This document shows, piece after piece, positions 1-64,000 of a stretch of 64,000 nucleotides of DNA (the first letter of the stretch is position 1; each line of letters opens with the position of its first letter). The position numbers were made by a program, and so were the translations under genes. Source of the stretch: Rubrivirga marina (GTDB lineage Bacteria > Bacteroidota > Rhodothermia > Rhodothermales > Rubricoccaceae); NCBI RefSeq assembly GCF_002283365.1, contig NZ_MQWD01000001.1, positions 435,694-499,693 of the forward strand, written 5' to 3'. Below the pieces are notes generated by a model, which saw only the letters and a list, made by a program, of their open reading frames with translations, searched no databases and had not been told where the DNA came from.

Positions 1-357
1 GACGAGTCGATCGCCGTCCACCGCGAGGTGGTCGAGGCCGCCCGCCGGGCCCACGGGCCGGACCACCCGTTCTATGGGCATCCGGTCCTCAGCCTCGGCT
101 CGGCGCTCCAGGCCAGCGGCGACGCGGAGGGCGCAATCCCCGTCCTGAGAGAAGCGCTCCGCGTGTTCGGCGGGCCCGACGCCGACGACCAGGCGGCCCT
201 CGAGGCGCGGTTCTACCTCGGCCGCGCGCTCGTCGAGGCGGGCCAGGCCGCCGAGGGCCGTCGCGTCCTCCGGGCCGCGCTGCCGGGGCTGGCCGAGACG
301 TTCGGCCCCGACAACGTCCGCGTGCGGAGGGCGCGCGAGCTCACGGCCGGCGCCTGA
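1..357 (+). CDS. TPR-type protein, C-terminal fragment
   Basis: The reading frame is open from the first base of the window and stops with TGA at 355-357, so the start lies upstream. The visible 118 codons contain two or three helix-turn-helix units with tetratricopeptide spacing, for example 'LGSALQASGDAEGAIPVL' and 'LGRALVEAGQAAEGRRVL', of the kinesin-light-chain-like type. Such repeats mediate protein-protein contacts. In this group of bacteria they often follow a serine/threonine kinase domain, but no kinase part is in the window, so the overall function is unknown. It is transcribed towards fabG, which converges from the other strand. Confidence 0.75.
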   Translation, partial: DESIAVHREVVEAARRAHGPDHPFYGHPVLSLGSALQASGDAEGAIPVLREALRVFGGPDADDQAALEARFYLGRALVEAGQAAEGRRVLRAALPGLAETFGPDNVRVRRARELTAGA

Positions 358-415
358 ACCAGCCCGCCTCGGGCGCCCTGTGGAGAGGGCCGCCTCCCGA
401 CCGCGCCGGGACCGG

Positions 416-1156
416 CTACATCGCCATCCCGCCGTCGACGCAGATGACCTGGCCCGTCACGTAGGCCGCGGCGTCGGAGAGGAGGAAGAGGACGGCCGCG
501 GCGATGTCGTCGGGCTGGCCAAGGCGTCCGAGCGGGATCTGGCCCATGAGCTTCTCGGCGGCCGGCCCGAGGTCGGCCGTCATGTCGGTCTCGACGTAGC
601 CCGGCGCGATCACGTTGGCGCGGACGCCGCGGCCGGCCAGCTCGCGCGCGAGGCTCTTCGTGAACCCGATGAGCCCGGCCTTCGACGCCGCGTAGTTCGC
701 CTGCCCCGCGTTGCCCATCACGCCGACGACCGACGAGATCGTGACGATGCTCCCGGCGCGCTGCTTCATCATGGGCCGATAGGCCGCCTTCGCCACGTGG
801 AAGGCGCCCGTCAGGTTCGTGTCGATCACGGCCTGCCACGCCTCGGCGTCCATCCGGATCATCAGCCCGTCGCGCGTGATGCCGGCGTTGACGACGAGCC
901 CGTCGATGGCGCCCCATTTGTCGAGGACGGCCTGGACGGCGGCCGCGGCGTCGTCGGCCGACGCCGCGTCGGCCTGGATCCCGAGGGCCTTATCGTCGCC
1001 GAGCTCGGCGACGAGGGCGTCGGCGGTGTCGGACGAGGAGCGGTAGGTGAACGCGACGTTCGCGCCGGCCGCGGCGGCGGCGTCGACGATGGCGCGGCCG
1101 ATGCCGCGCGTGCCGCCGGTGACGAGGACGGTCTTTCCGGAGAGGTCGAGGGTCAT
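416..1156 (-). CDS. fabG: 3-oxoacyl-[ACP] reductase FabG
   Basis: NADPH-dependent reduction of 3-oxoacyl-ACP to 3-hydroxyacyl-ACP, the first reductive step of type II fatty-acid elongation in the cytoplasm. The 246-residue length is normal for the short-chain dehydrogenase family. The Rossmann motif TGGTRGIG is at residues 13-20, and the catalytic Ser (140/141), Tyr154 and Lys158 sit in 'SSVVGVMGNAGQANYAASK'. The usual NNAG motif reads VNAG (88-91). It is the last gene of the minus-strand fatty-acid block, 73 bp after fabD. The acpP and fabF genes that often follow are absent: the next gene is on the opposite strand. Confidence 0.95.
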   Translation of the reverse strand: MTLDLSGKTVLVTGGTRGIGRAIVDAAAAAGANVAFTYRSSSDTADALVAELGDDKALGIQADAASADDAAAAVQAVLDKWGAIDGLVVNAGITRDGLMIRMDAEAWQAVIDTNLTGAFHVAKAAYRPMMKQRAGSIVTISSVVGVMGNAGQANYAASKAGLIGFTKSLARELAGRGVRANVIAPGYVETDMTADLGPAAEKLMGQIPLGRLGQPDDIAAAVLFLLSDAAAYVTGQVICVDGGMAM

Positions 1157-1208
1157 GGATCGAGGTCAGAGGGGCCGGAAAGATCGCACGCGCCCCCGCC
1201 CGCTGCCT

Positions 1209-1228
1209 CCGCCTCGGCGCCGAGGCGG
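1209..1228. repeat. Short GC palindrome (dispersed family)
   Basis: A perfect 20-bp palindrome, CCGCCTCGGC followed by its complement, lies 1 bp past the fabD stop and inside the fabD-fabG gap. It is one of many copies in this window. It has no T-tract, so it is not a standard Rho-independent terminator. Confidence 0.7.
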
Positions 1229-1229
1229 G

Positions 1230-2153
1230 CTAGGCCGTGAGGGCGTCGATCTCGGCGGCCGTGCCGGCCTGCGCCGTCTCCGCGTCGCGCCCGAGCGTCC
1301 GCCGCACGAGCCCCGAGAGCACCTTCCCCGTGCCGACCTCCACGAACCGCGTCGCGCCCTCGGCCTGCATCCGCTCCAGCGACTGCGCCCAGCGGACCGG
1401 CGCCGTGAGTTGATCGAGGAGCCGGAGCCGGATGGCGTCGGGGTCCGTCGTCGGCTCGGCCGTCACGTTGAGCACGACGGGGCACGACGGGACGCGGATC
1501 TCGAGCGCGTCCAGCGTCTCCTTCAACCCGTCGCGGGCGAACTTCATGAGCGGGCTGTGGAACGCGCCCGACACGGGCAGCGGCACGACGCGTCGTGCGC
1601 CGGCCTCCGAAGCCGCGGCGCCTGCCCGCTCGACGGCCGGCGCGTCGCCCGAGATCACGATCTGGCCCGGGTCGTTGTAGTTGGCCGGGACGACCTCGCC
1701 CTCGCCCGCCTCGGTCGCCTCCTGGCAGACCGCTTCTAGAGCCTCCGCGTCCAGTCCGAGAACGGCCGACATCGCGCCGGGCCGGACGTCGCCGGCCTGC
1801 GCCATCAGCTCACCGCGCCGACGAACCGCCTGGAGCCCGTCCGCAAACGACAGGGCGCCGACGGCCGCGAGCGCGCTCCACTCGCCGAGGCTGTGGCCTG
1901 CCGCGAGGTCCGGCTTCACACCGCGCGCGGCGAGGGCCGCGTTGGCCGCGAGGCTGTGCGCGTAGAGCGCCGGCTGTGTGATCTCGGTCGGCTTAAGCAC
2001 CTCGGCGTCGTCCCCGAACATCAGCTCGGTCAGTGAGAAGCCGAGGACGTCATCGGCCTCGTCGAGAATCGCGCGGGCCTCGGGGATCTCGGTGAGGTCG
2101 GCGGCCATCCCGGGCGCCTGTGAGCCCTGGCCGGGGAAGAGGAATGCGAGCAT
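1230..2153 (-). CDS. fabD: Malonyl-CoA:ACP transacylase FabD
   Basis: Transfers malonyl from CoA to acyl carrier protein to supply the two-carbon extender for fatty-acid synthesis. The start is set at ATG 2153 because the protein then begins 'MLAFLFPGQGSQAPGM', the family's usual N-terminus; an in-frame extension to 2216 adds only non-conserved residues. It has 307 residues, normal length. The nucleophile Ser88 is in 'GHSLGEWSA', and the catalytic His is in 'SGAFHSPLM'. It lies between fabH and fabG in the minus-strand block, about 96 bp after the fabH stop. Confidence 0.95.
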   Translation of the reverse strand: MLAFLFPGQGSQAPGMAADLTEIPEARAILDEADDVLGFSLTELMFGDDAEVLKPTEITQPALYAHSLAANAALAARGVKPDLAAGHSLGEWSALAAVGALSFADGLQAVRRRGELMAQAGDVRPGAMSAVLGLDAEALEAVCQEATEAGEGEVVPANYNDPGQIVISGDAPAVERAGAAASEAGARRVVPLPVSGAFHSPLMKFARDGLKETLDALEIRVPSCPVVLNVTAEPTTDPDAIRLRLLDQLTAPVRWAQSLERMQAEGATRFVEVGTGKVLSGLVRRTLGRDAETAQAGTAAEIDALTA

Positions 2154-2249
2154 GTCCGTGATGCGTGATGAGTGAGTCGCGATGGTGGCCCGTGGCGCGG
2201 GGTGCCAGACGAGCACCCGTCACGCACGAACCACACATCAGAGCGCGCG

Positions 2250-3257
2250 TCAGCGCGCGCCGTCGTAGCTCCACTTGAGCCAGGTCGCGCCCCAGGTGAA
2301 GCCGCCGCCGAAGGCCGCCAGCACGAGGTTGTCGCCGGCGCGGAGCTGGTTCTCCCAATCGGCGAGGCAGAGCGGGAGCGTGCCGGCCGTCGTGTTGCCG
2401 TAGCGCGCGATGTTGATCATCACCTTGTCGTCGGTGAGGCCCATCCGGCGGGCCGTCGCGTCGATGATGCGGAGGTTGGCCTGATGCGGCACGAGGTAGC
2501 GGACGTCCTCCGGGCTGAGGTCATTGCGCTCCATGATCTCGGCCGCGGCGTCGGCCATGCCGGTGACGGCGCGCTTGAACACGGCCCGGCCGTCCTGCTG
2601 CGCGTAGTGCATCCGGGCGTCGACGGTCTCGTGCGTCGCCGGGTGGAGCGAGCCGCCGCCGGGCTGGCTCAGCGAGTGGACGCCGGTCCCGTCGGCGTAC
2701 TGGACCGTGTCGAGGACGCCCGTCCCGTCCGTCCTCGGCTCGAGGAGCACGGCGCCGGCGCCGTCGCCGAAAATGACGCACGTCGTCCGGTCGGTGTAGT
2801 CGATGATCCGCGTCATGGCGTCGGCGCCGATGACCAGGACCTTCTGGTGCATCCCGGCCTCGATCATCTTGGCGCCCGTCGTGAGCGCGTAGAGGAAGCC
2901 CGAGCAGGCCGCCGAGATGTCGTAGCCCCACGCGTTCGTGGCGCCCAGCTTGGTCTGGACGAGGCAGGCCGTGGCCGGGAAGACCATGTCCGGCGTGACG
3001 GTCGCCACGAGGATGCAGTCGACCTCGGTAGGCGCGACGCCGGCCTTGGCGAGGCACTCGCGGGCGGCCTCGACGGCCATGTCAGAGGTCGCCTTCGTCG
3101 GGTCCTTGAGGATGCGGCGCTCCTCGATGCCAGTCCGCGTCCGGATCCACTCGTCGTTCGTGTCGACCAGCTTCTCGAGGTCTGCGTTCGTGAGGCGGTC
3201 CGGGGGGAGGTACTTGCCGACCGCGGTGATGGCGGCCGTCGGGGTCGTCTGGGGCAT
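2250..3257 (-). CDS. fabH: 3-oxoacyl-[ACP] synthase III FabH
   Basis: Condenses an acyl-CoA primer with malonyl-ACP to start fatty-acid synthesis. It has 335 residues. The active-site Cys118 is in 'ISAACSGF', the His in 'VPHQANLRI' and the Asn in 'YGNTTAGT', so the Cys-His-Asn triad is complete. It sits directly after plsX with a 15-bp gap, which suggests co-transcription. Branched-primer or acetyl-CoA preference cannot be judged from the sequence alone. Confidence 0.95.
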
Positions 3258-3272
3258 CCGTCGGGGTGGGGC

Positions 3273-4304
3273 CTAGGAGGTGGCCTCGGAGGAGTCGTGG
3301 AGCGCGCGGGCGATCCGCGCCGTCAGGTTCTGCTCGACGAGGCCGGCCGTGGAGAGGACCATCTGCTTGCACGCCCGCGCCGACGACCCGCCGTGGCCGA
3401 TCACGACCGTCCCGTCGATCCCGAGCATCGGCACGCCGCCGAAGGCCTGGTAGTCGAACGGCGCCAGCATCCCCTTGAGCACGCCGCCGACGGTCTGGGC
3501 CGAGGGCCCGTCGAGGTCCTGGCGGCCGATCTCGGTCTTGACCATCGCCGGGAGGATCGTGGCGACCGACTCGGCCAGCTTGAGCACGACGTTGCCGACG
3601 AACCCGTCGCAGACGCAGACGTCGGCCCCGTGCTGGAGGATGTCGCGGCCCTCGACGTTGCCGACGAACCGGAGCGCGCCGCGCTCGCCGAGCTCGCGGA
3701 GCGTGTGGTGCGCCTCCTTGACCGTGTCGGTCCCCTTGCCCGGCTCCTCGCCGACGTTGACGAGGCCGACCGACACGTCGTCCTTGCCGAGGAACGCCGC
3801 GCCGAAGACCGCGCCCATCTGGGCGAACTGGACGAGGTGCTCGGGCCGGACCTCGACGTTAGCGCCGACGTCGAGGAGCACGCACGTGCCGGTCGGCGTG
3901 GGGAGGTAGCCGGGGAGCGCGGGGCGGAGGACGCCCGGGAGGCGCCCGAGGCCGAAGAGGGCGGCGGCCATCACGGCGCCCGTGTTGCCGGCGCTGGCGA
4001 ACGCGTCGGCGCGCCCTTGCTTGACGGCCCCGATGCCGAGGTGGATCGACGACTGGGGCTTGGCCTTGAGCGCGACCGTCGGGCTCTCGCCCATTTCGAT
4101 GGCCTGCGGCGCGTCGACTACGCGGAGGTGCTCGCCCTCGGCGCCCCCGATCCGGTCGAGCTCGGCGCGGACCTCGGCCTCGCGGCCGACGAGCAGGACG
4201 GTCAGCCGGTCGCCCGCCTCGGCGATGGCATCGAGCACCCCCTCCACGACGACGCCCGGGGCGTGGTCTCCGCCCATGGCGTCGACGGCGACTCGGACGG
4301 GCAT
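3273..4304 (-). CDS. plsX: Phosphate acyltransferase PlsX
   Basis: Makes acyl-phosphate from acyl-ACP, the donor for PlsY in phosphatidic-acid synthesis; acts at the inner face of the membrane. ATG 4304 gives the family N-terminus 'MPVRVAVDAMGGDHAPG' and 343 residues, the usual length. An in-frame extension to 4367 is proline/arginine-rich and not conserved. Other recognisable family segments are 'ASAGNTGAVMA' and 'CDGFVGNVVLK'. It follows rpmF and precedes fabH in the conserved DUF177-rpmF-plsX-fabH order. Confidence 0.95.
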   Translation of the reverse strand: MPVRVAVDAMGGDHAPGVVVEGVLDAIAEAGDRLTVLLVGREAEVRAELDRIGGAEGEHLRVVDAPQAIEMGESPTVALKAKPQSSIHLGIGAVKQGRADAFASAGNTGAVMAAALFGLGRLPGVLRPALPGYLPTPTGTCVLLDVGANVEVRPEHLVQFAQMGAVFGAAFLGKDDVSVGLVNVGEEPGKGTDTVKEAHHTLRELGERGALRFVGNVEGRDILQHGADVCVCDGFVGNVVLKLAESVATILPAMVKTEIGRQDLDGPSAQTVGGVLKGMLAPFDYQAFGGVPMLGIDGTVVIGHGGSSARACKQMVLSTAGLVEQNLTARIARALHDSSEATS

Positions 4305-4463
4305 GGGCGGGCGGGGCGGAGGAGTGGCGGGGCGGGGAGGGGCACCCGAAGATACCCGCCCCATCAACGGACGACGCCCGCGCGGGCTCCCGGGAGCTCG
4401 CGCGGGCGCGGTACAAATCTGTGCGAACCGGCGGGCGACGGCGGTGCCGCCCTGGCGAGAGCG

Positions 4464-4655
4464 CTAGTAGAGCTCGCCCTCGACCTCGATCACGGCCCGG
4501 CCTCGGTAGTGCCCACACGTCGGGCAGGCCCGGTGCATCAGCTTGGCGTGGCTGCAGTTGGGGCACTCCTGCGTCGTCGGCACGCTCTTCACCTTGTACT
4601 GGGAGCGGCGCTTAGCGGTACGGGCCTTCGAGTGGCGGCGCTTCGGGTTGGCCAT
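4464..4655 (-). CDS. rpmF: 50S ribosomal protein L32
   Basis: Small zinc-ribbon protein of the large ribosomal subunit, 63 residues. It opens 'MANPKRRHSKARTAKRR' and carries a CxxC...CxxC zinc site (C31, C34, C44, C47), so this is the zinc-binding form. It lies between the DUF177 gene (33 bp upstream) and plsX, the widespread arrangement that couples ribosome and lipid synthesis. Confidence 0.97.
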   Translation of the reverse strand: MANPKRRHSKARTAKRRSQYKVKSVPTTQECPNCSHAKLMHRACPTCGHYRGRAVIEVEGELY

Positions 4656-4688
4656 GGGAGTCGGGGGAGGGTCGCCCGGAGGCGGGGG

Positions 4689-5204
4689 TCAATCGGAGGA
4701 ATCGGAGTCGCCCTCGGCGTCGCCGGAGCGGAGGGCCTGGAGGGCGGCCCAGCGGTCGTCGGCCAGGCCGTCGTCCGAGGACTCGCCGAACGCGGTCGGG
4801 ATCTCGGCGGCGCGGGCGGCCGGGCTCACGCGGCGCAGCGGGAGCGCCAGCAAGAGCGTGTCGTGGACCGAGGCGGTGAGGTCGATGTCGAGCGAGTCGT
4901 CGGCGAGCGGCTGGATGTCGTCGTCGGGCTCGTCCTCGGACGGCGGCGGGGCGTCGGCCGTGAAGAGCACGGCGTGGTCGCCCTCGACGGGCTCGTCGTA
5001 CATGTCGAGCGTCCGGTCGCACTCGAGGCGGGCCGTGGCTCGCGCCGTGTAGGCGGCGAGCACGCGGCGCTCGGCCACGTCCAGCCGGAGGTCCACCTCG
5101 ACGCCGGAGAACGTCTCCGGGTCGAGGCCGAGGTCGTCGGCCGACGGACGGTGGGTCTCCTGGTGGAGACCGTCGGGGAGGTGGGCGATGCGGACCCGGA
5201 ACAC
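4689..5204 (-). CDS. DUF177/YceD-family protein
   Basis: Belongs by position and sequence to the DUF177 (YceD) family encoded directly upstream of rpmF in most bacteria; the family is linked to 23S rRNA accumulation and ribosome assembly. Visible family features are 'VFRVRIAHLPDGLH' near the start, a two-strand segment with 'ATARLECDRTLDMYDEPV', a very acidic middle and a conserved-looking leucine-rich 'TLLLALPLR'. The start is uncertain. GTG 5204 gives 171 residues, the usual family size; the frame stays open to 5516 but that extension is basic and unlike the family. The family's Cys pair is reduced to one Cys, so zinc binding is unlikely. Confidence 0.8.
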   Translation of the reverse strand: MFRVRIAHLPDGLHQETHRPSADDLGLDPETFSGVEVDLRLDVAERRVLAAYTARATARLECDRTLDMYDEPVEGDHAVLFTADAPPPSEDEPDDDIQPLADDSLDIDLTASVHDTLLLALPLRRVSPAARAAEIPTAFGESSDDGLADDRWAALQALRSGDAEGDSDSSD

Positions 5205-5550
5205 GGTGTCTCGAGCGTCGGTCGTCAAGGAACGCGGGCGGAACGTCTGCCCGGCGGGGGCATGGAGCCCCGGGAGCCCGTGAAGGTAGACCGTCACGCC
5301 AGCCGCGTACAAGGGCCTCACGGGATGTTCGAGGAAGCCCCACCGGCCATCCATCGACTGCCTGAGGCCTCCCAGCAGGGGCCGCGCCGTCCTTACAGGC
5401 TCCCTCCGAGGGTGGCGCGCGCACGCGTTTCTCTCGTGCGCGGGCGGGCGGGCACGGCCCGCCTCACCCCCTGGGGCTCTCCGAGCGAACGGGCATAGGG
5501 GGTCTTCCGAGCCCACCTCTTCCGATACTCGAGCTCCTCCGTTGGCAACG

Positions 5551-5861
5551 TGTGGACAACCGGGTTACGAAATCTGGACCACGGCGCAGGAGGCTGATAA
5601 TCTCGGGGTCATCTGACGACTTTCGACTCTACCTACCCGCCCTATCTCCCTGTGCGGCAGGGATGCGGCCTCTTATCTAGAGCGTGGATGGCTGGTGGAC
5701 AACCTGCGGGGAGAATCCACGATCGCAGCGCGTATTCGGCGGTGACTCCGCTCGAACATGTGGACAACTCGGTGGGCAGCGCGGCGGGACCCCTTCTTTT
5801 TGTCCCGGGGCTCCCGATATTCCGGCCCCCCTCACCCCCTCTCCTCGCCCGCTCTCGCTCC
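5551..5861. other. Probable chromosomal replication origin (oriC) region
   Basis: Non-coding stretch between the divergent DUF177 gene and dnaA. It holds two exact TGTGGACAA sites (5551-5559 and 5759-5767) and one 8/9 match GGTGGACAA (5694-5702), all in the same orientation. This is the complement of TTGTCCACA, a known GC-rich variant of the DnaA box. Less GC-rich patches lie between them, around 5592-5630 and 5672-5682. Location next to dnaA-dnaN supports an origin. The duplex-unwinding element cannot be fixed by eye. Bases 5205-5550 contain no convincing gene. Confidence 0.6.
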
Positions 5862-7421
5862 ATGGACCGCTCGCGCGACGACGTCTGGAACGAGTGCCTC
5901 GGGATCATCCGGGACAACATCAGCCGCCAGAGCTTTCGGACGTGGTTCGAGCCGCTCCGGGCGGTCGGACTCGAGGAGGAGGACGGCGCGCTCAAGCTGA
6001 CGGTCCAGCTCCCGAGCCGGTTCTACTACGAGTGGCTCGAGGAGCACTACTTCGCGCTCCTCCGCAAGACGATCACGAAGGTCCTCGGGCCGGGCGGCCG
6101 GCTCTACTACGACATCGTGATCGAGCGCGACGAGCCGGCCGCGGGCGGGCGGCGTGGCTCGTCGATGGAGCTCCCGGCGCGCCAACCCGCCAACGTCCCG
6201 CCGGCCGAGCGGATGCCGAAGGTGGAGCTCCCCGACGGCGTGACGCCGCCGCGTACGTCGACCGACGTTCCGTCCGACGCCGGCCGCGCCGTCGACCCCA
6301 CGCGCGGGTACGACGGGGGCGCCTCGGCACCGAGGCGGGCACCCTCGGCCCACCCGTTCGCGTTCCCGGGCGTCAAGCCCATCGAGGTCGACCCGCACCT
6401 CAACCGGTCGTACACGTTCGAGCGGTTCATCGAGGGCGACTGCAACCGGCTCGCGCGCTCGGCGAGCTGGGCCATCGCGCAGGACCCGGGCGGGACGTCG
6501 TTCAACCCGTTCCTGATCTACGGCGGGGTCGGGCTGGGGAAGACGCACCTGATCCAGGCCATCGGCAACTACGCGCTCGCGAACAACCACGCCAAGACGG
6601 TCCGCTACGTCTCGTCGGAGATGTTCACGGCCGAGTTCGTCCAGTCGATCCAGTCGAACCGGATCGCCGAGTTCAGCCAGTTCTACCGCGGCGTCGACAT
6701 CCTGATCATCGACGACGTCCAGTTTTTCGGGGGCAAGGAGAAGACGCAGGAGGAGTTCTTCCACATCTTCAACGAGCTCCACCAGCAGGGGAAGCAGCTC
6801 GTCCTCTCGGCCGACCGGCCGCCGAAGGACATCGTCGGGATCGAGGAGCGGCTCCTCTCGCGGTTCCAGTGGGGCCTCGCCGCCGACGTCCAGCCGCCCG
6901 ACTTCGAGACGCGCGTGGCGATCCTCAACCGCCGCGCCAAGGACGACGGGACGAAGGTCAAGCCGGACGTGATCGAGTACATCGCGACGCACGTCAAGAG
7001 CAACATCCGTGAGCTGGAGGGGGCGCTCATCCGGCTCCAGGCCCACGCCGCGCTGACGAGCCGCGAGATCGACCAGGACCTCGCGCGGGAGGTGCTCAAG
7101 GACCTCATCAAGGAGTCCCGCCCGGTGCTCACGATCGAGGCCATCCAGTCGGTCGTCTGCGACTACCTCGGGATCCCCGAGGACCTCGTCCGGGCGCGGA
7201 CGCGAAAGCGGGAGGTCGTGCAGGCCCGGCAGGTCGCCATGTACTTCTCGAAGGAGATCACGAACCACTCGCTCAAGACGATCGGGCTCCACTTCGGCGG
7301 GCGCGACCACTCGACGGTGATCCACGCCGTGCGGAGCGTCGAGGACCAGGTCGACACGGACCCGAGCTTCCGCGAGATGGTGGGCAACGTGCAGAAGAAG
7401 CTGGAGATGCACCAGCGGTAG
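5862..7421 (+). CDS. dnaA: Chromosomal replication initiator DnaA
   Basis: ATP-dependent initiator that binds DnaA boxes and opens the origin. ATG 5862 gives 'MDRSRDDVWNECLGII', matching domain I (helicase-loading domain, residues 1-90); the open frame upstream to 5652 has no family similarity. It has 519 residues. A long proline/glycine-rich domain II spans about 95-175. Walker A 'GGVGLGKTH' is near residue 221, Walker B 'ILIIDDVQFF' near 280, and the domain IV DNA-binding signature 'GRDHSTVIHA' near 480. Domain II contains a copy of the dispersed GC palindrome (6321-6340). dnaN follows after 343 bp. Confidence 0.97.
   Translation: MDRSRDDVWNECLGIIRDNISRQSFRTWFEPLRAVGLEEEDGALKLTVQLPSRFYYEWLEEHYFALLRKTITKVLGPGGRLYYDIVIERDEPAAGGRRGSSMELPARQPANVPPAERMPKVELPDGVTPPRTSTDVPSDAGRAVDPTRGYDGGASAPRRAPSAHPFAFPGVKPIEVDPHLNRSYTFERFIEGDCNRLARSASWAIAQDPGGTSFNPFLIYGGVGLGKTHLIQAIGNYALANNHAKTVRYVSSEMFTAEFVQSIQSNRIAEFSQFYRGVDILIIDDVQFFGGKEKTQEEFFHIFNELHQQGKQLVLSADRPPKDIVGIEERLLSRFQWGLAADVQPPDFETRVAILNRRAKDDGTKVKPDVIEYIATHVKSNIRELEGALIRLQAHAALTSREIDQDLAREVLKDLIKESRPVLTIEAIQSVVCDYLGIPEDLVRARTRKREVVQARQVAMYFSKEITNHSLKTIGLHFGGRDHSTVIHAVRSVEDQVDTDPSFREMVGNVQKKLEMHQR
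6321..6340. repeat. Dispersed GC palindrome inside dnaA
   Basis: GCCTCGGCACCGAGGCGGGC is a copy of the otherwise intergenic palindrome, here in frame inside dnaA. It encodes about residues 154-160 (ASAPRRA), in the flexible linker between domains I and III where extra residues are tolerated. Confidence 0.65.
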
Positions 7422-7764
7422 GCGGCGGCATCGCCGGGACTGGGGCCACGGCGGGGCCGGCGATGGCCTCCTCAGGTGGGCCCGCCTCGGCGCCGTGCTC
7501 GCCAGAGGTCCTTCGGCGGCGCCGCTCCGGGGCTCCGCTCTGGACGACACGTGGAGAGGCCGAGGCGACACCGGGAGCCGTTGTCTCTGGCCTCCTCTGC
7601 CTCGGCGTCGAGGCGGGTGGAGTCGGCGATCGGAGTCCGTCGACGGCGGTCGCCGAGGCCTCCGGTTTTCATCCGCCAGCGGGACCGTGGGAGGGGGCCG
7701 GCGAGTACCTTCCTTGACCAGCAGATGCCTCAGGCCGATACCGCGGCCGCACCCCGCCGACACC
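7422..7764. other. dnaA-dnaN intergenic region
   Basis: 343 bp without a supported gene. A partial copy of the GC palindrome family is near 7481-7496 and a fuller one (TGCCTCGGCGTCGAGGCGGG) at 7598-7617. The dnaN frame is open through part of it, but the translation is low-complexity and unlike DnaN. A dnaN promoter is expected here; none could be identified with confidence. Confidence 0.5.
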
Positions 7765-8895
7765 ATGAAGTTCACCGCCTCCAGCGCCGACCTCCAGCGG
7801 GCGCTCACGACCGTCAACGGGGCCGTCCCGTCCAAGAGCACGCTGCCCATCCTCGAGTGCGTCCTGTTCGAGCGCGAGGAGGACACGCTGAAGATCGCGG
7901 CGACGGACCTCGAGATCTCGATCGTCCAGCGGCTCAAGGTCTCGTTCGAGCAGAACGGGACGGACGCCAAGCAGCGGATCGCGGTCCCGGCCAAGCGGCT
8001 CCTCGACACGCTCCGCGCGCTCCCCGAGCTCTCGGTCACGGTCACGACCGACGCCGACTTCAACGTCGAGCTGACGACCGACCAGGGCCGCTACAAGATG
8101 GTCGGCTACGACGGCGGCGACTACCCGGCGCTCCCGGCCCTCGACGGCGCGCAGGCCATCACGGCCGCCGGGCCGCTCGTCAAGCGGGCCATCGAGAAGA
8201 CGGGGTTCGCGGCCTCCAAGGACGCCCTCCGGCCGGCCATGATGGGCGTCCTGTTCCAGGTCCGCCCCGAGAAGTCGACGATCGTGGCGACCGACGGACA
8301 CCGCCTCGTCAAGCTCGTCTCCGACGGGATCACGGCCGAGGAGCCGGTCGACGTGATCGTGCCCGAGAAGGCGCTCTCGCTCGCCGGCAAGGCCGCCGGC
8401 GACGGCGAGTGCACCATCCGCATCGCGAGCGGCTACGTCGGGTTCGACTTCGGGGACACGCAGGTGATCGGGCGGCTCATTGAGGAGCAGTACCCGAACT
8501 ACGAGGCCGTCATCCCGGTCGAGAACGAGAAGCGGCTGACGGTCGGGCGCGACGCCATGCTGGCCGCCGTCCGCCGCGTGGCGCTCTACTCGTCGTCGAT
8601 GACGCACCAGATCCGGCTCGCGCTCGAGAGCGACCAGCTGGCGATCTCGGCCGAGGACATCGAGCGGGCGAGCGAGGCCAAGGAGCGCGTCCTCTGCGAC
8701 TACGACGCGGACCCGATGGAGATCGGGTTCAACTCGCAGTACCTCCAGGAGGTGCTGTCGAACGTGGACGGCGAGGACGTCGTCTTCGAGTTCTCGTCGC
8801 CCAACCGGGCCGGCGTCGTCTCGCCCGCCGAGGGCGCCGACGGCGAGGAGCTCCTGATGCTCATCATGCCGGTCATGCTCAACACGTACGCCTAG
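7765..8895 (+). CDS. dnaN: DNA polymerase III beta subunit (sliding clamp)
   Basis: Ring-shaped processivity clamp for the replicative polymerase. ATG 7765 gives the typical N-terminus 'MKFTASSADLQRALTTVNG' and 376 residues, the normal length for three clamp domains. Family segments include 'KSTLPILECVLF', 'VATDGHRLVK' and the C-terminal 'LLMLIMPVML'. The frame is open further upstream to 7495, but that part is not conserved. The gene is followed by a clear terminator. No recF or gyrB follows, unlike many dnaA-dnaN clusters. Confidence 0.97.
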   Translation: MKFTASSADLQRALTTVNGAVPSKSTLPILECVLFEREEDTLKIAATDLEISIVQRLKVSFEQNGTDAKQRIAVPAKRLLDTLRALPELSVTVTTDADFNVELTTDQGRYKMVGYDGGDYPALPALDGAQAITAAGPLVKRAIEKTGFAASKDALRPAMMGVLFQVRPEKSTIVATDGHRLVKLVSDGITAEEPVDVIVPEKALSLAGKAAGDGECTIRIASGYVGFDFGDTQVIGRLIEEQYPNYEAVIPVENEKRLTVGRDAMLAAVRRVALYSSSMTHQIRLALESDQLAISAEDIERASEAKERVLCDYDADPMEIGFNSQYLQEVLSNVDGEDVVFEFSSPNRAGVVSPAEGADGEELLMLIMPVMLNTYA

Positions 8896-8925
8896 GGCGT
8901 CGGACGTAGAGCGTAGGATCTTGGA

Positions 8926-8959
8926 CGCCCCGGTCGCGAGTCGGCCGGGGCGCTCTTTT
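8926..8959 (+). terminator. Rho-independent terminator after dnaN
   Basis: Arms CGCCCCGG (8926-8933) and CCGGGGCG (8945-8952) enclose an 11-nt loop and are followed by CTCTTTT. It lies 30 bp past the dnaN stop. Confidence 0.75.
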
Positions 8960-9094
8960 GGGGTCGGCCCGCCTCGGTGATCTCCCGGGCCACCCCGCAG
9001 ACCCGCCAAGGCGGAAGGGTCCGAATCAGCGGGTGCGGATTGCTCCCTCGATGGTGGTGAGTCCGCGTATCCTTTCGTTCCCCACCCCGCCCTC

Positions 9095-9952
9095 ATGCGT
9101 CGCGCCCTCGCCCTGCTCGCCGTCCTCGTCTCGCTTCCGCTCGCCGCGCAGGAGGCCGGCGTCCCGTTCGCCGCAGCCTACGGGGCGCCGGGGGTCCCGG
9201 ACTTCCCCCCGCTGGCGCGCGGGCTGACGAACCCGTCGATGGTCACGGTCCCCGTTCCAGACACGTCCCAAACGATCCAGATCGCGTGGGGCGAGCGCGA
9301 GGGCGAGAGGGTCGCCGTCGTGTTCCACCGGTGGTCCGACGGGGTGTCGTTCACCCCGTTCCCGGTGAACCCCGACGGCGTCGCCGCGCAGACCGTCGAC
9401 CTGAAGCTGACGCCCGGGAGCGAGACCGCGACACCCCTCGAGGTCCGCGTGATTCCGGAGCATGGGCTCGCGCTGTACCGCTGGACGCTCTCCGAGGCGA
9501 CGGCGGCCGGCGGCGTCCCGACCGCCGCGCCCAACCCGCTCGCCCTTGGGACGACGCCCGCCCTCACCGTCCGCCACCTCGACGGGACCGAGGCGCGCCT
9601 GGCCGACTACCGCGGGCAAGTCGTCGTGCTCAACTGGTGGTCCGTGACGTGCTCGCCGTGCGTGGCCGAGATGCCGGGCCTCAACCGGCTCGTCGAGGCG
9701 TACGGCGACCGCGCGACGTTCCTCGCCGTCTCGTGGGACACCGCCGAGGACGTCGACCGGCTCCTCGCGCGCTTCCCGTTCGACTACACCCAGACGCTCG
9801 GCGACGACACCGCCACAGCCCTCTTCGGCGAGGCGTTCCCTCGGCACGTCGTCCTCGACCGCGAGGGCCGGGTCGTCTTCGACACGTCGGGCGGGAGCGA
9901 GGGCACCGGCGACGAGCTGGCGCCCGAGATCGAGGCCGCGCTCGCCGGCTGA
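9095..9952 (+). CDS. Secreted TlpA-like thiol-disulfide oxidoreductase
   Basis: Probably exported: residues 1-20 form a short basic then hydrophobic signal peptide ending 'PLAAQEA'. Residues about 25-145 are a beta-rich domain of unknown role. The C-terminal third (about 150-285) is a thioredoxin/TlpA domain: 'YRGQVVVLNWWSVTCSPCVAEMP' contains the active-site pair C186-S-P-C189, and a cis-Pro lies in 'GEAFPRHVVLDREG'. Such proteins reduce or rearrange disulfides in the periplasm, for instance in cytochrome c maturation, but no partner is nearby. It stands alone between the dnaN terminator and minus-strand genes. Confidence 0.85.
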   Translation: MRRALALLAVLVSLPLAAQEAGVPFAAAYGAPGVPDFPPLARGLTNPSMVTVPVPDTSQTIQIAWGEREGERVAVVFHRWSDGVSFTPFPVNPDGVAAQTVDLKLTPGSETATPLEVRVIPEHGLALYRWTLSEATAAGGVPTAAPNPLALGTTPALTVRHLDGTEARLADYRGQVVVLNWWSVTCSPCVAEMPGLNRLVEAYGDRATFLAVSWDTAEDVDRLLARFPFDYTQTLGDDTATALFGEAFPRHVVLDREGRVVFDTSGGSEGTGDELAPEIEAALAG

Positions 9953-9957
9953 CCCGG

Positions 9958-9992
9958 CCCGCCTCGGGGAGCCCGTGGGCCGACCGAGGCGG
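9958..9992. repeat. Dispersed GC palindrome, longer-loop copy
   Basis: Arms CCCGCCTCGG and CCGAGGCGG are separated by about 16 nt. It sits between two convergent genes, within 10 bp of both stop codons, where it could serve as a bidirectional transcription stop. Confidence 0.5.
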
Positions 9993-9994
9993 AG

Positions 9995-10483
9995 CTAGTC
10001 GCGGTCGCCGTAGAGCGTGCGCGTCCGGATCTTCTCGCACAGGTCGAGCGCGCGCCGGACGCGCGTGGCCGGGCGCTTGGCCTGGTCGATGTAGACGCCG
10101 AGCGACCGCTGGCGGCCGGGCGTGAACGTCTCGAACCGCTCGCGCGCCGCGTCGTCCTGCCGGAGCGCCTCTTCGAGCTCGGCCGGGAGGTGGACGGCGT
10201 CGGGATCGGCCGCGGGCTCGAGCTCCACGAACGCCGTCGCGCCGAACGCGAGGCCGGCCTCGGCCAGCACCTTCTTGCCAAAGAGGAGCTTCGGGGCGCC
10301 GTCGCCGCGGCCGTGGACGGCGCGGCGGAACGGGACGCCGTCGCTCTCGGACCCGGCCAGCGTGCCCGTCACGATGCGGGCGCCGTCGAGCGCGCCGTCG
10401 ACCTCGGTGGGGATCGGGACGTAGTGCATCCCCAGCCCGCCGTCGGTGCGGAGGACGGGGCCGGCGAAGACGTGCTCGGGCAT
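9995..10483 (-). CDS. DUF1905/YdeI (OmdA)-type protein
   Basis: Small cytoplasmic protein of 162 residues from ATG 10483. An N-terminal DUF1905-like beta-barrel half (about 1-95: 'HYVPIPTEV', 'RIVTGTLAG', 'LLFGKKVLAEAGL') is followed by the helical OmdA/YdeI part (about 100-160: 'LEEALRQDDAARERFETF', 'IDQAKRPATRVRRALDL'). The family has been named for bacteriocin protection, but its biochemistry is not established. The frame continues upstream to 11296; that part is antisense to other genes and was excluded. Confidence 0.8.
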   Translation of the reverse strand: MPEHVFAGPVLRTDGGLGMHYVPIPTEVDGALDGARIVTGTLAGSESDGVPFRRAVHGRGDGAPKLLFGKKVLAEAGLAFGATAFVELEPAADPDAVHLPAELEEALRQDDAARERFETFTPGRQRSLGVYIDQAKRPATRVRRALDLCEKIRTRTLYGDRD

Positions 10484-10509
10484 GGCGCGGCGGGGGGACC
10501 GGCCCCAGA

Positions 10510-10821
10510 CTACGACGCCTCGCCCGATGGGCGGAGCGCGGCGACGAGCGCCTTCGCCTCGGCGTCGGCCTGGCAGCGGACGAGCCAGTCGTGGGCGTTC
10601 CGCCGCTGGATCCAGACGACGGCCTCGTATCGCTCGACGCCGCGGATCGTCCGGAGCGACGTGGTGCGCCGGCGGTGACCCTCGAAGATCAGGTGTTCGT
10701 CCGTGACGGAGACCGCGCCGGGGCCGTCCCATCCGCCCGGTCCGTGTTCGAGCCGGCGGAAGACCTTCCGCCGGGCCGGCTCGCCGAACCAGCCGACGGT
10801 GGCGTCCTTCACGTCGCTCAC
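10510..10821 (-). CDS. Small PH-like domain protein, function unknown
   Basis: 103 residues, no signal peptide or membrane segment. The centre ('VSVTDEHLIFEGHRRRTTSLRTI') has the strand pattern of a bacterial pleckstrin-homology-like fold: a strand with 'VTDEHLIF', a basic strand, then 'IRGVERYEAVVWIQRRN'. It resembles the C-terminal part of the next upstream gene ('VVLTDRRILLRP'), so the two may share ancestry or work together. Not recognised as a named family. Confidence 0.6.
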   Translation of the reverse strand: MSDVKDATVGWFGEPARRKVFRRLEHGPGGWDGPGAVSVTDEHLIFEGHRRRTTSLRTIRGVERYEAVVWIQRRNAHDWLVRCQADAEAKALVAALRPSGEAS

Positions 10822-10860
10822 CAGGACCGCCCGCCAGCGGGCGCCGACCGCCGCGGGCTT

Positions 10861-11907
10861 TCAGTCGGGGCCCTCGGCCCGCCGGGCGAACATCGCCTTG
10901 TGGAGGACCGTGTAGAACGTCTCGTTGCGCGTGCCGGGGTCGAGGTAGAGCCGCCGGTCGCTCTTGGTCCGGAGGACGGTCCCGTTCCGAAAGCGGAGGA
11001 TCTGCAAGAGCCGGTCGATCCGGATCTCGTCGGGCAGCACACCGTCGGGACGCAGGAGGATGCGACGGTCGGTGAGGACCACCTGGCCGATGTAGCGGCT
11101 GCCCGAAAGCACGTGGCCGGGGACCTCCAACCCACCGGTTCGCCCCGTCTGGAGCGCCGTCGCGCCGACGTGCCGCTCGTACCGGCGGACGTCGAGCCGG
11201 CTCCACCGCATCCGGCCCTCGAAGTGGGCGACCTCGTCCCGTCGGAGGTCCACGTCGACCTCGACCGTGGGCATCTCGCCGCGGCGGACCTTCCACCGCT
11301 GCCGGGCGTGGCCGAGCATCGTCTCCAGATGGCGCGGGATCTCGAGGCTCAGCGACCGGCGGACGGCCTCGATCTCTTCCTCCTCGTCGGGCGAGAGCTC
11401 GCCGTCGCAGAGCGCCGCGGCGATCGTCTTGAGGAGCCGCTCGCGGGCGATGACGTCGTAGGCCCCGTCGGCGAGGCGCGGGTCGAGGCCGAGGAGGTGC
11501 TGGAGCTTGTAGAGCAGGAGCCGCTCTTCGACCTCGAGGCAGTCGTCGGAGACGGCCTCCGAGACGACCGTCCCGAACGCCCGCTCGTGGACGGCCCGGA
11601 GCGAGTCCGGGTCGAGGGCGAGGGTCTCGGCCACGCGAGCGAGGACCCGGCGGTCGTCGAAGTCGAGGTCGCCGTTGACCAGGCGGTCGTCGAGGAGGTC
11701 TTGGTAGAGGGTCCGCCGCTCGTCGACGAACTCGTGGGCGAGGTCGACCCCGTGGCGCCGCGAGATCCGGACCCGGTCGGCCGGCCCGAACTCGGCCGTC
11801 GACGCGGCCGCGGCGATGAGGTTGTGGAGCTCGACGTACGCGTTCCGCCGAGGGGCCGCGCCGAACCGGGGGGCGGGCTCGGGCGCGAGGAGATCAAACG
11901 GTCCCAT
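10861..11907 (-). CDS. TerB-like helical domain plus PH-like domain protein
   Basis: 348 residues, no export signal. Residues about 20-185 are all-helical and acidic, with two repeats reminiscent of TerB/DjlA-type domains ('LDFDDRRVLARVAETLALD' and 'GELSPDEEEEIEAVRRSL'), which commonly bind metal or partner proteins. Residues about 215-345 are beta-rich with a PH-like 'VVLTDRRILLRPDGVLPDEI' and a repeat of the strand pattern 'GTVLRTKSDRRLYLD'. It precedes the 103-residue PH-like gene on the same strand with a 39-bp gap, so they are probably co-transcribed. Function unknown; a stress or envelope-sensing role is only a guess. Confidence 0.7.
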   Translation of the reverse strand: MGPFDLLAPEPAPRFGAAPRRNAYVELHNLIAAAASTAEFGPADRVRISRRHGVDLAHEFVDERRTLYQDLLDDRLVNGDLDFDDRRVLARVAETLALDPDSLRAVHERAFGTVVSEAVSDDCLEVEERLLLYKLQHLLGLDPRLADGAYDVIARERLLKTIAAALCDGELSPDEEEEIEAVRRSLSLEIPRHLETMLGHARQRWKVRRGEMPTVEVDVDLRRDEVAHFEGRMRWSRLDVRRYERHVGATALQTGRTGGLEVPGHVLSGSRYIGQVVLTDRRILLRPDGVLPDEIRIDRLLQILRFRNGTVLRTKSDRRLYLDPGTRNETFYTVLHKAMFARRAEGPD

Positions 11908-12004
11908 GCCGGGAAGCTAGTGGCGCGCCGGGGACGTGAGGCGTGAGGCATCGTGCTGCCGACCACGCGCATCGCTGTCAGTCCGATCGGAACCACCCCA
12001 CTCT

Positions 12005-12122
12005 GTCATCCTGAGCGCAGCCAAGGATCTCGCATCCGTTGGCGGCCTGCCTGTCGCAAGCGGAGCGGTCGCGTCTGACGAGATCCGTCCCTCCGCCGCG
12101 GCGCGGCCCCGCTCCGGATGAC
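12005..12122. repeat. Long intergenic repeat, GTCATCCTGAGCG family
   Basis: Starts GTCATCCTGAGCGCAG, then CAAGGATCT, and ends GCTCCGGATGAC, so the two ends are inverted copies about 118 bp apart. GTCATCCTGAGC-type sequences with a following AAGGATC are dispersed in many bacterial genomes. Related copies lie at 14039-14153, 32851-32909 and 42704-42839. Confidence 0.65.
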
Positions 12123-12191
12123 AGGGAGTAGACGCCGCGTTCGCCGAAGCTGCCTCGCCTCCCGCTCCACAGCAGTCTCCGCCCCAGCCCC

Positions 12192-12215
12192 GCCCGCCTC
12201 GGCGCCGAGGTGGGC
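12192..12215. repeat. Dispersed GC palindrome
   Basis: GCCCGCCTCGGC followed by GCCGAGGTGGGC: a 24-bp palindrome with one mismatch, about 95 bp before the polX start. Confidence 0.6.
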
Positions 12216-12310
12216 AGAGCTCGGGGCCGAACGCCGCGCCGCCACTCGGAGTGAGAGGAACTTATCCGAGGCCGTCTGCCCTATCCCCCCCCCCTCCTCT
12301 CCCGCCCCTC

Positions 12311-13963
12311 ATGACCAACAAAGCCGTCGCCCGCCACCTCAAGCTCACCGCCGACCTCGTCGAGCTCACCGGCGGCAACCCGTTCCGGGCGCGGGCCTAC
12401 GGCTCCGGCGCGCGCGCCGTCGAGCGGCTGGACGTGCCCGTCGAGACGCTCGTGGCGGATGGCGAGCTGAGCACGGTCCAGGGCATCGGCAAGGGGCTCG
12501 TGGCCGAGATCGAGGAGCTGCTCCAGACGGGGACGATGGAGACGACCGAGGACCTCCTCCAGTCGCTCCCGCCGGGGCTCCCGGAGGTCCTGCGGGTGAA
12601 GGGGCTCGGCGTCAAGAAGGTGCGGACGCTCTGGACCGAGGCGGGGGTGACGTCGATCGAGGACCTGGAAGGCGCGGCGGCCGTCGGGAAGCTGGCCGAC
12701 CTGCCGGGGTTCGGCAAGAAGACGGTCGAGAACATCCTCGCGTCCATCGAGGAGCTCAAGGCGTACCGCGGGAAGGCGCACCTCCGCGACGCGGCGACGG
12801 AGGCGCTCGTCGCCCGCCAGCGGCTCCGCGACGCCGGCCTCCGCGCCGACCTCGCCGGCCCGGTCCGCCGCCAGTGCAACGTGGTCGACCGCGTGGACCT
12901 CGTCGCCGTCGGCACGCCCGAGGCCGTCGCCGAGGCGCTCGGAGGCGGCACGACGCACGACGACCGCGTCGAGGCCACGCTCCCCCTCGGCCTCCCGCTG
13001 ACGGTCTGGACGACGACCGAGGCCGCCTACGGCCGCACGCTCTTCGAGCGGACCGGCCCCGAGGCCCACGTCGGCGCTGTCGCCGAGAAGGCCGGCCTCG
13101 GTGACGTGGCGGAGGAGGACGCGGTCTACGAGGCCGCCGGCCTCTACCCGATCCCGGCCCCGCTCCGCGACGACCCGCACTGGCTGACGGTCGCCGCCGA
13201 CGGCCCGATCCCCGCGCTCGTCCGCACGGCCGACCTCCGGGGCACGATCCACAACCACACGACCGCGTCGGACGGGGCGCACACGCTCCGCGAGATGTGC
13301 GACGCGGCGCGCGAGCGCGGGCTCGGCTACTTCGGCGTGTGCGACCACAGCCGGAGCCTCCAGATCGCCCACGGGCTGAGTCTGGGCGAGATGGAGGAGC
13401 AGATCCGGCGCGTCGAGCGCCTCAACGCCGACTACGCCCAGGAGGGCGTCGACTTCCGCGTCTTCGCCGGGACCGAGGCCGACATCCTCTCGGACGGCGC
13501 GATGGACTACCCGGACGAGCTGCTGGCCCGGCTCGACCTCGTCGTCGCGAGCGTCCACACCGGCTTCCGGATGACGGAGGATGAGGCGACGGCGCGCGTC
13601 GTGGCGGCCGTCTCGAACCCGTACGTCGACGTGCTCGGCCACCCGACGGGGAGGCTCCTGCTCCGCCGCGAGGGCTACCCGCTCGACCACGAGGCGGTCC
13701 TCGACGCCTGCGCCGAGCACGGCGTGGCCGTCGAGCTCAACGCGAACCCGTGGCGCCTCGACGTCGACTGGCGGTTCGTCCGCGCCGCCACCGAGCGCGG
13801 CGTCCTCGTCTCGATCAACCCGGACGCCCACTCGACCGACGGCCTCGACGACACGCGCTGGGGCGTCGCCTCGGCCCAAAAGGGCGGCCTCACGCCGGAG
13901 CAGTCGCTGACGTCGAAGTCGGCCGACGAGCTGGCCGACTGGCTCACGGCGCGTCGGCCGTGA
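12311..13963 (+). CDS. polX: PolX-type protein: HhH, degenerate polymerase domain, PHP domain
   Basis: Family X polymerase/3'-5' exonuclease architecture, 550 residues from ATG 12311. Residues 1-80 are the HhH/8-kDa-like domain ('NPFRARAYGSGARAV'), and a second HhH is near 95-150. The nucleotidyltransferase domain (about 160-290) is eroded: where active enzymes have a G-S-x-x-R-G then G-D-x-D pattern, this one reads 'GPVRRQCNVVDRVDLVAV', so a metal-binding Asp is replaced. The C-terminal PHP domain (about 305-550) looks intact: H314-N-H316, 'CDHS', 'GTEADIL', 'VASVH', 'GHPTGR' and 'NPDAHS'. It is probably a metal-dependent exonuclease or AP-site nuclease in DNA repair with little or no polymerase activity. 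Confidence 0.85.
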   Translation: MTNKAVARHLKLTADLVELTGGNPFRARAYGSGARAVERLDVPVETLVADGELSTVQGIGKGLVAEIEELLQTGTMETTEDLLQSLPPGLPEVLRVKGLGVKKVRTLWTEAGVTSIEDLEGAAAVGKLADLPGFGKKTVENILASIEELKAYRGKAHLRDAATEALVARQRLRDAGLRADLAGPVRRQCNVVDRVDLVAVGTPEAVAEALGGGTTHDDRVEATLPLGLPLTVWTTTEAAYGRTLFERTGPEAHVGAVAEKAGLGDVAEEDAVYEAAGLYPIPAPLRDDPHWLTVAADGPIPALVRTADLRGTIHNHTTASDGAHTLREMCDAARERGLGYFGVCDHSRSLQIAHGLSLGEMEEQIRRVERLNADYAQEGVDFRVFAGTEADILSDGAMDYPDELLARLDLVVASVHTGFRMTEDEATARVVAAVSNPYVDVLGHPTGRLLLRREGYPLDHEAVLDACAEHGVAVELNANPWRLDVDWRFVRAATERGVLVSINPDAHSTDGLDDTRWGVASAQKGGLTPEQSLTSKSADELADWLTARRP

Positions 13964-14038
13964 GGCGGAAGTGCCGCTGACAGGGCGCGTCGGCCCGCCC
14001 GAAACGCGGCGCCACCGCCGAGCGCTCATGCTCCCTGC

Positions 14039-14153
14039 CGTGTCCGGGCAGAGCGAGGGATCCCCTATCGCCCAGTGTTCCGCCCACTGCGAGCGAGCCG
14101 ATCGAGTCCAGCGAGATCGTTCTCCGCCGCTGCGCGGCCCCGCTCAGGATGAC
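14039..14153. repeat. Long intergenic repeat, degenerate copy
   Basis: Related to the 12005-12122 element. The right end GCTCAGGATGAC is well kept; the left end (TGTCCGGGCAGAGCGAGGGATC) is degenerate. It lies between convergent genes (polX and the minus-strand barrel gene); the rest of 13964-14227 holds one partial GC palindrome (14195-14221) and no gene. Confidence 0.5.
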
Positions 14154-14227
14154 ACCCGGTGAGGTCGCGCCCGTCCAAGACCGGCCCGCGGGTCCGCCCG
14201 CCTCGGTCCCGAGGCCGAGGGAGCTGG

Positions 14228-14938
14228 CTACAGGAGGCGCGCGACGTGGAAGCTCACGACGGGCGTCCAAAACGCCTGGCGAGACGGCTCCTCGACGTCG
14301 GGGCGGATCTCGAGGAGGTCGACCTCGACGGGGAAGTAGGTCCCCTGGAAGCCGAAGCGGAGGGCCTGCGTGGTCCGCCGGCCGCGGCCGAAGAAGGCGC
14401 CCACGCTGACCTCGGCGCCCACCCCGACCCGTGGCTCGCCTTCGCCGACGGCGCCGAACGGACCGAGGACGGGCTCGCCGAGGTCGAGCCGGCCGTCGGC
14501 GTCCTCATCGTCGAAGTAGGGCCACTGGTAGGCCAGCGTGGGCCCGATGCCGACGTGGACGAACGGGCGGAAGTTGTCCTCGACCGACTGGCGGAAGAGC
14601 CGCCGCTCGATGCCGACGTGGAGCGGGACGAGGGCCACGTAGTTCCGCTTGAACGGCGTCGTCCGCTCGCCGAAGAAGCCGATGAAGCTCTGCTCCCGCT
14701 CGTCACGCCCGGCCCCGAGCGAGAGCTCGCCCACGAACGAGACGTCGTCGGTGAGGCGGACGCGCGCCGAGGCGCCCGCGCCGAAGCCGTACTCCGTAAG
14801 GACGAGGACGAGCGCGCCGCTCGTGCCGTAGCGCGAGGCCGTCGTGTCGGGGAGGGGCGGCGCCACGCGGTCCTGTGCCCGGGCCGGGCCGGCGGCGAGG
14901 GCCACCAGGAGGAGAAGCGGGAGGAGCGGCCAACGCAT
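14228..14938 (-). CDS. Outer-membrane beta-barrel protein
   Basis: 236 residues from ATG 14938. A signal peptide (residues 1-22, 'PLLPLLLLVALAAGPARAQ') is followed by alternating amphipathic strands with glycine turns ('GALVLVLTEYGFGAGASARVRL', with similar strands to the end), finishing 'FWTPVVSFHVARLL', a terminal strand with an aromatic residue as expected for BAM-inserted barrels. The length suits an 8-10-strand OmpW/OmpX-like barrel. An acidic loop 'FDDEDADGRLDLGE' resembles a calcium-binding loop. Function unknown. Confidence 0.75.
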   Translation of the reverse strand: MRWPLLPLLLLVALAAGPARAQDRVAPPLPDTTASRYGTSGALVLVLTEYGFGAGASARVRLTDDVSFVGELSLGAGRDEREQSFIGFFGERTTPFKRNYVALVPLHVGIERRLFRQSVEDNFRPFVHVGIGPTLAYQWPYFDDEDADGRLDLGEPVLGPFGAVGEGEPRVGVGAEVSVGAFFGRGRRTTQALRFGFQGTYFPVEVDLLEIRPDVEEPSRQAFWTPVVSFHVARLL

Positions 14939-14996
14939 GACGTCAACGTACCCACCTCGGCCGTCGGGCGGTCCCGCGTAGGGCGTACGTTTCGGG

Positions 14997-16244
14997 ATGC
15001 CCGATGCGCCGCCGCCCCCATCCCTGCTCGCCGAGCCGTCCCGCCTCCGCCCCGTCCTGCTGGCGGGCGGCGTGCTCGCCGTGTTCGCGCTGCTGTGGTC
15101 GCTCGGCGAGGAGCTCGGGCCGTTCTGGATCGCCGTCGCCGGCGCCGCGCTTCTCTGGCCGATCCGCCGGGAGCGCGCGGCGGAGGCCGTCCTGTGGGCC
15201 GGCGGCCTCGTGTTCGGCGCGTACGTCGTCCACCTCCTGGCCGGCACGCTGGCGCCGTTCGTGGCCGTGTTCGTCGCGGCGTACCTCCTCGACCCCGCCG
15301 TGACGTGGGCGGAGAAGCGGTGGGACGTCCCGCGCTGGGCGTCGACGCTGGCGCTCACGCTGTTCGTGGTCGGCGTGGTCGCCGGGGCGCTGGTGCTCCT
15401 CGTGCCGATGCTGATCGGTCAGATCGAGGACCTCGCGGGCCAGGCCGTCGCGCTGGCGCTCCGCGCGCCCGAGTGGGTCGCCGAGTCCGACGCGCTCGCG
15501 CAGGCCGAGGAGGCGGGGCTCGTCGACCGGAGTGCCCTCGTGCAGCAGATCACGACGTTCATCCCAGGCCAGATCCAGGCGGCGCTGGGCCGCGTGCCGG
15601 CGTTCGTGGGGGGCCTGTTCCGCCAGGTCGGCGCGCTCCTCGGCATCGTGACGACAGCGGCGCTCGTGCCAGTGCTGCTGTTCTTCACCCTCAAGGACTT
15701 CCCGATGCTCAGCCGCAGCGTCGTGCGGCTGCTGCCGCGCGTCAGTGGGGAGCGGGAGTACCTCGAGCGGGCGACGACCGTGTTCGGCAGCTACATCCGC
15801 GGCCAGCTCACGATCTCGGCCGCCAGCGCCGTGCTCGTGGCCGTCCCGCTCCTCCTGTTCGGCGTGCCGTACTCGCTCCTGCTGGGGCTCGCGGCCGGGG
15901 TCCTCAACCTCATCCCGAGTCTCGGCTCGGTCCTGACCTACGTGCTCGGGGTGGGGCTCATGCTCGCCTTCGGCACGTTCTCGGACGTGCTGATCGTGCT
16001 CGCCGTCCTGGCGGTCCAGGCGGTCATCGAGCAGGCGGTCCTCACGCCGAACATCATGAGCCAGCAGGTCGGGCTCCACCCGGTCGTGATCCTGGTGGCC
16101 TTGTTCGCCTGCGGCGCCCTGTTCGGGTTGCTCGGGCTGATCCTCGCGGTCCCGGCGGCCGCGCTCGTGGCCGGCGCCATCCGGGCCCGGCGGGAGGCCC
16201 TCGTCATCGACCTCGGCGACGACGAGGGCGACGAGGTCGTCTAG
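14997..16244 (+). CDS. AI-2E family transporter (PerM/YdiK type)
   Basis: Polytopic inner-membrane protein, 415 residues, with about eight hydrophobic segments, two near the start (about 20-50), one near 65-85, then a long amphipathic insertion (130-215) and a C-terminal cluster. The segment 'GSYIRGQLTISAASAVLVAV' and the C-terminal 'SQQVGLHPVVILVALFACGALFGLLGL' are typical of the family. Members are proposed permeases for autoinducer-2 or unknown solutes; substrate cannot be inferred here. It converges with a small minus-strand membrane gene, overlapping it by 4 bp. Confidence 0.85.
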   Translation: MPDAPPPPSLLAEPSRLRPVLLAGGVLAVFALLWSLGEELGPFWIAVAGAALLWPIRRERAAEAVLWAGGLVFGAYVVHLLAGTLAPFVAVFVAAYLLDPAVTWAEKRWDVPRWASTLALTLFVVGVVAGALVLLVPMLIGQIEDLAGQAVALALRAPEWVAESDALAQAEEAGLVDRSALVQQITTFIPGQIQAALGRVPAFVGGLFRQVGALLGIVTTAALVPVLLFFTLKDFPMLSRSVVRLLPRVSGEREYLERATTVFGSYIRGQLTISAASAVLVAVPLLLFGVPYSLLLGLAAGVLNLIPSLGSVLTYVLGVGLMLAFGTFSDVLIVLAVLAVQAVIEQAVLTPNIMSQQVGLHPVVILVALFACGALFGLLGLILAVPAAALVAGAIRARREALVIDLGDDEGDEVV

Positions 16245-16447
16245 CCGCCCGCGACGGCGGCCGGCGCCGTCTGGACGACCTCAACGGTGGCGGCCGGCGC
16301 GGTCTCGGTCTCGACGGGCGGGTAGGCCGAGCCGCACTGCCCGAGGAGCCAGAACAGGAGGATGAAGACGATGACCGTGGAGAAGCAGCCGCCGCCGAGC
16401 TTCTTGGCGCCGTAGCCGGCGATGAGGGTGCGAAAAAGGTTGTTCAT
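16241..16447 (-). CDS. Small single-span membrane protein, unknown
   Basis: 68 residues from ATG 16447. A basic, glycine-rich N-terminus ('RTLIAGYGAKKLGGG') is followed by one hydrophobic span ('FSTVIVFILLFWLLGQCG', residues about 22-40) and an alanine/valine/threonine-rich tail. No recognised family. Supported by the fit between the two neighbouring genes and by the well-formed membrane segment. Confidence 0.6.
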   Translation of the reverse strand: MNNLFRTLIAGYGAKKLGGGCFSTVIVFILLFWLLGQCGSAYPPVETETAPAATVEVVQTAPAAVAGG

Positions 16448-16512
16448 GGGAGAGGGGCCAGGGGGGAAAGGACCGCTCCTACCGCACGGTGTCCTCAAAG
16501 GGTCCACCCGGT

Positions 16513-16532
16513 CCGCCTCGACGTCGAGGCGG
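16513..16532. repeat. Dispersed GC palindrome
   Basis: CCGCCTCGACGTCGAGGCGG is a perfect 20-bp palindrome, 24 bp before the start of the plus-strand glycosyltransferase gene and 66 bp before the start of the divergent small membrane gene, so here it cannot be a terminator of either. Confidence 0.65.
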
Positions 16533-16555
16533 GCGGGGCGGATGTACGTTCCGCC

Positions 16556-17800
16556 ATGCGCGTGTTCGTCACCACGGCCGGCTCACGGGGCGACGTCCAG
16601 CCCTACGTGGCCCTCGCCGCCGGGCTCCGGGACGCCGGCCACGACGTGACGCTGTCGACGGCCGGCCGCTTTGAACCGCTTGCCGAGGCCCACGGCGTCC
16701 CGTTCGCCCCGACGACGAACGCGCTCCTCCACCTCATGGACGAGCCAGCGATCCGCCAGGGGCTGGAGACGATGACGGGCCTCGGGCCGATGCTCCGCCA
16801 GATGCCACGGCTGGTCAGGCTGAGCGGCGCCGTCCAGGCCGAGCTCGTCGACGACTCGTGGGAGGCCATCGGCGACGCCGCGCCGGACGTGATCGTCTCC
16901 AACCAGAAGGCGTACTGGGGGCCGTCGTTCGCCGCCCACCTCGGCGCGCGCTCCATCTTCGCCGTCCTCCAACCGGTCTACGTCCCGACCGGCACGGCGC
17001 CGCTGGCGGGCGCCCCGGCCCTCCCGCTCGGCGCGGCCTACAACCGGCTGACGTACCGCGCCGTCGCACTCGGCCTCCGCGCCTCCGCCCGCCGCTATCT
17101 CGCCGGCTGGCGGAAGCGGACCGGCGCAGGCCCGCCGCCACGCGCGGCGGTCCCGACCGTCCACGGCATGAGTCGACACGTCGTCCCCGAGCCGCCCGAC
17201 TGGCCGGACTGGGCAGCGATGTCTGGCTACTGGTTCGTGGAGGAACCGTCCTGGGCACCGCCGCCCGATCTCCAAGCGTTCCTCGACGCGGGCGAGCCGC
17301 CGGTCTACGTCGGCTTCGGGAGCCTCGCCGGACGCGACCCGGAGCGGGCGACACGGCTCGTGGTCGAGGCCCTCCGGGCCGCTGGCGTCCGCGGACTGCT
17401 GGCGACCGGCTGGGGTGGACTCGCTCCCACCGACCTCGGTGACGACCTGTTCATGATCGAGCAGGCGCCACACGACGCGCTCTTTCCACTGTGCGCCGCT
17501 GTGGTCCACCACGGCGGGGCTGGGACGACGGCGGCCGGCCTCCGCGCGGGGCGGCCGACGGTGATCTGTCCGTTCTTCGGCGACCAGCCGTTCTGGGGCC
17601 GCCGCGTCCACACCCTCGGCGCCGGGCCTGCGCCCGTCAAACAGACCGACCTCACGCCGGTCACGCTGGCAGCGATGATCACCGAAGCGACCACGTCCGC
17701 CTCGGTGCGCCAGCGGGCGGAGGCGTTCGGCGAGGCGATCCGGGCGGAGGACGGGGTCGCGAACGCGGTCGCGTTCATCGAGCGGTTCGGCTCGCGGTAG
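16556..17800 (+). CDS. Glycosyltransferase, GT1/UGT (sterol-glucosyltransferase-like)
   Basis: GT-B fold glycosyltransferase, 414 residues from ATG 16556. The N-terminal 'MRVFVTTAGSRGDVQPYVALA' is the GT28/UGT acceptor-side signature shared with sterol glucosyltransferases and antibiotic glycosyltransferases such as GtfA/B. The C-terminal donor-binding part 'VVHHGGAGTTAAGLRAG' through 'PFFGDQPFWGRRV' (about 318-350) binds a nucleotide sugar. Likely substrate is a lipid, carotenoid or polyketide-like molecule; carotenoid glucosides are common in pigmented Bacteroidota, but no pigment genes are adjacent. The frame is open far upstream, without similarity. Confidence 0.85.
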   Translation: MRVFVTTAGSRGDVQPYVALAAGLRDAGHDVTLSTAGRFEPLAEAHGVPFAPTTNALLHLMDEPAIRQGLETMTGLGPMLRQMPRLVRLSGAVQAELVDDSWEAIGDAAPDVIVSNQKAYWGPSFAAHLGARSIFAVLQPVYVPTGTAPLAGAPALPLGAAYNRLTYRAVALGLRASARRYLAGWRKRTGAGPPPRAAVPTVHGMSRHVVPEPPDWPDWAAMSGYWFVEEPSWAPPPDLQAFLDAGEPPVYVGFGSLAGRDPERATRLVVEALRAAGVRGLLATGWGGLAPTDLGDDLFMIEQAPHDALFPLCAAVVHHGGAGTTAAGLRAGRPTVICPFFGDQPFWGRRVHTLGAGPAPVKQTDLTPVTLAAMITEATTSASVRQRAEAFGEAIRAEDGVANAVAFIERFGSR

Positions 17801-17902
17801 GTCCGACCGAACGCCCAGGGGGGGCGGGGCCGAGTTCGCCGACGGTTGCCGGTCCCATCCGCGTGGCGACGCTACCCTGACCGCCTGCGAACCGACCGAC
17901 CG

Positions 17903-19039
17903 ATGCCCCTGACCTTCGAGCTCCAGGCCGAGTGCCCCGAAACCGGCGCCCGCGCCGGCCTCCTCCACACCGACCACGGGACGGTCGAGACGCCCATGTT
18001 CATGCCGGTCGGGACGGTCGGCAGCGTCAAGGCCGTCGCCCCGCGGACGCTCCGCGACGACCTCGGCGTCCAGATCCTCCTCGGCAACACGTACCACCTC
18101 GCGCTCCGCCCCGGCCGCGACGTGCTCCGGACGGTCGGCGGGCTCCACCCGTTCATGCAGTGGGACGGCCCGATCCTCACCGACTCGGGCGGCTTCCAGG
18201 TGTTCTCCCTCGCCGATCTCCGGAAGGTGACCGAGGAGGGCGTCCGCTTCCGGAACCACCTCGACGGCCAGTACCTCACGTTCACGCCCGAGTCCGTCGT
18301 CGACACGCAGCGCGACATCGGGTCGGACATCATGATGGTGCTCGACGAGCTCACGCCGGCGACCGTCGACGAGGCCGAGGCGCGGCGGGCGAACGCGCGG
18401 ACGGTCCGCTGGGCCGAGCGGGCCTTTGCGCACTACCGCGCGACGGAGCCCCACTACGGGCACCACCAGGCCCTCTTCCCCATCGTCCAAGGGGCCGTCT
18501 TCCCCGACGTCCGCCGGGAGAGCGCCGAAGCCCTCCTCCAGCTCGACGCCGAGGGCTACGCCATCGGCGGGCTGGCGGTCGGCGAGGAGGCCGAGGTCAT
18601 GTACGACACCGTCGCCCTGACGAACGAGGTTCTCCCGCAGGACCGGCCGCGCTACCTCATGGGCGTCGGGACGCCCCAGAACCTGATCGAGAACGTGGCC
18701 CGCGGCGTCGACCTGTTCGACTGCGTGATGCCCACGCGGAACGCCCGGACCGGGACGCTCTTCACGACCGACGGCACGGTCAACATCAAGAACGCCCGGT
18801 TCAAGACCGACACGTCGGCCATCGACGAGGCGCTCGACGTGTACCACAGCCGGACGTTCTCGAAGGCGTACCTCCGCCACCTCACGAAGGCCAACGAGCC
18901 GCTCTACATGGAGATCGCGAGCGTCCAGAACCTCGCGCTCTACCTCTGGACGATGCGGTCGATGCGGGCGGCGATCCTGGAGGGCCGCTTCCCCGCCTTC
19001 CGCCGCGAGTGGTCCGACCGCCTCGTGCAGAAGGCGTAG
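17903..19039 (+). CDS. tgt: tRNA-guanine transglycosylase Tgt, zinc site lost
   Basis: Exchanges guanine-34 for the queuosine precursor in tRNAs with GUN anticodons. 378 residues from ATG 17903. The core is intact: 'DSGGFQVFSL' with Asp94, 'GLAVGE', and the nucleophile segment 'DLFDCVMPTRNARTGTLFT'. The C-terminal zinc site is missing. Where the family has C-x-C-x-x-C before 'SRAYLHHL', this protein reads 'AIDEALDVYHSRTFSKAYL', with no cysteine, and the fourth ligand His (in 'HN') is Gln ('SVQNLALY'). The fold may be held differently, or partly impaired. It stands alone, 102 bp after the glycosyltransferase. Confidence 0.9.
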   Translation: MPLTFELQAECPETGARAGLLHTDHGTVETPMFMPVGTVGSVKAVAPRTLRDDLGVQILLGNTYHLALRPGRDVLRTVGGLHPFMQWDGPILTDSGGFQVFSLADLRKVTEEGVRFRNHLDGQYLTFTPESVVDTQRDIGSDIMMVLDELTPATVDEAEARRANARTVRWAERAFAHYRATEPHYGHHQALFPIVQGAVFPDVRRESAEALLQLDAEGYAIGGLAVGEEAEVMYDTVALTNEVLPQDRPRYLMGVGTPQNLIENVARGVDLFDCVMPTRNARTGTLFTTDGTVNIKNARFKTDTSAIDEALDVYHSRTFSKAYLRHLTKANEPLYMEIASVQNLALYLWTMRSMRAAILEGRFPAFRREWSDRLVQKA

Positions 19040-19080
19040 CGCCAGCCCACCCGCCTCGGCGTCGAAGCGGAGGGGGTCGG

Positions 19081-19455
19081 CTACCAGAAGCCGTCGTCCT
19101 CCCGCTGGCGGACCGCCTCGGCCCGCCGCTCGGCGATCTGGCGGATCAGGTCCTCCGGCAGTGGCTGGTCGTAGCGGACCTTGAGGTAGTTCTTCGTCGC
19201 GGCGTACGGCCCGAGCGCGTCGCGGAACGGGTCCAGCCCCTCGGGCGACGGGGCGAAGGCGAGGTGGGCCGTGAACGCCGAGAACGAGAAGAGGTAGCGC
19301 GGCTCGACGTAGAACGGCGCGTTCCACTTGATGACCTCGTCGGCCTCGGGCGCGACCTCGCGCAGGAGCGCGCGGAGACGCCGGAGGTGGCCCCGCCCCG
19401 CCTCGGGCGCGGCGTCGATGTAGGCGTCTACGGTCGTCGGTCGGTCGGCAGCCAT
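19081..19455 (-). CDS. DUF1801-family protein
   Basis: 124 residues, cytoplasmic. It matches the DUF1801/YdhG-type pattern: 'TVDAYIDAAPEAGRGHLRRL' at the N-terminus, 'EVIKWNAPFYV' in the middle and 'ATKNYLKVRYDQPLPEDLI' near the end. Members are small alpha/beta proteins of unknown biochemical role. It converges with tgt. Confidence 0.8.
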   Translation of the reverse strand: MAADRPTTVDAYIDAAPEAGRGHLRRLRALLREVAPEADEVIKWNAPFYVEPRYLFSFSAFTAHLAFAPSPEGLDPFRDALGPYAATKNYLKVRYDQPLPEDLIRQIAERRAEAVRQREDDGFW

Positions 19456-19494
19456 CGGCTCGGGTCGGGCTCGGCGTCAGGATAGCGCGAGTAC

Positions 19495-19524
19495 GCCCGC
19501 CTCGGCGACGGCACCGAGGCGGGC
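19495..19524. repeat. Dispersed GC palindrome
   Basis: Arms GCCCGCCTCGG and CCGAGGCGGGC with an 8-nt loop, 10 bp past the stop of the minus-strand serine hydrolase gene. A shorter partial copy is at 19050-19071, between tgt and the DUF1801 gene. Confidence 0.65.
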
Positions 19525-19533
19525 GGGGCCGGG

Positions 19534-21516
19534 CTACTCGAACCGCTCGAAGCGGAGGTCGCGGGCCCGGCCCGCGTCGACGGTGAAGGCGACGACGGCG
19601 CCCGACGCGTCGCGCTCGAACGCGACGGTGAAGGCGCCGGCCATGAACGTGTCGCCCGTCGTGTGGCGGAGCGCCTGGCCCTCCGGGAAGCGGAGGCTGG
19701 AGGCGCGGAGCTCGCCGTCCTCGACCTCGATCGTGCGGAACGCCTCCAGCGTCGCGCTGGCGTACTGCCCCACGTAGTCGTCGAGGTCGATGGGCTCGGC
19801 CGCCTCCGCCGGCTCCACGCCGAGCTTCGTGGCCCGGTGGTCGCCGTTCTGGTGGAGCGTCGCCGAACGGACGACGCCGTCGGCGTCGCGGTGGAACGTG
19901 ACCGACGCGTCGACGACCGTGACCGCGAACGTCGAGTCGGAGACCGGGACGATCGGGGCCTCGGGCTGGCCCGTCGCCTGGGTCACGTAGCCCCCGTCGT
20001 CGCCGCGGCGGAAGGCGAGGACGAAGTCGGGCGCGATGTCGAGCGCGTACTCGCCGGCGTAGTCGTCGAAGAGCGCGTCGTCGAAGTCGACGGCCTCGGG
20101 ACCGTCCGCCTCGGCGGCGGGCTCGTCCGAGCCGTCGGGGATCCGGTCCTCAAAGAACGCCTCGGCAACTTGGCCCGCGAGGGCGTCGACGTCGGCCGGC
20201 GAGTTCGTCAGGACGATCACGCCGAAGTCGAGCTCCGGCACGAACGCGAACGATGAGCGGTGGGCCGAGTCGGCGCCGCCGTGGTGGATGCGCGTCACGC
20301 TCCCCAGCTTCTCGATGAACAGGCCGAGCCCGTAGCTCGTCGTGTCGCCGTCGGCGAGGACGTAGCGCGTCGTCATCTGGTCGACGGCGTCCTGGCCGCC
20401 GAGCGTCGGCGTCCAGTAGCGCCCCATCCACCGCGCGAGATCGCCGAGGGTCGAGTAGATCCCGCCCGCGCCGATGGCGCCGCCGAGGTCGCGGGCGTCC
20501 TTCCAGCCCTCGTCGCCGGACACGTAGCCCTGGGCGCTGTTCGGCACGAGCGTCGACGGCGTCGCGCGGACGACCGTGTGCTCCATCCCCATCGGCTCGA
20601 ACACGTTCTCAGCCATCCACTCGGGGAACGGCTGGCCCGTCACGCGCTCGACCACGAGCGCCGCCAGCCCGTACCCGCTGTTGTTGTAGTTCCACTCCGT
20701 CCCCGGCGCGTTCTGGAGCTCCGGCTGGCGCTGGATGAGCGCGACGATCTCCGCCCGGTCGACGTGGTCGCCCTCGTCGAGCCGGCGCCCACCGACGGCG
20801 AGCGCGTTGAGGAACTCGCGGTAGCCGCTCGTGTGCGTGAGGAGGTTCCGCAGCGTGACCGTCTCGCCGAAGTCCGGCAGCTCCGGCACGTACTCCCGGA
20901 CGTCGTCGTCGAGGTCGAGCTCGCCGCGCTGCTCCAGCAGGAGGAGCGCGAACGCCGTGAACTGCTTCGACGTCGAGCCGATGTTCGACCGCGTGTCGAC
21001 GGTCATCGGGACACTGTGCGTGAGGTTGGCCGTCCCGTAGGCGCTCTGGTAGACGACCTCGCCGCCGTCGACGACGGCCACGAGCGCACCGGGCGCGCCG
21101 TCGCGGTTCCGCTGCGCGAAGATCTGGTCGACGCGGCCCTCGGGCGTCGCCGCCAGCGGCTCGACCCGCTCCACCGTGAGGACGTAGGCGCCGGCCTCCT
21201 CCTCGAACGGCGTGACCGTGAGCGTGTACGTCCCGCCCGCCTCGGCCTCGAACTGGAAGAGGTCGTCGCCGCGGGCCGTCTCGTCGAACCGACCGACCTC
21301 GTCGCCGTCGGGCCCCGTGACGGTCACGACCACGTCGGCGGTTTCTTGAAAGGCCGCCCCTGTGACGAAGGAGCCGGCGTCGAGGTCGAGCGCGTAGGCG
21401 TCGGCGCCGTCGGCGGCGAGGGTGCCGGCACGCGGCTGGCCCGGGTCGATCGGCTGCTGTGCCGAGGCGGACAGGGCGAGAGCGAGGAACAGGGCGAGGA
21501 CGGGCGCGAGGCGCAT
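19534..21516 (-). CDS. Secreted serine hydrolase (class C beta-lactamase fold)
   Basis: 660 residues from ATG 21516. Residues 1-20 are a signal peptide ending 'ALSASAQ'. Residues about 25-120 form a pre-peptidase-like beta domain ('GSFVTGAAFQETADVVVTV'). The beta-lactamase/penicillin-binding-protein-like domain (about 130-460) has S181-T-S-K184, Y277-N-N279 and a third motif 'HHGGAD', so the triad is complete. The C-terminal 190 residues are two lipocalin-like beta modules ('DYAGEYALDIAP' and 'DYVGQYASATLE') common behind this family. Probably a periplasmic or extracellular esterase or D-aminopeptidase; substrate unknown. Confidence 0.88.
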   Translation of the reverse strand: MRLAPVLALFLALALSASAQQPIDPGQPRAGTLAADGADAYALDLDAGSFVTGAAFQETADVVVTVTGPDGDEVGRFDETARGDDLFQFEAEAGGTYTLTVTPFEEEAGAYVLTVERVEPLAATPEGRVDQIFAQRNRDGAPGALVAVVDGGEVVYQSAYGTANLTHSVPMTVDTRSNIGSTSKQFTAFALLLLEQRGELDLDDDVREYVPELPDFGETVTLRNLLTHTSGYREFLNALAVGGRRLDEGDHVDRAEIVALIQRQPELQNAPGTEWNYNNSGYGLAALVVERVTGQPFPEWMAENVFEPMGMEHTVVRATPSTLVPNSAQGYVSGDEGWKDARDLGGAIGAGGIYSTLGDLARWMGRYWTPTLGGQDAVDQMTTRYVLADGDTTSYGLGLFIEKLGSVTRIHHGGADSAHRSSFAFVPELDFGVIVLTNSPADVDALAGQVAEAFFEDRIPDGSDEPAAEADGPEAVDFDDALFDDYAGEYALDIAPDFVLAFRRGDDGGYVTQATGQPEAPIVPVSDSTFAVTVVDASVTFHRDADGVVRSATLHQNGDHRATKLGVEPAEAAEPIDLDDYVGQYASATLEAFRTIEVEDGELRASSLRFPEGQALRHTTGDTFMAGAFTVAFERDASGAVVAFTVDAGRARDLRFERFE

Positions 21517-21623
21517 GGAGAGCGTGGTGTGTGTCGGCTCGTGCGTTCGGACGATCGGCCTCCAAGTTGCGGCTCCCCCGGCCTCGGTGTCGAGGCGGAC
21601 GGGGCCGCGGCGTGGGCCGACAC

Positions 21624-21662
21624 AAAAAACGGCGGGGCGGAGCCCGAAGGCCCCGCCCCGCC
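21624..21662 (-). terminator. Rho-independent terminator of the 21687-24653 gene
   Basis: On the minus strand GGCGGGGCGGGGCC-TTCG-GGCTCCGCCCCGCC is followed by G and TTTTTT (A-run at 21624-21629). It lies 24 bp past the stop. The same hairpin core occurs at 24918-24949 and 29014-29043. Confidence 0.85.
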
Positions 21663-21686
21663 GCGGTCCGTCAGAGGACGCGGTCG

Positions 21687-24653
21687 CTAGCGGACGACCG
21701 TGACCGTTCGGCTGACCATCACGTCCTCGCCCTGGAGCCGGAGGACGTAGACCCCCGAGGCGAGGCCGGCCGCGTCGAGACGCGCCGTCCGCTCCTGCGG
21801 GCCGGCCGGGCCGTCGGCCACGACGGCGACCTGGCGGCCGAGCATGTCGAACAGGGCGACCGACACGTCGCCCGCCGTCTCCAGCGAGTACCGGACCGTC
21901 GCGCCCGTCCGGATCGGGTTCGTCACCGAGAGCGTCGCCGCGGTCTCCTCGACCGGGTTCTCCGCGGCGACCTCCCCGGCCGGCGTGATCGACAGGTTGT
22001 CGATGTAGATCGTGTTGCCGACGTTGGCCGCGTACGAGAAGTGGATCGGCGCGCGGATCTCGGTGACCCCATCGGGCACCGTGAACTCGACCGTGAACTC
22101 CTGCCACTCCGTCGTCAGCGCGGCGTCACTGATCCGGCCGAGCTCGTTGTACGACGGGGCCGGCTGACCAATGGTGAAGCTGGCGGTCCCACCGTCGGTC
22201 TCGGACCGGGCCCACACCGAGTAGAGGTAGGTCCGGCCGGCCTCGACCGTGAGCGGCTCAGCTGCCACCTCGATCTCCCAGGGGTTCGCGCCGGTCCCGT
22301 TGACCGTAACGGCGAGCGACTGGTCGCCCTCATAGGCCACGTCGTCGACGATGGCGAACTCGGGGGCCATCGTGACCGCCCCACCGACGTTGAGCGCGAA
22401 GCCGGGGACGTCGCCGCCGGTGACCACGCCCGGAGCCGGCATCTCGAACCCGCCGTTCACCACGACGTCGAGCGACGGCGCCGGCGCGTCGATGTCGGCC
22501 GCGTCGAGGACGAGGAGCTGGAAGCCGCCTTCGGGGTCGTCGGCGTTGAACTGGCCGATGACGCCAATGATGCCGACGGGCCCGTCCGGGATCGGCGTGT
22601 CGTCGACCGTCGTGTCGTCCGCGTTCGGGACGCGGAGCGTGACGAGGCCGCTGGCCTCGGAGTTGTCGTCGATGAGGTAGGTCGTGGCCGCCGTGAAGGC
22701 GCCCGACCCGTCGACCGTCACGCCGGCGACGTAGACGAGCTCGCCTTCGTAGTCCTCGCCGTTCGCGGCGAGCTCGGCGAGCGTGACCACCTGCGGTTGC
22801 GGGACTGCGGCCGTGCCCGTGACCTCGTAGCTCTCGAGGTCGCCCCCGTTGATCTGGAGGAGGCCCCGGAACTCCGAGAGCGTCCCCGTCACGTCGAGCA
22901 CGGTGCCCGGCCCGACGTCGCCGCTGGCGATGGCGTCGAACAGGTCACCCGAGGTCTGGCGGATCGTGAGGGCGCCCGTCTCGTCCTGGAGGTACAGGAA
23001 CGCGCCGGCCGCGCGCGTCACGACGCCCTCGATGCGGACCGTGGCGCCGACGCCCTCAGCGCGGGCCTCGGCGATCGGGACGATCTCGTCCCCGCCGCCA
23101 CCGCCGGACGCGTTGCCGACGTCCTCGGCGTTGATGAGCAAGAGCTGGTAGCCCCCGTCCGGGTCGTCGGCGTTGAACTGGCCGATGATAGCCGTGACGT
23201 CGGCGACCTCCGGGATCTCGGTCCCGTCGACCGTGCTGTCGGAGCCGTTCGGCACGCGGGCCGTGACCACGCCGGAGTCGTCCGAGTCGTCGGAGACTGT
23301 GTAGGTCGTGGCCGCGGAGAACGTGCCGGTCTCCGCGAACGAGACGTTCCGGACCGTGACGAGCTCGCCCTCGTAGGCCTCGCCATTCTCGGCGAGCTCG
23401 GCGAGCGTGACCACCTGCGGCTCCGGCGCGTCGGTCGTGCCGAGGACGTCGTAGCTCTCGAGGTCGCTGCCGTTGATTTGGAGGAGGCCCCGGAACTCGG
23501 ACAGCGTGCCCGTCAGGCGGATCTGCGTGCCCGGCGCGACGGCGCCGCTAGCGACGGCGTCGAACAGCGGGCCCGAGGTCTGGCGGATCGCGAGGCCGCC
23601 CGTCTCGTCCTGGACGTAGAGGAACGCGCCGGCGGCGCGCGACACGACGCCCTCGATGGTCACCGACTCCCCGACGCCCGCGGCGCGGGCGTCCGCGACG
23701 GTCGCCGTCTGGGGCGCGTCGTCGACGGTGACCGTCAGGATGTTCGGGGACCCGGTCACGGCGTCGCCGCTCGTCACGGCGAGGCGGAACGTGGCCGTCT
23801 CCGGGCCCTCAACGAGGTCGTCATCGGCGAAGACGAACGTGACCTCGGCCATGTTGTCCCGTGCGCGCTGACCCGGGAACGTCGCGGACGCGACCGAGGC
23901 GCTCGCGAAGTCCGCCGTGGTGGCGGAGCTGGCCCCGCCGACGAAGCTCACGAGGACGGTGACGGGGCCCGACGGCTCGTTCTCGTTGTAGTCGAGCTCG
24001 AGGGCCACCGTGAGGGTGTCGCCCTCGCGGACCATCCGGGTCTCGTCGGCGAACGAGACCTCGACCGGATCGGGATCCGGCGGCGCCGGCGACTCGAACG
24101 TCTGGCCCGTGTTGACCGCGCCCAACGTCGCGGCCATCGGGCTGGCCCACGTGAACCCGTCATAGGTGGCGCTCGTCCCGGTCAGCTGGAGCGAGAATCC
24201 GACCGGCGTATCGCCGGCCTCGGAGACGCCGATGTCGTCGCTGGTCTCGCCGTTGGCCGGGCCGTTGGTGGCCGTGAACGACCCCTCGTAGGAGAGGAAC
24301 TGGAGGACGTCCCCCTCGGTCGTGCTGAGGGCGATCCCGTCGGGCGAGCCGTTCTGGATGCCGTTGGACGGGAAGGAGTAGGTGTAGAGCGTGTAGCCGT
24401 TCTGGCTCGCACCGACCGTGAGATCGGCGCCGCTGACCGTGTTGTACGACGCGCCACCGCTGCCGTTGTAGAGCGTGATGACGACGTCCTCGACGTCGAG
24501 GATGCCGTCCGCGACGGCGATCTCGACGAACTCGCCGGTGTCACCGCCGTCGTTGTCGTAGTGGAACTCGTTGAGGAACGCACTCTGCGCGAGAGCCGAC
24601 GGGGCGGCGATCAGCGCGGCGAGCGTGAAGAAGAGAGAGAAGCGAAGTCGCAT
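21687..24653 (-). CDS. Modular secreted surface protein with sorting domain
   Basis: 988 residues from ATG 24653. Order of parts: signal peptide (1-23); lamin-tail-like domain ('FLNEFHYDNDGGDTGEFVEIA', to about 180); Calx-beta-like domain (about 195-310); two tandem OB-fold-like domains (about 315-510 and 525-715) sharing 'GAFLYVQDETGGLAIRQTSG' / 'GAFLYLQDETGALTIRQTSG'; a carbohydrate-binding CBM4/9-like jelly roll from about 728 ('VVNGGFEMPAPG'); and a C-terminal type A sorting domain (about 905-988, 'LFDMLGRQVAV', ending 'SRTVTVVR'). The sorting domain implies export by the type IX system or its local equivalent. No catalytic site is visible; adhesion or polymer binding is likely. Confidence 0.85.
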   Translation of the reverse strand: MRLRFSLFFTLAALIAAPSALAQSAFLNEFHYDNDGGDTGEFVEIAVADGILDVEDVVITLYNGSGGASYNTVSGADLTVGASQNGYTLYTYSFPSNGIQNGSPDGIALSTTEGDVLQFLSYEGSFTATNGPANGETSDDIGVSEAGDTPVGFSLQLTGTSATYDGFTWASPMAATLGAVNTGQTFESPAPPDPDPVEVSFADETRMVREGDTLTVALELDYNENEPSGPVTVLVSFVGGASSATTADFASASVASATFPGQRARDNMAEVTFVFADDDLVEGPETATFRLAVTSGDAVTGSPNILTVTVDDAPQTATVADARAAGVGESVTIEGVVSRAAGAFLYVQDETGGLAIRQTSGPLFDAVASGAVAPGTQIRLTGTLSEFRGLLQINGSDLESYDVLGTTDAPEPQVVTLAELAENGEAYEGELVTVRNVSFAETGTFSAATTYTVSDDSDDSGVVTARVPNGSDSTVDGTEIPEVADVTAIIGQFNADDPDGGYQLLLINAEDVGNASGGGGGDEIVPIAEARAEGVGATVRIEGVVTRAAGAFLYLQDETGALTIRQTSGDLFDAIASGDVGPGTVLDVTGTLSEFRGLLQINGGDLESYEVTGTAAVPQPQVVTLAELAANGEDYEGELVYVAGVTVDGSGAFTAATTYLIDDNSEASGLVTLRVPNADDTTVDDTPIPDGPVGIIGVIGQFNADDPEGGFQLLVLDAADIDAPAPSLDVVVNGGFEMPAPGVVTGGDVPGFALNVGGAVTMAPEFAIVDDVAYEGDQSLAVTVNGTGANPWEIEVAAEPLTVEAGRTYLYSVWARSETDGGTASFTIGQPAPSYNELGRISDAALTTEWQEFTVEFTVPDGVTEIRAPIHFSYAANVGNTIYIDNLSITPAGEVAAENPVEETAATLSVTNPIRTGATVRYSLETAGDVSVALFDMLGRQVAVVADGPAGPQERTARLDAAGLASGVYVLRLQGEDVMVSRTVTVVR

Positions 24654-24972
24654 CTGGGAGGGCTGGGATGGGGAAGGGAGTCCGAACGGACGTCGCGGGC
24701 GGAGGGTCCGCGGCGCTCGAAGGGAAACAATCGGATGATCTGCGAGGCCCCGTCCGCGTCGCGGAACGGCCTCCCGACGAACGTAGCCGGGCCTGCCGGG
24801 GCGGGCCAGGGGCAATCCGTCGGCACTCCTCAGAATACGTCGCGCGAGGGATCCGGTCCCCTGGCATGGCACAGGGGGCCGATCTCCAGTAAAACCAGCG
24901 GGGCACGACCCTACAGCAGCGGGGCGGAGCCCGAAGGCCCCGCCCCGCTGAGGCGTCACCGAGGTGGACGCG
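24654..24972. other. Intergenic region with terminator-like hairpin
   Basis: 319 bp without a gene, between two minus-strand surface-protein genes. The hairpin AGCGGGGCGGAGCCC-GAAG-GCC...CGCT at 24918-24949 matches the core of the terminators at 21631-21662 and 29014-29043, but has no T-run on the minus strand, so it may be a weakened terminator of the 24973-28785 gene. The promoter of the 21687-24653 gene must lie in the rest; none was identified. Confidence 0.6.
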
Positions 24973-27900
24973 CTAGCGCACGATCGTGACCGTCCGGCTG
25001 ACCATCACGTCCTCGCCCTGGAGCCGGAGGACGTAGACGCCCGAAGCCAGCCCGGCCGCGTCGAGGCGGACCGACCGCTCCTGCGGGCCGGCCGGGCCGT
25101 CGGCCACGACGGCGACCTGGCGGCCGAGCATGTCGAACAGGGCGACCGACACGTCGCCCGCCGTCTCCAGCGAGTACCGGACCGTCGCGCCCGTCCGGAT
25201 CGGGTTCGCCACCGACAGCGTCGCCACGGGCTCCTCGACGGGCGCGTCGACGGCCGTGTCCATGTCGCGGATCGAGAGGTTGTCGATGTAGACGGGGTTG
25301 CCGACGTTCCCGGCGTACGAGAAGTGGATCGGCGCGCGGATCACGGTCTCCTGGTCGGTCACCGTGAACTCGAACGTGAACTCCTGCCACTCCGTCGTCA
25401 GCGTCTGGTCCCCGAGGCGGGCGTACTCCGAGAACGCCTGATTCCCGACCGTGAAGCTGGCGGTCCCGCCGCCGTTCTCGGACCGGGCCCAGACCGAGTA
25501 CGTGTACGTCGCGCCCGGCGTCACGGCCAGGTCCGTCGCGACGGCCTCGATGTCGTACGCGTTGGCCCCCGTCGCGGCGACCGTCACGCGGAGCGACTGG
25601 TCCCCGTCCTGGGCCGCGTCGTCAACGACGGCGAACTCGGCCGGCGTCGCGACGCCCGCGGCGTTCCGGACACCCCACCCCGGGATCTCGGCCCCGGTGT
25701 AGACGCCGGGCGCGCCGTCCTCGAAGCTCCCGTTCGTCACGACGTTCTCCCCGTTGCCGCCGCCACCGCCGACCGGCGTGAGCGTGAGCGTGTCGAAGTA
25801 GTTGTACCCGTAGCAGCGCGAGATGACGAACTCGAACGCGCCGTCGTCGCCGACCGTGACCACGTCCGTCTCCGGGCTCGTGATCTCGATGTCGGTGAAC
25901 GTCGCCACGCCGGCCGGCAGCGCGAAGCCGAGGCCGTCGTCGTCGCCACAGTCGACGGCGTCGCCGTAGCGGACGCCGTTGGCCGTGATCCGGTCGAAGC
26001 GGAAGCCGTCGGCGTTCCCGTCGAAGGGGGCCGCGTAGCTCAGCGTCGCCGTGTACTCGCCGGCGGGGAGGTCGTCGGCCGTCACGCGGACCGAGCCCTC
26101 CTGGGTGTAGATGAAGCCGTCGCCCGAGAACGGGCCGCTCACGTTGCCGTCGAGCTCCGTGAGGACCTGGACCTCGGCGACGTTCTCACCCTCGAGGAAG
26201 AACGAGGCGTCCTCGAGTTCGAACACGTAGCTCCCGTCGACCTCGGTGTAGGGCGTCGTGTCGTCGCCGCCGCCTCCGGGGCCGGCGAGCGAGAGGTCGT
26301 CGATGTAGACCGCGTTGCCGATGTTCACGTCGTAGCCGAACGCCAGGCCGACGTTGACCGACTCCAGTCCCTCCGGGACCGTGAACGTGATCTCATACTC
26401 CGTCCACTCCGCCGACAGCGTGGCCCCGTAGAACGGGGTCCCGAGCGCCGAGAAGTCCGACGGGTTCTGGACCGCGAACTGCATCTGGCCCCCGGCCGTC
26501 GTCGACTTCGCCCACACCGAGGCCGTGTACTCCGTCCCGGGCTCGACCTCGGGCTGGGCCACGAACTGGAAGTTGTAGGCGTTCGCCGCCCCGCCGGTGT
26601 AGTCAGCCCGGAGCGACTGGTCGCCCGTGTGGGCCTCGGTATCGACGATGGTGAACGTGCCGTTGTTGGCCTCGATGAACCCGGAGTCGAGCGTGAGCGC
26701 CGACCCAGGCTCAGGCGCCTCGAAGTCACCGAACGCGAGCAGGTTGGCACCGCCACCGCCACCGACGGAGCCCGCGTCGAGGTCCGCGACGGTATATGCC
26801 TCACCGCTCAGGCCGAAGGCGATCTTGTCGAACCACAGGCCGTCCTCACGGCCGCCGATCTGGATCGTCTGCGTGAGGTCGCCGGCCGCGACCGTGATGT
26901 AGTCGTCGGCCGGGTTGTTCGGGAAGGCGCTGGCGCGGACCCACTTCCAGACCCCCGCGCCGAGCGTGCCCGCGCCCGCGACGACGTCGCCGGGGGCGGA
27001 GAAGCCGCCGGCCGCGAGGCCGTTCACGACCACCCAGCCGGCCGCCGCCGTCGGGTCCTGCATGCCCGGCCCGCTGGCCAGGAGGAAGCTGTCGTCGTTG
27101 AACGCGCCCGCGCCGACGTAGACCCGAACGAACGCGGTGTACGTCCCGGGCGCCGGGAACGTCACGTCGTAGGACGCGACGCGGGCGGCCGTCTGCGGGA
27201 TGGCCGGGTCCGGGTTGGCGCCGGCCGAGAAGTCGGTCGTGACGAACGCGTAGTCGACGTCGCCATCCGAGGCCGTATCCCACTCGGCGCCGAGGTCGCC
27301 GTCCTCGGCCTCGACGACGACGAGCGGGAAGCCGCCGGCCGGCGGCGCGTCCGAGATTGTGACCTCGATCACATTGGGGGCCTCCACGACGGCCGTGCCG
27401 CTCACCGCCGACAGGCGGAAGACGGCGGTCTCGTTGCCCTCCTCGACCCCGTCGTCGGCGACTGTGAACTCGACCACCTGGACCTCGCTGTCCCGCTCAC
27501 CGTCGAACGTCACCGCCGCGATCGTCGTCTCGAAGTCGGCGACGTCGGCCGTGCCCGCGCCTCCCACGAGGCTCACGCGAACCGTGCTCGGCGAGTCGTC
27601 CGTGCGCCGGATGACGAGGGGGATCTGGACGGTGTTGCCCTCGACGACCGAGAACGCCGTGCTCTCGAACGAGATGGCCGGCGGCGGCGGGACCTCCGGC
27701 GGCACCGGCGCGAGCACGAGGTTGTCGATCCAAACCGCGCTCCCGGCGTTGTTGGGGAAGGCGAACTGGGCCCCGATGTTCAGCGACGTGCCCACGGGCG
27801 ACGTCACCGGGAACGCGATCTGCTGCCAGTCGCTCGTCAGCGTCACCGAGCCGGACGAGCCGTACGAGACGTAGCCCGCGTTCGGGTCTTGGACGTTGAC

Positions 27901-28785
27901 GTTCACGTTCGGCCCGGCCGACGCGTTCGTCCGCGCCCAGAACGAGAGGATGTACTCCTCGTTCGCCTCGAGCGCGACCTGGGGGACGAACTGCATCTGG
28001 AACGAGTTCGTCGCGCTCCCATCGTAGTTGGCACGGAGCGACTGCCCCCCCTCATATGCGACGGACCCGTCGATGACGAACGTCGAGGTGCCCGTGACCT
28101 GGCGGAAGTAGTTCGTCCCGTTGACCGTCCCGCCGCCGGGAAGCGTCCCGGGGCTGAAGGCTTCGAAGTCCCCGAGCGCGAGAACGTCGCCCTCTGTCGG
28201 CGGCGGCGGCACGGCGGCCACCAGCGACAGGGCGTCGACGTACACCGGCTCGCCCACGTTTTGCGCGAAGCCGTACTGGGTCACCACGTTGACCGTCGAG
28301 TACGACGCGTCCGAGGGGACCGTGAACGTGAACCCGAACTCCTGCCACGCCCCCGTGATCGCCGTCCCGTAGTTGACGGTGGACGGCGTGACCGGGGCGT
28401 ACCCCGGTGTGAGGACTCCGAACGCGAGCCGCCCGTCCCCGTCGCCTCCGCCCGTCCGGGCCCAGACCGAGAACGTGTACTCCTCGCCGGGCGTGACCGG
28501 GATCCCCGTGCCGACGCCCTGGACGTCGTAGAAGTTGGTCGCGCCGCCGCCGTAGTTGACCCGGACCGACTGGTCGCCTTCGTACGCCACCACGTCGTCG
28601 ATGGTGAACGTCGTGTTCGGGCCCTGGGTGAAGCCGGGCGAGAAGATCCCGGTCTGGGTGCCCGGGGCGGGGCCCTCGAAGTCACCGAACGTGACCAGGT
28701 TGGTCTGAGCCAACGCCGGGGTGGCGAGCAAGAAGCCCAGAATGGTCAGAACGACGGCTCGGAGTGTCTGTGTAGCGTGTCGCAT
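24973..28785 (-). CDS. Large modular carbohydrate-binding surface protein with sorting domain
   Basis: 1270 residues from ATG 28785. After a signal peptide (1-26, ending 'ATPALAQ') come at least four CBM4/9-like jelly-roll modules, each opening with a 'FGDFE' or 'NGSFE' strand (near residues 30, 203, 684 and 1013) and sharing 'YTFSVWAR', 'GDQSLR', 'YVDALSL' type strands. A Calx-beta-like domain lies at about 370-475, and two other beta domains (about 485-665, 'DGLWFDKIAFG', and 853-1000) look like CBM6- or malectin-like folds. The C-terminal sorting domain spans about 1190-1270. No enzyme domain is seen, so a polysaccharide-binding or matrix protein is likely. Promoter unknown. Confidence 0.85.
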   Translation of the reverse strand: MRHATQTLRAVVLTILGFLLATPALAQTNLVTFGDFEGPAPGTQTGIFSPGFTQGPNTTFTIDDVVAYEGDQSVRVNYGGGATNFYDVQGVGTGIPVTPGEEYTFSVWARTGGGDGDGRLAFGVLTPGYAPVTPSTVNYGTAITGAWQEFGFTFTVPSDASYSTVNVVTQYGFAQNVGEPVYVDALSLVAAVPPPPTEGDVLALGDFEAFSPGTLPGGGTVNGTNYFRQVTGTSTFVIDGSVAYEGGQSLRANYDGSATNSFQMQFVPQVALEANEEYILSFWARTNASAGPNVNVNVQDPNAGYVSYGSSGSVTLTSDWQQIAFPVTSPVGTSLNIGAQFAFPNNAGSAVWIDNLVLAPVPPEVPPPPAISFESTAFSVVEGNTVQIPLVIRRTDDSPSTVRVSLVGGAGTADVADFETTIAAVTFDGERDSEVQVVEFTVADDGVEEGNETAVFRLSAVSGTAVVEAPNVIEVTISDAPPAGGFPLVVVEAEDGDLGAEWDTASDGDVDYAFVTTDFSAGANPDPAIPQTAARVASYDVTFPAPGTYTAFVRVYVGAGAFNDDSFLLASGPGMQDPTAAAGWVVVNGLAAGGFSAPGDVVAGAGTLGAGVWKWVRASAFPNNPADDYITVAAGDLTQTIQIGGREDGLWFDKIAFGLSGEAYTVADLDAGSVGGGGGANLLAFGDFEAPEPGSALTLDSGFIEANNGTFTIVDTEAHTGDQSLRADYTGGAANAYNFQFVAQPEVEPGTEYTASVWAKSTTAGGQMQFAVQNPSDFSALGTPFYGATLSAEWTEYEITFTVPEGLESVNVGLAFGYDVNIGNAVYIDDLSLAGPGGGGDDTTPYTEVDGSYVFELEDASFFLEGENVAEVQVLTELDGNVSGPFSGDGFIYTQEGSVRVTADDLPAGEYTATLSYAAPFDGNADGFRFDRITANGVRYGDAVDCGDDDGLGFALPAGVATFTDIEITSPETDVVTVGDDGAFEFVISRCYGYNYFDTLTLTPVGGGGGNGENVVTNGSFEDGAPGVYTGAEIPGWGVRNAAGVATPAEFAVVDDAAQDGDQSLRVTVAATGANAYDIEAVATDLAVTPGATYTYSVWARSENGGGTASFTVGNQAFSEYARLGDQTLTTEWQEFTFEFTVTDQETVIRAPIHFSYAGNVGNPVYIDNLSIRDMDTAVDAPVEEPVATLSVANPIRTGATVRYSLETAGDVSVALFDMLGRQVAVVADGPAGPQERSVRLDAAGLASGVYVLRLQGEDVMVSRTVTIVR

Positions 28786-29003
28786 GTGTGAGCGGGGGAA
28801 GGATGGGGAGCGTCCGCCAGGGCCGGGGGGAGCCCGAGGCGGGGCCACCGAATGTAGAGGCAGGATGAACCAATTGGAAGGGGTTCCATGCTGACTTGGT
28901 GATTTGATGAGTTTCCCGACTCCGCCACCTCTGGCCCCTGACCCTCTTTGCCGAGCCCCCAGGAGACTCATCCGGCGACCGCCCCCCCAGATGGCAGTCC
29001 CTG

Positions 29004-29043
29004 AAAAACGACGGCGGGGCGGAGCCCGAAGGCCCCGCCCCGC
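29004..29043 (-). terminator. Rho-independent terminator of the 29066-31330 gene
   Basis: Minus-strand hairpin with the same GGGGCGGGGCC-TTCG-GGCTCCGCCCC core, followed within about 5 nt by TTTTT (A-run 29004-29008). It lies 23 bp past the stop. The rest of 28786-29065 contains no gene. Confidence 0.8.
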
Positions 29044-29065
29044 AGACCGGACTCGGTCGGGACGG

Positions 29066-31330
29066 TTAACGGAGGACGGTCACCGTCCGGGTCCGTGTGG
29101 CCCCGTCGACGTCGAGACGGAGGACGTAGACGCCCGCGGCGAGGCCGGCGGTGTCGAGCGTGGCCGTCTGCGCGCCGGCGCCGAGCGGGCCGGCGGCCAG
29201 CGTCTGGACACGGCGGCCGAGCACGTCGAAGAGCGCGAGCGTGGCCTGGCCCGGGGCGCCGGCCCCGAACTGGACCGCTGTCTGCCCGCGGACCGGGTTC
29301 TCGACGGCCAGCGTGAGCGCCGCGGCCGGGTCCGCCTCGGTCGCCACGCCGCGCGGGGTCACGTCGTCGGCGTCGAGCAGGAGGAGCTGGTACCCGTTGA
29401 CCGGCGAGTCGAAGTCGAACTGGCTGACGATGCCCGTGAGATCGGCGACCTCAGGGATGTCGGTCCCGTCGACCGACGTGTCGTCGGCGTTCGGGATCCG
29501 GAGCGTGACGGTCCCGACGGCGCCCGAGCCGTCCTCGATCTGGTAGGTCGAGGCCGCCATGAACGTCCCGTCGGGGTCGGTCCCGGCGTCGGTCCCGTCG
29601 GGGTCGATGGTCACGGCCTGGACCGTGACCAGCTCGCCCTCGTAGGTCTCGCCGTCGAGCGAGATCTCGTTGAGTGTGACGACCTGCGGCTCGGGGACGT
29701 CGGTCGTCCCGAGGATCTCAAACGAGGCGAGGTCATCCCCATTGATCTGGAGGAGGTTGGCGAACTCCGAGAGCGTGCCCGTTACGCGGAGGCGCGTGCC
29801 CGGCTCGATGGCGCCGCTGGCGACGGCGTCGGAGAAGGCGCCCTCGACCTGGCGGACCGTGAGGCCGGCGGTCTCGTCCTGGAGGTAGGTAAAGTCCCCC
29901 ATCGTTCGCGTGACCGTCCCCTCGACCGTGACGGTCGCGTCGACGCCCTGGGCTCGCGCGTCGGCGATCGAGCCGGACGCCATGTCCACCGCGGTGCCGA
30001 TCTGGCCTCGGATCTCGCCGCTGGGGACCTCGGCCGAGTGGACGTTGACGTAGGCGAGCCCGGCCCGGATCGAGTCGGCGAACGTCGGGCGGACCGTGAA
30101 CGTGTTGGCCGAGGCCTCGAACGTCCCCCCCCGCATGTCGGCGTCGACCGCCGGGGCGAGCGCCTGGACCACCGGGCCGTTCGCCCCGGCCGCGCCCGCG
30201 TGGATGTGCGACGCCGCGTAGGCGCCGGAGAGCCCGCTGAACGACCCCGTCACGGTGACCGTGGCGCCGTCGAGGCGGACGGAGCCCGAGCCCGTCGCGT
30301 CCGTGGCGACCGGAGGGACCTCGTTGTCTCCGCTCAGCGAGAACGGCAGCGTGTGCGTCTGCGTCCCCAGTTGGCCTCGGATCTCGCCGCTGGGGACCTC
30401 GGCCGAGTGGACGTTGACGTAGGCGAGCCCGGCCCGGATCGAGTCGGCGAACGTCGGGCGGACCGTGAACGTGTTGGCCGAGGCCTCGAACGTCCCCCCC
30501 CGCATGTCGGCGTCGACCGCCGGGGCGAGCGCCTGGACCACCGGGCCGTTCGCCCCGGCCGCGCCCGCGTGGATGTGCGACGCCGCGTAGGCGCCGGACA
30601 GGCCGACGAAGCGGCCGGTGACCGTGAGCGTGGTGCCGTCGAGGACGGCGGTCACGCCGCCCTTGGCGTCGGTCTCCACGGGCGGCACCTCGTTCTGGCC
30701 CCGCAGGAGCGCGTTGAAGCTCGTGGCCCCGGAGGAGCCCACGTTGGCCGCGCCCGGGGTCGCCAGCGCGGCGACGATGGTGTCGCTGCCGTCGGGCGAG
30801 CGCTGGGTGGACTCGTTGTCCTTGTCGCCGTTCTCGTCCTCGTTGTACTGGACGGTCTGGCCCAGCGCGGCGAGGAGGTCCGGGGCGTCGTCGTCGCTCG
30901 TGTCGTATACAATCGCGTCGACGAGGTCCGTGGTCGAGGGCGCCGTCCCGTTGGGGAAGTCGGCGGCCGACCCGGTGTAGAGGGCGACGGCGTCGGCGCC
31001 GTTCTGGAGCGCCCCGCTGGAGCCCGGCTCGAACGTCTGCGTCACGTTCACGACGCCGGGGTTGCCGAGGACGTAGTACGCGCCGGGGGCCAGGGTCCCC
31101 GAGAGGTCGTACGCCCCGTACGACACGGTGCCGTTGCCGTTGAAGAACACCACGACGTAGTCGTCGAGCGCGACGGCGGCAGAGCCGGCGTTGTAGAGCT
31201 CGACGAACTCGGCCGTGTCGGAGCCGGGCGTGTCCGCGTCGACCTCGTTGATGACGACTTGGGCCGAGGCGACGCCGGAGCCGGCGAGGAGGAGCGCGAG
31301 GAGCGCGCCCAGGGAGTAGCGGATGGGCAT
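29066..31330 (-). CDS. Secreted protein: lamin-tail, two CHRD domains, OB-fold-like, sorting domain
   Basis: 754 residues from ATG 31330. Parts: signal peptide (1-24); lamin-tail domain ('VVINEVDADTPGSDTAEFVEL', to about 180); two CHRD domains (about 210-323 and 325-446), each with 'GQNEVPPV' or 'GDNEVPPV', 'HIHAGAAGANGPVV' and 'YVNVHSAEVPSGEIRGQ'; one OB-fold-like domain (about 453-655, 'GDFTYLQDETAGLTVRQ') related to those in the 21687-24653 gene; and a sorting domain ending 'VYVLRLDVDG'. CHRD domains occur in chordin and in bacterial secreted proteins, with conserved His residues that may bind metal. The two CHRD units share an identical 227-bp DNA stretch. Confidence 0.87.
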   Translation of the reverse strand: MPIRYSLGALLALLLAGSGVASAQVVINEVDADTPGSDTAEFVELYNAGSAAVALDDYVVVFFNGNGTVSYGAYDLSGTLAPGAYYVLGNPGVVNVTQTFEPGSSGALQNGADAVALYTGSAADFPNGTAPSTTDLVDAIVYDTSDDDAPDLLAALGQTVQYNEDENGDKDNESTQRSPDGSDTIVAALATPGAANVGSSGATSFNALLRGQNEVPPVETDAKGGVTAVLDGTTLTVTGRFVGLSGAYAASHIHAGAAGANGPVVQALAPAVDADMRGGTFEASANTFTVRPTFADSIRAGLAYVNVHSAEVPSGEIRGQLGTQTHTLPFSLSGDNEVPPVATDATGSGSVRLDGATVTVTGSFSGLSGAYAASHIHAGAAGANGPVVQALAPAVDADMRGGTFEASANTFTVRPTFADSIRAGLAYVNVHSAEVPSGEIRGQIGTAVDMASGSIADARAQGVDATVTVEGTVTRTMGDFTYLQDETAGLTVRQVEGAFSDAVASGAIEPGTRLRVTGTLSEFANLLQINGDDLASFEILGTTDVPEPQVVTLNEISLDGETYEGELVTVQAVTIDPDGTDAGTDPDGTFMAASTYQIEDGSGAVGTVTLRIPNADDTSVDGTDIPEVADLTGIVSQFDFDSPVNGYQLLLLDADDVTPRGVATEADPAAALTLAVENPVRGQTAVQFGAGAPGQATLALFDVLGRRVQTLAAGPLGAGAQTATLDTAGLAAGVYVLRLDVDGATRTRTVTVLR
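30003..30229. repeat. Identical 227-bp direct repeat, copy 1
   Basis: Matches 30372-30598 base for base as read by eye, at an offset of 369 bp. It covers the C-terminal two thirds of the second CHRD domain in protein order. Confidence 0.85.
30372..30598. repeat. Identical 227-bp direct repeat, copy 2
   Basis: Partner of 30003-30229, covering the same part of the first CHRD domain. Flanking parts of the two domains have diverged, which points to local gene conversion or a very recent duplication event. Confidence 0.85.
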
Positions 31331-31551
31331 AGGATCAGAGATGAGGTGGGATCGAGAGAGCCAGAGATGCTCAGGACGGTACGAGACGCCCAGCGGGAGG
31401 GTCCGCCTCGGCCGAGTCCCCACGGAAACATGACGCGGGTCTCGGGCGAATGCCGAGGGCCAATTCTGTGCGGAGCGCGCGCCGCATCGCAACGCCGCCC
31501 GCCCGGCGCCGTTGGTCCGGGTAGCTTTCCGCCCCGCCCGAGCCCGTCCGC

Positions 31552-32793
31552 ATGGCCCGCCAGTTCGACGTCCCCGCCTTCTACCGGAGCCCGATCGTGA
31601 CGCGGGTCAAGGCGGCCCGCCGCGCGGCCGACCCGCGCAAGAAGGACCTCGCGCCGAGCGTGCTCAACTTCGGCCCGCTCCGCGTGAAGCTGGCCCGCCA
31701 CTTCGGGTTCTGCTTCGGCGTCGAGAACGCCATCGAGATCGCGTACCGGGCCCTCGACGAGCACCCCGAGGCGGCCGCGGCCGGCCGGATCCACCTCCTC
31801 TCGGAGATGATCCACAACCCGCACGTCAACGAGGACCTCCAGGCCCGCGGCGTCCGGTTCCTGCGGACGACCGCCGGCGAGCAGCTCATCCCGTTCTCCG
31901 ACCTCGGCCCGGACGACCTCGTCATCGTCCCGGCCTTCGGCGCGCCGACGGAGACGCTCGCCGAGCTCACCGCGCGTGGCGTCGACGTGCAGGCCTACGA
32001 CACGACGTGCCCATTCGTCGTGCGCGTGTGGAAGAAGGGAGCGCAGATCGGCCAGAAGGGGTTCACGGTCGTCGTCCACGGCAAGCGCCAGCACGAGGAG
32101 ACGCGGGCCACGTTCAGCCGGGCCGCCGCGGACGCGCCCGTCGTCGTGGTGCGGGACATGGAGGGGACCGAGGCCCTCGCGGCCGTCATCGAGGGCCGCG
32201 AGGGCGCCGATTTTTTCTGGGACCGCTTCGAGGGCATGACGACGGAGGGCTTCGACCCCGGCCGCGACCTCGCCCGGATCGGCGTCGTGAACCAGACGAC
32301 GATGCTGGCGACCGAGACGGCGGCCATCGCCGAGCGCCTCCGCCAGGCCGTGATCACCCGCGACGGCGACGACGCGAACGTGGCCGACACGTCCGACACG
32401 CTCTGCTACGCGACGAAGGAGAACCAGGACGCGACGGACGCCCTCATCGCCTCCGGCGCCGACCTCGCGATCGTCGTCGGCGGCTACAACTCGTCGAACA
32501 CGTCGCACCTCGTCGAGCTCTGCGAGGACGCTGGCCTGCCGACCTACTTCGTCAAGGACGCCGACGAACTCGTCTCCCCCGAGCTCATCCGCCACTTCGA
32601 CTGGCGGACCAAGACGATGCGCGAGACGGCCGACTGGCTGCCCGAGGCGCGCCCAGTCGAGGTCTTGCTCACGGCCGGCGCCTCGTGCCCCGACGCTCTC
32701 CTCGACGCCGTCATCCAGCGGCTGCTGGGCTGGGTCGAGGGCACGCGCCCGGTCGACGACGCGCTGGAGCCGTTCGAGGCCGAGCCGGCGTAG
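31552..32793 (+). CDS. ispH: 4-hydroxy-3-methylbut-2-enyl diphosphate reductase IspH (LytB)
   Basis: Last step of the MEP isoprenoid pathway: reduces HMBPP to IPP and DMAPP with a [4Fe-4S] cluster. 413 residues, the longer form of the family with an N-terminal extension (residues 1-50), as in cyanobacteria and plants. The three cluster cysteines are in 'HFGFCFGVENAIEIA', 'YDTTCPFVVRVW' and 'TAGASCPDALLD'. 'HGKRQHEET' and 'VVGGYNSSNTSHL' bind substrate. It is divergent from the CHRD gene and starts a run of plus-strand genes. Confidence 0.95.
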   Translation: MARQFDVPAFYRSPIVTRVKAARRAADPRKKDLAPSVLNFGPLRVKLARHFGFCFGVENAIEIAYRALDEHPEAAAAGRIHLLSEMIHNPHVNEDLQARGVRFLRTTAGEQLIPFSDLGPDDLVIVPAFGAPTETLAELTARGVDVQAYDTTCPFVVRVWKKGAQIGQKGFTVVVHGKRQHEETRATFSRAAADAPVVVVRDMEGTEALAAVIEGREGADFFWDRFEGMTTEGFDPGRDLARIGVVNQTTMLATETAAIAERLRQAVITRDGDDANVADTSDTLCYATKENQDATDALIASGADLAIVVGGYNSSNTSHLVELCEDAGLPTYFVKDADELVSPELIRHFDWRTKTMRETADWLPEARPVEVLLTAGASCPDALLDAVIQRLLGWVEGTRPVDDALEPFEAEPA

Positions 32794-32850
32794 CCCCGCC
32801 CGCCTCGGCGCCGGCGTCAAGGAACCCGATGGGCAATGGCCTCGCGCCAG

Positions 32851-32938
32851 CCCCTCGCCCTGAGCGGAGCGAAGGATCCGGCCGGGGCCGAGCGTGGCCG
32901 AGATCCGAGACCCTCCACCTCAGCCCCGAGGTGGAGGG
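32851..32938. repeat. Composite repeat: truncated GTCATCCTGAGCG-type element plus hairpin
   Basis: 32851-32909 contains CCCTGAGCGGAGCGAAGGATC and CGAGATCCGAGAC, the inner parts of the long intergenic repeat family. It is followed at 32911-32938 by an 11-bp inverted repeat, CCCTCCACCTC-N6-GAGGTGGAGGG, a variant of the GC palindrome. It lies between ispH and the Coa1-like gene; a half palindrome is also present at 32799. Confidence 0.5.
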
Positions 32939-32991
32939 AGCCGGCGGAATCGGCTGGCCCTCTATGTTGGCGGCATGCCCCGCTCGTCGCC

Positions 32992-33417
32992 ATGCGCGGA
33001 GCCCTGTCCGTCCTCACCGGCCTCGTCGGGCTGGCCCTCTTCATGGCCCTCCTCTGGGCCGGCTGCTCGACGTTCCTCAAGAACAACGGCGCCTACGAGC
33101 GCGGCGTCGCGACGGCACGGGCCGACCCGGTCGTGGAGAAGGCGCTCGGCGCGCCGGTCCGCGAGAGCTGGTTTCTGAACGGGAGCATCGAGGGCGACGG
33201 GATGACGACGCGCGGGTCCTGGCTCGTCCGCCTGAGCGGCGAGCGGGGCGCCGGGACGCTCCGAATCGCGGGCTACAAGGCCGACGGCGACTGGCGCGTC
33301 GTGTCGATGGCCCTCGATGCCGACGACGTCCGCTACGTGTACGTGCCCGGCGTGGGCTTCCGGGCGCCCGCCGAGGGCTCTGCTGTCGAGGGACCGCCCG
33401 ACATCCTCGGCCACTGA
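32992..33417 (+). CDS. Coa1-like membrane-anchored protein
   Basis: 141 residues from ATG 32992. One N-terminal membrane span (residues about 5-24, 'LTGLVGLALFMALLWAGC') is followed by a globular domain with 'VVEKALGAPVRESWFLNGSIE' then four strands including 'GTLRIAGYKADGDWRVVSMAL'. This pattern matches the cytochrome c oxidase assembly factor Coa1/Tim21-like family, which is also found in bacteria with unknown function. The Cys at the end of the span is not in a clear lipobox. No oxidase genes are nearby. The frame is open 156 bp upstream through repeats. Confidence 0.7.
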   Translation: MRGALSVLTGLVGLALFMALLWAGCSTFLKNNGAYERGVATARADPVVEKALGAPVRESWFLNGSIEGDGMTTRGSWLVRLSGERGAGTLRIAGYKADGDWRVVSMALDADDVRYVYVPGVGFRAPAEGSAVEGPPDILGH

Positions 33418-33496
33418 GTCCGATCCGCTCCACGCGGAGCCGTGCGGCGTCACGGGCGTACGCGCTCCACACGACTCCACTCCCCTCTCCCCTCGA

Positions 33497-34873
33497 ATGG
33501 ACGCCCCCCTCCAGTACGCCAAGGACCACGCCGACCGCTTCGTCGAAGAGCTCAAGGCCTGGCTCCGGATCCCTTCCATCTCGACCGACCCGACGTACGC
33601 CACGCAGACCCGGAGCGCGGCCGAGTGGCTCGCCGACAACCTCCGCGACGCGGGCATGGGAGACGTCGAGGTCATGGAGACCGACGGCCACCCCGTCGTC
33701 TACGCCGAGCACCACGTCTCGGACGACGCGCCGACGGTCCTCGTCTACGGCCACTACGACGTCCAGCCGCCGGACCCGCTCGAGCTGTGGGACAACGACC
33801 CGTTCGAGCCCGTCGAGAAAGACGGCGACCTCGTCGCGCGCGGCTCGGCCGACGACAAGGGCCAGGCGTTCATGCACGTCAAGGCCGCCGAGTCGTGGCT
33901 CGCTACGGACCAGCCGCCCGTGAACCTCAAGTTCGTCATCGAGGGCGAGGAGGAGAACGGGAGCGTCCACCTCCCGGGCTTCTTGGAGGAGCACAAGGAC
34001 AAGCTGGCGGCCGACGTCTGCCTCGTGAGCGACACGGCCCTCTTCGCGCCGGGCGTCCCGTCGATCGCCTACGGCCTCCGCGGCCTCGCCTACGTCGAGG
34101 TCACGCTGACGGGCCCCAAGAAGGACCTCCACTCGGGCGTCTACGGCGGCGGCGTCGAGAACCCGATCAACGCGCTCGCGGCCATGATCGCGGCCCTCCA
34201 CGACGACGACCACCGCGTGACCGTCGAGGGGTTCTACGACGACGTCGTGGCGCTGAGCGACGACGAGCGCGAGGCGTACCGGGACCTACCGTTCGATGAG
34301 GCGGCCTGGAAGGACGAGGCCGGCGTGTCCGAGACGAAGACCGAGGCGGGCTACTCCGTCCTTGAGGGGACCACGGGCCGGCCGACGCTCGACTGCAACG
34401 GGATCTGGGGCGGCTACACCGGCGAGGGCGCCAAGACGGTCCTCCCGTCGAAGGCCAGCGCCAAGATCTCGTGCCGCCTCGTCCCGAACCAGACGCCGGG
34501 CGACATCACGGAGAAGCTGCGGACGCACTTCGAGGCCCACGTTCCGGACACGATGTCGCTCACGTTCCGCGACCTCCACGGGGGCCACGGCGTGCTCGTC
34601 GACCGCGAGGCGCCGGCCATGCAGGCGGCCTCGGAGGCCCTTGAGGCCGTGTTCGGGCAGACGCCGTACTTCACGCGCGAGGGCGGCTCGATCCCCGTCG
34701 TCGCCGACTTCAAGCGGATCCTCGGGCTCGACACGGTGCTGATGGGCTTCGGCCTCGACTCGGACTCGATCCACTCGCCGAACGAGCGGTTCGGGCTCGA
34801 CCGGTTCCACCAGGGGATCGAGGCGTCGGTCCGGTTCATGGACGCCTACGCCCGCCAGAAGGAGGCGGCCTAG
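33497..34873 (+). CDS. M20 family dipeptidase
   Basis: Zinc-dependent peptidase, 458 residues from ATG 33497. Metal ligands and catalytic residues are visible in the family motifs: 'VLVYGHYDVQPPDP' (His and Asp), 'ARGSADDKGQ' (bridging Asp), 'EGEEENGS' (general-base Glu and ligand), 'SDTALF' and the terminal 'DSIHSPNERF' (His). The lid domain 'KKDLHSGVYGGGVENPINALA' is complete. The closest general type is the carnosinase/CPG2-like dipeptidase. The stop codon is directly followed by the GTG of the next gene, suggesting translational coupling. Confidence 0.92.
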   Translation: MDAPLQYAKDHADRFVEELKAWLRIPSISTDPTYATQTRSAAEWLADNLRDAGMGDVEVMETDGHPVVYAEHHVSDDAPTVLVYGHYDVQPPDPLELWDNDPFEPVEKDGDLVARGSADDKGQAFMHVKAAESWLATDQPPVNLKFVIEGEEENGSVHLPGFLEEHKDKLAADVCLVSDTALFAPGVPSIAYGLRGLAYVEVTLTGPKKDLHSGVYGGGVENPINALAAMIAALHDDDHRVTVEGFYDDVVALSDDEREAYRDLPFDEAAWKDEAGVSETKTEAGYSVLEGTTGRPTLDCNGIWGGYTGEGAKTVLPSKASAKISCRLVPNQTPGDITEKLRTHFEAHVPDTMSLTFRDLHGGHGVLVDREAPAMQAASEALEAVFGQTPYFTREGGSIPVVADFKRILGLDTVLMGFGLDSDSIHSPNERFGLDRFHQGIEASVRFMDAYARQKEAA

Positions 34874-35803
34874 GTGCGCGCGCCGCTCGCCGCGCTGGCG
34901 GTCGCCCTCGCCGCGTGCGGGGGCGCCCCGGCTCCCGAAGCGGCCCTCCCTCCGCCCCCCGCGCTCCCCGTCGGCCTCGGCGAGCGCCTAGCCGAGGCGG
35001 GCCTCGTCGCCGAGCCCCTCGACGGCGCCGACGGCTACGGCCTCGCCGAGGTCCGGTCGGACTCCGGCTCGTTCCTGGGCCAGTGGATCGACCTGCGCCG
35101 CGTCGAGGTGCGGCAGGTGATGGGCGAGGTCGAGCCCGGCTCCGACGAGCCGTCGGCGTTCCACCCGGAGGCACCGAGCCCCCAGTTCGCGCTGGTCGAC
35201 CCGGCGGCCGTGGTCGCCGAGGCGGAGGGAGACGGGGCGTTCGCCGTGCTGAATGGGGCGTTCTTCGAGACGCCCGGCGTCCCGACGTCGCAGCTGGCGT
35301 TCCCCGTCGCCCTCGGCGGCGTGGCGGTCACGGGTGGAAGCAGTCCCTACGGGCCCGGGAGGCCCGGCGCGGAGGGGGAGCGATGGGCCCGACCGCTCCG
35401 CGCGCTCGGCCTCGACACGCTCGCCAACGTCGCCGACTACGACCCAGCGACGGGCGCCCCGCTCGGGGCACCCGGGTTCGCCGACGCCGTCGTGAGCTAT
35501 GCGCCCGAGGCCCACCCGGCGCGGATCGCCACGCGCTTCCACGTCCTCGGCCCGCTCGACGCCGACGGCGACGGTGCGGCCGAGACCCTCGTCATCGTCA
35601 CCAGCGATGGGCGGACGCGGATCGGCGCGGCGGCCTCGGTCCTCGCCCGCCTCGGCGTCGACGCGGGCCGGATGCTGGCGCTCGACGGCGGCGCCTCGGT
35701 CCTCGTCCGGAACCGGCGCGCGGGCACGCTCCACGAACCAACGTCGGCCGGCGGGCGCTCGCCGCAGTGGCTGCCGCACTACCTCGTCGTCGCGCCCCGA
35801 TAG
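34874..35803 (+). CDS. Lipoprotein with NAGPA-like phosphodiester glycosidase domain
   Basis: 309 residues starting at GTG 34874, immediately after the M20 stop (TAG at 34871-34873). The N-terminus is a lipoprotein signal with lipobox 'LAACGG' (Cys near residue 15). The rest matches the NAGPA/DUF2233 fold: 'FAVLNGAFFETPGVPTSQ' and 'MLALDGGASVLV' are the two conserved segments around the presumed metal and active-site Asp. Family members remove GlcNAc in phosphodiester linkage, but the bacterial substrates are mostly unknown. Probably co-expressed with the M20 peptidase. Confidence 0.75.
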   Translation: MRAPLAALAVALAACGGAPAPEAALPPPPALPVGLGERLAEAGLVAEPLDGADGYGLAEVRSDSGSFLGQWIDLRRVEVRQVMGEVEPGSDEPSAFHPEAPSPQFALVDPAAVVAEAEGDGAFAVLNGAFFETPGVPTSQLAFPVALGGVAVTGGSSPYGPGRPGAEGERWARPLRALGLDTLANVADYDPATGAPLGAPGFADAVVSYAPEAHPARIATRFHVLGPLDADGDGAAETLVIVTSDGRTRIGAAASVLARLGVDAGRMLALDGGASVLVRNRRAGTLHEPTSAGGRSPQWLPHYLVVAPR

Positions 35804-35902
35804 GCAACCCGGGCGGTGAAGAGCAGATGCGCCGGCCCCCGGCGACGAACGTTAGGGAAGAGGTGGCGTTGGAGGGGCCCTTTCCCCCTGGCCCCTCCCA
35901 CC

Positions 35903-37159
35903 ATGCGCGCCCTCCCGCTGCTCCTCGCCTTCGGCTTTGCCTTCGCCGCCTGCCAGCTCGACGGCGGCGAGACGGAGCCCACGACCGACCCCGACCCGGC
36001 GCCGGCCCCCGACACCACGTCCGCCTCGGGGCGGATCTCGACCACCGGCGGCCTCGGCCTCCCGTCCGCCGACGACCTCGAAGGGGGCCGCTACACCGGC
36101 CGGGGCCGCGACCTCGTCGAGGTGGACACGGCCGGCCAAGCGGCGGCGGCCCGGACCAACCCGGAGACGCTGGCCGCGATCGACACGACCGAGGCGTGGT
36201 CGAGCCCGATCCGCGTGCCGCTCGGCGGCGACGTGGCCGGGCCGAGCGTCGTCAAGCTCCAGACGCTGCTCGACCGGGCCGGCTTCTCGCCGGGCCAGAT
36301 CGACGGCCGCTGGGGCGACAACACCGAGCTCGCGCTCTCGTGGTTTCAGAAGGCCGAGGGCCTCCGCGTGACCGGCATCGCCGACCGGGCCACGGTCCGC
36401 TCGCTCTCGCAGCGCGCCGGGCAGCCGGGCCAGCTCATCACGACCGTCACGCTCTCCGAGGACGCCGTCGCCGGGCCATTCACCGAGATCCCCGACGACG
36501 TCTACGCCAAGGCCGAGCTCGACCGGCTCGGCTACGAGTCGCTCTCCGAGAAGCTGGGCGAGCGGTTCCATGCCGCGCCCGAGCTGCTCGCGCGGCTCAA
36601 CGGAGGCCGCGACCTCGACGCGCTCTCCGCGGGCGACACCCTCCGCGTGCCGAACGTCGGGAGCGCGCCGCGCCCGTCAAGCGCCGTCTCGCGGCTCGTG
36701 ATCTCGAGCGAGGCCGGCTACCTCCACGCCCTCGCCGACGACGGGACCGTCCTGTTCCACGCGCCCGTGACCGTCGGCGCGAGCTACGACCCGTCGCCCG
36801 AGGGCGCCTTCGAGGTCCGCGCCATCGCCCGGAACCCGGAGTGGCACTACCAGCCGGCGATCCTGGAAAGCGTGCCGGACGACGCCGAGGAGGCCACGCT
36901 CCCGCCCGGCCCCAACAACGCCGTCGGCGTGGTGTGGATGGCGCTCTCGAAGGAGCACTACGGCATCCACGGGACGAGCGCGCCCGAGACCATCGGCTAC
37001 GCGTCGTCGGCCGGCTGCGTGCGCCTGACGAACTGGGACGCCGAGCGGCTGGCGGCCATGATCGAGCCCGGCGTGCCGGTCCGCTTCCGCGACGTCGCCG
37101 GCCGGCCCGGACAGCGCGCGCCCACCGACACGACCACGATGGCCGCGCGGTCGCGGTAG
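35903..37159 (+). CDS. L,D-transpeptidase lipoprotein with peptidoglycan-binding domain
   Basis: 418 residues from ATG 35903. A lipoprotein signal ends 'FAFAACQL' (Cys near 15), followed by an acidic proline-rich linker. A PG_binding_1 domain (about 105-175, 'VVKLQTLLDRAGFSPGQIDG') and a LysM-like segment ('LGERFHAAPELLARLNGG') precede the YkuD catalytic domain (about 265-400). The active site 'HYGIHGTSAPETIGYASSAG' is followed by C372-V-R. It forms 3-3 or lipoprotein cross-links in the cell wall. It is followed by a convergent M23 peptidase. Confidence 0.88.
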   Translation: MRALPLLLAFGFAFAACQLDGGETEPTTDPDPAPAPDTTSASGRISTTGGLGLPSADDLEGGRYTGRGRDLVEVDTAGQAAAARTNPETLAAIDTTEAWSSPIRVPLGGDVAGPSVVKLQTLLDRAGFSPGQIDGRWGDNTELALSWFQKAEGLRVTGIADRATVRSLSQRAGQPGQLITTVTLSEDAVAGPFTEIPDDVYAKAELDRLGYESLSEKLGERFHAAPELLARLNGGRDLDALSAGDTLRVPNVGSAPRPSSAVSRLVISSEAGYLHALADDGTVLFHAPVTVGASYDPSPEGAFEVRAIARNPEWHYQPAILESVPDDAEEATLPPGPNNAVGVVWMALSKEHYGIHGTSAPETIGYASSAGCVRLTNWDAERLAAMIEPGVPVRFRDVAGRPGQRAPTDTTTMAARSR

Positions 37160-37177
37160 CGACGGCCCCGTGACTCC

Positions 37178-37201
37178 GCCCGCCTCGCCCCCGAGGCGGG
37201 C
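37178..37201. repeat. Dispersed GC palindrome between convergent genes
   Basis: GCCCGCCTCG-CCCC-CGAGGCGGGC, a 10-bp inverted repeat that sits 18 bp past one stop and 4 bp past the other. Placement fits a bidirectional transcription stop without T-tracts. Confidence 0.65.
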
Positions 37202-37205
37202 CGAT

Positions 37206-37913
37206 CTAGCGCCGGCTCAGCAGCGGGTACGGGTTGACCGGCGTCCCGTCCCAGAAGTCGGCGGGGTCGGCCGTGCGCCAGATGGCGAAGTGGAGGTGCG
37301 TGTTGCCCGGCGCCGCGTTGCCCGTGTCGCCGACGCCGCCCAGAAACTGCCCGCGGCGGACCCGCTGGCCTGCCTTCAGTCCCGGCGCGTAGCTGTCGAG
37401 GTGCGCGTAGTAGTAGACCGTCCGGCGGTCGGCGCCGAGTTGGTAGATCGTCAGGCCGCCCCTGTCGCTGGTGAACAGGCGGACGATCTCGCCGGCCACG
37501 GCCGCCCGCACGGGCGTCCCCCGCGGGGCCAGGATGTCGATGGCGTCGTGCGACCGCCCCTCACTGCGCGCGGCCTCGAACGTGTCGACGAGGTCGCCGG
37601 GCTCGATGCCGGCCACCGGCATCGCCAGTCCGGACGCGCTCACGGTGGGTGCCTCGCGGATCGGTGGGTCGGTTCGGCCCGCCTCGTCCGGCGTCACGCG
37701 TCTCGTGTCGGCGCCGGCCGCGGGCGGCGTCTCCTCGGCCGGCGGGGGCACGGCTCTCGTCGTGTCGGTGCTGGGCGCCTTCGCCTCGGGCGGCGCGTCG
37801 ACCACGTCGCGGCCGTCGGCGCAGTCGCACTCGACGCCGGGAGGCCGCTCCGAGGCCGGTTCGAACCGGCACGCGGCGAGGGCGCAGAGCAGGAGTAGGG
37901 CGAGTGCGCGCAT
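37206..37913 (-). CDS. M23 family peptidoglycan endopeptidase lipoprotein
   Basis: 235 residues from ATG 37913. The lipoprotein signal ends 'LCALAACRF' (Cys near 15), then comes a proline/threonine-rich linker (about 20-90). The LytM catalytic domain (about 110-235) has the zinc motifs H-D-A-I-D in 'SHDAIDILAPRGTPV' and H-L-H in 'NTHLHFAIW', and 'YYYAHLDSY'. It cleaves peptide cross-bridges or attaches to outer-membrane wall remodelling. It is adjacent to the L,D-transpeptidase, so the pair may balance cross-link formation and cleavage. Confidence 0.88.
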   Translation of the reverse strand: MRALALLLLCALAACRFEPASERPPGVECDCADGRDVVDAPPEAKAPSTDTTRAVPPPAEETPPAAGADTRRVTPDEAGRTDPPIREAPTVSASGLAMPVAGIEPGDLVDTFEAARSEGRSHDAIDILAPRGTPVRAAVAGEIVRLFTSDRGGLTIYQLGADRRTVYYYAHLDSYAPGLKAGQRVRRGQFLGGVGDTGNAAPGNTHLHFAIWRTADPADFWDGTPVNPYPLLSRR

Positions 37914-38000
37914 GGGCCTGGGGGAACGCCGGTCCCCTACGCCCAGCCCGGATCGCCCGATCCACGCGCCCGTTGGTACCGGGCATTCCGACCTCCTGCC

Positions 38001-38342
38001 ATGTCTGTCCAACTCAACACCTCCGGCCGCGACCACGCCCGCGACCTCGTCGCCAAGGACCAGTACGTCAAGGACTCTGACTGGTCAGAGGCCCAGCCCT
38101 CCACCGACGACGAGAACGACTTCATCGAGCGGAACGGCTGGGACGCCTACGCCCAGTGGCACCTCGCGATCGACACCGACGAGAACGAGGAGACGAAGGG
38201 CCGCTACAAGTTCCCCTTCGGCGACTTCCGACGCGTCCACCGGAGCGGCCTCGTCGCCGCCAAGCAGCGGGCCGGCGAGTGGGACTATGCCGACGTGGAA
38301 GAGGCCGCCGACGCGCTCCTCCAGGACGTGCCTTCCGCCTGA
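38001..38342 (+). CDS. Conserved-looking small acidic protein, unknown
   Basis: 113 residues with a soluble, acidic composition and no signal peptide. Distinct features are 'ENDFIERNGWDAYAQWHLAID' and 'GRYKFPFGDFRRVHRSGLVAAKQRAGEW', a tryptophan/aromatic-rich core that suggests a folded domain. No family recognised. It is divergent from the M23 gene and convergent with tesB. Confidence 0.7.
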   Translation: MSVQLNTSGRDHARDLVAKDQYVKDSDWSEAQPSTDDENDFIERNGWDAYAQWHLAIDTDENEETKGRYKFPFGDFRRVHRSGLVAAKQRAGEWDYADVEEAADALLQDVPSA

Positions 38343-38345
38343 CCC

Positions 38346-38389
38346 CGCCCGCCTCGACGCCTCCGTCCACCGACTCCTCGAGGCGGGCG
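38346..38389. repeat. Dispersed GC palindrome, long-loop copy
   Basis: Arms CGCCCGCCTCGA (38346-38357) and TCGAGGCGGGCG (38378-38389) separated by about 20 nt. It fills the gap between two convergent stop codons (38342 and 38393). Confidence 0.65.
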
Positions 38390-38392
38390 TGG

Positions 38393-39268
38393 TCAGCCGC
38401 GTGTCCGGTCCGGGTCGACGGGCCGGATCAGGCCCTCCTGCGCCGCGCTCGCCACGAGCCGGCCGTCGGCGTCGGTGACCTGCCCGCGCGTGAAGCCCCG
38501 CGCGCCGGCCGCCGTCGGCGCCTCCATCGAGTACAGGAGCCAGTCGTCGGCGCGGAACGGGCGGTGGAACCAGAGCGCGTGGTCGAGCGAGGCCGCCTGG
38601 ATCGTCCCGTCGAACACCGACCGCGCGTGCGGGAGCAGCGCCGTCTGGAGGAGGCCCCAGTCGCTCGCGTAAGCCAGCACGGCCTGGTGGATCAGCGGGT
38701 CGTCGGGGAGCGGGCCGGCCGCCTTCAGCCACGTCGCCGCGCGTGCCTCGCGGGGCTCCGGCGCGAGCGGGTTCACGGGGTCGACCGGCCGGAAGTGGAT
38801 CGGGCGCTCGCGTGTGAGGACGGTCCGGAGCGGCTCCGGGATCTGGTCGGCGACGGCCGTCGCGAGGTCGCGCTCGGACGGGACGCCCTCGGGGCCGTGC
38901 ACGTCGGGCCGCTCGGGCTGATGCTCGAGGCCCGGCTCGTCGCGGTGGAACGAGAGCGACGCGTTGAAGATGGGCCGCCCGTGCTGGATGGCCGTCACGC
39001 GCCGCGTCGTGAACGAGCCGCCGTCGCGGAGCTTCTCGACCTCGTACACGATGGGCGCCTCGACGTCGCCCGGGAGGATGAAGTAGGCGTGGAGCGAGTG
39101 GCACTGGCGACCGCCCTCGACGGAGCGGCCAGCGGCCACGAGCGCCTGCGCCAGCACCTGCCCGCCGAACACGCGCGGGCTCGCGAGCGGCCGGTTCCGC
39201 CCGCGGAAGATGTGGACCTCGATGGGCTCGAGGTCGAGGAGGTCGAGGAGGTCGTCGAGCGCGCTCAT
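38393..39268 (-). CDS. tesB: Acyl-CoA thioesterase II TesB
   Basis: Hydrolyses acyl-CoA to free fatty acid and CoA. 291 residues form the expected double hot-dog fold. 'EVHIFRGRNRPLASPRVFGGQVLAQALVAA' opens the first hot-dog, 'SLHAYFILPGDVEAPIVYEV' follows, and the second has 'IQAASLDHALWFHRPFRADDWLLY' with the active-site Asp, then 'RGFTRGQVTDADGRLVASAAQEGL' with the Thr and Gln of the triad. Complete and typical in length. Confidence 0.92.
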   Translation of the reverse strand: MSALDDLLDLLDLEPIEVHIFRGRNRPLASPRVFGGQVLAQALVAAGRSVEGGRQCHSLHAYFILPGDVEAPIVYEVEKLRDGGSFTTRRVTAIQHGRPIFNASLSFHRDEPGLEHQPERPDVHGPEGVPSERDLATAVADQIPEPLRTVLTRERPIHFRPVDPVNPLAPEPREARAATWLKAAGPLPDDPLIHQAVLAYASDWGLLQTALLPHARSVFDGTIQAASLDHALWFHRPFRADDWLLYSMEAPTAAGARGFTRGQVTDADGRLVASAAQEGLIRPVDPDRTRG

Positions 39269-39472
39269 CTGGGGTCGAGAGAGGTGAGGCCCAAGAAACC
39301 GAGGCCGGACGCCCTCGGGGGGCGTTCATGCGTTTTCATCGCGGGGGCTTGCCAGGACGCCCCCCTGTCGGGTTATTTCGCGTCGTGCGCGGCGGGACCC
39401 CCCGCCCGCACCGAGCCGAGTCGCTCCGGCCCGTTCACCCTCACCCACCGGCGCTCTGCGCCCCCCGTTGAC

Positions 39473-39691
39473 ATGAAGAAGTTCCTGCCCCTGATTGCTG
39501 CCCTCGCCGTCTTCGGTTGCGCCGAGGAGCCGGCCGACGTCGACACGACCATCGTGGAGCCCGCCGAGACCGTCACCCCCCCGGCCGACGACATGATGAT
39601 GGACGACACCACCATGACGGACGACATGATGATGGAGGACACCACCATGGTGGACGGCGAGATGATGGAGGACACGACGTCCACCATGTAA
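39473..39691 (+). CDS. Tiny acidic Met/Asp/Thr-repeat lipoprotein
   Basis: 72 residues from ATG 39473. 'MKKFLPLIAALAVFGCAEE' is a clear lipoprotein signal with Cys16. The mature part is an extremely acidic tail made of 'MMMDDTTMTDD' / 'MMMEDTTMVDG' units rich in Met, Asp and Thr, with no aromatic or basic residues. A Rho-independent terminator follows 30 bp later and the 204-bp upstream region is free of genes, so it is a self-contained unit. Met/Asp-rich lipoproteins could bind copper or calcium, but this is inference only. Confidence 0.75.
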   Translation: MKKFLPLIAALAVFGCAEEPADVDTTIVEPAETVTPPADDMMMDDTTMTDDMMMEDTTMVDGEMMEDTTSTM

Positions 39692-39720
39692 TCGCCTCGG
39701 GCCTCGGCCCGATCGATTCC

Positions 39721-39760
39721 CGCGCCCCGGTTGCCGCTTGGCAGCCGGGGCGCGCTCGTT
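39721..39760 (+). terminator. Rho-independent terminator after the small lipoprotein gene
   Basis: Arms CGCGCCCCGG (39721-39730) and CCGGGGCGCG (39745-39754), extended by TTGCC/GGCAG, followed by CTCGTTTCT. Confidence 0.75.
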
Positions 39761-39768
39761 TCTGGCCC

Positions 39769-39805
39769 GCCCCGCCTCGGGCACGAACCGCCCGAGGCGG
39801 GCGGG
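39769..39805. repeat. Dispersed GC palindrome
   Basis: Arms GCCCCGCCTCGGG and CCCGAGGCGGGCGGGG around a short loop, ending 2 bp past the stop of the minus-strand GH15 gene. It lies back-to-back with the terminator at 39721-39760. Confidence 0.65.
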
Positions 39806-39806
39806 G

Positions 39807-41804
39807 TCAGCGGGCGCCCGTGGGACCGGCGTGGGCGTTCGGCTCCGCGCCGGGGTGGAGCGCGACGGTCTCGGAACGGGCCTGCTCCGGCTCCGACGGC
39901 GTCTGGCCCGAGCGCCGGCCCGGCCCGCGCTCGTCGAGCGCCCGGTCGATGTTGTAGGCCGCCGAGATCAGGCCGAGGTGGCTGAACGCCTGGGGGAAGT
40001 TGCCCAGCGCCTGCCCGCTCAGCCCGGTCATCTCGGCGAACAGGCCGAGGTGGTTCGAGTAGCCCAGCATCTTCTCGAACATGACGCGGGCCTTCTCGAG
40101 GTAGGCCGGCTCGATCCGTCCGGCCCGCGCGAGGGCCTCCACGAGCCAGAACGAGCACAGGTTGAACGCGCCCTCCTCGCCCCCGACGCCGTCGTCGATC
40201 TCGCCCGTGTTGTAGCGCCAGACGAGGCAGTCCGACGTCAGGCCGCCGTCCTCGGGCGCCTTGAGCGTCTCCTCCAGCGTCGCGATCATCCGCGGGTCGT
40301 TGGGCCCGGTGAAGAAGACGAGCGGCATGAGGAGGTTCGAGGCGTCGAGCGCCGTCCCGCCGAAGGCCTGGACGAACGCGCCGCGCTCCTTGGACCAGCC
40401 CCGCTCCATGATGGCCTTGTAGATCTTGTCGCGCGTCTTGAGCCAGCGCTTGCGGGGCGCGGGGAGCGACCGCTTGTCGGCGAGGCGGAGCGCCCGGTCG
40501 AGGGCCACCCAGCACATCAGCTTCGAGTACACGAAGTGCTCGCGCGCGCCCCGCACCTCCCAGATCCCCTCGTCCGGCCGGTCCCAGTTGGCGCAGACCC
40601 AGTCGACGTACTTGACGATGTCGGTCCAGAACTCCCACGCGACGGGCGTCCCGTACTTGTCGTAGAGGTAGACGGCGTCCAGCAACTCGCCGTAGATGTC
40701 AAGCTGGAGCTGGTCGGCGGCCCCGTTCCCCACGCGGACCGGCCGCGAGCCCATGTACCCCTCGAGGTGGTCGAGCTCGAACTCCGGCATGTGCCGCCGC
40801 CCGTCGATGCCGTAGACGATCTGGAGCGGGCCGTTGGGGTCGTCGGGGATGCCGGCCTCGCACCGGTCGCGGAGCCACCCGATGAACGACCGGACCTCCG
40901 TCGTGAAGCCGATCCGGAGGAGCCCGTAGAGCGTGAACGCGGCGTCGCGGATCCAGGAGTAGCGGTAGTCCCAGTTCCGGTGGCCGCCGAGGTGCTCCGG
41001 CAGCGACGTCGTCGGCGCGGCGACGATGGCGCCGGTCGGCTCGAACGTCAGGAGCTTGAGCAGGAGGGCGCTGCGGCGGACCGTCTCGCGCCAGCGGCCG
41101 GTGTACGTGCAGCCGACGAGCCAGTCGCGCCAGTAGTCGGTCGTCTCGCGGAACAGGGCGTACTCGGCCTCGCGCGAGAGCGGCTCCTCGAGGCGGCCGG
41201 TCGCGTCGAGGTAGCGGAGCTCGAGCGTCACGCGGTCGCCGCGCTCGAGCTCGAAGTCGCGGTAGACCTCCGGCCGGTCGGGGTCGGAGTCGTCGACGTA
41301 GAGCGTGCGGACGGTGCTCAGGCCGAGCCGCATCGGCCCGCCGTCGGGGCCACCCGACTCGGACGTGAACACGGCGCCCTCGTCCGTGAGCTCGACCGTG
41401 TGCCGGCTCCGGGCGTAGTCGAACGCCGGCGCGACGCGGACCGACACCTTGATGGTCCCGCGGATGACGCGGACGTGGCGGACGAGGCGGTGGTACCCCG
41501 CGTCCGGCCCGATGTCGCCGACGGGCATGTAGTCGACGACCTCGGCCGCGCCCTGCTCGCCCGTGAACCGCGTCACGAGGACGTTCGAGTCGGGGAGGTA
41601 CGTCTGGCGGCAGGCGTACCCGCCGTCGACCTCGATCCGGAAGTGCCCGCCCTTCTCGTGGTCGAGGACCGCCCCGAACACGGACGGCGAGTCGAAGTGG
41701 GGCAGGCAGAGCCAGTCGACGGCGCCGTTCTTGCCGACGAGCGCGGCCGTCCGCATGTTGCCGACGAGGCCGTAGTCGCCGATGGGGAGGTAGGGGGAGC
41801 TCAC
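39807..41804 (-). CDS. Glycoside hydrolase family 15 protein (glucoamylase/trehalase type)
   Basis: 665 residues from GTG 41804, which gives 'VSSPYLPIGDYGLVGNMRTAA', the usual start of this family; an upstream extension to 41906 is not conserved. An N-terminal beta-sandwich (about 1-260) is followed by the (alpha/alpha)6 barrel (about 270-640). Catalytic-region motifs are 'HRNWDYRYSWIRDAAFTLYGL' in two halves, 'LQIVYGIDGRR' and the general-base segment 'GVGGEEGAFNLCSFW'. Members cleave alpha-1,4-glucans or, as in mycobacteria, trehalose. Its place next to otsB and otsA favours a role in trehalose turnover. No signal peptide, so cytoplasmic. Confidence 0.88.
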   Translation of the reverse strand: MSSPYLPIGDYGLVGNMRTAALVGKNGAVDWLCLPHFDSPSVFGAVLDHEKGGHFRIEVDGGYACRQTYLPDSNVLVTRFTGEQGAAEVVDYMPVGDIGPDAGYHRLVRHVRVIRGTIKVSVRVAPAFDYARSRHTVELTDEGAVFTSESGGPDGGPMRLGLSTVRTLYVDDSDPDRPEVYRDFELERGDRVTLELRYLDATGRLEEPLSREAEYALFRETTDYWRDWLVGCTYTGRWRETVRRSALLLKLLTFEPTGAIVAAPTTSLPEHLGGHRNWDYRYSWIRDAAFTLYGLLRIGFTTEVRSFIGWLRDRCEAGIPDDPNGPLQIVYGIDGRRHMPEFELDHLEGYMGSRPVRVGNGAADQLQLDIYGELLDAVYLYDKYGTPVAWEFWTDIVKYVDWVCANWDRPDEGIWEVRGAREHFVYSKLMCWVALDRALRLADKRSLPAPRKRWLKTRDKIYKAIMERGWSKERGAFVQAFGGTALDASNLLMPLVFFTGPNDPRMIATLEETLKAPEDGGLTSDCLVWRYNTGEIDDGVGGEEGAFNLCSFWLVEALARAGRIEPAYLEKARVMFEKMLGYSNHLGLFAEMTGLSGQALGNFPQAFSHLGLISAAYNIDRALDERGPGRRSGQTPSEPEQARSETVALHPGAEPNAHAGPTGAR

Positions 41805-41925
41805 AGGCGGTCTCTGGGTCGGGCGCGGGGGAAAACCGGAAGGTCGGCGAACGGCCGCCCTACGGCAGAGGTCCGCAGGGTCCGCCGATGCGGCCCCGCC
41901 CGACACGCGGGCGGGGCCGGCTCTA

Positions 41926-42633
41926 TCAGTCCAGGAACCGCCGGAGGTAGGCGACCACGTCCTCGACGCCGCCGAGGCGGTGGCCCGCGACCGTCTCGCC
42001 CTCGCCCACTTTGACGGTGACGGTCGGCTGGCGGAGGGCTTGGAGGGCGCGGAAGGCGTCCTCGTCGGTCACGTCGTCGCCGAGGTAGACGGGCGTCCGG
42101 TCGGGGTGGGCGGCGGCGAGGCGGGCCACGGCCGTCCCCTTCGAGACGCCCTCGGCGCGGAGCTCGACGACGGCCTTCCCCCAGATGGGCACGAGGCCGG
42201 CGGGGACGGCCTCGGCCCACCGCTCCAGCTCCGCCCGCGCGGCGTCGGCGTCGGGCGCGTGGCGGTAGTGGACGGCGAACGCGGCGCCTTTGTCCTCGAC
42301 CACGACGCCCTCGGCAGCGGGCACGGCGGCTCGGAGGTCGGCCAGCACGTCGGCGTGCTCGTCGGCCGCGCGGGTGTCGACGGTCCCGTCGGCCCAGCCC
42401 TCCTCGGCCCCGTGGAGCCCGACGGCCGGGAGCCGCTGGTTCAGGAGCCGGCCGAGGGCGGCCAGGTCGCGCCCGGTGATCACGACGACCTCGTGCGCCT
42501 CGGCGAGCTCGGCGAGGAGGTCGGGCACGGCCGGGTGGGGCACGGCCTTCTCGGGGTCGCCGACGATGGGCGCCAGCGTCCCGTCGTAGTCGAGGAAGAG
42601 GAGCGGGCGGTCGGGGACGGGGGGCTGGTCCAT
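41926..42633 (-). CDS. otsB: Trehalose-6-phosphate phosphatase OtsB
   Basis: Removes phosphate from trehalose-6-phosphate to give trehalose. 235 residues of the HAD superfamily: motif I 'LLFLDYDGTLAPI' with both Asp residues, 'VVITGRDLAAL' (motif II region), 'AVHYRHAPD' (substrate-binding), the Lys in 'VSKGTAVARL', and the terminal acidic motif 'YLGDDVTDEDAF'. It lies between the GH15 gene and otsA on the same strand, 247 bp after otsA, a gap filled by a long intergenic repeat. Confidence 0.93.
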   Translation of the reverse strand: MDQPPVPDRPLLFLDYDGTLAPIVGDPEKAVPHPAVPDLLAELAEAHEVVVITGRDLAALGRLLNQRLPAVGLHGAEEGWADGTVDTRAADEHADVLADLRAAVPAAEGVVVEDKGAAFAVHYRHAPDADAARAELERWAEAVPAGLVPIWGKAVVELRAEGVSKGTAVARLAAAHPDRTPVYLGDDVTDEDAFRALQALRQPTVTVKVGEGETVAGHRLGGVEDVVAYLRRFLD

Positions 42634-42703
42634 CGGATGAGTGGGGGAAGGTCAGATTGGGGAAGTGGACGTGCTGGGCACGCCAGCGGCACCGTCTCCC
42701 CAT

Positions 42704-42839
42704 GTCATTCTGAGCGAGTGGAGCGAGCCGAAGGATCCCTGGTGCGGCCGAGTCTCGAGTTGACGCCGGGGGCGCGGCCCGGTCGCGGTGCTCGCCCGAG
42801 ATCCGTCGACTCCGGCCCGCGGCCTCCGCTCAGGTTGAC
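42704..42839. repeat. Long intergenic repeat, GTCATCCTGAGCG family
   Basis: Begins GTCATTCTGAGCGAGTGG then CGAAGGATCCC, and ends CGAGATCCGTCGAC ... CCGCTCAGGTTGAC: the ends are inverted copies. It splits otsA from otsB, so it may affect their joint transcript. Confidence 0.65.
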
Positions 42840-42880
42840 ACGCAACGAGGGTAAGAGCGAGTTGGAGACGACGGGCGGCG

Positions 42881-44314
42881 TTAGTCCTCGCCCTCGGCAT
42901 CGAGCGACTCGAGGAAGCGTTGGGCCCAGACGTGGACGTCGAGGTCGCGGACGGCCTCGCGCATCTGGCTCAGGCGGGCGCGGCGCTCGGTCTCGGGGAG
43001 GTCGAGCGCCGTGTCGAGCGTCCGCGCGAGGCCATCGGCGTCGTAGGGGTTGACGAGGAACGCGCCGTCGAGGTAGTCGGCGGCGCCGGTGAGCTCGGAG
43101 AGGACGAGCGCGCCGGGCCGGCCGCCGCGCTCGGCACAGACGGCGCTGACGGCGGCGAACTCGTGGGCCACGAGGTTCATCCCGTCGCGGAGCGGCGTCA
43201 CGAAGGCGACGTCGGCGGCCTGGTAGTACGCCGCCAACTCGGCCTGGTCGAACGACTGGTAGCGGTAGCGGACGGGCGCCCAGGCGCCCTTCGCGTAGCG
43301 CCCGTTGATCCGGCCCGAGGCCTCGTCCATCTCGCGCTTGAGCTGGTCGTAGGCCGGCACGCCGGTCCGGCTGGGCGTGGCGATCTGGACGAGCGAGACC
43401 TCGCCGTGGCGCTCGGGGTAGAGCTCGAGGAACCGCTCGAACGCCTCCATCCGCAGAAGGAGGCCCTTCGTGTAGTCGAGCCGGTCGACGCCGAGGACGA
43501 TCTGGACACCGCCGAGGTCCTCGCGGATCTCGGCCGCCATCTCCGCCGCGCCGGGCGCCATCGCGAGCCCCTCGAACCGCTCGACGTCGATCCCGATGGG
43601 GTGCGACTCGGCCCGGCAGCGGTGGCCCTCGAAGGTGATCGTCTCGCCCTCCACCTTCGCCCCCAGCAGGTCCCGGGCCGACTCGCGGAAGTTCTCGGCG
43701 TACCCCTCCGTGTGGAACCCGACGAGGTCGGAGGCGAGCATCCCCCGCAGGAGGTCGCGGGCCGATGGGAGGATCCGGAAGACCTCCGAGGCGGGCCACG
43801 GCACGTGCCAGAAGAACCCGATGCGGGCGTCGGGCAGCCCCGCCCGGATCGTCTCCGGGACGAGCATCATGTGGTAGTCCTGGACCCAGAACGTCGGCTG
43901 CTCGCGGCCGGCCGCCAGGTCCGTGCGGGCCACGTCGAGCGCGGCATGCGCGAACCGGCGGTTGACGGCGCGGTAGGCGTCGCGGAAGCTCCGGTCGGGC
44001 TCGACGTGCTCGACGAGGTAGTGCGAGAGCGGCCACAGCACGCGGTTGGCCATGCCCTGGTAGAACGCCTCGAACTCGGGCTCCTCGAGCGGCACGCGGC
44101 GGACGGTGAAGGCCGCGGTCTCGGGCGGGTACGTCTGGGTGAGCGGCGTCTCTTCGTCGGGCCCGCGCATGGCGACCCACGCGCCGCCGCGGTCTTCGAG
44201 CACGGGGAGGAGCGCCGAGGCGAGGCCGCCGAGACTGGGAGCCCACCCGTCGGGGGTCGGGCGGATCGGGGCGCGGTTGGCGACGAGGACGAGCGACACG
44301 AGGCGGACGGGCAT
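42881..44314 (-). CDS. otsA: Trehalose-6-phosphate synthase OtsA
   Basis: GT20 retaining glycosyltransferase that joins UDP- (or ADP-/GDP-) glucose to glucose-6-phosphate. 477 residues. Motifs: 'LVLVANRAPIRPTPDGW' and 'GGLASAL' at the N-terminus, 'WVQDYHMMLVP', 'GFFWHVPWPASEVFRILP', 'VLGVDRLDYTKGLLLRM' and the donor loop 'VTPLRDGMNLVAHEFAA', all complete. With otsB it forms the standard OtsAB route to trehalose, a compatible solute suited to a marine or osmotically stressed habitat. It is divergent from the tRNA-Leu gene. Confidence 0.95.
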   Translation of the reverse strand: MPVRLVSLVLVANRAPIRPTPDGWAPSLGGLASALLPVLEDRGGAWVAMRGPDEETPLTQTYPPETAAFTVRRVPLEEPEFEAFYQGMANRVLWPLSHYLVEHVEPDRSFRDAYRAVNRRFAHAALDVARTDLAAGREQPTFWVQDYHMMLVPETIRAGLPDARIGFFWHVPWPASEVFRILPSARDLLRGMLASDLVGFHTEGYAENFRESARDLLGAKVEGETITFEGHRCRAESHPIGIDVERFEGLAMAPGAAEMAAEIREDLGGVQIVLGVDRLDYTKGLLLRMEAFERFLELYPERHGEVSLVQIATPSRTGVPAYDQLKREMDEASGRINGRYAKGAWAPVRYRYQSFDQAELAAYYQAADVAFVTPLRDGMNLVAHEFAAVSAVCAERGGRPGALVLSELTGAADYLDGAFLVNPYDADGLARTLDTALDLPETERRARLSQMREAVRDLDVHVWAQRFLESLDAEGED

Positions 44315-44393
44315 GAGGAGGGGCCCGGGACCTACGCCCCGCGTCGCGCGCTGTTCGGGGCGTTCTCGGGCTCGGGGGTCTCCGCGCGGTCCT

Positions 44394-44415
44394 CCACCTC
44401 GGGGCCGAGGCGGGC
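44394..44415. repeat. Dispersed GC palindrome, last copy before the island
   Basis: CCACCTCGG-GG-CCGAGGCGGGC, between the otsA start and tRNA-Leu. The next recognisable (partial) copy is at 62519-62535, just past the far end of the island. Confidence 0.55.
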
Positions 44416-44438
44416 CGGGTGGCGTAGTTTCGGGGCGC

Positions 44439-44521
44439 GCCCGGATGGCGGAATGGTAGACGCGGCGGTCTCAAACACCGCTGGCTTCACGGCCGTGTGG
44501 GTTCGAGTCCCACTCCGGGCA
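44439..44521 (+). tRNA. tRNA-Leu (anticodon CAA)
   Basis: Acceptor GCCCGGA (44439-44445) pairs with TCCGGGC (44514-44520), discriminator A at 44521. The anticodon stem GCGGT/ACCGC encloses loop CTCAAAC, giving CAA. A variable arm of class II type and a T-loop GTTCGAGTCCC follow. CCA is not encoded. The 3' end is the probable attachment site of the downstream element. Confidence 0.95.
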
Positions 44522-44523
44522 CA
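44509..44523. other. attL core (tRNA-Leu 3' end)
   Basis: CCCACTCCGGGCACA. Covers the end of the T-arm and the acceptor strand of tRNA-Leu plus two bases, and is repeated exactly at 62490-62504. Confidence 0.75.
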
Positions 44524-44537
44524 ACATGAGATCAGAC

Positions 44538-44568
44538 GACTCCCGGTCAACTCCGGGAGTCCCCTTTT
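44538..44568 (+). terminator. Rho-independent terminator after tRNA-Leu
   Basis: Arms ACTCCCGG (44539-44546) and CCGGGAGT (44553-44560) are followed by CCCCTTTT. It lies inside the element, which therefore supplies the tRNA gene with a new terminator. Confidence 0.8.
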
Positions 44569-44667
44569 CTCCCACCTCAGGCACGTTTTGAGAGCGGCCG
44601 GGTATTGGATGAGTTCGGTTGATACCCTACTTTTCCTTTCACCCTACCTTTCGCCCCGGCGCCGCCC

Positions 44668-45966
44668 ATGGCGACCGTCCGCCCCGTCCTCTGGGCCCAC
44701 AAGACGAACCGGCACGGGCACCACCCGATACGGCTCCGGTTCGCCGACGCCTCGGGGTCGCTCTACCTCTCGGTGGGGGCCTACGTCCACCCCCGGCACT
44801 GGAACGGGCGGGCCGAGCGCGTGCGGAAGACGCACGACCTCTACGAGGAGTACAACCGGCTCATCGAGACGAAGTTGAACGCGGCCGAGCGTGAGCGGCT
44901 CCGGCTCCTGACGATCGGCGAGGTCCCGACGGCCGCGGCGCTCAAGGCGGCCGTGGTGGGCAAGGGGTACACCGACTGCTTCCTCGACTTCGTGCAAGGG
45001 CACCTCGACGTCGTCGAGGAGCAGGGGAACGTCGGGCGGGTTCGGAAGGAGCGGGCCGTCATGGCCAAGCTGGAGGCGTTCGGCGGCTCCCCCCTCCCCT
45101 TCCGACGCCTCACGCCCGCCTTCCTCGACCGGTGGACGGCGTGGCTCCTGACGGAGCGGAAGAACAAGGCGTCGACGGTCGCCAGCGCGATCACGATCGT
45201 CCGGCTCCACTACAACCGGGCCGCCCGCCACGGCGTCGTGCGCGCCTCCGACTCGCCGTTCCACAACTACAAACCCCCGCGGATCGAGAAGCCGTCGCGG
45301 GCGAAGCTCACGGCCGACCAGGTGGCCGCGATCCAGGCCCTCGACTTCGGGCCGGCCGGGCCGGAGGGGTCCGGGCTCGCCAAGGTCCGCGACTGGTTCC
45401 TCTTCTCGCTCTACGCGCAGGGGATGCGGTTCTCGGACGTCGTCCAACTACGGCGGTCCGACGTCGTTCGCACGGAGGCGGGCGAAGACGACGACGGCGA
45501 GCCCATCGTGACGTACCGCGTTCGGTACCGAATGGGCAAGACGAAATCGACGAACGACGTGCTCCTCGTCCCCCAGGCCTTGGCCATCCTTGAGCCCTAC
45601 CTCGGCCGCGAGGTCCCCGCGAGCGGCGACGGAGGGGGAGAGGTCGAGGATCCCTATCTCTTCGACGCGCTCGACCGCTACGACACCTCGACCCCGGGGG
45701 GGCTCCACAAGGCGCTCTCCAGCCGGAACGCCTACGCCAACAAGGTCCTCCGCCAGATCGCCGAGCGGGCCAAGATCGAGGACCACCTCTCGTTCCACGT
45801 CGCGCGGCACACGTTCGCCGACCTCGCTCGGAAGGGCGGGTGGAGCGTGTACGACGTGAACCGGGCGCTCCGCCACTCCTCCCTCTCCATCACGGACGGG
45901 TACCTCGCCGGGTTCGACGCCGAGGCCCTCGACGAGCGGATGCGGGGCCTCTTCGGCGGCCGGTAA
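44668..45966 (+). CDS. int: Tyrosine recombinase (integrase)
   Basis: Site-specific integrase, 432 residues. An N-terminal Arm-binding-like part ('HHPIRLRFADASGSLYLSVGAYVHPRHWNGR') of the Bacteroidota transposon type and a SAM-like core-binding domain (about 105-200) precede the catalytic domain (about 215-430). Catalytic residues are Arg254 ('GMRFSDVVQL'), His377-x-x-Arg380 ('HVARHTFADL'), His403 ('LRHSSLSITDGYL') and the nucleophile Tyr412. It starts 147 bp after the tRNA-Leu 3' end and presumably recombines the 15-bp att cores. Confidence 0.93.
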   Translation: MATVRPVLWAHKTNRHGHHPIRLRFADASGSLYLSVGAYVHPRHWNGRAERVRKTHDLYEEYNRLIETKLNAAERERLRLLTIGEVPTAAALKAAVVGKGYTDCFLDFVQGHLDVVEEQGNVGRVRKERAVMAKLEAFGGSPLPFRRLTPAFLDRWTAWLLTERKNKASTVASAITIVRLHYNRAARHGVVRASDSPFHNYKPPRIEKPSRAKLTADQVAAIQALDFGPAGPEGSGLAKVRDWFLFSLYAQGMRFSDVVQLRRSDVVRTEAGEDDDGEPIVTYRVRYRMGKTKSTNDVLLVPQALAILEPYLGREVPASGDGGGEVEDPYLFDALDRYDTSTPGGLHKALSSRNAYANKVLRQIAERAKIEDHLSFHVARHTFADLARKGGWSVYDVNRALRHSSLSITDGYLAGFDAEALDERMRGLFGGR

Positions 45967-46058
45967 CCGCGCACGGCACCCCAACCCCACGGCCGCGGCG
46001 CGGTCGTCCACGCCTCCCCAGACCCAGGCCGGTCTCGGCGACCCTACCCATCGATCGA

Positions 46059-47192
46059 ATGGACGCATCGCTAGAGCCCTACGTGCGCAAGTTCGTGTCG
46101 ACCCTCGGGTCAAAGCGCCGCTACAGGCGGGCGGCGACGGATCTCTACGTGTTCACGGAGAGGGACGACGGGCACCCCTTCGGCCGGGTCCTGTCCCGAC
46201 CCCACGACCTCGTGTGGGGCCACACGGCCAGCGGGCCGAGGTACGAGTGGGAACTCGGCGTCGAGCCCGATATCCGAGACGTCCACGAGGAGTGGGACCG
46301 GCTGGTCGGGCCGGTCCTCGATGGGGCTCGGGAGCCCGGGGTCCAGGCCGCCGAGGAGGCGTACCTCCGCGGCGGGCTCCGAGAGCTCGGGGAGCACGAG
46401 GCCGTCGAGCGCGAGGGGATGGCCCGGGACCTCAAGGACGCCCGGGCGACCGTGGACCACGCGGCGGACGTGATCCGGGCCCTCGCCCTGGAGGCCGCCA
46501 TCAAGAACGAGTTGCTGCCGAACCCGGACTGGGGAACGGACTGGCGCACGGCGATGGGGGACATCCCGGAGTTGATGGGGACGCTTGGCGGGGACGACTC
46601 CTGCCACTTCGCCCCCCTCACCGTGAGCTCCGCCTCGCTCTACTCGTTCGCGCGGCGGCTCCACCGGGGGGTCATGTGGGGCGAGGGCGCCGGGTTCGTG
46701 GGCGACGCGCTCTGTCAGCTCTACGCCGTCTATGGTCTCGACTGTTGTCTCGTCATCGCCCAGCACTCGGGTCTCCATGGCCTCGAATCCGAGGTTCGGG
46801 CGCACCGCGACTCCTTCCTGAGGCGAAGCGCGGCCGTGCGAGCCGCGAGTTCGCTTGCGTTGGACCGGCCCAGGGCCACGGCAGTCGCGAGCCGGGCGCG
46901 GGACCTAAAGGCCACGGAGCCCAAAATGGAGACGGCGAGTCCCGAGCGAGACGGTGTGACTATCGAGCCGTCCCGGTTCACTCACGACGAGTTCGCCGAG
47001 CAGGTCGTGCGGGCCCACTTCGCCGAAGGCCGGACGTGGACGGACGCGTACGAGACGGTCGAGCGGAGGGCGTCGGGGTCCGGGGGGTCACCGTTCACGG
47101 ACTTCCTCTTGTTCGACCACAGCGCCGCGAAGAAGAAAGCGGCGAAGGGCTACCGCCCGGCCAGCGACGACGCCCCCAACGCCGTTGGGTAG
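46059..47192 (+). CDS. Island protein of unknown function
   Basis: 377 residues from ATG 46059; the frame is open from 45840 but that part overlaps the integrase and is low-complexity. Soluble, no membrane segment. Mostly helical, with a long charged helix ('REGMARDLKDARATVDHAADVI', as two parts) and a central segment containing 'SCHFAPLTVSSASLYSF' and two adjacent Cys in 'YGLDCCLVIAQHSG'. The C-terminal third is basic. It sits between integrase and the HTH gene. No family was recognised, so no function is proposed. Confidence 0.7.
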   Translation: MDASLEPYVRKFVSTLGSKRRYRRAATDLYVFTERDDGHPFGRVLSRPHDLVWGHTASGPRYEWELGVEPDIRDVHEEWDRLVGPVLDGAREPGVQAAEEAYLRGGLRELGEHEAVEREGMARDLKDARATVDHAADVIRALALEAAIKNELLPNPDWGTDWRTAMGDIPELMGTLGGDDSCHFAPLTVSSASLYSFARRLHRGVMWGEGAGFVGDALCQLYAVYGLDCCLVIAQHSGLHGLESEVRAHRDSFLRRSAAVRAASSLALDRPRATAVASRARDLKATEPKMETASPERDGVTIEPSRFTHDEFAEQVVRAHFAEGRTWTDAYETVERRASGSGGSPFTDFLLFDHSAAKKKAAKGYRPASDDAPNAVG

Positions 47193-47265
47193 AGAAACCA
47201 CGCGACGTTGGTCGTGGTGGCGGTAGATGCCGTCGGACGTTGGATGCGTACCCACCGTGTCACCG

Positions 47266-47571
47266 ATGACCGACTTCGCCGGAGTCATTCAGGAGCTAGT
47301 CCGCACCACGTCAGAGCAGGTCGCGGAGCGGACGGCCCGACGCCTCCTCAACGAACTCGTCCCCCACCTTCGGCGATCGCCGGGCCGGCCCTCAATCGGG
47401 TTCCTCACGAACCGCGAGGCGCAGGCCGCCTTGGGGGTGTCGAAGGCGACCCTCGCGAGGTGGAGGAAGGACGGGACGCTCGCGCACTCGAAGGTCGGGC
47501 AGAACGTGTACTACGCGATCGCCGACGTCGAGGGGCTCCTCGCTAGCCGCCGCGTCCGGCGCGAGGGGTAA
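47266..47571 (+). CDS. Excisionase-like helix-turn-helix protein
   Basis: 101 residues from ATG 47266. The C-terminal half 'LTNREAQAALGVSKATLARWRKDG' (in two parts) followed by 'SKVGQNVYYAIADVEGLL' is the HTH_17/MerR-like fold used by excisionases of Bacteroidota integrative elements. The N-terminal half is a helix that may dimerise. Position after the integrase and before the RepA-like ATPase fits a role in excision or in control of the element. Confidence 0.82.
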   Translation: MTDFAGVIQELVRTTSEQVAERTARRLLNELVPHLRRSPGRPSIGFLTNREAQAALGVSKATLARWRKDGTLAHSKVGQNVYYAIADVEGLLASRRVRREG

Positions 47572-47579
47572 CCCGGAGC

Positions 47580-47608
47580 GCGCCCGGGGACGGGGTGTCC
47601 CCGGGCGC
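47580..47608. terminator. Strong GC hairpin after the HTH gene
   Basis: Arms GCGCCCGGGGAC (47580-47591) and GTCCCCGGGCGC (47597-47608), 12 bp with a 5-nt loop, 8 bp past the HTH stop. No T-run follows, so termination is likely but not certain. Confidence 0.55.
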
Positions 47609-47670
47609 ACGGCATCACCCACGCGGTCCGGCGGGGCTCTACGTCGCCGGGGCCGCAAGCGACTACATCC

Positions 47671-48837
47671 ATGCTAGCACCAAATCCCGGGCCGTCAGCG
47701 GCCCCGTCCACGGACTCCGTCCCCGCTCTCCCCGGCGTCCTCGCCTCCGAGGTCGAGAGCGTCCCCGTCCACTGGCTCTGGCGGGGACGGCTGGCCCTCG
47801 GGAAGATGACGATCCTCGACGGGGACCCCGGCCTCGGGAAGTCGACGTTGTACGCGGCGATCGCTGCCTGCGTGACCCTCGGGAGGGAGTGGCCCGACGG
47901 CGGGCACTGCGAGCACCCGGGAGCCGTCGTCGTCGTGACCGGCGAGGACGACCCCGCCGACACGATCCGGCCTCGCCTAGAAGCGTCCGGGGCCGACCTC
48001 ACGCAGGTCCGCGTGCTCGACGTAGTCCAAGACCTCCGCGGGCCGCGCACCGCCGTCTTCCCCCGAGACACGGAGCTCGTGGCCCGGGTGTGCTCGGAGA
48101 TGGGGGCGACGCTCCTCGTCGTCGACCCATTCTCGGCGCACCTGGAGGGGTCCGTGGACTCGCACAACGACGCGAGCGTCCGGTCCGCCCTGGCCCCGTT
48201 GCAGGAGACCGCCCGGCGCCACGGGTTCGCCGTCCTCCTTGTCCGCCACCTCAACAAGTCCGGCGGGTCGAAGGCGATCTATCGGGGGATGGGGTCGATC
48301 GGCGTCATCGGGGCCGCCCGGATCGGCCTCGTCGTCGCGGAGGACCCGACGGACCCGGCCCCGCAGGGGGAGCGCCGGGTGGTCCTCGCGACGCACAAGA
48401 ACAACGTGATGAAGTGGGCTCCGTCGCTCGCGTTCCGGATTGTGGACTCGCCCGAACACGGGGCCGGCGTGGTCCAGTGGGAGGGGCCCACCGGACTCCG
48501 GGCCGACGACCTGTTCGAGCCCGCGATGCGGTCGTCGTCCCCAGTCCAGGACGACGCCGAGTCGTTCCTTCAGGCCGCGCTTTCGACGGGTCCCCGGCCG
48601 TCGAGGGAGGTCGAGGCCGAGGCCGAGGAGGTCGGCGTCAGCAAGACCGCCCTTCGCCGCGCCCGCCAGTCCCTCGGCGTCGATCACCGCCGCGAGGGGT
48701 TCGGGGCGGACGGGGTGTACTACTGGTTCCTCCCGGAGCAGGGGGACGGGACGAGCTCGCATACGCCCAAGCTCGCCATGCCCGACCCCTCCCTGGAGGG
48801 GGGCAACCTTGACGAGCATGGGGACGAGTCCCCGTAG
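47671..48837 (+). CDS. RepA-like AAA ATPase (AAA_25, replicative helicase type)
   Basis: RecA-fold ATPase, 388 residues. Walker A 'GDPGLGKST' is at residues 51-59 and Walker B 'LLVVDPFSAHLEG' near 148-155, followed by 'VLLVRHLNKSGGSKAIYRGMG', typical of AAA_25/RepA-type hexameric helicases of plasmids and integrative elements. The C-terminal 80 residues ('SREVEAEAEEVGVSKTALRRA') look like a winged helix. It probably unwinds DNA for replication of the excised element. No separate primase gene was found in the island. Confidence 0.85.
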   Translation: MLAPNPGPSAAPSTDSVPALPGVLASEVESVPVHWLWRGRLALGKMTILDGDPGLGKSTLYAAIAACVTLGREWPDGGHCEHPGAVVVVTGEDDPADTIRPRLEASGADLTQVRVLDVVQDLRGPRTAVFPRDTELVARVCSEMGATLLVVDPFSAHLEGSVDSHNDASVRSALAPLQETARRHGFAVLLVRHLNKSGGSKAIYRGMGSIGVIGAARIGLVVAEDPTDPAPQGERRVVLATHKNNVMKWAPSLAFRIVDSPEHGAGVVQWEGPTGLRADDLFEPAMRSSSPVQDDAESFLQAALSTGPRPSREVEAEAEEVGVSKTALRRARQSLGVDHRREGFGADGVYYWFLPEQGDGTSSHTPKLAMPDPSLEGGNLDEHGDESP

Positions 48838-48841
48838 GGCC

Positions 48842-48997
48842 ATGTACGACCCGTGCCCGTACCGACGGCTGGCCGACCTCGCCTTGTTCATCCGGAGCGC
48901 CCTCCAACGAGGCCCGGAAGGAGGGGCAGCTCTGCTCGCGGAGATCCAAGAGGCCGAGGAGCGGATCCTGACGATCCTTCGCGGGCTGGTCGGTTGA
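48842..48997 (+). CDS. Small helical protein, unknown
   Basis: 51 residues from ATG 48842, 4 bp after the RepA-like stop, so translational coupling is likely. It is mainly one amphipathic helix pair ('LADLALFIRSALQ', 'ALLAEIQEAEERILTILRGL'). No family recognised; supported by tight spacing and same-strand order. Confidence 0.5.
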   Translation: MYDPCPYRRLADLALFIRSALQRGPEGGAALLAEIQEAEERILTILRGLVG

Positions 48998-49079
48998 CCG
49001 GGGCGCCTCCAAAGCGTGGGCGCCTCCCGTGGACCGGCAAGCATGGGCCGAGGTCAGCGGTCCCTCGTTCCGAACCGGG

Positions 49080-50165
49080 TTAGCCGTCGAGGTCGAACGC
49101 CTCGGCGAGCCGGTCGAGCGTGAAGCGGTTCCTGAGCTTGCACGCCGGGTTCTGGTTCGCAAACATCCCCGTCTCCCACACGGCCTCGCTAGCCGGTCGG
49201 GCCTGGTCCCACTCGACGCTTACGACCCATTCGCAGAGGTCGTCGTTGTCGGAGTGCTCCCGCATCCTCAGAGCCTCTAGGGGGACGTCGTGGAGCGGGA
49301 CTGTCTGCCCGTTCACCTCAACAGTGACGTCACGTGAGGGGCGGGCCTCGGCCGTCACCGTCCCGACGCCGACGTATCCAGTTCCAGGAATGTGAGCGGA
49401 GACCCTGTGACCCGGGCGGAGGGCCCTCATCCTCTGGCTCGCCCACTTGCCCTCCCCGGCCGAGACGAAACCGTACCGCCGGAAGTCCTCCCACGTCCGG
49501 TGCGGGCCCTCGCCGACCGAGACGTAGAAGTCGGTCCCGTTCCAGGGCTCCTGCTTCTTCGCCTTCGTCGCACGGACCGGACCGGGCCGGGCCTCGGCCT
49601 CAGACGGGTCGATCAGCCACGTCCGCGCGAGGTACTCGTGCCCGTTCTCCTCGAAGTAACGGAAGAAGACGGCGTTGACGGGGACGCCGTACGTGTCCGA
49701 GAGGTACCCGATGATCCGTTCCGTGCTCGGGTCGAGCTTGGCCGCTACGACGATGAGCCGGTGCGACGTGTTCACGGCCTCGGGTGGGCCGGCCCCGAAC
49801 CGCTCAGCGAACGCGGCCTCGAAGTCTTCGCCGCCGTTGTTGTCGGCGAACAGGGCGGCCACGTCCTCGTAGGTCAGGCCCTCCGCCCAAGAGCCGTAAT
49901 CGAGGACCTGCCCGACGACCTCCCGCGGGGTCCGGTCCCGCTTGAGCTCGACGACGACGAGGTCCCCTTCCTCGTCGATGGCGAGGAGATCGACGAACCC
50001 CCCGAAGGCCGTCGTGATTTGGCGCCCGACGAGGAGGAGACCAGGGTCCAGGACGGACAGGTCGGAGGCGAGGACATCTTCGAGCCGGCTCTCTAAGGGA
50101 AGGGCCGAGAAGTGGATGGGGACGAGGCCGCCGTCGATCCGCCAGATTCCGAGTTCGAGAGGCAT
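49080..50165 (-). CDS. PD-(D/E)XK nuclease-like protein (DUF91/NucS type)
   Basis: 361 residues. The N-terminal domain (about 30-175) carries a PD-(D/E)XK core: Asp59 in 'GGFVDLLAIDEEGDLVVVEL', then Glu73-L-Lys75, and Gln86 in 'REVVGQVLDYGSW'. This matches the DUF91/NucS-like endonuclease fold. The C-terminal part (about 200-361, 'NGTDFYVSVGEGPHRTWEDFRRYGFV') is a separate domain often found on such proteins. It is encoded 9 bp after the MmeI-like gene on the same strand, so the two probably form a defence operon, with this protein as an accessory nuclease or nucleic-acid sensor. Confidence 0.82.
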   Translation of the reverse strand: MPLELGIWRIDGGLVPIHFSALPLESRLEDVLASDLSVLDPGLLLVGRQITTAFGGFVDLLAIDEEGDLVVVELKRDRTPREVVGQVLDYGSWAEGLTYEDVAALFADNNGGEDFEAAFAERFGAGPPEAVNTSHRLIVVAAKLDPSTERIIGYLSDTYGVPVNAVFFRYFEENGHEYLARTWLIDPSEAEARPGPVRATKAKKQEPWNGTDFYVSVGEGPHRTWEDFRRYGFVSAGEGKWASQRMRALRPGHRVSAHIPGTGYVGVGTVTAEARPSRDVTVEVNGQTVPLHDVPLEALRMREHSDNDDLCEWVVSVEWDQARPASEAVWETGMFANQNPACKLRNRFTLDRLAEAFDLDG

Positions 50166-50174
50166 GAGTCAGGT

Positions 50175-53100
50175 TTACAAAGTGAAGGCATCGCCGACGT
50201 GGTGGACGAGGCCGAGTTCGGCGAGCGCGTCGAGGACTTCCTCGGCGGCGCGCGGCGTGGCCCCGTCGAAGCGGGCGGCGACCTCGGCCGGCGTCGAGGC
50301 CCCGGCGGCGACGGCCTGACGCACGGCGACCGTCCGTCCGGCGAGCGCGTCGGGCCACGGGCGCGTATCGGGCTCGTCGTCGACAGCGACGGGGGCGGGC
50401 GTGCGGAGGTCGAGCCCGCCCTGCGCTGGGGCCCCGGGGTTCTGGAACGCCGGGCGGAGGTACCGGACGGTCCCGGCCTCCTCCTCGGCGCGGCGCTCGG
50501 CGTTGAGCGCAACGAGCCGGTCGAGGACGGCGGCGCGGAAGGTGGGGGCCTCGGCGTCGAGATCGCCCCAGCCGTAGGCGTCGAGGACGGCCCGGTCGAG
50601 CCGGCGGTGGAGGTCGAGGAGCGTGTGAGCGAGCCCGTCGTCTGCGGCCCGCCGTTCCTTGGCCGTCAGGTCGCGGCCGAGGCGGAGGGCCTGGACGGCG
50701 TTGTAGAGGTCCGTCAGGCCGAGGCCGGGGTGCTCGGACTGGCGGGCCTTCCGGTGCGCGTCGATGGCTTCGCCGAACTGGCGGATGGCATCGGCCTGGG
50801 CGTCCGTCGCGTTGGGGAAGGGGAAGGGCTGGAAACAGCGCGTCGTGTTGTACACGGGATCGTTCCCCACGCCGAGCCGCCCGCCGGCCCGATCTGCCCA
50901 CTCGCCGTGGACACTGCTCGATAACACGCCGAGGTGGTAGGCGTCGTCGAAGGCGATGGCGATGATCTTATGCTCAGGGAGGATCGAAGCGTCGAGGAAC
51001 TGGAACAGCCGGTGCTTGGCCGTCTCCGGCGTGGCGATGTACCTGGGGAGGCCGGCGAGCGCGGAACGGAGCGTCGGGCGTGGTTCGGCGAAGAGCCACC
51101 AGTTCTCCCGGTAGCTCTTACGCCGGTTCGTGTCCCGAGCGGGTTTCACTTCCCGGACCAGCCGCTCGAAGGCCTCCGGGTACCTGTCGCGGGTCTCGTC
51201 CGCCGTGAGCCCGTAGAAGTCGAGCGCGTACCGCTCCCTCGGCGGCGCTGTCAAGTCCCGGCCGTTGAGCGTCGGCCGGACGTGGGGGTCGTCGCCCACT
51301 TGGGCCTTCATCCGCTCGGCCTCGTCCGGCGTGAGGACGAAGCCTCGGCCTGAGAACATCGACCCGACGCTGCTAATGCCTTGGTTCGCGTCGAGCGGTT
51401 CGGCCTGCGTCACGTCGGCGCCGACCGTCAGGTCCGCGTTGATCGAGCCGACGTAGTCGGTCAGGTCCACCTCAGCGATCCCGTCGCCGTCGTCGTCGCG
51501 CTCGTGCGTCACGACCGCGAGCCGGCCAGCGTCCGGGGGGAAGTCGTCAGCCCGAACGCCCGTCGTCATGGCGACGCGCACGTCGGCGGCGTCCGCCGAG
51601 TCCACCCATGGGTGATCTGGGATGGCAAACGCAAGAGCGAGCGAGGGGACCTCGCCTCCGCCTGTGAACAGCCCGTCGGCGCCGGGTCGATCCGCAACCG
51701 GCTCGCCGTCTAACTGTCGGTCAATCACCCGCCGGTTGAACGTCTGGGGCAGCGAGTTCGTCGTGACGAGCCCGAAGCGCTGGACCTCGCCTCGGCGCAC
51801 GGCCTCGGCCGAGCGGTGCCACCAGTAGAGCACGAAGTCGGCTGAGCCCGGGACGGCGGGGTACGCCTTCGCCAGCGCGTCGAGGTAGCCCTGTCCGAGC
51901 GCGGTCCGCATTGGCTCGCCCTTCCCTAGAAACGGCGGGTTGCCGACGATGAACTCGGCGTCGGGCCACGGGGCCGGCTCGCCCGCCTCAGTCAGGACGG
52001 CGTCCCGGTGCTCGACCTGGCCGTACCCCTCCAGCACCGGCTCGGGGAGCGGCTGGCTCCCCCCGTACCGGCGCCTATGCCACTGGAGGTACCCGATCCA
52101 CAGGACGAGGTCGGCGATGGCCGCCGCCCGCGCGTTGAGCTCGATCCCCCGCATCTGGCGCGGCGTCACGCCGAACCCCTCGCCGACGGCCTCGCCGACG
52201 AGCCCCTCGGCCGCCCGCCGGGCCTCGTCCTCCAGCGCCTTGAGCCCGGCGAACGTGACGTAGAGGAAGTTGCCGGACCCGCACGCCGGGTCGAGCACGC
52301 GGACCGACGCTAGGCGCGTGAGGAACCCCGCGAGGACGGCCCGCGCCTCGTTCCGGAGCCGGGTCCGTTGCCCGCCCGACGCGTCCTCGGCCCGCTCGAT
52401 GAGCTGGGTCGCCGCCGCCCGAGCCCCGTCCCACTCCTCCCGGAGCGGCTCCAGCACGGTCGGCCCGACGAGCCGCTCGACGTAGGCCCGCGGCGTGAAG
52501 TGGGCCCCGAGCGCGTGGCGCTCCGCCGGGTCGAGCGCGCGCTCGATGAGCGTCCCGAAGATCGACGGCTCGACCTCGGCCCAGTCCGACCGGGAGGCGT
52601 CGAGGAGCGCGGCCCGCTGGTCCTCGGTGAGCCGGGGCGTCCGGGTGTCCTTGAAGAGGAGCCCGTTGAACCGCCGGACGTGCTCGCGGACCTCGCCGAC
52701 GTACCCGCCCTCGTCCATCGTCCGGAAGAAGTGGGCCAGCGCGTGGGGGAGGTGGTCGAGGTCGTCGGCGTACGCCTCGAGGAGCCGGCGGAACGCGCCC
52801 TCGGGGATGAGCCCGGCGTCCTCGGCGAACATCGAGAAGAGGCACCGCGAGAGGAAGGAGGCCACGGCCTCGGCGTCCATCGGCGCCCCGTCCGCGTCGG
52901 TCGCCCCGTCGAGCGACGTCGCCAGCGTGGCGAGCTCGTCGGCGAGCTCGACCGTCACGCGGGCCTGGCGCCGGGCCGGGTCGAGTGAGAGCGGGTCCTC
53001 GAAGACGGCCGCCAGCGTCGCCCGCGTCTCCGGGTCCGCCAGGTCGCCTAAGCGGACCCGGTTCCGCTCGGCGTCCGGGAACGGGCGGTAGAGCCTGCCG

Positions 53101-53579
53101 GACCCGGAGAAGTCGGCGTAGAGGTCGAGGCAGAACCCGACGTCGCACACGACGACGAACGGGGGCGGGGGCTCGGCGGCCTCCAGGTTCCGGGCGTACC
53201 CCTCGGCCTGGTTCCGCGCGGCCTGCATCGTGGCCTCCCACGCCCGCGTCCCTCGGCGCCCGTGGCCCTGCCTCAGCTTCCGACCGCCCTCGGTCCGCTT
53301 GGCGTCGGCCCCCTGCTTCGTCTCCAGCACGAAGGCCCCGCGCTTGTAGAGGTCGACGAACCCCTTGGACTGGCGGCCGTCGCGGAACGTGAGCGGGCGC
53401 TCGTAAACGTAGGCGTCGGCCCGCGTGTCGCCCGTCGCGTAGTGCGGGCGCTCGACGCCAAGGACGTCCGCCAGCCCGTTCAAGAACGTCTGGGCGTTCG
53501 CGCGCTCGGCCCCGCCGGACGCGGCGGCGTCGCGGAGGAATTCGTCGAGGTCGATGCGGGGCTCGTAGACGTCGGGCAC
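50175..53579 (-). CDS. MmeI-like type IIG restriction-methylation enzyme
   Basis: 1134 residues joining nuclease and methyltransferase in one chain. N-terminal PD-(D/E)XK site: Asp76, Glu86, Lys88 in 'KGFVDLYKRGAFVLETKQG'. Methyltransferase motif I 'VLDPACGSGNFLYVTFAG' is near 433 and motif IV 'FIVGNPPFLGKG' near 545, the gamma-class N6-adenine order. 'MRGIELNARAAAIADLVLWIG' is typical of the MmeI/type IIL group. Residues about 700-950 are the target-recognition region. The last 55 residues form a winged-helix-like tail ('STPAEVAARFDGATPRAAEEV'). It cuts unmodified DNA and marks host DNA; no separate methylase is needed. Confidence 0.9.
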   Translation of the reverse strand: MPDVYEPRIDLDEFLRDAAASGGAERANAQTFLNGLADVLGVERPHYATGDTRADAYVYERPLTFRDGRQSKGFVDLYKRGAFVLETKQGADAKRTEGGRKLRQGHGRRGTRAWEATMQAARNQAEGYARNLEAAEPPPPFVVVCDVGFCLDLYADFSGSGRLYRPFPDAERNRVRLGDLADPETRATLAAVFEDPLSLDPARRQARVTVELADELATLATSLDGATDADGAPMDAEAVASFLSRCLFSMFAEDAGLIPEGAFRRLLEAYADDLDHLPHALAHFFRTMDEGGYVGEVREHVRRFNGLLFKDTRTPRLTEDQRAALLDASRSDWAEVEPSIFGTLIERALDPAERHALGAHFTPRAYVERLVGPTVLEPLREEWDGARAAATQLIERAEDASGGQRTRLRNEARAVLAGFLTRLASVRVLDPACGSGNFLYVTFAGLKALEDEARRAAEGLVGEAVGEGFGVTPRQMRGIELNARAAAIADLVLWIGYLQWHRRRYGGSQPLPEPVLEGYGQVEHRDAVLTEAGEPAPWPDAEFIVGNPPFLGKGEPMRTALGQGYLDALAKAYPAVPGSADFVLYWWHRSAEAVRRGEVQRFGLVTTNSLPQTFNRRVIDRQLDGEPVADRPGADGLFTGGGEVPSLALAFAIPDHPWVDSADAADVRVAMTTGVRADDFPPDAGRLAVVTHERDDDGDGIAEVDLTDYVGSINADLTVGADVTQAEPLDANQGISSVGSMFSGRGFVLTPDEAERMKAQVGDDPHVRPTLNGRDLTAPPRERYALDFYGLTADETRDRYPEAFERLVREVKPARDTNRRKSYRENWWLFAEPRPTLRSALAGLPRYIATPETAKHRLFQFLDASILPEHKIIAIAFDDAYHLGVLSSSVHGEWADRAGGRLGVGNDPVYNTTRCFQPFPFPNATDAQADAIRQFGEAIDAHRKARQSEHPGLGLTDLYNAVQALRLGRDLTAKERRAADDGLAHTLLDLHRRLDRAVLDAYGWGDLDAEAPTFRAAVLDRLVALNAERRAEEEAGTVRYLRPAFQNPGAPAQGGLDLRTPAPVAVDDEPDTRPWPDALAGRTVAVRQAVAAGASTPAEVAARFDGATPRAAEEVLDALAELGLVHHVGDAFTL

Positions 53580-53805
53580 GGGGTCGGATGTGTGGGGATC
53601 GGGCTGGGGATGTTACCAGCGGGACGACACGTAGGCCGCCGAGCCCCCTGCTCCGTACGGACCCAGTCCGGGTGGACAGTGCCCGTCGCGGGATCGCGCT
53701 CGGTACTCCGTGGAGGTGGCCTGACTTTGTGACTTTGGACCCCGCGCCCTTTATTGGCTGCGGGCCCTGTCCCGATCCCGACGCCTTCCCCTAGCCCGAA
53801 GAGCG

Positions 53806-54729
53806 ATGGACACAACCCTCTCCGATCCCATAGACGGCCCGTTCGACTCGATCCGAGAGCACGTCGAACGGCTCCATCGGGTGGTGAAGGGGCTCGACGC
53901 CGCGAGAGTCCGGTTCCTTGACGCGACGCGTGACTTCGAGGTCGCCCCGCTCCGGGCCCGGGCGATCGAGAAGCTCAGGGCGTACGACGACCCGGCAGCG
54001 GAGAAGGCCCGCCGGACCGTCGAGGCCGCGAGGGAGGCCCGCCACCGCATCGGGGCCCGACTCGGCGCCGACGCCCACATGTCGTCGGTCGTCTCCCACC
54101 TCGCTCTGGGGACCCACCTGCTCCTCAGCGGGCTCCAGGGCCGCGCCGTCGCGGTCGCGGTCCGCGGGGGGACCGACGGGCTCCGCGAGATCGAGGACAA
54201 GCTCGTGGCCCTCATGGGGCTCGCCCCCCGACCGCCGTCCGACCCGCTCCCCCACGGCGACCCGGCCGAGTTCCGCGGGCTCCTCCTCCTCGCCGAGGAC
54301 GTCGTCCGGTACTCCGCGATCGCCGTCGACTCGGCGACCCTCGCTCTGTCCGACTACGCCGGGGCCCTCAGTGCCTACGTCGGCGAGCCCCCGCCCGGTC
54401 GCGTGGAGACGGTGGCCCGGATCGCGAGGGAGGCGGCGCTCGAACAGGCCGGGGGGCTGATGAGCGAGCAGGCCCTCCAAGCGGCCCTCCGCGCGCTCTC
54501 CCTCGCGGCCCCCCTCGTGGCCGTCGTCCTAGAGGCCCTGACGCTCGGGCTGGCGATCAAGGAGCGCGTCGAGGACGAGGCGGCCGAGCGGGCCGTGACC
54601 CGGAACCCCGACGACGAGCTCTCCGACCTCCTCGACGCCCTCGGCGAGAGCGAGGCGCGGCTGGACGACGCCGAGCGGTTCGCTCGGACGACGACGGAGG
54701 AGGTCCTGGCCATCGTGCGGGGGGTGTAG
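53806..54729 (+). CDS. Helical island protein with hydrophobic C-terminal region, unknown
   Basis: 307 residues, almost entirely helical and alanine-rich. N-terminal part contains long amphipathic helices ('FDSIREHVERLHRVVKGLDAA', 'AEKARRTVEAAREARHRIG'). A stretch near residues 215-255 ('ALQAALRALSLAAPLVAVVLEALTLGLAI' in two parts) is hydrophobic enough to insert in a membrane. The tail is acidic. It is divergent from the restriction enzyme. No family recognised. A membrane-active effector is possible but unproven. Confidence 0.65.
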   Translation: MDTTLSDPIDGPFDSIREHVERLHRVVKGLDAARVRFLDATRDFEVAPLRARAIEKLRAYDDPAAEKARRTVEAAREARHRIGARLGADAHMSSVVSHLALGTHLLLSGLQGRAVAVAVRGGTDGLREIEDKLVALMGLAPRPPSDPLPHGDPAEFRGLLLLAEDVVRYSAIAVDSATLALSDYAGALSAYVGEPPPGRVETVARIAREAALEQAGGLMSEQALQAALRALSLAAPLVAVVLEALTLGLAIKERVEDEAAERAVTRNPDDELSDLLDALGESEARLDDAERFARTTTEEVLAIVRGV

Positions 54730-54888
54730 GACGCCCCGGTGCCGGACCCTCCCGTCCGACGACGCCGGGAGGACCGGCGCGGAGCGGACCCCACGGGTCC
54801 AGGTGACGAGGGGGAAATCCCGCGCGGCCGCGCACCGTCCGGGCGGGGGAAGGCGCCCTCCCCGACTGACCGGGGAGGACTGAGCGGC

Positions 54889-55239
54889 TCATGCGGCGCG
54901 CCGGTCCGGCTCGGCGGGGGCGGACCGCGTGACGACGACGTACCCGGTGGCCCGGACGCACGCGGCGACCCCGGCCTTCTCCTCGTACGTCTTGAGCGCC
55001 TTGAGCTCGCCCGCGAGCCGGTCGACGGCCGGGCCGTACTCGTAGGTGCGGCGCGTGCGGACGGCGAGCGTGTGGCCGAGCACGTCGGCCGTCGCCCGGT
55101 CCTCGTCGAGGAGGGCCGAGTAGATGGTCGGTTCGAGCGCTCGGATCTCGGCGTCGAGCCGCTGGCGCTCGGCCTTGAGGTCGAGGTAGCGGGCGAGGTC
55201 GGCGGGGTCGTCGAGCGTGCGGAGGGTGTCGTAGGGCAT
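54889..55239 (-). CDS. Small coiled-coil-like protein, unknown
   Basis: 116 residues from ATG 55239. Residues about 10-45 form a charged heptad-like helix ('LARYLDLKAERQRLDAEIRAL'), followed by 'LGHTLAVRTRRTYEYGPAVDRLAGEL'. The layout resembles small phage early proteins, but no named family could be assigned. It follows the 80-residue gene on the same strand with a 56-bp gap, under the consensus promoter at 55608-55636. Confidence 0.6.
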   Translation of the reverse strand: MPYDTLRTLDDPADLARYLDLKAERQRLDAEIRALEPTIYSALLDEDRATADVLGHTLAVRTRRTYEYGPAVDRLAGELKALKTYEEKAGVAACVRATGYVVVTRSAPAEPDRRAA

Positions 55240-55295
55240 CGGTCGGGGGGTCAGGGGGGAGCGGGCCCGGGACCAAGGCCCCGGGCCGGACGCCG

Positions 55296-55538
55296 CTAGG
55301 CGTAGAGCGCGACGAGGGCGGGGTCCTCGCAGTCGAAGAAGAGGGCCTCGTACCGGGCGCACTGGACCTCGAACTCGATGGCCGTCTCGATGTCGTCGAT
55401 GAGGTCGGGCGTGCAGGCGACCGGGGCCCCGGTCGGCGTCTTGACCCCCTCGACCTCGTAGCGGCCGGGCTCGACGCGGGCCGTCACGGCGAGCGTGCCG
55501 TGGAGCGGTGAGGGGATGTGGATGGTGATCTGGAACAT
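55296..55538 (-). CDS. Small beta-rich acidic protein, unknown
   Basis: 80 residues. The N-terminal half is beta-rich ('MFQITIHIPSPLHGTLAVTA', 'PGRYEVEGVKTP'), the C-terminal half an acidic helix ('DLIDDIETAIEFEVQCARYEALF'). First gene downstream of the promoter at 55608-55636, so it should be the most strongly expressed small gene of the island. No family recognised. Confidence 0.6.
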   Translation of the reverse strand: MFQITIHIPSPLHGTLAVTARVEPGRYEVEGVKTPTGAPVACTPDLIDDIETAIEFEVQCARYEALFFDCEDPALVALYA

Positions 55539-55607
55539 GGCTCTGTGCGGGATGCCCCTGGCGGGGCGGTGAGAGGGAGGGCGTTGCTGCGCCCGTCGGA
55601 CATCTCA

Positions 55608-55636
55608 ATTGTACATACTTTTCTGCCCAATGTCAA
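55608..55636 (-). promoter_or_regulatory. Consensus sigma70-type promoter, minus strand
   Basis: On the minus strand the -35 box is TTGACA (55631-55636, 6/6), spacer 17 bp, -10 box TACAAT (55608-55613, 5/6). It lies in an AT-rich patch unlike the rest of the window and is about 70 bp upstream of the 80-residue gene. Bacteroidota housekeeping promoters usually differ (TTTG ... TAnnTTTG), so this one looks imported or is built for a different sigma factor. Confidence 0.7.
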
Positions 55637-55693
55637 GAAAAAACTACTCACGCCCCCGCTTTGGTTTACCTTCCGACGACGCCCCCCGGACCC

Positions 55694-55897
55694 ATGACCG
55701 CCCGCGAGTTCTCCGACCTCTTCAAGCCGTACCTCCCCGTCCGGACCGTGGCCAAGGCGGCCGGGTTCAAGGAGTCCACGTGGTACACGACGACGACGCG
55801 GGGGCGCGAGCTCACGCCCGACGAGGTCAAGCGCCTGCGGGGGGCCGTCGAGGCCCACGCTGCCGAGATCGCTCGGCTCGCCGGGGGCCTCGGATAG
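55694..55897 (+). CDS. Small HTH-like putative regulator
   Basis: 67 residues from ATG 55694 (the frame is open from 55661). 'LPVRTVAKAAGFKESTWYTT' followed by 'RGRELTPDEVKRLRGAV' has helix-turn-helix spacing typical of small phage-type repressors. It is divergent from the two small genes and flanks their promoter, so it may control it. Assignment is from local sequence pattern only. Confidence 0.6.
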   Translation: MTAREFSDLFKPYLPVRTVAKAAGFKESTWYTTTTRGRELTPDEVKRLRGAVEAHAAEIARLAGGLG

Positions 55898-55901
55898 AGG
55901 A

Positions 55902-55931
55902 GCCCCCGGCGCGCAGCAACACGCCGGGGGC
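55902..55931. terminator. GC hairpin after the putative regulator
   Basis: Arms GCCCCCGGCG (55902-55911) and CGCCGGGGGC (55922-55931) with a 10-nt loop, 4 bp past the stop. A second hairpin, CGACGGCGGC...GCCGCCGTCG, follows at about 55942-55966. Together they separate the convergent genes at 55897 and 55979. Confidence 0.6.
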
Positions 55932-55978
55932 CGCACAGAGCCGACGGCGGCGCGGGGCCGCCGTCGCTCCGAGCCGTG

Positions 55979-56323
55979 CTATGCCTCCGCCTCCGGGCCC
56001 GTTCCTCCGCCGGTCGGGACGGGGACGGCCCCGGCGAACCCGAGCCGCCGTGCGCCCTCGGCGTAGATCGCCCAGAGGAAGGGGGCCCGGGAGGGCTCGA
56101 CGCCGTGGAGGGCCCGGAGGACCTCGGCGGCCACGTCGGCGGCGGGCTCGCCCGCGGCCCACGCGGGGACGACGAGGTACGCCTCGACCTCGGCCGCGGC
56201 GGCCTCGACGGTCCGGGCCGGCGCCACGGCCCGCCGGCCGTTCGCCTCGCGGACGGCGTCGAGGACGGCCTCCGTCGTCGGGGCGACGGTGCCGCAATCG
56301 GGGCGAGGCGGGGGGCGGTCCAT
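55979..56323 (-). CDS. Small island protein, unknown
   Basis: 114 residues from ATG 56323; an upstream open extension to 56521 crosses a terminator and is not considered part of it. It begins 'MDRPPPRPDCGTVAPTTEAV', has an alanine-rich helical middle ('TVEAAAAEVEAYLVVPAWAAG') and 'RAPFLWAIYAEGARRLGF' near the end. Cytoplasmic. No family recognised. Confidence 0.55.
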   Translation of the reverse strand: MDRPPPRPDCGTVAPTTEAVLDAVREANGRRAVAPARTVEAAAAEVEAYLVVPAWAAGEPAADVAAEVLRALHGVEPSRAPFLWAIYAEGARRLGFAGAVPVPTGGGTGPEAEA

Positions 56324-56453
56324 GGCGGACGCTACGCCCGGGGCCGTGACGGGTGCCGGGTCGTTCCCACCGCGCGAACGCCGGAGGCCCTGTGCCCGGC
56401 CGAGGGGGAGTACCCCGTCGGTACCAGGTGGAGGAAGAGAGGGCGACCCGCGT

Positions 56454-56477
56454 AAAAAAATCCTGGGGCACCCAGGA
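56454..56477 (-). terminator. Minus-strand Rho-independent terminator
   Basis: On the minus strand TCCTGGG-TGC-CCCAGGA is followed at once by TTTTTTT (A-run 56454-56460). No protein gene lies directly upstream on this strand, so it should end a non-coding transcript. Confidence 0.75.
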
Positions 56478-56495
56478 CTCCAGGCCCTCGGGACG

Positions 56496-56561
56496 CCACT
56501 CAACCACGGTCGGCGGACCACTCAACCGCGACCGACGGACCGTTCAACCCGGAGGAACCCT
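56496..56561. repeat. Tandem 22-bp repeats (iteron-like)
   Basis: Unit 1 CCACTCAACCACGGTCGGCGGA (56496-56517, split here as 10+12), unit 2 with three changes (56518-56539), and a third partial unit sharing the CCGTTCAACC start (56540-56561). They are head-to-tail with no spacing. Confidence 0.7.
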
Positions 56562-56833
56562 TCCCCCCCTTAAAAGCAGGGCCCTGGGGTATCCGTCGGC
56601 CGTTTCGCCCCGTGCCACCGGGCGGACCCCGGAGCGAGTCGGACCCGACGGCCCCCGTCCCGCTCAGGCGAAGGCGCCGCCGCGCGACTCGCGGGCCCGG
56701 CGGCCGCCAGGTTCAGGTCCTGCGCGAGGAGAGGCCGCAGTCGATTTCACGGCTCGAATCGTGCTCGGGGGCTTGACTGTGGAGGATGGGAGCCGGATCA
56801 TCGGCGCACGTCCCCCCCGTACGAACCTGCCGC

Positions 56834-58846
56834 ATGAGCGGCGCTACCGTGCGGATCATTAAGGCGGGAAAAGGAACCCTGCACGTCGACGCTGAATCGG
56901 GGGACGCGACGCTCGTCCTCCCCTTGGAGTTCGACCTCGAACCGAACGAGAGCCCGACGCTCTACGGCGCCTCGCTCCACTACGTGTCCCTGGGGCGGGA
57001 ACGGGTCGGCGAGGGCGAGGAGGTCGGTCTCGTACCGGTCCGCCCGAACGACCCCGACACGTTCCCGATCAGGCTGAGGGGGGACGACGACGTCCCTGAC
57101 AAAGTCCAGTTCGTGGTCAAGTTCGAGGCCCCCGACCTCCCCGAGGTAAGTGGGAAGAGGCCGGGCGAGCTCGTCTTGGACCTGAGTGTCCGGGGGAAGC
57201 ACGTGCTCCCCGTCCGGGTCCGGTTCCAGTGGAGCCCGGCGCGTGCCTTGTCACAGAGAGGCTCCGACGTCGTCGTCGTGGAGGTGGGGCGGGGCCGGCA
57301 ACCCCGCGAGCTCCGTACGAACTTCGGGGCCCTCCTCCTCCTCTTCGCCGCCGTGTTCGCGTGGAACGCGACCTACAACGACGGGGTGAGGGGCGGGTGG
57401 ACTTCGCCCGTCCTCGTCGCCAGCGCGGCTTCGTTCGCCCTCGGGTTCTTCGGGCTCCAGATCGTCGCCCTGGCCGGGTGGTTCCGCACCCTCTCGGGCA
57501 TCATCGCCGTCTGGCGGTACCCCGAGCTCTACTTGGAGCCGGCCACGGTGACCATCCTCGGGGCGAAGGCGACGGCGCCGATCCTGGCCACCCTCGGCCT
57601 CGCCCTCGCGGCGGTCGGGTGGTCCGGCCGTGCCGTCGTGCTGCCCGACCCGGGGGACGGGTACGCGTGGGTCTACGACGACGATCGGAACCACGAGGTC
57701 CGGCCCGGAGACAAGATCCCCCTTCGGGAGGCCAAGCGGGTCGTTCTGACCTGGGAAGACTCCTCGCGAGTGGCCCGGAGGATCCAACTAGCGAGGGCCC
57801 GCACGGCGGTCGATTGGTCGGAGTGGTTCGGGAGCCTCGCGCCTCGGCTGGCCGTCGACTACGACACGTTCAGCGTGGTCTACAGCGAGGGCGTCAGCCT
57901 CAGTAGGACCGGGGACTGCGACCCCGAGAGGGACGAGGAGGGGAGCTACCGGGGGGAGTTCACGGTCGAGGACGACCTCGCCTCCCCATGCGTGAACTGG
58001 ATCCGCCCGCAGGTCGTCGCGGTTCTCAAGGGGGCCAGGCGAGCGCCAGGGGACGACCTGACGGTCGAGGGGACGGGCCGTACGCTGGCCGACCTCACCG
58101 AGGTCAGCGTGAGGAGGACTCGGGACCTCGATTCGGGCGCGATCGCGGACCGGTTCGGGTCCGAGTGGGACGCCGAGCTGACCCGCCACACGGCGTACGA
58201 CCTCCTGCGGTCGCTCGACCTCGACGCCCTCATCGCCCCGGCCGCGCGGGAGATGGTGGACCGGAGAGAGCGGATCCTCAGGCGCGACTTCATGGAGTCG
58301 TACGGGCGCCGGGCCGAGGTGGTCGAGACGGGGGGGATTGAAGAGCGAATCCAGAGCCTCGTGTTTCTCCGGGCCCTCGCCCGGCTCAGCGCCCGGACGG
58401 GGTCGAGCGCGCTGCGGGACGACGACCTCCGCCGGGTCCGAGACGACTTCGAGGCGTACTACGCCGTCCCACGTGGGACGACGGACGTCGTCGGGAGCCG
58501 GGACGTCTTCCGGGCATACGTCCAGTTCCTCATGGAACTGGAGCGGCGCCACCTCGCCTCGCCGTACGTCGACTCCCTCGGGATGGCCGTCGAGGGAGTC
58601 GCCAGGGGACTGGGGGACATATACGAGCTCTACCTGGAGGAGGCGCTGGCCTTCGACCTGCTCTACGGAGAGAGCGGGGGGCAGGACCGGTGCGCCAGGC
58701 GCCGCGAGTTCCTTCTGCGGAGCTTCCAGGCCCAGGTCGACCGGAATCCGGCCGGAGTTCGGGCCTACGTCGATTCCCTTATGCGGCACGAGCGACGACT
58801 CCGAGGAGACGGGCCGGTGCGGGAGTTCGTCGGCCGACTCGCTTGA
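56834..58846 (+). CDS. Large membrane protein of unknown family
   Basis: 670 residues from ATG 56834. Residues 1-160 are a beta-rich soluble domain ('GTLHVDAESGDATLVLPLEF', 'VQFVVKFEAPDLPEV'). Three membrane spans follow at about 165-182 ('LLLLFAAVFAWNATY'), 191-217 ('VLVASAASFALGFFGLQIVAL') and 245-268 ('ILATLGLALAAVGWSG'). The remaining 400 residues are soluble: a beta-rich part ('WVYDDDRNHEVRPGDKIPL') and then long helices ('AAREMVDRRERILRRDF'). With three spans, the N- and C-terminal domains lie on opposite sides of the membrane. It converges with the zinc-ribbon nuclease gene. No known family recognised. Confidence 0.8.
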   Translation: MSGATVRIIKAGKGTLHVDAESGDATLVLPLEFDLEPNESPTLYGASLHYVSLGRERVGEGEEVGLVPVRPNDPDTFPIRLRGDDDVPDKVQFVVKFEAPDLPEVSGKRPGELVLDLSVRGKHVLPVRVRFQWSPARALSQRGSDVVVVEVGRGRQPRELRTNFGALLLLFAAVFAWNATYNDGVRGGWTSPVLVASAASFALGFFGLQIVALAGWFRTLSGIIAVWRYPELYLEPATVTILGAKATAPILATLGLALAAVGWSGRAVVLPDPGDGYAWVYDDDRNHEVRPGDKIPLREAKRVVLTWEDSSRVARRIQLARARTAVDWSEWFGSLAPRLAVDYDTFSVVYSEGVSLSRTGDCDPERDEEGSYRGEFTVEDDLASPCVNWIRPQVVAVLKGARRAPGDDLTVEGTGRTLADLTEVSVRRTRDLDSGAIADRFGSEWDAELTRHTAYDLLRSLDLDALIAPAAREMVDRRERILRRDFMESYGRRAEVVETGGIEERIQSLVFLRALARLSARTGSSALRDDDLRRVRDDFEAYYAVPRGTTDVVGSRDVFRAYVQFLMELERRHLASPYVDSLGMAVEGVARGLGDIYELYLEEALAFDLLYGESGGQDRCARRREFLLRSFQAQVDRNPAGVRAYVDSLMRHERRLRGDGPVREFVGRLA

Positions 58847-58980
58847 GGGGGCCCCGCCGGGCTACACGGACACGACATCGGGGACGGGAGGCTCCGGCTT
58901 GGCAGTGATCGTAGTGGACCACGGAGAGGCCGCGAGAGGCCAGCCAGTTCCTCGCCGCCAATACTCGCACATCGCGTTAG

Positions 58981-61368
58981 CTAGAAGTAGGGGTCAGGGG
59001 CAAGGCGAAGCGTCCGGACGTGGGTCTCCATGGGGAGGGCGTCGCGAACGACCTGAATTGATCCGGCCTCCTGGTCATCGGTCCAAGTCTCTGCCGGAGC
59101 GGCGAGCACGATCTCATCGGCAGCGACGGCGGCAGCGACGGTGGCGAGCGTTGCGAGTTGGCGATCGTCGAACCCGGACGCCGAGGACTTGACTTCGCCT
59201 ACGACGAGACGGCCGTCGAGTAGGATGCATACGTCGAGGTCCGTAAAGGGAGCGGCGTCGTAGCCTTCGCGCAGATCGAGTGGTGGCCACACCCGAGCGT
59301 GGGTACGAGCATCCCTCGCGAGCGCGTAGGCGGTGTCGATGAGGGGGAGCACGGCGTCGTCGGCGATGGCCGAGCGGACGAGCCCGTTGAGCTGGTAGAA
59401 CCAGCCTGGGTCGGCAGGGAGCGCGAAGGGGCGGAGGCACTCCGGGCACCGGACGGTCCGCGCGAGGTCGTCGACGGGGTGCCACCGGGAGAGGCTGCAC
59501 GACGGGCACCGGAGGTCGGTCCCCTGGAGGAACACGCCCTGCTCGACCAGCCACTCGAAGTCTGGCCAGCCTTCCTCCTCGAACGACGGACGCTGGTCCC
59601 TGGGCACGTCGGGATAAGCCTCCCTGACCGCCCGGTGGTACGCGGCCTTTACGTCGTGCTTGCGGACGGTGTCCCCCGCGCGCCGCATGGTGCGGTTGAG
59701 CTTCGAAGCGAGTTCTGTGGCTAGGCTCTCGGCCGTCCGGTCGCCGCGCTCGTCCAGGAGGCGTCGCGCGATGGCGACCTGGGCCTCCCGGGAGGCGACG
59801 GGGTCGCCCGCCGCTCGGAGCAACTGCTTTCGCCAGAACGAGCTGCCGAGGACCTGTCCGGCCTTGTAGATGCCCCCGAAGAGGTCGACGGCCGCCTGAA
59901 ACCGCCGCCCCTGCTCCGAGGCTGCGACGTGGCCGATACGGGGCGTCGGGGCGTCCTGTGCTTCCTCCGTCGTGAGGAGGGCGTTGGCGACGGCCCATGG
60001 GTCGGGGACTCGAAGCGTAACAGTGGGGTGGTCGACGGTCGCGCTGACGGAAGGAAGCCCACCGTTCACGACCCTCCACGCTCGTGGCCACGCCCCCTGC
60101 TGGAGGAACGGGTGGACGAGTGCGGGGCGTCTGGGGAGACGCCAGCGAGGGGAGACGTTGACGGATCGGGCAGGCGTCGTGTCGTCGACGAGGTCGAGGT
60201 CCACCATCCATCCGCCGTCGCCGTCGGAGGCCACCACGACCGGGGGCGTGACCGGAGAGGCGGTGGCCTCGGCGTTGGTGACGACGGCGGTGGCCGACGT
60301 CGAGAGGAGGGGGAGGCGCTCCCTGAAGGGGCGGTGCCCGGTCCGCGACGGCTCCCCGGAGAATGGGAGCGACGCAGGGTCGAAGGATTCAGTGGAGACG
60401 GACCCGATTGTGCCGAGGGCCTCGGAGAGCGCGTCGAGGCGGTCGACCGCGACGGTGGCGCTTTCGATCACCAAGCCGTGGGGTCCCTGGGAGGACCGCC
60501 CCATCTGGTCCCTGGCCCACAAGCGGAGCGCGTCGAGGAACGCGGCGTCGTTGGCGAGCGAGGTGGGGAGCCACAGGACCCGGCCGCGGGGGTGCGACGT
60601 GACGGACCGGTTCCACGCCCGCAGCGCGTCGGAGACCGAGTCGCCCACGACGACGGCGTGGGCGGGAGTGGGGAGGTAGCCGGGGGCGAATGGGGTCGGG
60701 GCGTACTCCCTGCACAAGAACCGGTAGTGGAGACACCGGACGTCGGTGAGCTCGGCGAGGACAGCGGCCTCCGATTTCTCGTTGAGGAGGATCTCACGGG
60801 TGGGCAGGCTCTTGAGCTCGTGCGCGAGGGGCCACGAGGCCCGGGGGTAGCCGAAGTTGCGCTGGACGAACCGTCGGGCGGGGAACGTCGGCGCGGGGCG
60901 CCCACCGAGGTACTGCTCTTCGAACCACACGAGCGGCGTGTCCGACGAGAAGAAATGGGCTTGGCGCTGGTGGTGGCGGAAGACGCCCGTCGATGCGAGG
61001 GGCCGGATTGGCCAGCCGGTTCGGACGAGGGGGTGGCTGTCGGCGGGGTCGACGGGCCGGACTTCCAGGTGGGCGGGCCCGATCTCGACCTCGATCCTCC
61101 GCTTGAGGTCGTCCGACAAGTCGAAGGCAGCCGTGACCACGTCGGGGTCGGTGAGCGAGAGGAGGCGCCAGTAGTCGTCGGAGATCGTCTCGCCGTCGGT
61201 GGGGATGATGGGCCAGAAGCCGCCGCCCCACGCGCCCTGGCAGGTCTCGATGAGTGCGTCGAAGGCGTCGGCCGGAAGAGTGTCTGGGGCTACGAGGAAG
61301 GCCGCGCGGAGGGGGCGCGTTCGGGTCTCTAGGCGGAGAGTCGGGGACGGATAGGAAGATTTCTGCAT
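58981..61368 (-). CDS. Zinc-ribbon and PD-(D/E)XK nuclease-like protein, unknown family
   Basis: 795 residues. The N-terminal region (about 20-200) has 'LIETCQGAWGGGFWPIIPTD' and 'YWRLLSLTDPDVV', a distinctive pair of motifs. The middle (200-560) is mixed alpha/beta without recognisable motifs. A zinc ribbon lies at about 622-646 ('LRCPSCSLSRWHPVDD', then 'VRCPECLRPF'). The C-terminal domain (about 680-795) carries a nuclease-like PD-(D/E)XK core: 'TDLDVCILLDGRLVVGEVKSS' in parts, with Asp, Glu and Lys in the right order. This suggests recognition by the large N-terminal part and cleavage by the C-terminal domain, as in a stand-alone anti-phage nuclease. No known system was recognised. Confidence 0.82.
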   Translation of the reverse strand: MQKSSYPSPTLRLETRTRPLRAAFLVAPDTLPADAFDALIETCQGAWGGGFWPIIPTDGETISDDYWRLLSLTDPDVVTAAFDLSDDLKRRIEVEIGPAHLEVRPVDPADSHPLVRTGWPIRPLASTGVFRHHQRQAHFFSSDTPLVWFEEQYLGGRPAPTFPARRFVQRNFGYPRASWPLAHELKSLPTREILLNEKSEAAVLAELTDVRCLHYRFLCREYAPTPFAPGYLPTPAHAVVVGDSVSDALRAWNRSVTSHPRGRVLWLPTSLANDAAFLDALRLWARDQMGRSSQGPHGLVIESATVAVDRLDALSEALGTIGSVSTESFDPASLPFSGEPSRTGHRPFRERLPLLSTSATAVVTNAEATASPVTPPVVVASDGDGGWMVDLDLVDDTTPARSVNVSPRWRLPRRPALVHPFLQQGAWPRAWRVVNGGLPSVSATVDHPTVTLRVPDPWAVANALLTTEEAQDAPTPRIGHVAASEQGRRFQAAVDLFGGIYKAGQVLGSSFWRKQLLRAAGDPVASREAQVAIARRLLDERGDRTAESLATELASKLNRTMRRAGDTVRKHDVKAAYHRAVREAYPDVPRDQRPSFEEEGWPDFEWLVEQGVFLQGTDLRCPSCSLSRWHPVDDLARTVRCPECLRPFALPADPGWFYQLNGLVRSAIADDAVLPLIDTAYALARDARTHARVWPPLDLREGYDAAPFTDLDVCILLDGRLVVGEVKSSASGFDDRQLATLATVAAAVAADEIVLAAPAETWTDDQEAGSIQVVRDALPMETHVRTLRLAPDPYF

Positions 61369-61648
61369 CGGGTTTGACCGCCAGGGGTGGCAATGTTGTA
61401 CGAACGACGCGCCTCCGGACCATTAGCGCGACTTTCCCCCTCTCCCCGGTGAGCCTACCCACATGCCGTGCTCGCCACCTACCGACTCTGAAACTGGTCC
61501 TCTTCCAAAGGGTAGCGGGCAGGCCGGTGCAGAGACTCGCAGTAACCTGTTGGCTCCGAGGGCCGACGTTAGGCCTAACCTCTCGTACACCAGGGTTTGC
61601 GAGACAGCCTGTTCGGCCTCTCCGCTGTCAGGCACGCTCAATCAGGGA
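61369..61648. other. Intergenic stretch in the island
   Basis: 280 bp without a supported gene, between the zinc-ribbon nuclease start and the umuD stop. It holds a perfect 12-bp palindrome GTTAGGCCTAAC at 61568-61579. Promoter for the nuclease gene is expected near 61369-61440; none is evident. Confidence 0.5.
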
Positions 61649-62149
61649 TCAAGCGGCCACGCGCCGGAGGCCCTTCCCATTTGGCAGGTGGAACCCGACG
61701 TGGCTCGTCACGACGCCCCACACGACGAGGTCCTGCCCGTCGAGGAGCTCGATCGGCTCGTGGTCCGGGTTCGCAGCCAGCAGAACCACCCTCTCTCCCC
61801 GCCGGACGTACCGCTTAACGGTCAGCTCGCCGTCGACGGCGGCCACGACGACCATCCCCGACTCGGGCTCGATGGCACGGTCGACGACCAGCACGTCGCC
61901 GTCGCGGATCCCCTCGTCCCGCATCGACCACCCCTCGGCCCGGCAGAAGAACACGCTCGGGGACGAGGCCCCAAGGAGGTCGCGGAGGTCGAGCTCGCCC
62001 TCGGCGTAGTCGTCGGCCGGGGACGGGAAGCCCGCGGCGACGTCCGAGGCGAAGAACGGGAGCCACGGGCCGGGCGGGAGGTCGGCCGCCGTCCCGATGA
62101 CGGTGACGCGGCCGGACGTAGCCGGCGGGGGTGTGAGCGCGAGGGGCAT
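61649..62149 (-). CDS. umuD: UmuD-like S24 self-cleaving peptidase
   Basis: 166 residues. The cleavage region 'AAGFPSPADDYAEGELDL' matches UmuD, with the expected cut at Gly40-Phe41. The catalytic Ser75 ('AEGWSMRDEGI') and Lys112 ('TVKRY') are both present. UmuD is processed during the SOS response and then works with UmuC as DNA polymerase V. No umuC is in the window, so it may pair with a chromosomal UmuC or act as a regulator of the element. It is the last island gene before attR. No clear LexA box was seen upstream. Confidence 0.88.
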   Translation of the reverse strand: MPLALTPPPATSGRVTVIGTAADLPPGPWLPFFASDVAAGFPSPADDYAEGELDLRDLLGASSPSVFFCRAEGWSMRDEGIRDGDVLVVDRAIEPESGMVVVAAVDGELTVKRYVRRGERVVLLAANPDHEPIELLDGQDLVVWGVVTSHVGFHLPNGKGLRRVAA

Positions 62150-62489
62150 GAGTAGGGGGATGAGTCCGCCCTGACGGCCCTACGCGGTCCACGGCGCCCC
62201 CTGAGCTCGTCCGCCCCCCTCACCTGTGGGGTCCCCCTTCCCAGGAGTTCCCCTCCCCTGGAGCACTGCCCCGTTTCCGTCAGGCGTCGACGCCCGGTCC
62301 CCGTGACGAAGCCAGGAGGGAGCACCTCGAAGTTCTTGACCGACCTCAATCAACTGTAGCCAGGCTGGTTTCCGCATTCTACCGTTCCAAGGGCTGGGGC
62401 AGGCAGACCTTTCACCCTGCCGTTACCCCGGATCCACAAATCGGCCTTTGGACACCCATTTTTACCGATTTTGAGGGGAGCGCTGTGCC
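62150..62489. other. Right end of the island, non-coding
   Basis: About 340 bp, less GC-rich than the surroundings, without a supported gene. It contains an inverted repeat AAATCGG (62438-62444) / CCGATTT (62465-62471) close to attR. Such sites could be integrase or excisionase arm sites. Otherwise nothing recognisable. Confidence 0.5.
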
Positions 62490-62504
62490 CCCACTCCGGG
62501 CACA
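62490..62504. other. attR core
   Basis: Exact 15-bp copy of the tRNA-Leu 3' end (44509-44523). It also forms the right half of a 7-bp inverted repeat TGTGCCC-N7-GGGCACA (62484-62504). Confidence 0.7.
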
Positions 62505-62561
62505 GGACGGCGGACCCGTCCACCTCGGCGAGGCGACCGCCGAGCGCGGGGTGAGGGAGCG

Positions 62562-64000
62562 TCAGCCCCGGTAGGCCAGCAGGCGGAGCGCGTTGCCCAC
62601 CACGACGAGCGTGCTCCCCTCGTGGAGCGCGACGGCCGGCCCGATCCCCAACCCGAAGATCGTCGCCGGGACGAGGAAGGCGACCATCCCGAGGCTCAGC
62701 CAGAGGTTCTGGCGGATGATCCGGCGGGTCTTCCGGCTGAGTCCGACGGCGAACGGGAGCTTGCTCAGGTCGTCGGCCATGAGCGCGACGTCGGCCGTTT
62801 CGAGGGCCACGTCCGAGCCGGCCGCGCCCATCGCGATGCCGACGGTCGCGTTCGCCAGCGCCGGCGCGTCGTTGACGCCGTCGCCGACCATCGCCACCTC
62901 GCCGCGCTGGCGGAGCGCCTTGACGGCCGCCACCTTGTCGTCCGGTAGGAGGTCGCCGCGGGCCTCGTCGATGCCGACCTCGCGGGCCACGGCGTCGGCC
63001 ACGGCCTGGGCGTCGCCCGAGAGCATGACGGTCGTCTCGATGCCGAGCGCGCGGAGCCGGCGGAGCACGTCGCGGGCCGCCTCGCGCGGCGTGTCCATCA
63101 GCCCGACGACGCCGAGCACGCGGTCGCCGCGCTTGACGAGCATCGTCGAGCGGCCATCGGCCTTGAGTTGGCGGTCGCGGTCGAGGAGCGCGTCGGGAGC
63201 GGGCGCCCCGCCGTCGAGCGTGAGGAGCGCCGGCTTGCCCACGACGACCGGTTCGCCACCGAGGGTGGCGCGGACGCCGTGGCCCGTCACGCTCTCCAGG
63301 TTCTCGGCTGCGGCCCCGCCCGCGCGGTCGCCGAGGTCGCGGACGACGGCCCGTGCGAGCGGGTGCTCGCTGAGGCGCTCGACGGCGACGACGGTCTCGA
63401 CCAGCTCCGCCTCGGTCGCTCCGTCGGCCGGGACGACGTCGGTCACGCGCGGCTCGCCCTCGGTCAGCGTCCCGGTCTTGTCGAACGCGATGGCCGTCAG
63501 CCCGCCGAGCGCCTCGAGCGGGCCGCCCCCTTTGACGAGGACGCCGCTCCGCCCGGCCTGCGCCACGCCCGACAGGACGGCCGACGGCGTGGCGATGGCG
63601 AGCGCGCACGGAGACGCCGCCACAAGCACGGCCATCGCGCGGTAGAACGACTCGGCGAACGTCTCGTCCACGACGACCCACGCGAACAGGAGGGCGACGA
63701 CGAGGGCGAGCACGGCCGGCACGAAGACCGTCTCGAACCGGTCGGTGAACCGCTGCGTCGGGCTCCGCTCCGTCTCCGCCTGGGCCACCATCTGGACCAC
63801 CCGCGCGAGCGTCGTCTCGCCGGCCGGCCGCGTCACGACCACGTCGAGCGCGCCGGCCCCGTTGAGCGTCCCGGCGAACACGCGGTGCGCAGCGTCGACG
63901 TCCTCGGGCGCGGCCACTGCGGCGTCGAGGTCGTCGGCGGGCCGCTTGTCGACGGGCACGCTCTCCCCCGTCACCGGCGCCTGGTCGACGGCGCTCGTCC
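62562..64000 (-). CDS. Heavy-metal P-type ATPase, partial (start beyond the window)
   Basis: The 480 residues seen are the C-terminal two thirds of a P1B-type pump; the coding frame continues past base 64000. Visible parts: the actuator TGES motif at the window edge, a membrane span with metal-site motif 'ASPCALAIATP' (SPC, typical of zinc/cadmium/cobalt pumps), phosphorylation site 'FDKTGTLTEG', nucleotide-binding 'SEHPLA' and 'GHGVRA' (HP and GxG), hinge 'MVGDGVNDAPALANA' and the last two spans. It exports divalent metal from the cytoplasm. It is the first chromosomal gene beyond the island and carries a partial GC palindrome at 62519-62535, past its stop. Confidence 0.93.
   Translation of the reverse strand, partial: TSAVDQAPVTGESVPVDKRPADDLDAAVAAPEDVDAAHRVFAGTLNGAGALDVVVTRPAGETTLARVVQMVAQAETERSPTQRFTDRFETVFVPAVLALVVALLFAWVVVDETFAESFYRAMAVLVAASPCALAIATPSAVLSGVAQAGRSGVLVKGGGPLEALGGLTAIAFDKTGTLTEGEPRVTDVVPADGATEAELVETVVAVERLSEHPLARAVVRDLGDRAGGAAAENLESVTGHGVRATLGGEPVVVGKPALLTLDGGAPAPDALLDRDRQLKADGRSTMLVKRGDRVLGVVGLMDTPREAARDVLRRLRALGIETTVMLSGDAQAVADAVAREVGIDEARGDLLPDDKVAAVKALRQRGEVAMVGDGVNDAPALANATVGIAMGAAGSDVALETADVALMADDLSKLPFAVGLSRKTRRIIRQNLWLSLGMVAFLVPATIFGLGIGPAVALHEGSTLVVVGNALRLLAYRG

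Follow-up and report, generated by a model that had tools for sequence, protein, structure and literature searches.

A gene for a 795-aa protein, carried on a mobile island of Rubrivirga marina, belongs to a rare family that is unnamed in the libraries used and is found in bacteria and one archaeon. The C-terminal domain of its product is, by profile comparison, akin to the Card1/Can2 endonucleases, which are its closest relatives. The best explanation, offered here tentatively, is that the protein is a stand-alone, infection-activated defence nuclease acting against mobile elements and resembling the orphan CARF-nucleases. The window referred to throughout is the whole 64,000-nucleotide stretch of DNA that was analysed (contig NZ_MQWD01000001.1, positions 435,694 to 499,693) and its features are collected in Table 1.

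Table 1. Features of the island and of the 795-aa gene, in window positions
Feature	Position	Strand	Basis or remark
tRNA-Leu	44439-44522		
Left attachment repeat CCCACTCCGGGCACA, at 3' end of tRNA-Leu	44509..44523	+	
Island tyrosine integrase	44668..45966	+	PF00589, PF13102, PF17293
HTH_17 protein, excisionase/regulator-like	47227..47571	+	
AAA_25 (RepA-like) ATPase	47671..48837	+	
Candidate defence gene PDC-S11, NucS_C-like domain	49080..50165	-	E 9e-149; directly adjoins type IIG enzyme
MmeI-like type IIG restriction-methyltransferase	50175..53579	-	
Island protein, 307 aa, no family match	53806-54729		
686-aa protein, no family match	56786..58846	+	Convergent with nuclease gene
795-aa gene, orphan PD-(D/E)XK nuclease family	58981..61368	-	ATG start; full-length homologues
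PD-(D/E)XK nuclease domain, Card1/Can2 type, residues 662-795; D712, E725, K727	58984..59385	-	Model, conservation, profiles
Zinc ribbon, residues 613-660, C621xxC624 + C641xxC644	59389..59532	-	Model, conservation 27/27
Helical linker (mostly), residues 457-584	59617..60000	-	DSSP of model
Second Rossmann-like unit, residues 236-395; conserved D247, N253, S303, W387; presumed CARF-aligned part	60184..60663	-	Model, conservation
First alpha/beta unit, residues 11-103; conserved WGG(x4)IIP + DPD	61060..61338	-	Model, conservation
Orphan umuD, 280 bp upstream of nuclease gene	61649..62149	-	Same strand as nuclease gene
Right attachment repeat, exact 15-bp copy	62490..62504	+	

The gene and its family

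Full-length homologues in unrelated organisms show that the 795-aa frame is a genuine gene rather than a spurious reading frame of a genome with 70% GC. The family set comprised 27 members (25 full-length proteins and two C-terminal fragments) from Bacteroidota, Pseudomonadota, Actinomycetota, one CPR bacterium (a Gottesmanbacteria MAG) and one archaeon, Methanobrevibacter cuticularis. Homologues are carried on plasmids of Burkholderia glumae, Piscirickettsia salmonis, Rhodococcus, Streptomyces and Kitasatospora, with further ones in Bacteroidota, Methylococcales, Burkholderiales and Actinomycetota; most of them are 14-28% identical to the window protein. The gene was present in about 1% of sampled genomes, with figures of 5 of 395 for the window's phylum and 5 of 398 for the phylum of the Methylococcales locus L023 (the window's own genome and that of L023 being counted), and each of ten full host genomes examined had a single locus. 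A phage origin of the gene is unsupported, neither phage records nor alignment-based scans of viral contigs having yielded relatives. In a maximum-likelihood tree the Methanobrevibacter protein was sister to the protein of a Bacteroidota MAG (support 100/99) and the phyla were mixed, which implies horizontal transfer across both phyla and domains; the window protein sits on a long branch, on account of which its exact placement is uncertain. At L028 (9992-12458) and on plasmids NZ_CP108209 and NZ_AP022602 the gene is disrupted or incomplete, a sign of turnover.

Conservation is concentrated in a few elements of the protein. An earlier note, made from the DNA sequence by itself, had described a single 795-residue gene ending in a two-CxxC zinc ribbon and a nuclease core of the form D...GEVK, and this description holds across full-length homologues. 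The core consists of D712 followed by G724-E725-V-K727; in the family alignment the four zinc-ribbon cysteines, D712 and E725 are invariant (27/27), and K727 is kept in 25 of the 27 members and replaced by threonine in two. The threonine-bearing members (L030 754-3201 and L053 8219-10816) may be inactive or have a variant active site. The spacing between C624 and C641 is 17 in 24 of 25 proteins, that between D712 and E725 is 13 in 19 of 25, and position 710 is E/D, with a glutamate in 20 of 25, giving an ExD pattern with D712 that is followed by ExK. The WGG..IIP and DPD motifs near the N-terminus, which the same note had thought conserved in style, are indeed hallmarks of the family, namely W47-G48-G49 (19/24, 21/24 and 23/24), P56 (22/24) and P75-D76 (23/25 for D76), and D247, N253, S303, P412, R432 and G437 are conserved as well.

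No sequence match to the 795-aa protein was obtained in Pfam, PADLOC (2023 families), NCBIfam or the PDB, and matches to RpfC and an amine transaminase are ascribed to chance. A search confined to open-access papers found no description of the architecture. A sigma-70 scan, which is uninformative for the host's group, returned no promoter for the gene. The earlier statement that the N-terminal motifs match no nameable system is borne out in that no library names the protein, but for the protein as a whole it needs qualifying: the nuclease is of the Card1/Can2 PD-(D/E)XK type, and the overall order of folds is like that of CARF-nucleases.

The nuclease domain

The relationship with Card1 emerged when an alignment of the Card1 family, built from PF09002 members, was compared by hhalign with the C-terminal profile of the new family. 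The Card1 endonuclease profile scored 54.9 at a probability of 93%, with the ExD and ExK motifs aligned, against a peak of 17.7 for 60 column-shuffled profiles, 11.5 for a reversed profile and 28.2 for Mrr. Direct searches were less productive, PF09002 giving no match in 11 members at E<=1 and the PADLOC CARF_PDDEXK model matching a single member weakly (E 0.026), with no more than the catalytic strands covered. The known proteins of this kind, Can2, Card1 and VC1899 (DUF1887, CARF + PD-(D/E)XK, PF09002), share with the family an ExD...ExK active site and show the highest profile similarity to it, and in Can2 the active-site residues are Glu276/Asp278 (PMC7969007). With its active site invariant, the family is likely to consist of functional nucleases, and it is on this pattern of residues that we infer nuclease activity for the 795-aa protein. 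Mrr-like type IV restriction nucleases also belong to the PD-(D/E)XK superfamily and also occur in a defence context, but their profile match is weaker, and the front part of Mrr is a small specificity domain whereas in the new family the nuclease is preceded by a zinc ribbon and a pair of alpha/beta units.

The front half of the protein

The AlphaFold model of the window protein was weak (pLDDT 59), with residues 98-235 not confidently modelled, and the usable model is that of the Methanobrevibacter homologue (pLDDT 71, pTM 0.72). The latter begins with an alpha/beta unit (24-104), a poorly modelled stretch and a Rossmann-like unit (239-343) with strands at 365-372 and 399-404, after which come the helical linker, the zinc ribbon and the nuclease. 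When this model was submitted to Foldseek all eight PDB matches at E<=1e-3 were CARF-nucleases (VC1899, Cdn1 and Can2), and Can2 and VC1899 also led the matches of the window model. The matches span 463-599 columns; should they extend to the C-terminus, they are too short to take in the first unit, so the CARF-like part is presumably the second unit. The family resembles Can2, Card1 and VC1899 in having a Rossmann-like domain followed by a nuclease, and these are its top fold matches in the PDB; it differs from them in being twice as long, with an extra N-terminal alpha/beta unit, a helical region and a zinc ribbon, and it has neither a CARF signature in its sequence nor a link to Cas10, and reaches the threshold of no Pfam or PADLOC model.

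Several results set limits on this resemblance. As regards the six-stranded Rossmann-like fold of CARF domains, Foldseek put CARF-nucleases first for both models, yet global superposition on the CARF-nucleases was poor, with TM-scores of 0.15-0.34; hhalign comparison of the front half and its two sub-units with the N-termini of the Card1 family gave probabilities below 1%. The CARF signature is a K/R after strand 4, in the motif [DN]X[ST]XXX[RK], and some CARF families lack it (PMC4012209). There is no conserved K/R among residues 230-400 of the family, the conserved positions there being D247, N253, S303 and W387, so the K/R element is absent. In view of the poor superposition, the missing sequence signal and the missing K/R, the protein is best termed "CARF-like in architecture", rather than a CARF protein by test. 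The suggestion in the earlier note that sensor and cutter are combined in one chain is partly borne out: the family retains the zinc ribbon and the D/E/K core, and the architecture is a plausible one for such a combination.

Possible sources of a signal

The messenger of type III CRISPR was considered and, as a general signal, rejected. No Cas10 match was found in the window's genome, and among 19 host genomes one had a strong match to the Cas10 palm, other matches being weak and obtained with a model that also matches in E. coli. Because Cas10 is absent here and in nearly all of the hosts sampled, cA4 from type III CRISPR is unlikely to be the ligand. SMODS cyclases were likewise missing from the window's own genome and none was recognised among the neighbours scanned, the scanning of homologue neighbours having been selective; SMODS matches were present in six of the 19 host genomes. 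The absence of Cas10 from nearly all hosts and of SMODS from most indicates that the trigger is not the product of a linked known cyclase. There is precedent for such independence: VC1899 is described as an orphan CARF-nuclease that is not regulated by cA4 (PMC7969007), and members of the new family resemble it in occurring without type III CRISPR.

Neighbours of the homologues

At a number of loci the gene is found among defence genes. It follows a type I RM cluster in Methylococcales (L023), is flanked by Gabija and Upx genes at L024 and by AbiH and type I RM in a Flavobacterium (L025), adjoins TIR, Schlafen and methylase genes (L030), and at L033 is separated by 98 bp from an AbiZ-like gene upstream. 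No defence neighbour was recognised at about half of the loci (e.g. L019, L020, L027, L028, L029 and L031), and a controlled neighbourhood test using leave-one-out phmmer gave 3/24 against 0/20, a result that is underpowered and not significant. The gene-neighbourhood survey that the earlier note had advised bears it out in that the homologues occur sporadically, have moved horizontally and in many cases have defence or mobility genes as neighbours, but not in any significant enrichment. No constant partner gene was present at the inspected loci, and so no signal-producing enzyme is evident. Large proteins end 10 bp (L053 4529-8209) and 39 bp (L024 6726-9965) upstream of homologues and might represent a recurrent partner; the L024 protein is an AAA/STAND-like ATPase and that at L053 is a 1226-aa protein with a GSSGAGKS-like P-loop and no library match.

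The proximity of RM systems to the gene in the window and at L023, L025 and L030 raises the question of a restriction-type endonuclease, in which the front half and zinc ribbon would recognise incoming DNA, modified or unmodified, and the PD-(D/E)XK domain would cut it with neither a messenger nor cell suicide. Binding to DNA would be in keeping with a PD-(D/E)XK domain that is accompanied by a zinc ribbon and a helical linker, and type IV enzymes are solo genes too. However, the Mrr-type profile scores lower than that of Card1 (28 vs 55), there is no constant methylase partner and the folds matched best belong to enzymes gated by a ligand or to the orphan relative of these, and this explanation is considered rather unlikely.

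Mobility genes are also frequent near the homologues. Tyrosine-recombinase genes adjoin the gene on the B. glumae and R. erythropolis plasmids (loci L002 and L004); at L054 the gene starts 29 bp after an integrase. At L006 (8306-13567), close to one end of a linear plasmid, the Kitasatospora homologue is followed at once by Mu/Tns-like genes for a transposase and an ATPase. Such neighbours (the plasmid recombinases, the Kitasatospora transposase and ATPase and the integrase at L054) could mean that the nuclease serves the mobile elements themselves, in transposition, integration or plasmid competition, in a role comparable to that of TnsA. This is improbable, as the recombination genes are of different kinds at different loci (tyrosine, serine, DDE) and some loci have none, several members are embedded in clusters of defence genes, and islands of the tyrosine-recombinase type need no extra nuclease. 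A TnsA-type role in particular would be at odds with the lack of constant TnsB/TnsC partners, Mu/Tns-like neighbours having been seen at only one inspected locus.

The host island

In R. marina the gene is part of an island of approximately 18 kb that is inserted in tRNA-Leu and bracketed by a 15-bp exact direct repeat of the 3' end of the tRNA. The claim of a mobile island with a restriction enzyme was accurate, the tRNA-Leu, integrase, repeats and MmeI-like type IIG enzyme all being in place. A joined empty site was not found in relatives, in which the side with the tRNA and paralogues of that with the ATPase were detected, but never together. The P-type ATPase to the right of the island does not lie beside tRNA-Leu in related genomes, so another insertion, or a rearrangement, may be present there.

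The umuD gene upstream, which is apparently without a umuC, could be taken to point to a toxin-like or stress-response nuclease that has no antiviral role and is possibly linked to DNA damage, and nucleases of the PD-(D/E)XK fold do serve in repair. Against this, copies of umuD that are 91-95% identical occur elsewhere in the same genome and in a congener without the nuclease gene, so that umuD was rejected as a fixed partner; it was seen at no inspected homologue locus, and a patchy distribution of about 1% fits core repair badly. A role of this kind is thought very improbable.

Proposed function

The reading preferred here remains that of a stand-alone, infection-activated nuclease. The solo gene, the lack of a constant partner and the order of sensor and nuclease speak for a single chain that both senses and cuts. 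The Rossmann-like front part would sense infection, in all likelihood through a small-molecule ligand as in the fold-matched CARF-nucleases, the conserved zinc ribbon and helical linker would either couple sensing to the C-terminal nuclease or hold nucleic acid for it, and the putatively metal-dependent Card1/Can2-type domain would then cut nucleic acid, either blocking the invader or halting the cell. The gene itself would travel as cargo of integrative elements and plasmids. It is probably defence cargo, an unrecognised stand-alone anti-virus gene, and ligand gating, target and defence role are all matters that we infer for the protein. By description, not by sequence, it may be likened to the single-protein PD-(D/E)XK systems of DefensePredictor, which have solo or small loci, unrelated accessory domains and a patchy spread; that work tested E. 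coli systems (PMC13092281).

In proposing a candidate unrecognised defence nuclease the earlier note was right as to the missing name, the conserved core and the mobile and defence context; neighbourhood enrichment, which was not significant, does not add to its case. As for the outcomes it had listed as speaking against this proposal, homologues at the inspected loci do not lie mainly next to housekeeping genes, the D/E/K residues are not lost across the family, and no confident match to a non-defence family was obtained. A more specific, and somewhat doubtful, version would make the family a CRISPR-independent ligand-gated nuclease, with a strongly diverged CARF-like (or new Rossmann) sensor and a Card1-type nuclease in one chain, carried by bacteria and archaea as a single-gene defence cargo and responding to a messenger or metabolite that comes from neither Cas10 nor a linked CBASS cyclase.

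If this is a defence gene, then current defence detectors have missed a single-gene family that crosses domains, and nucleases of the Card1/Can2 type work outside type III CRISPR. It would also become possible to test which signal activates VC1899 and other orphan CARF-nucleases where there is no Cas10 messenger.
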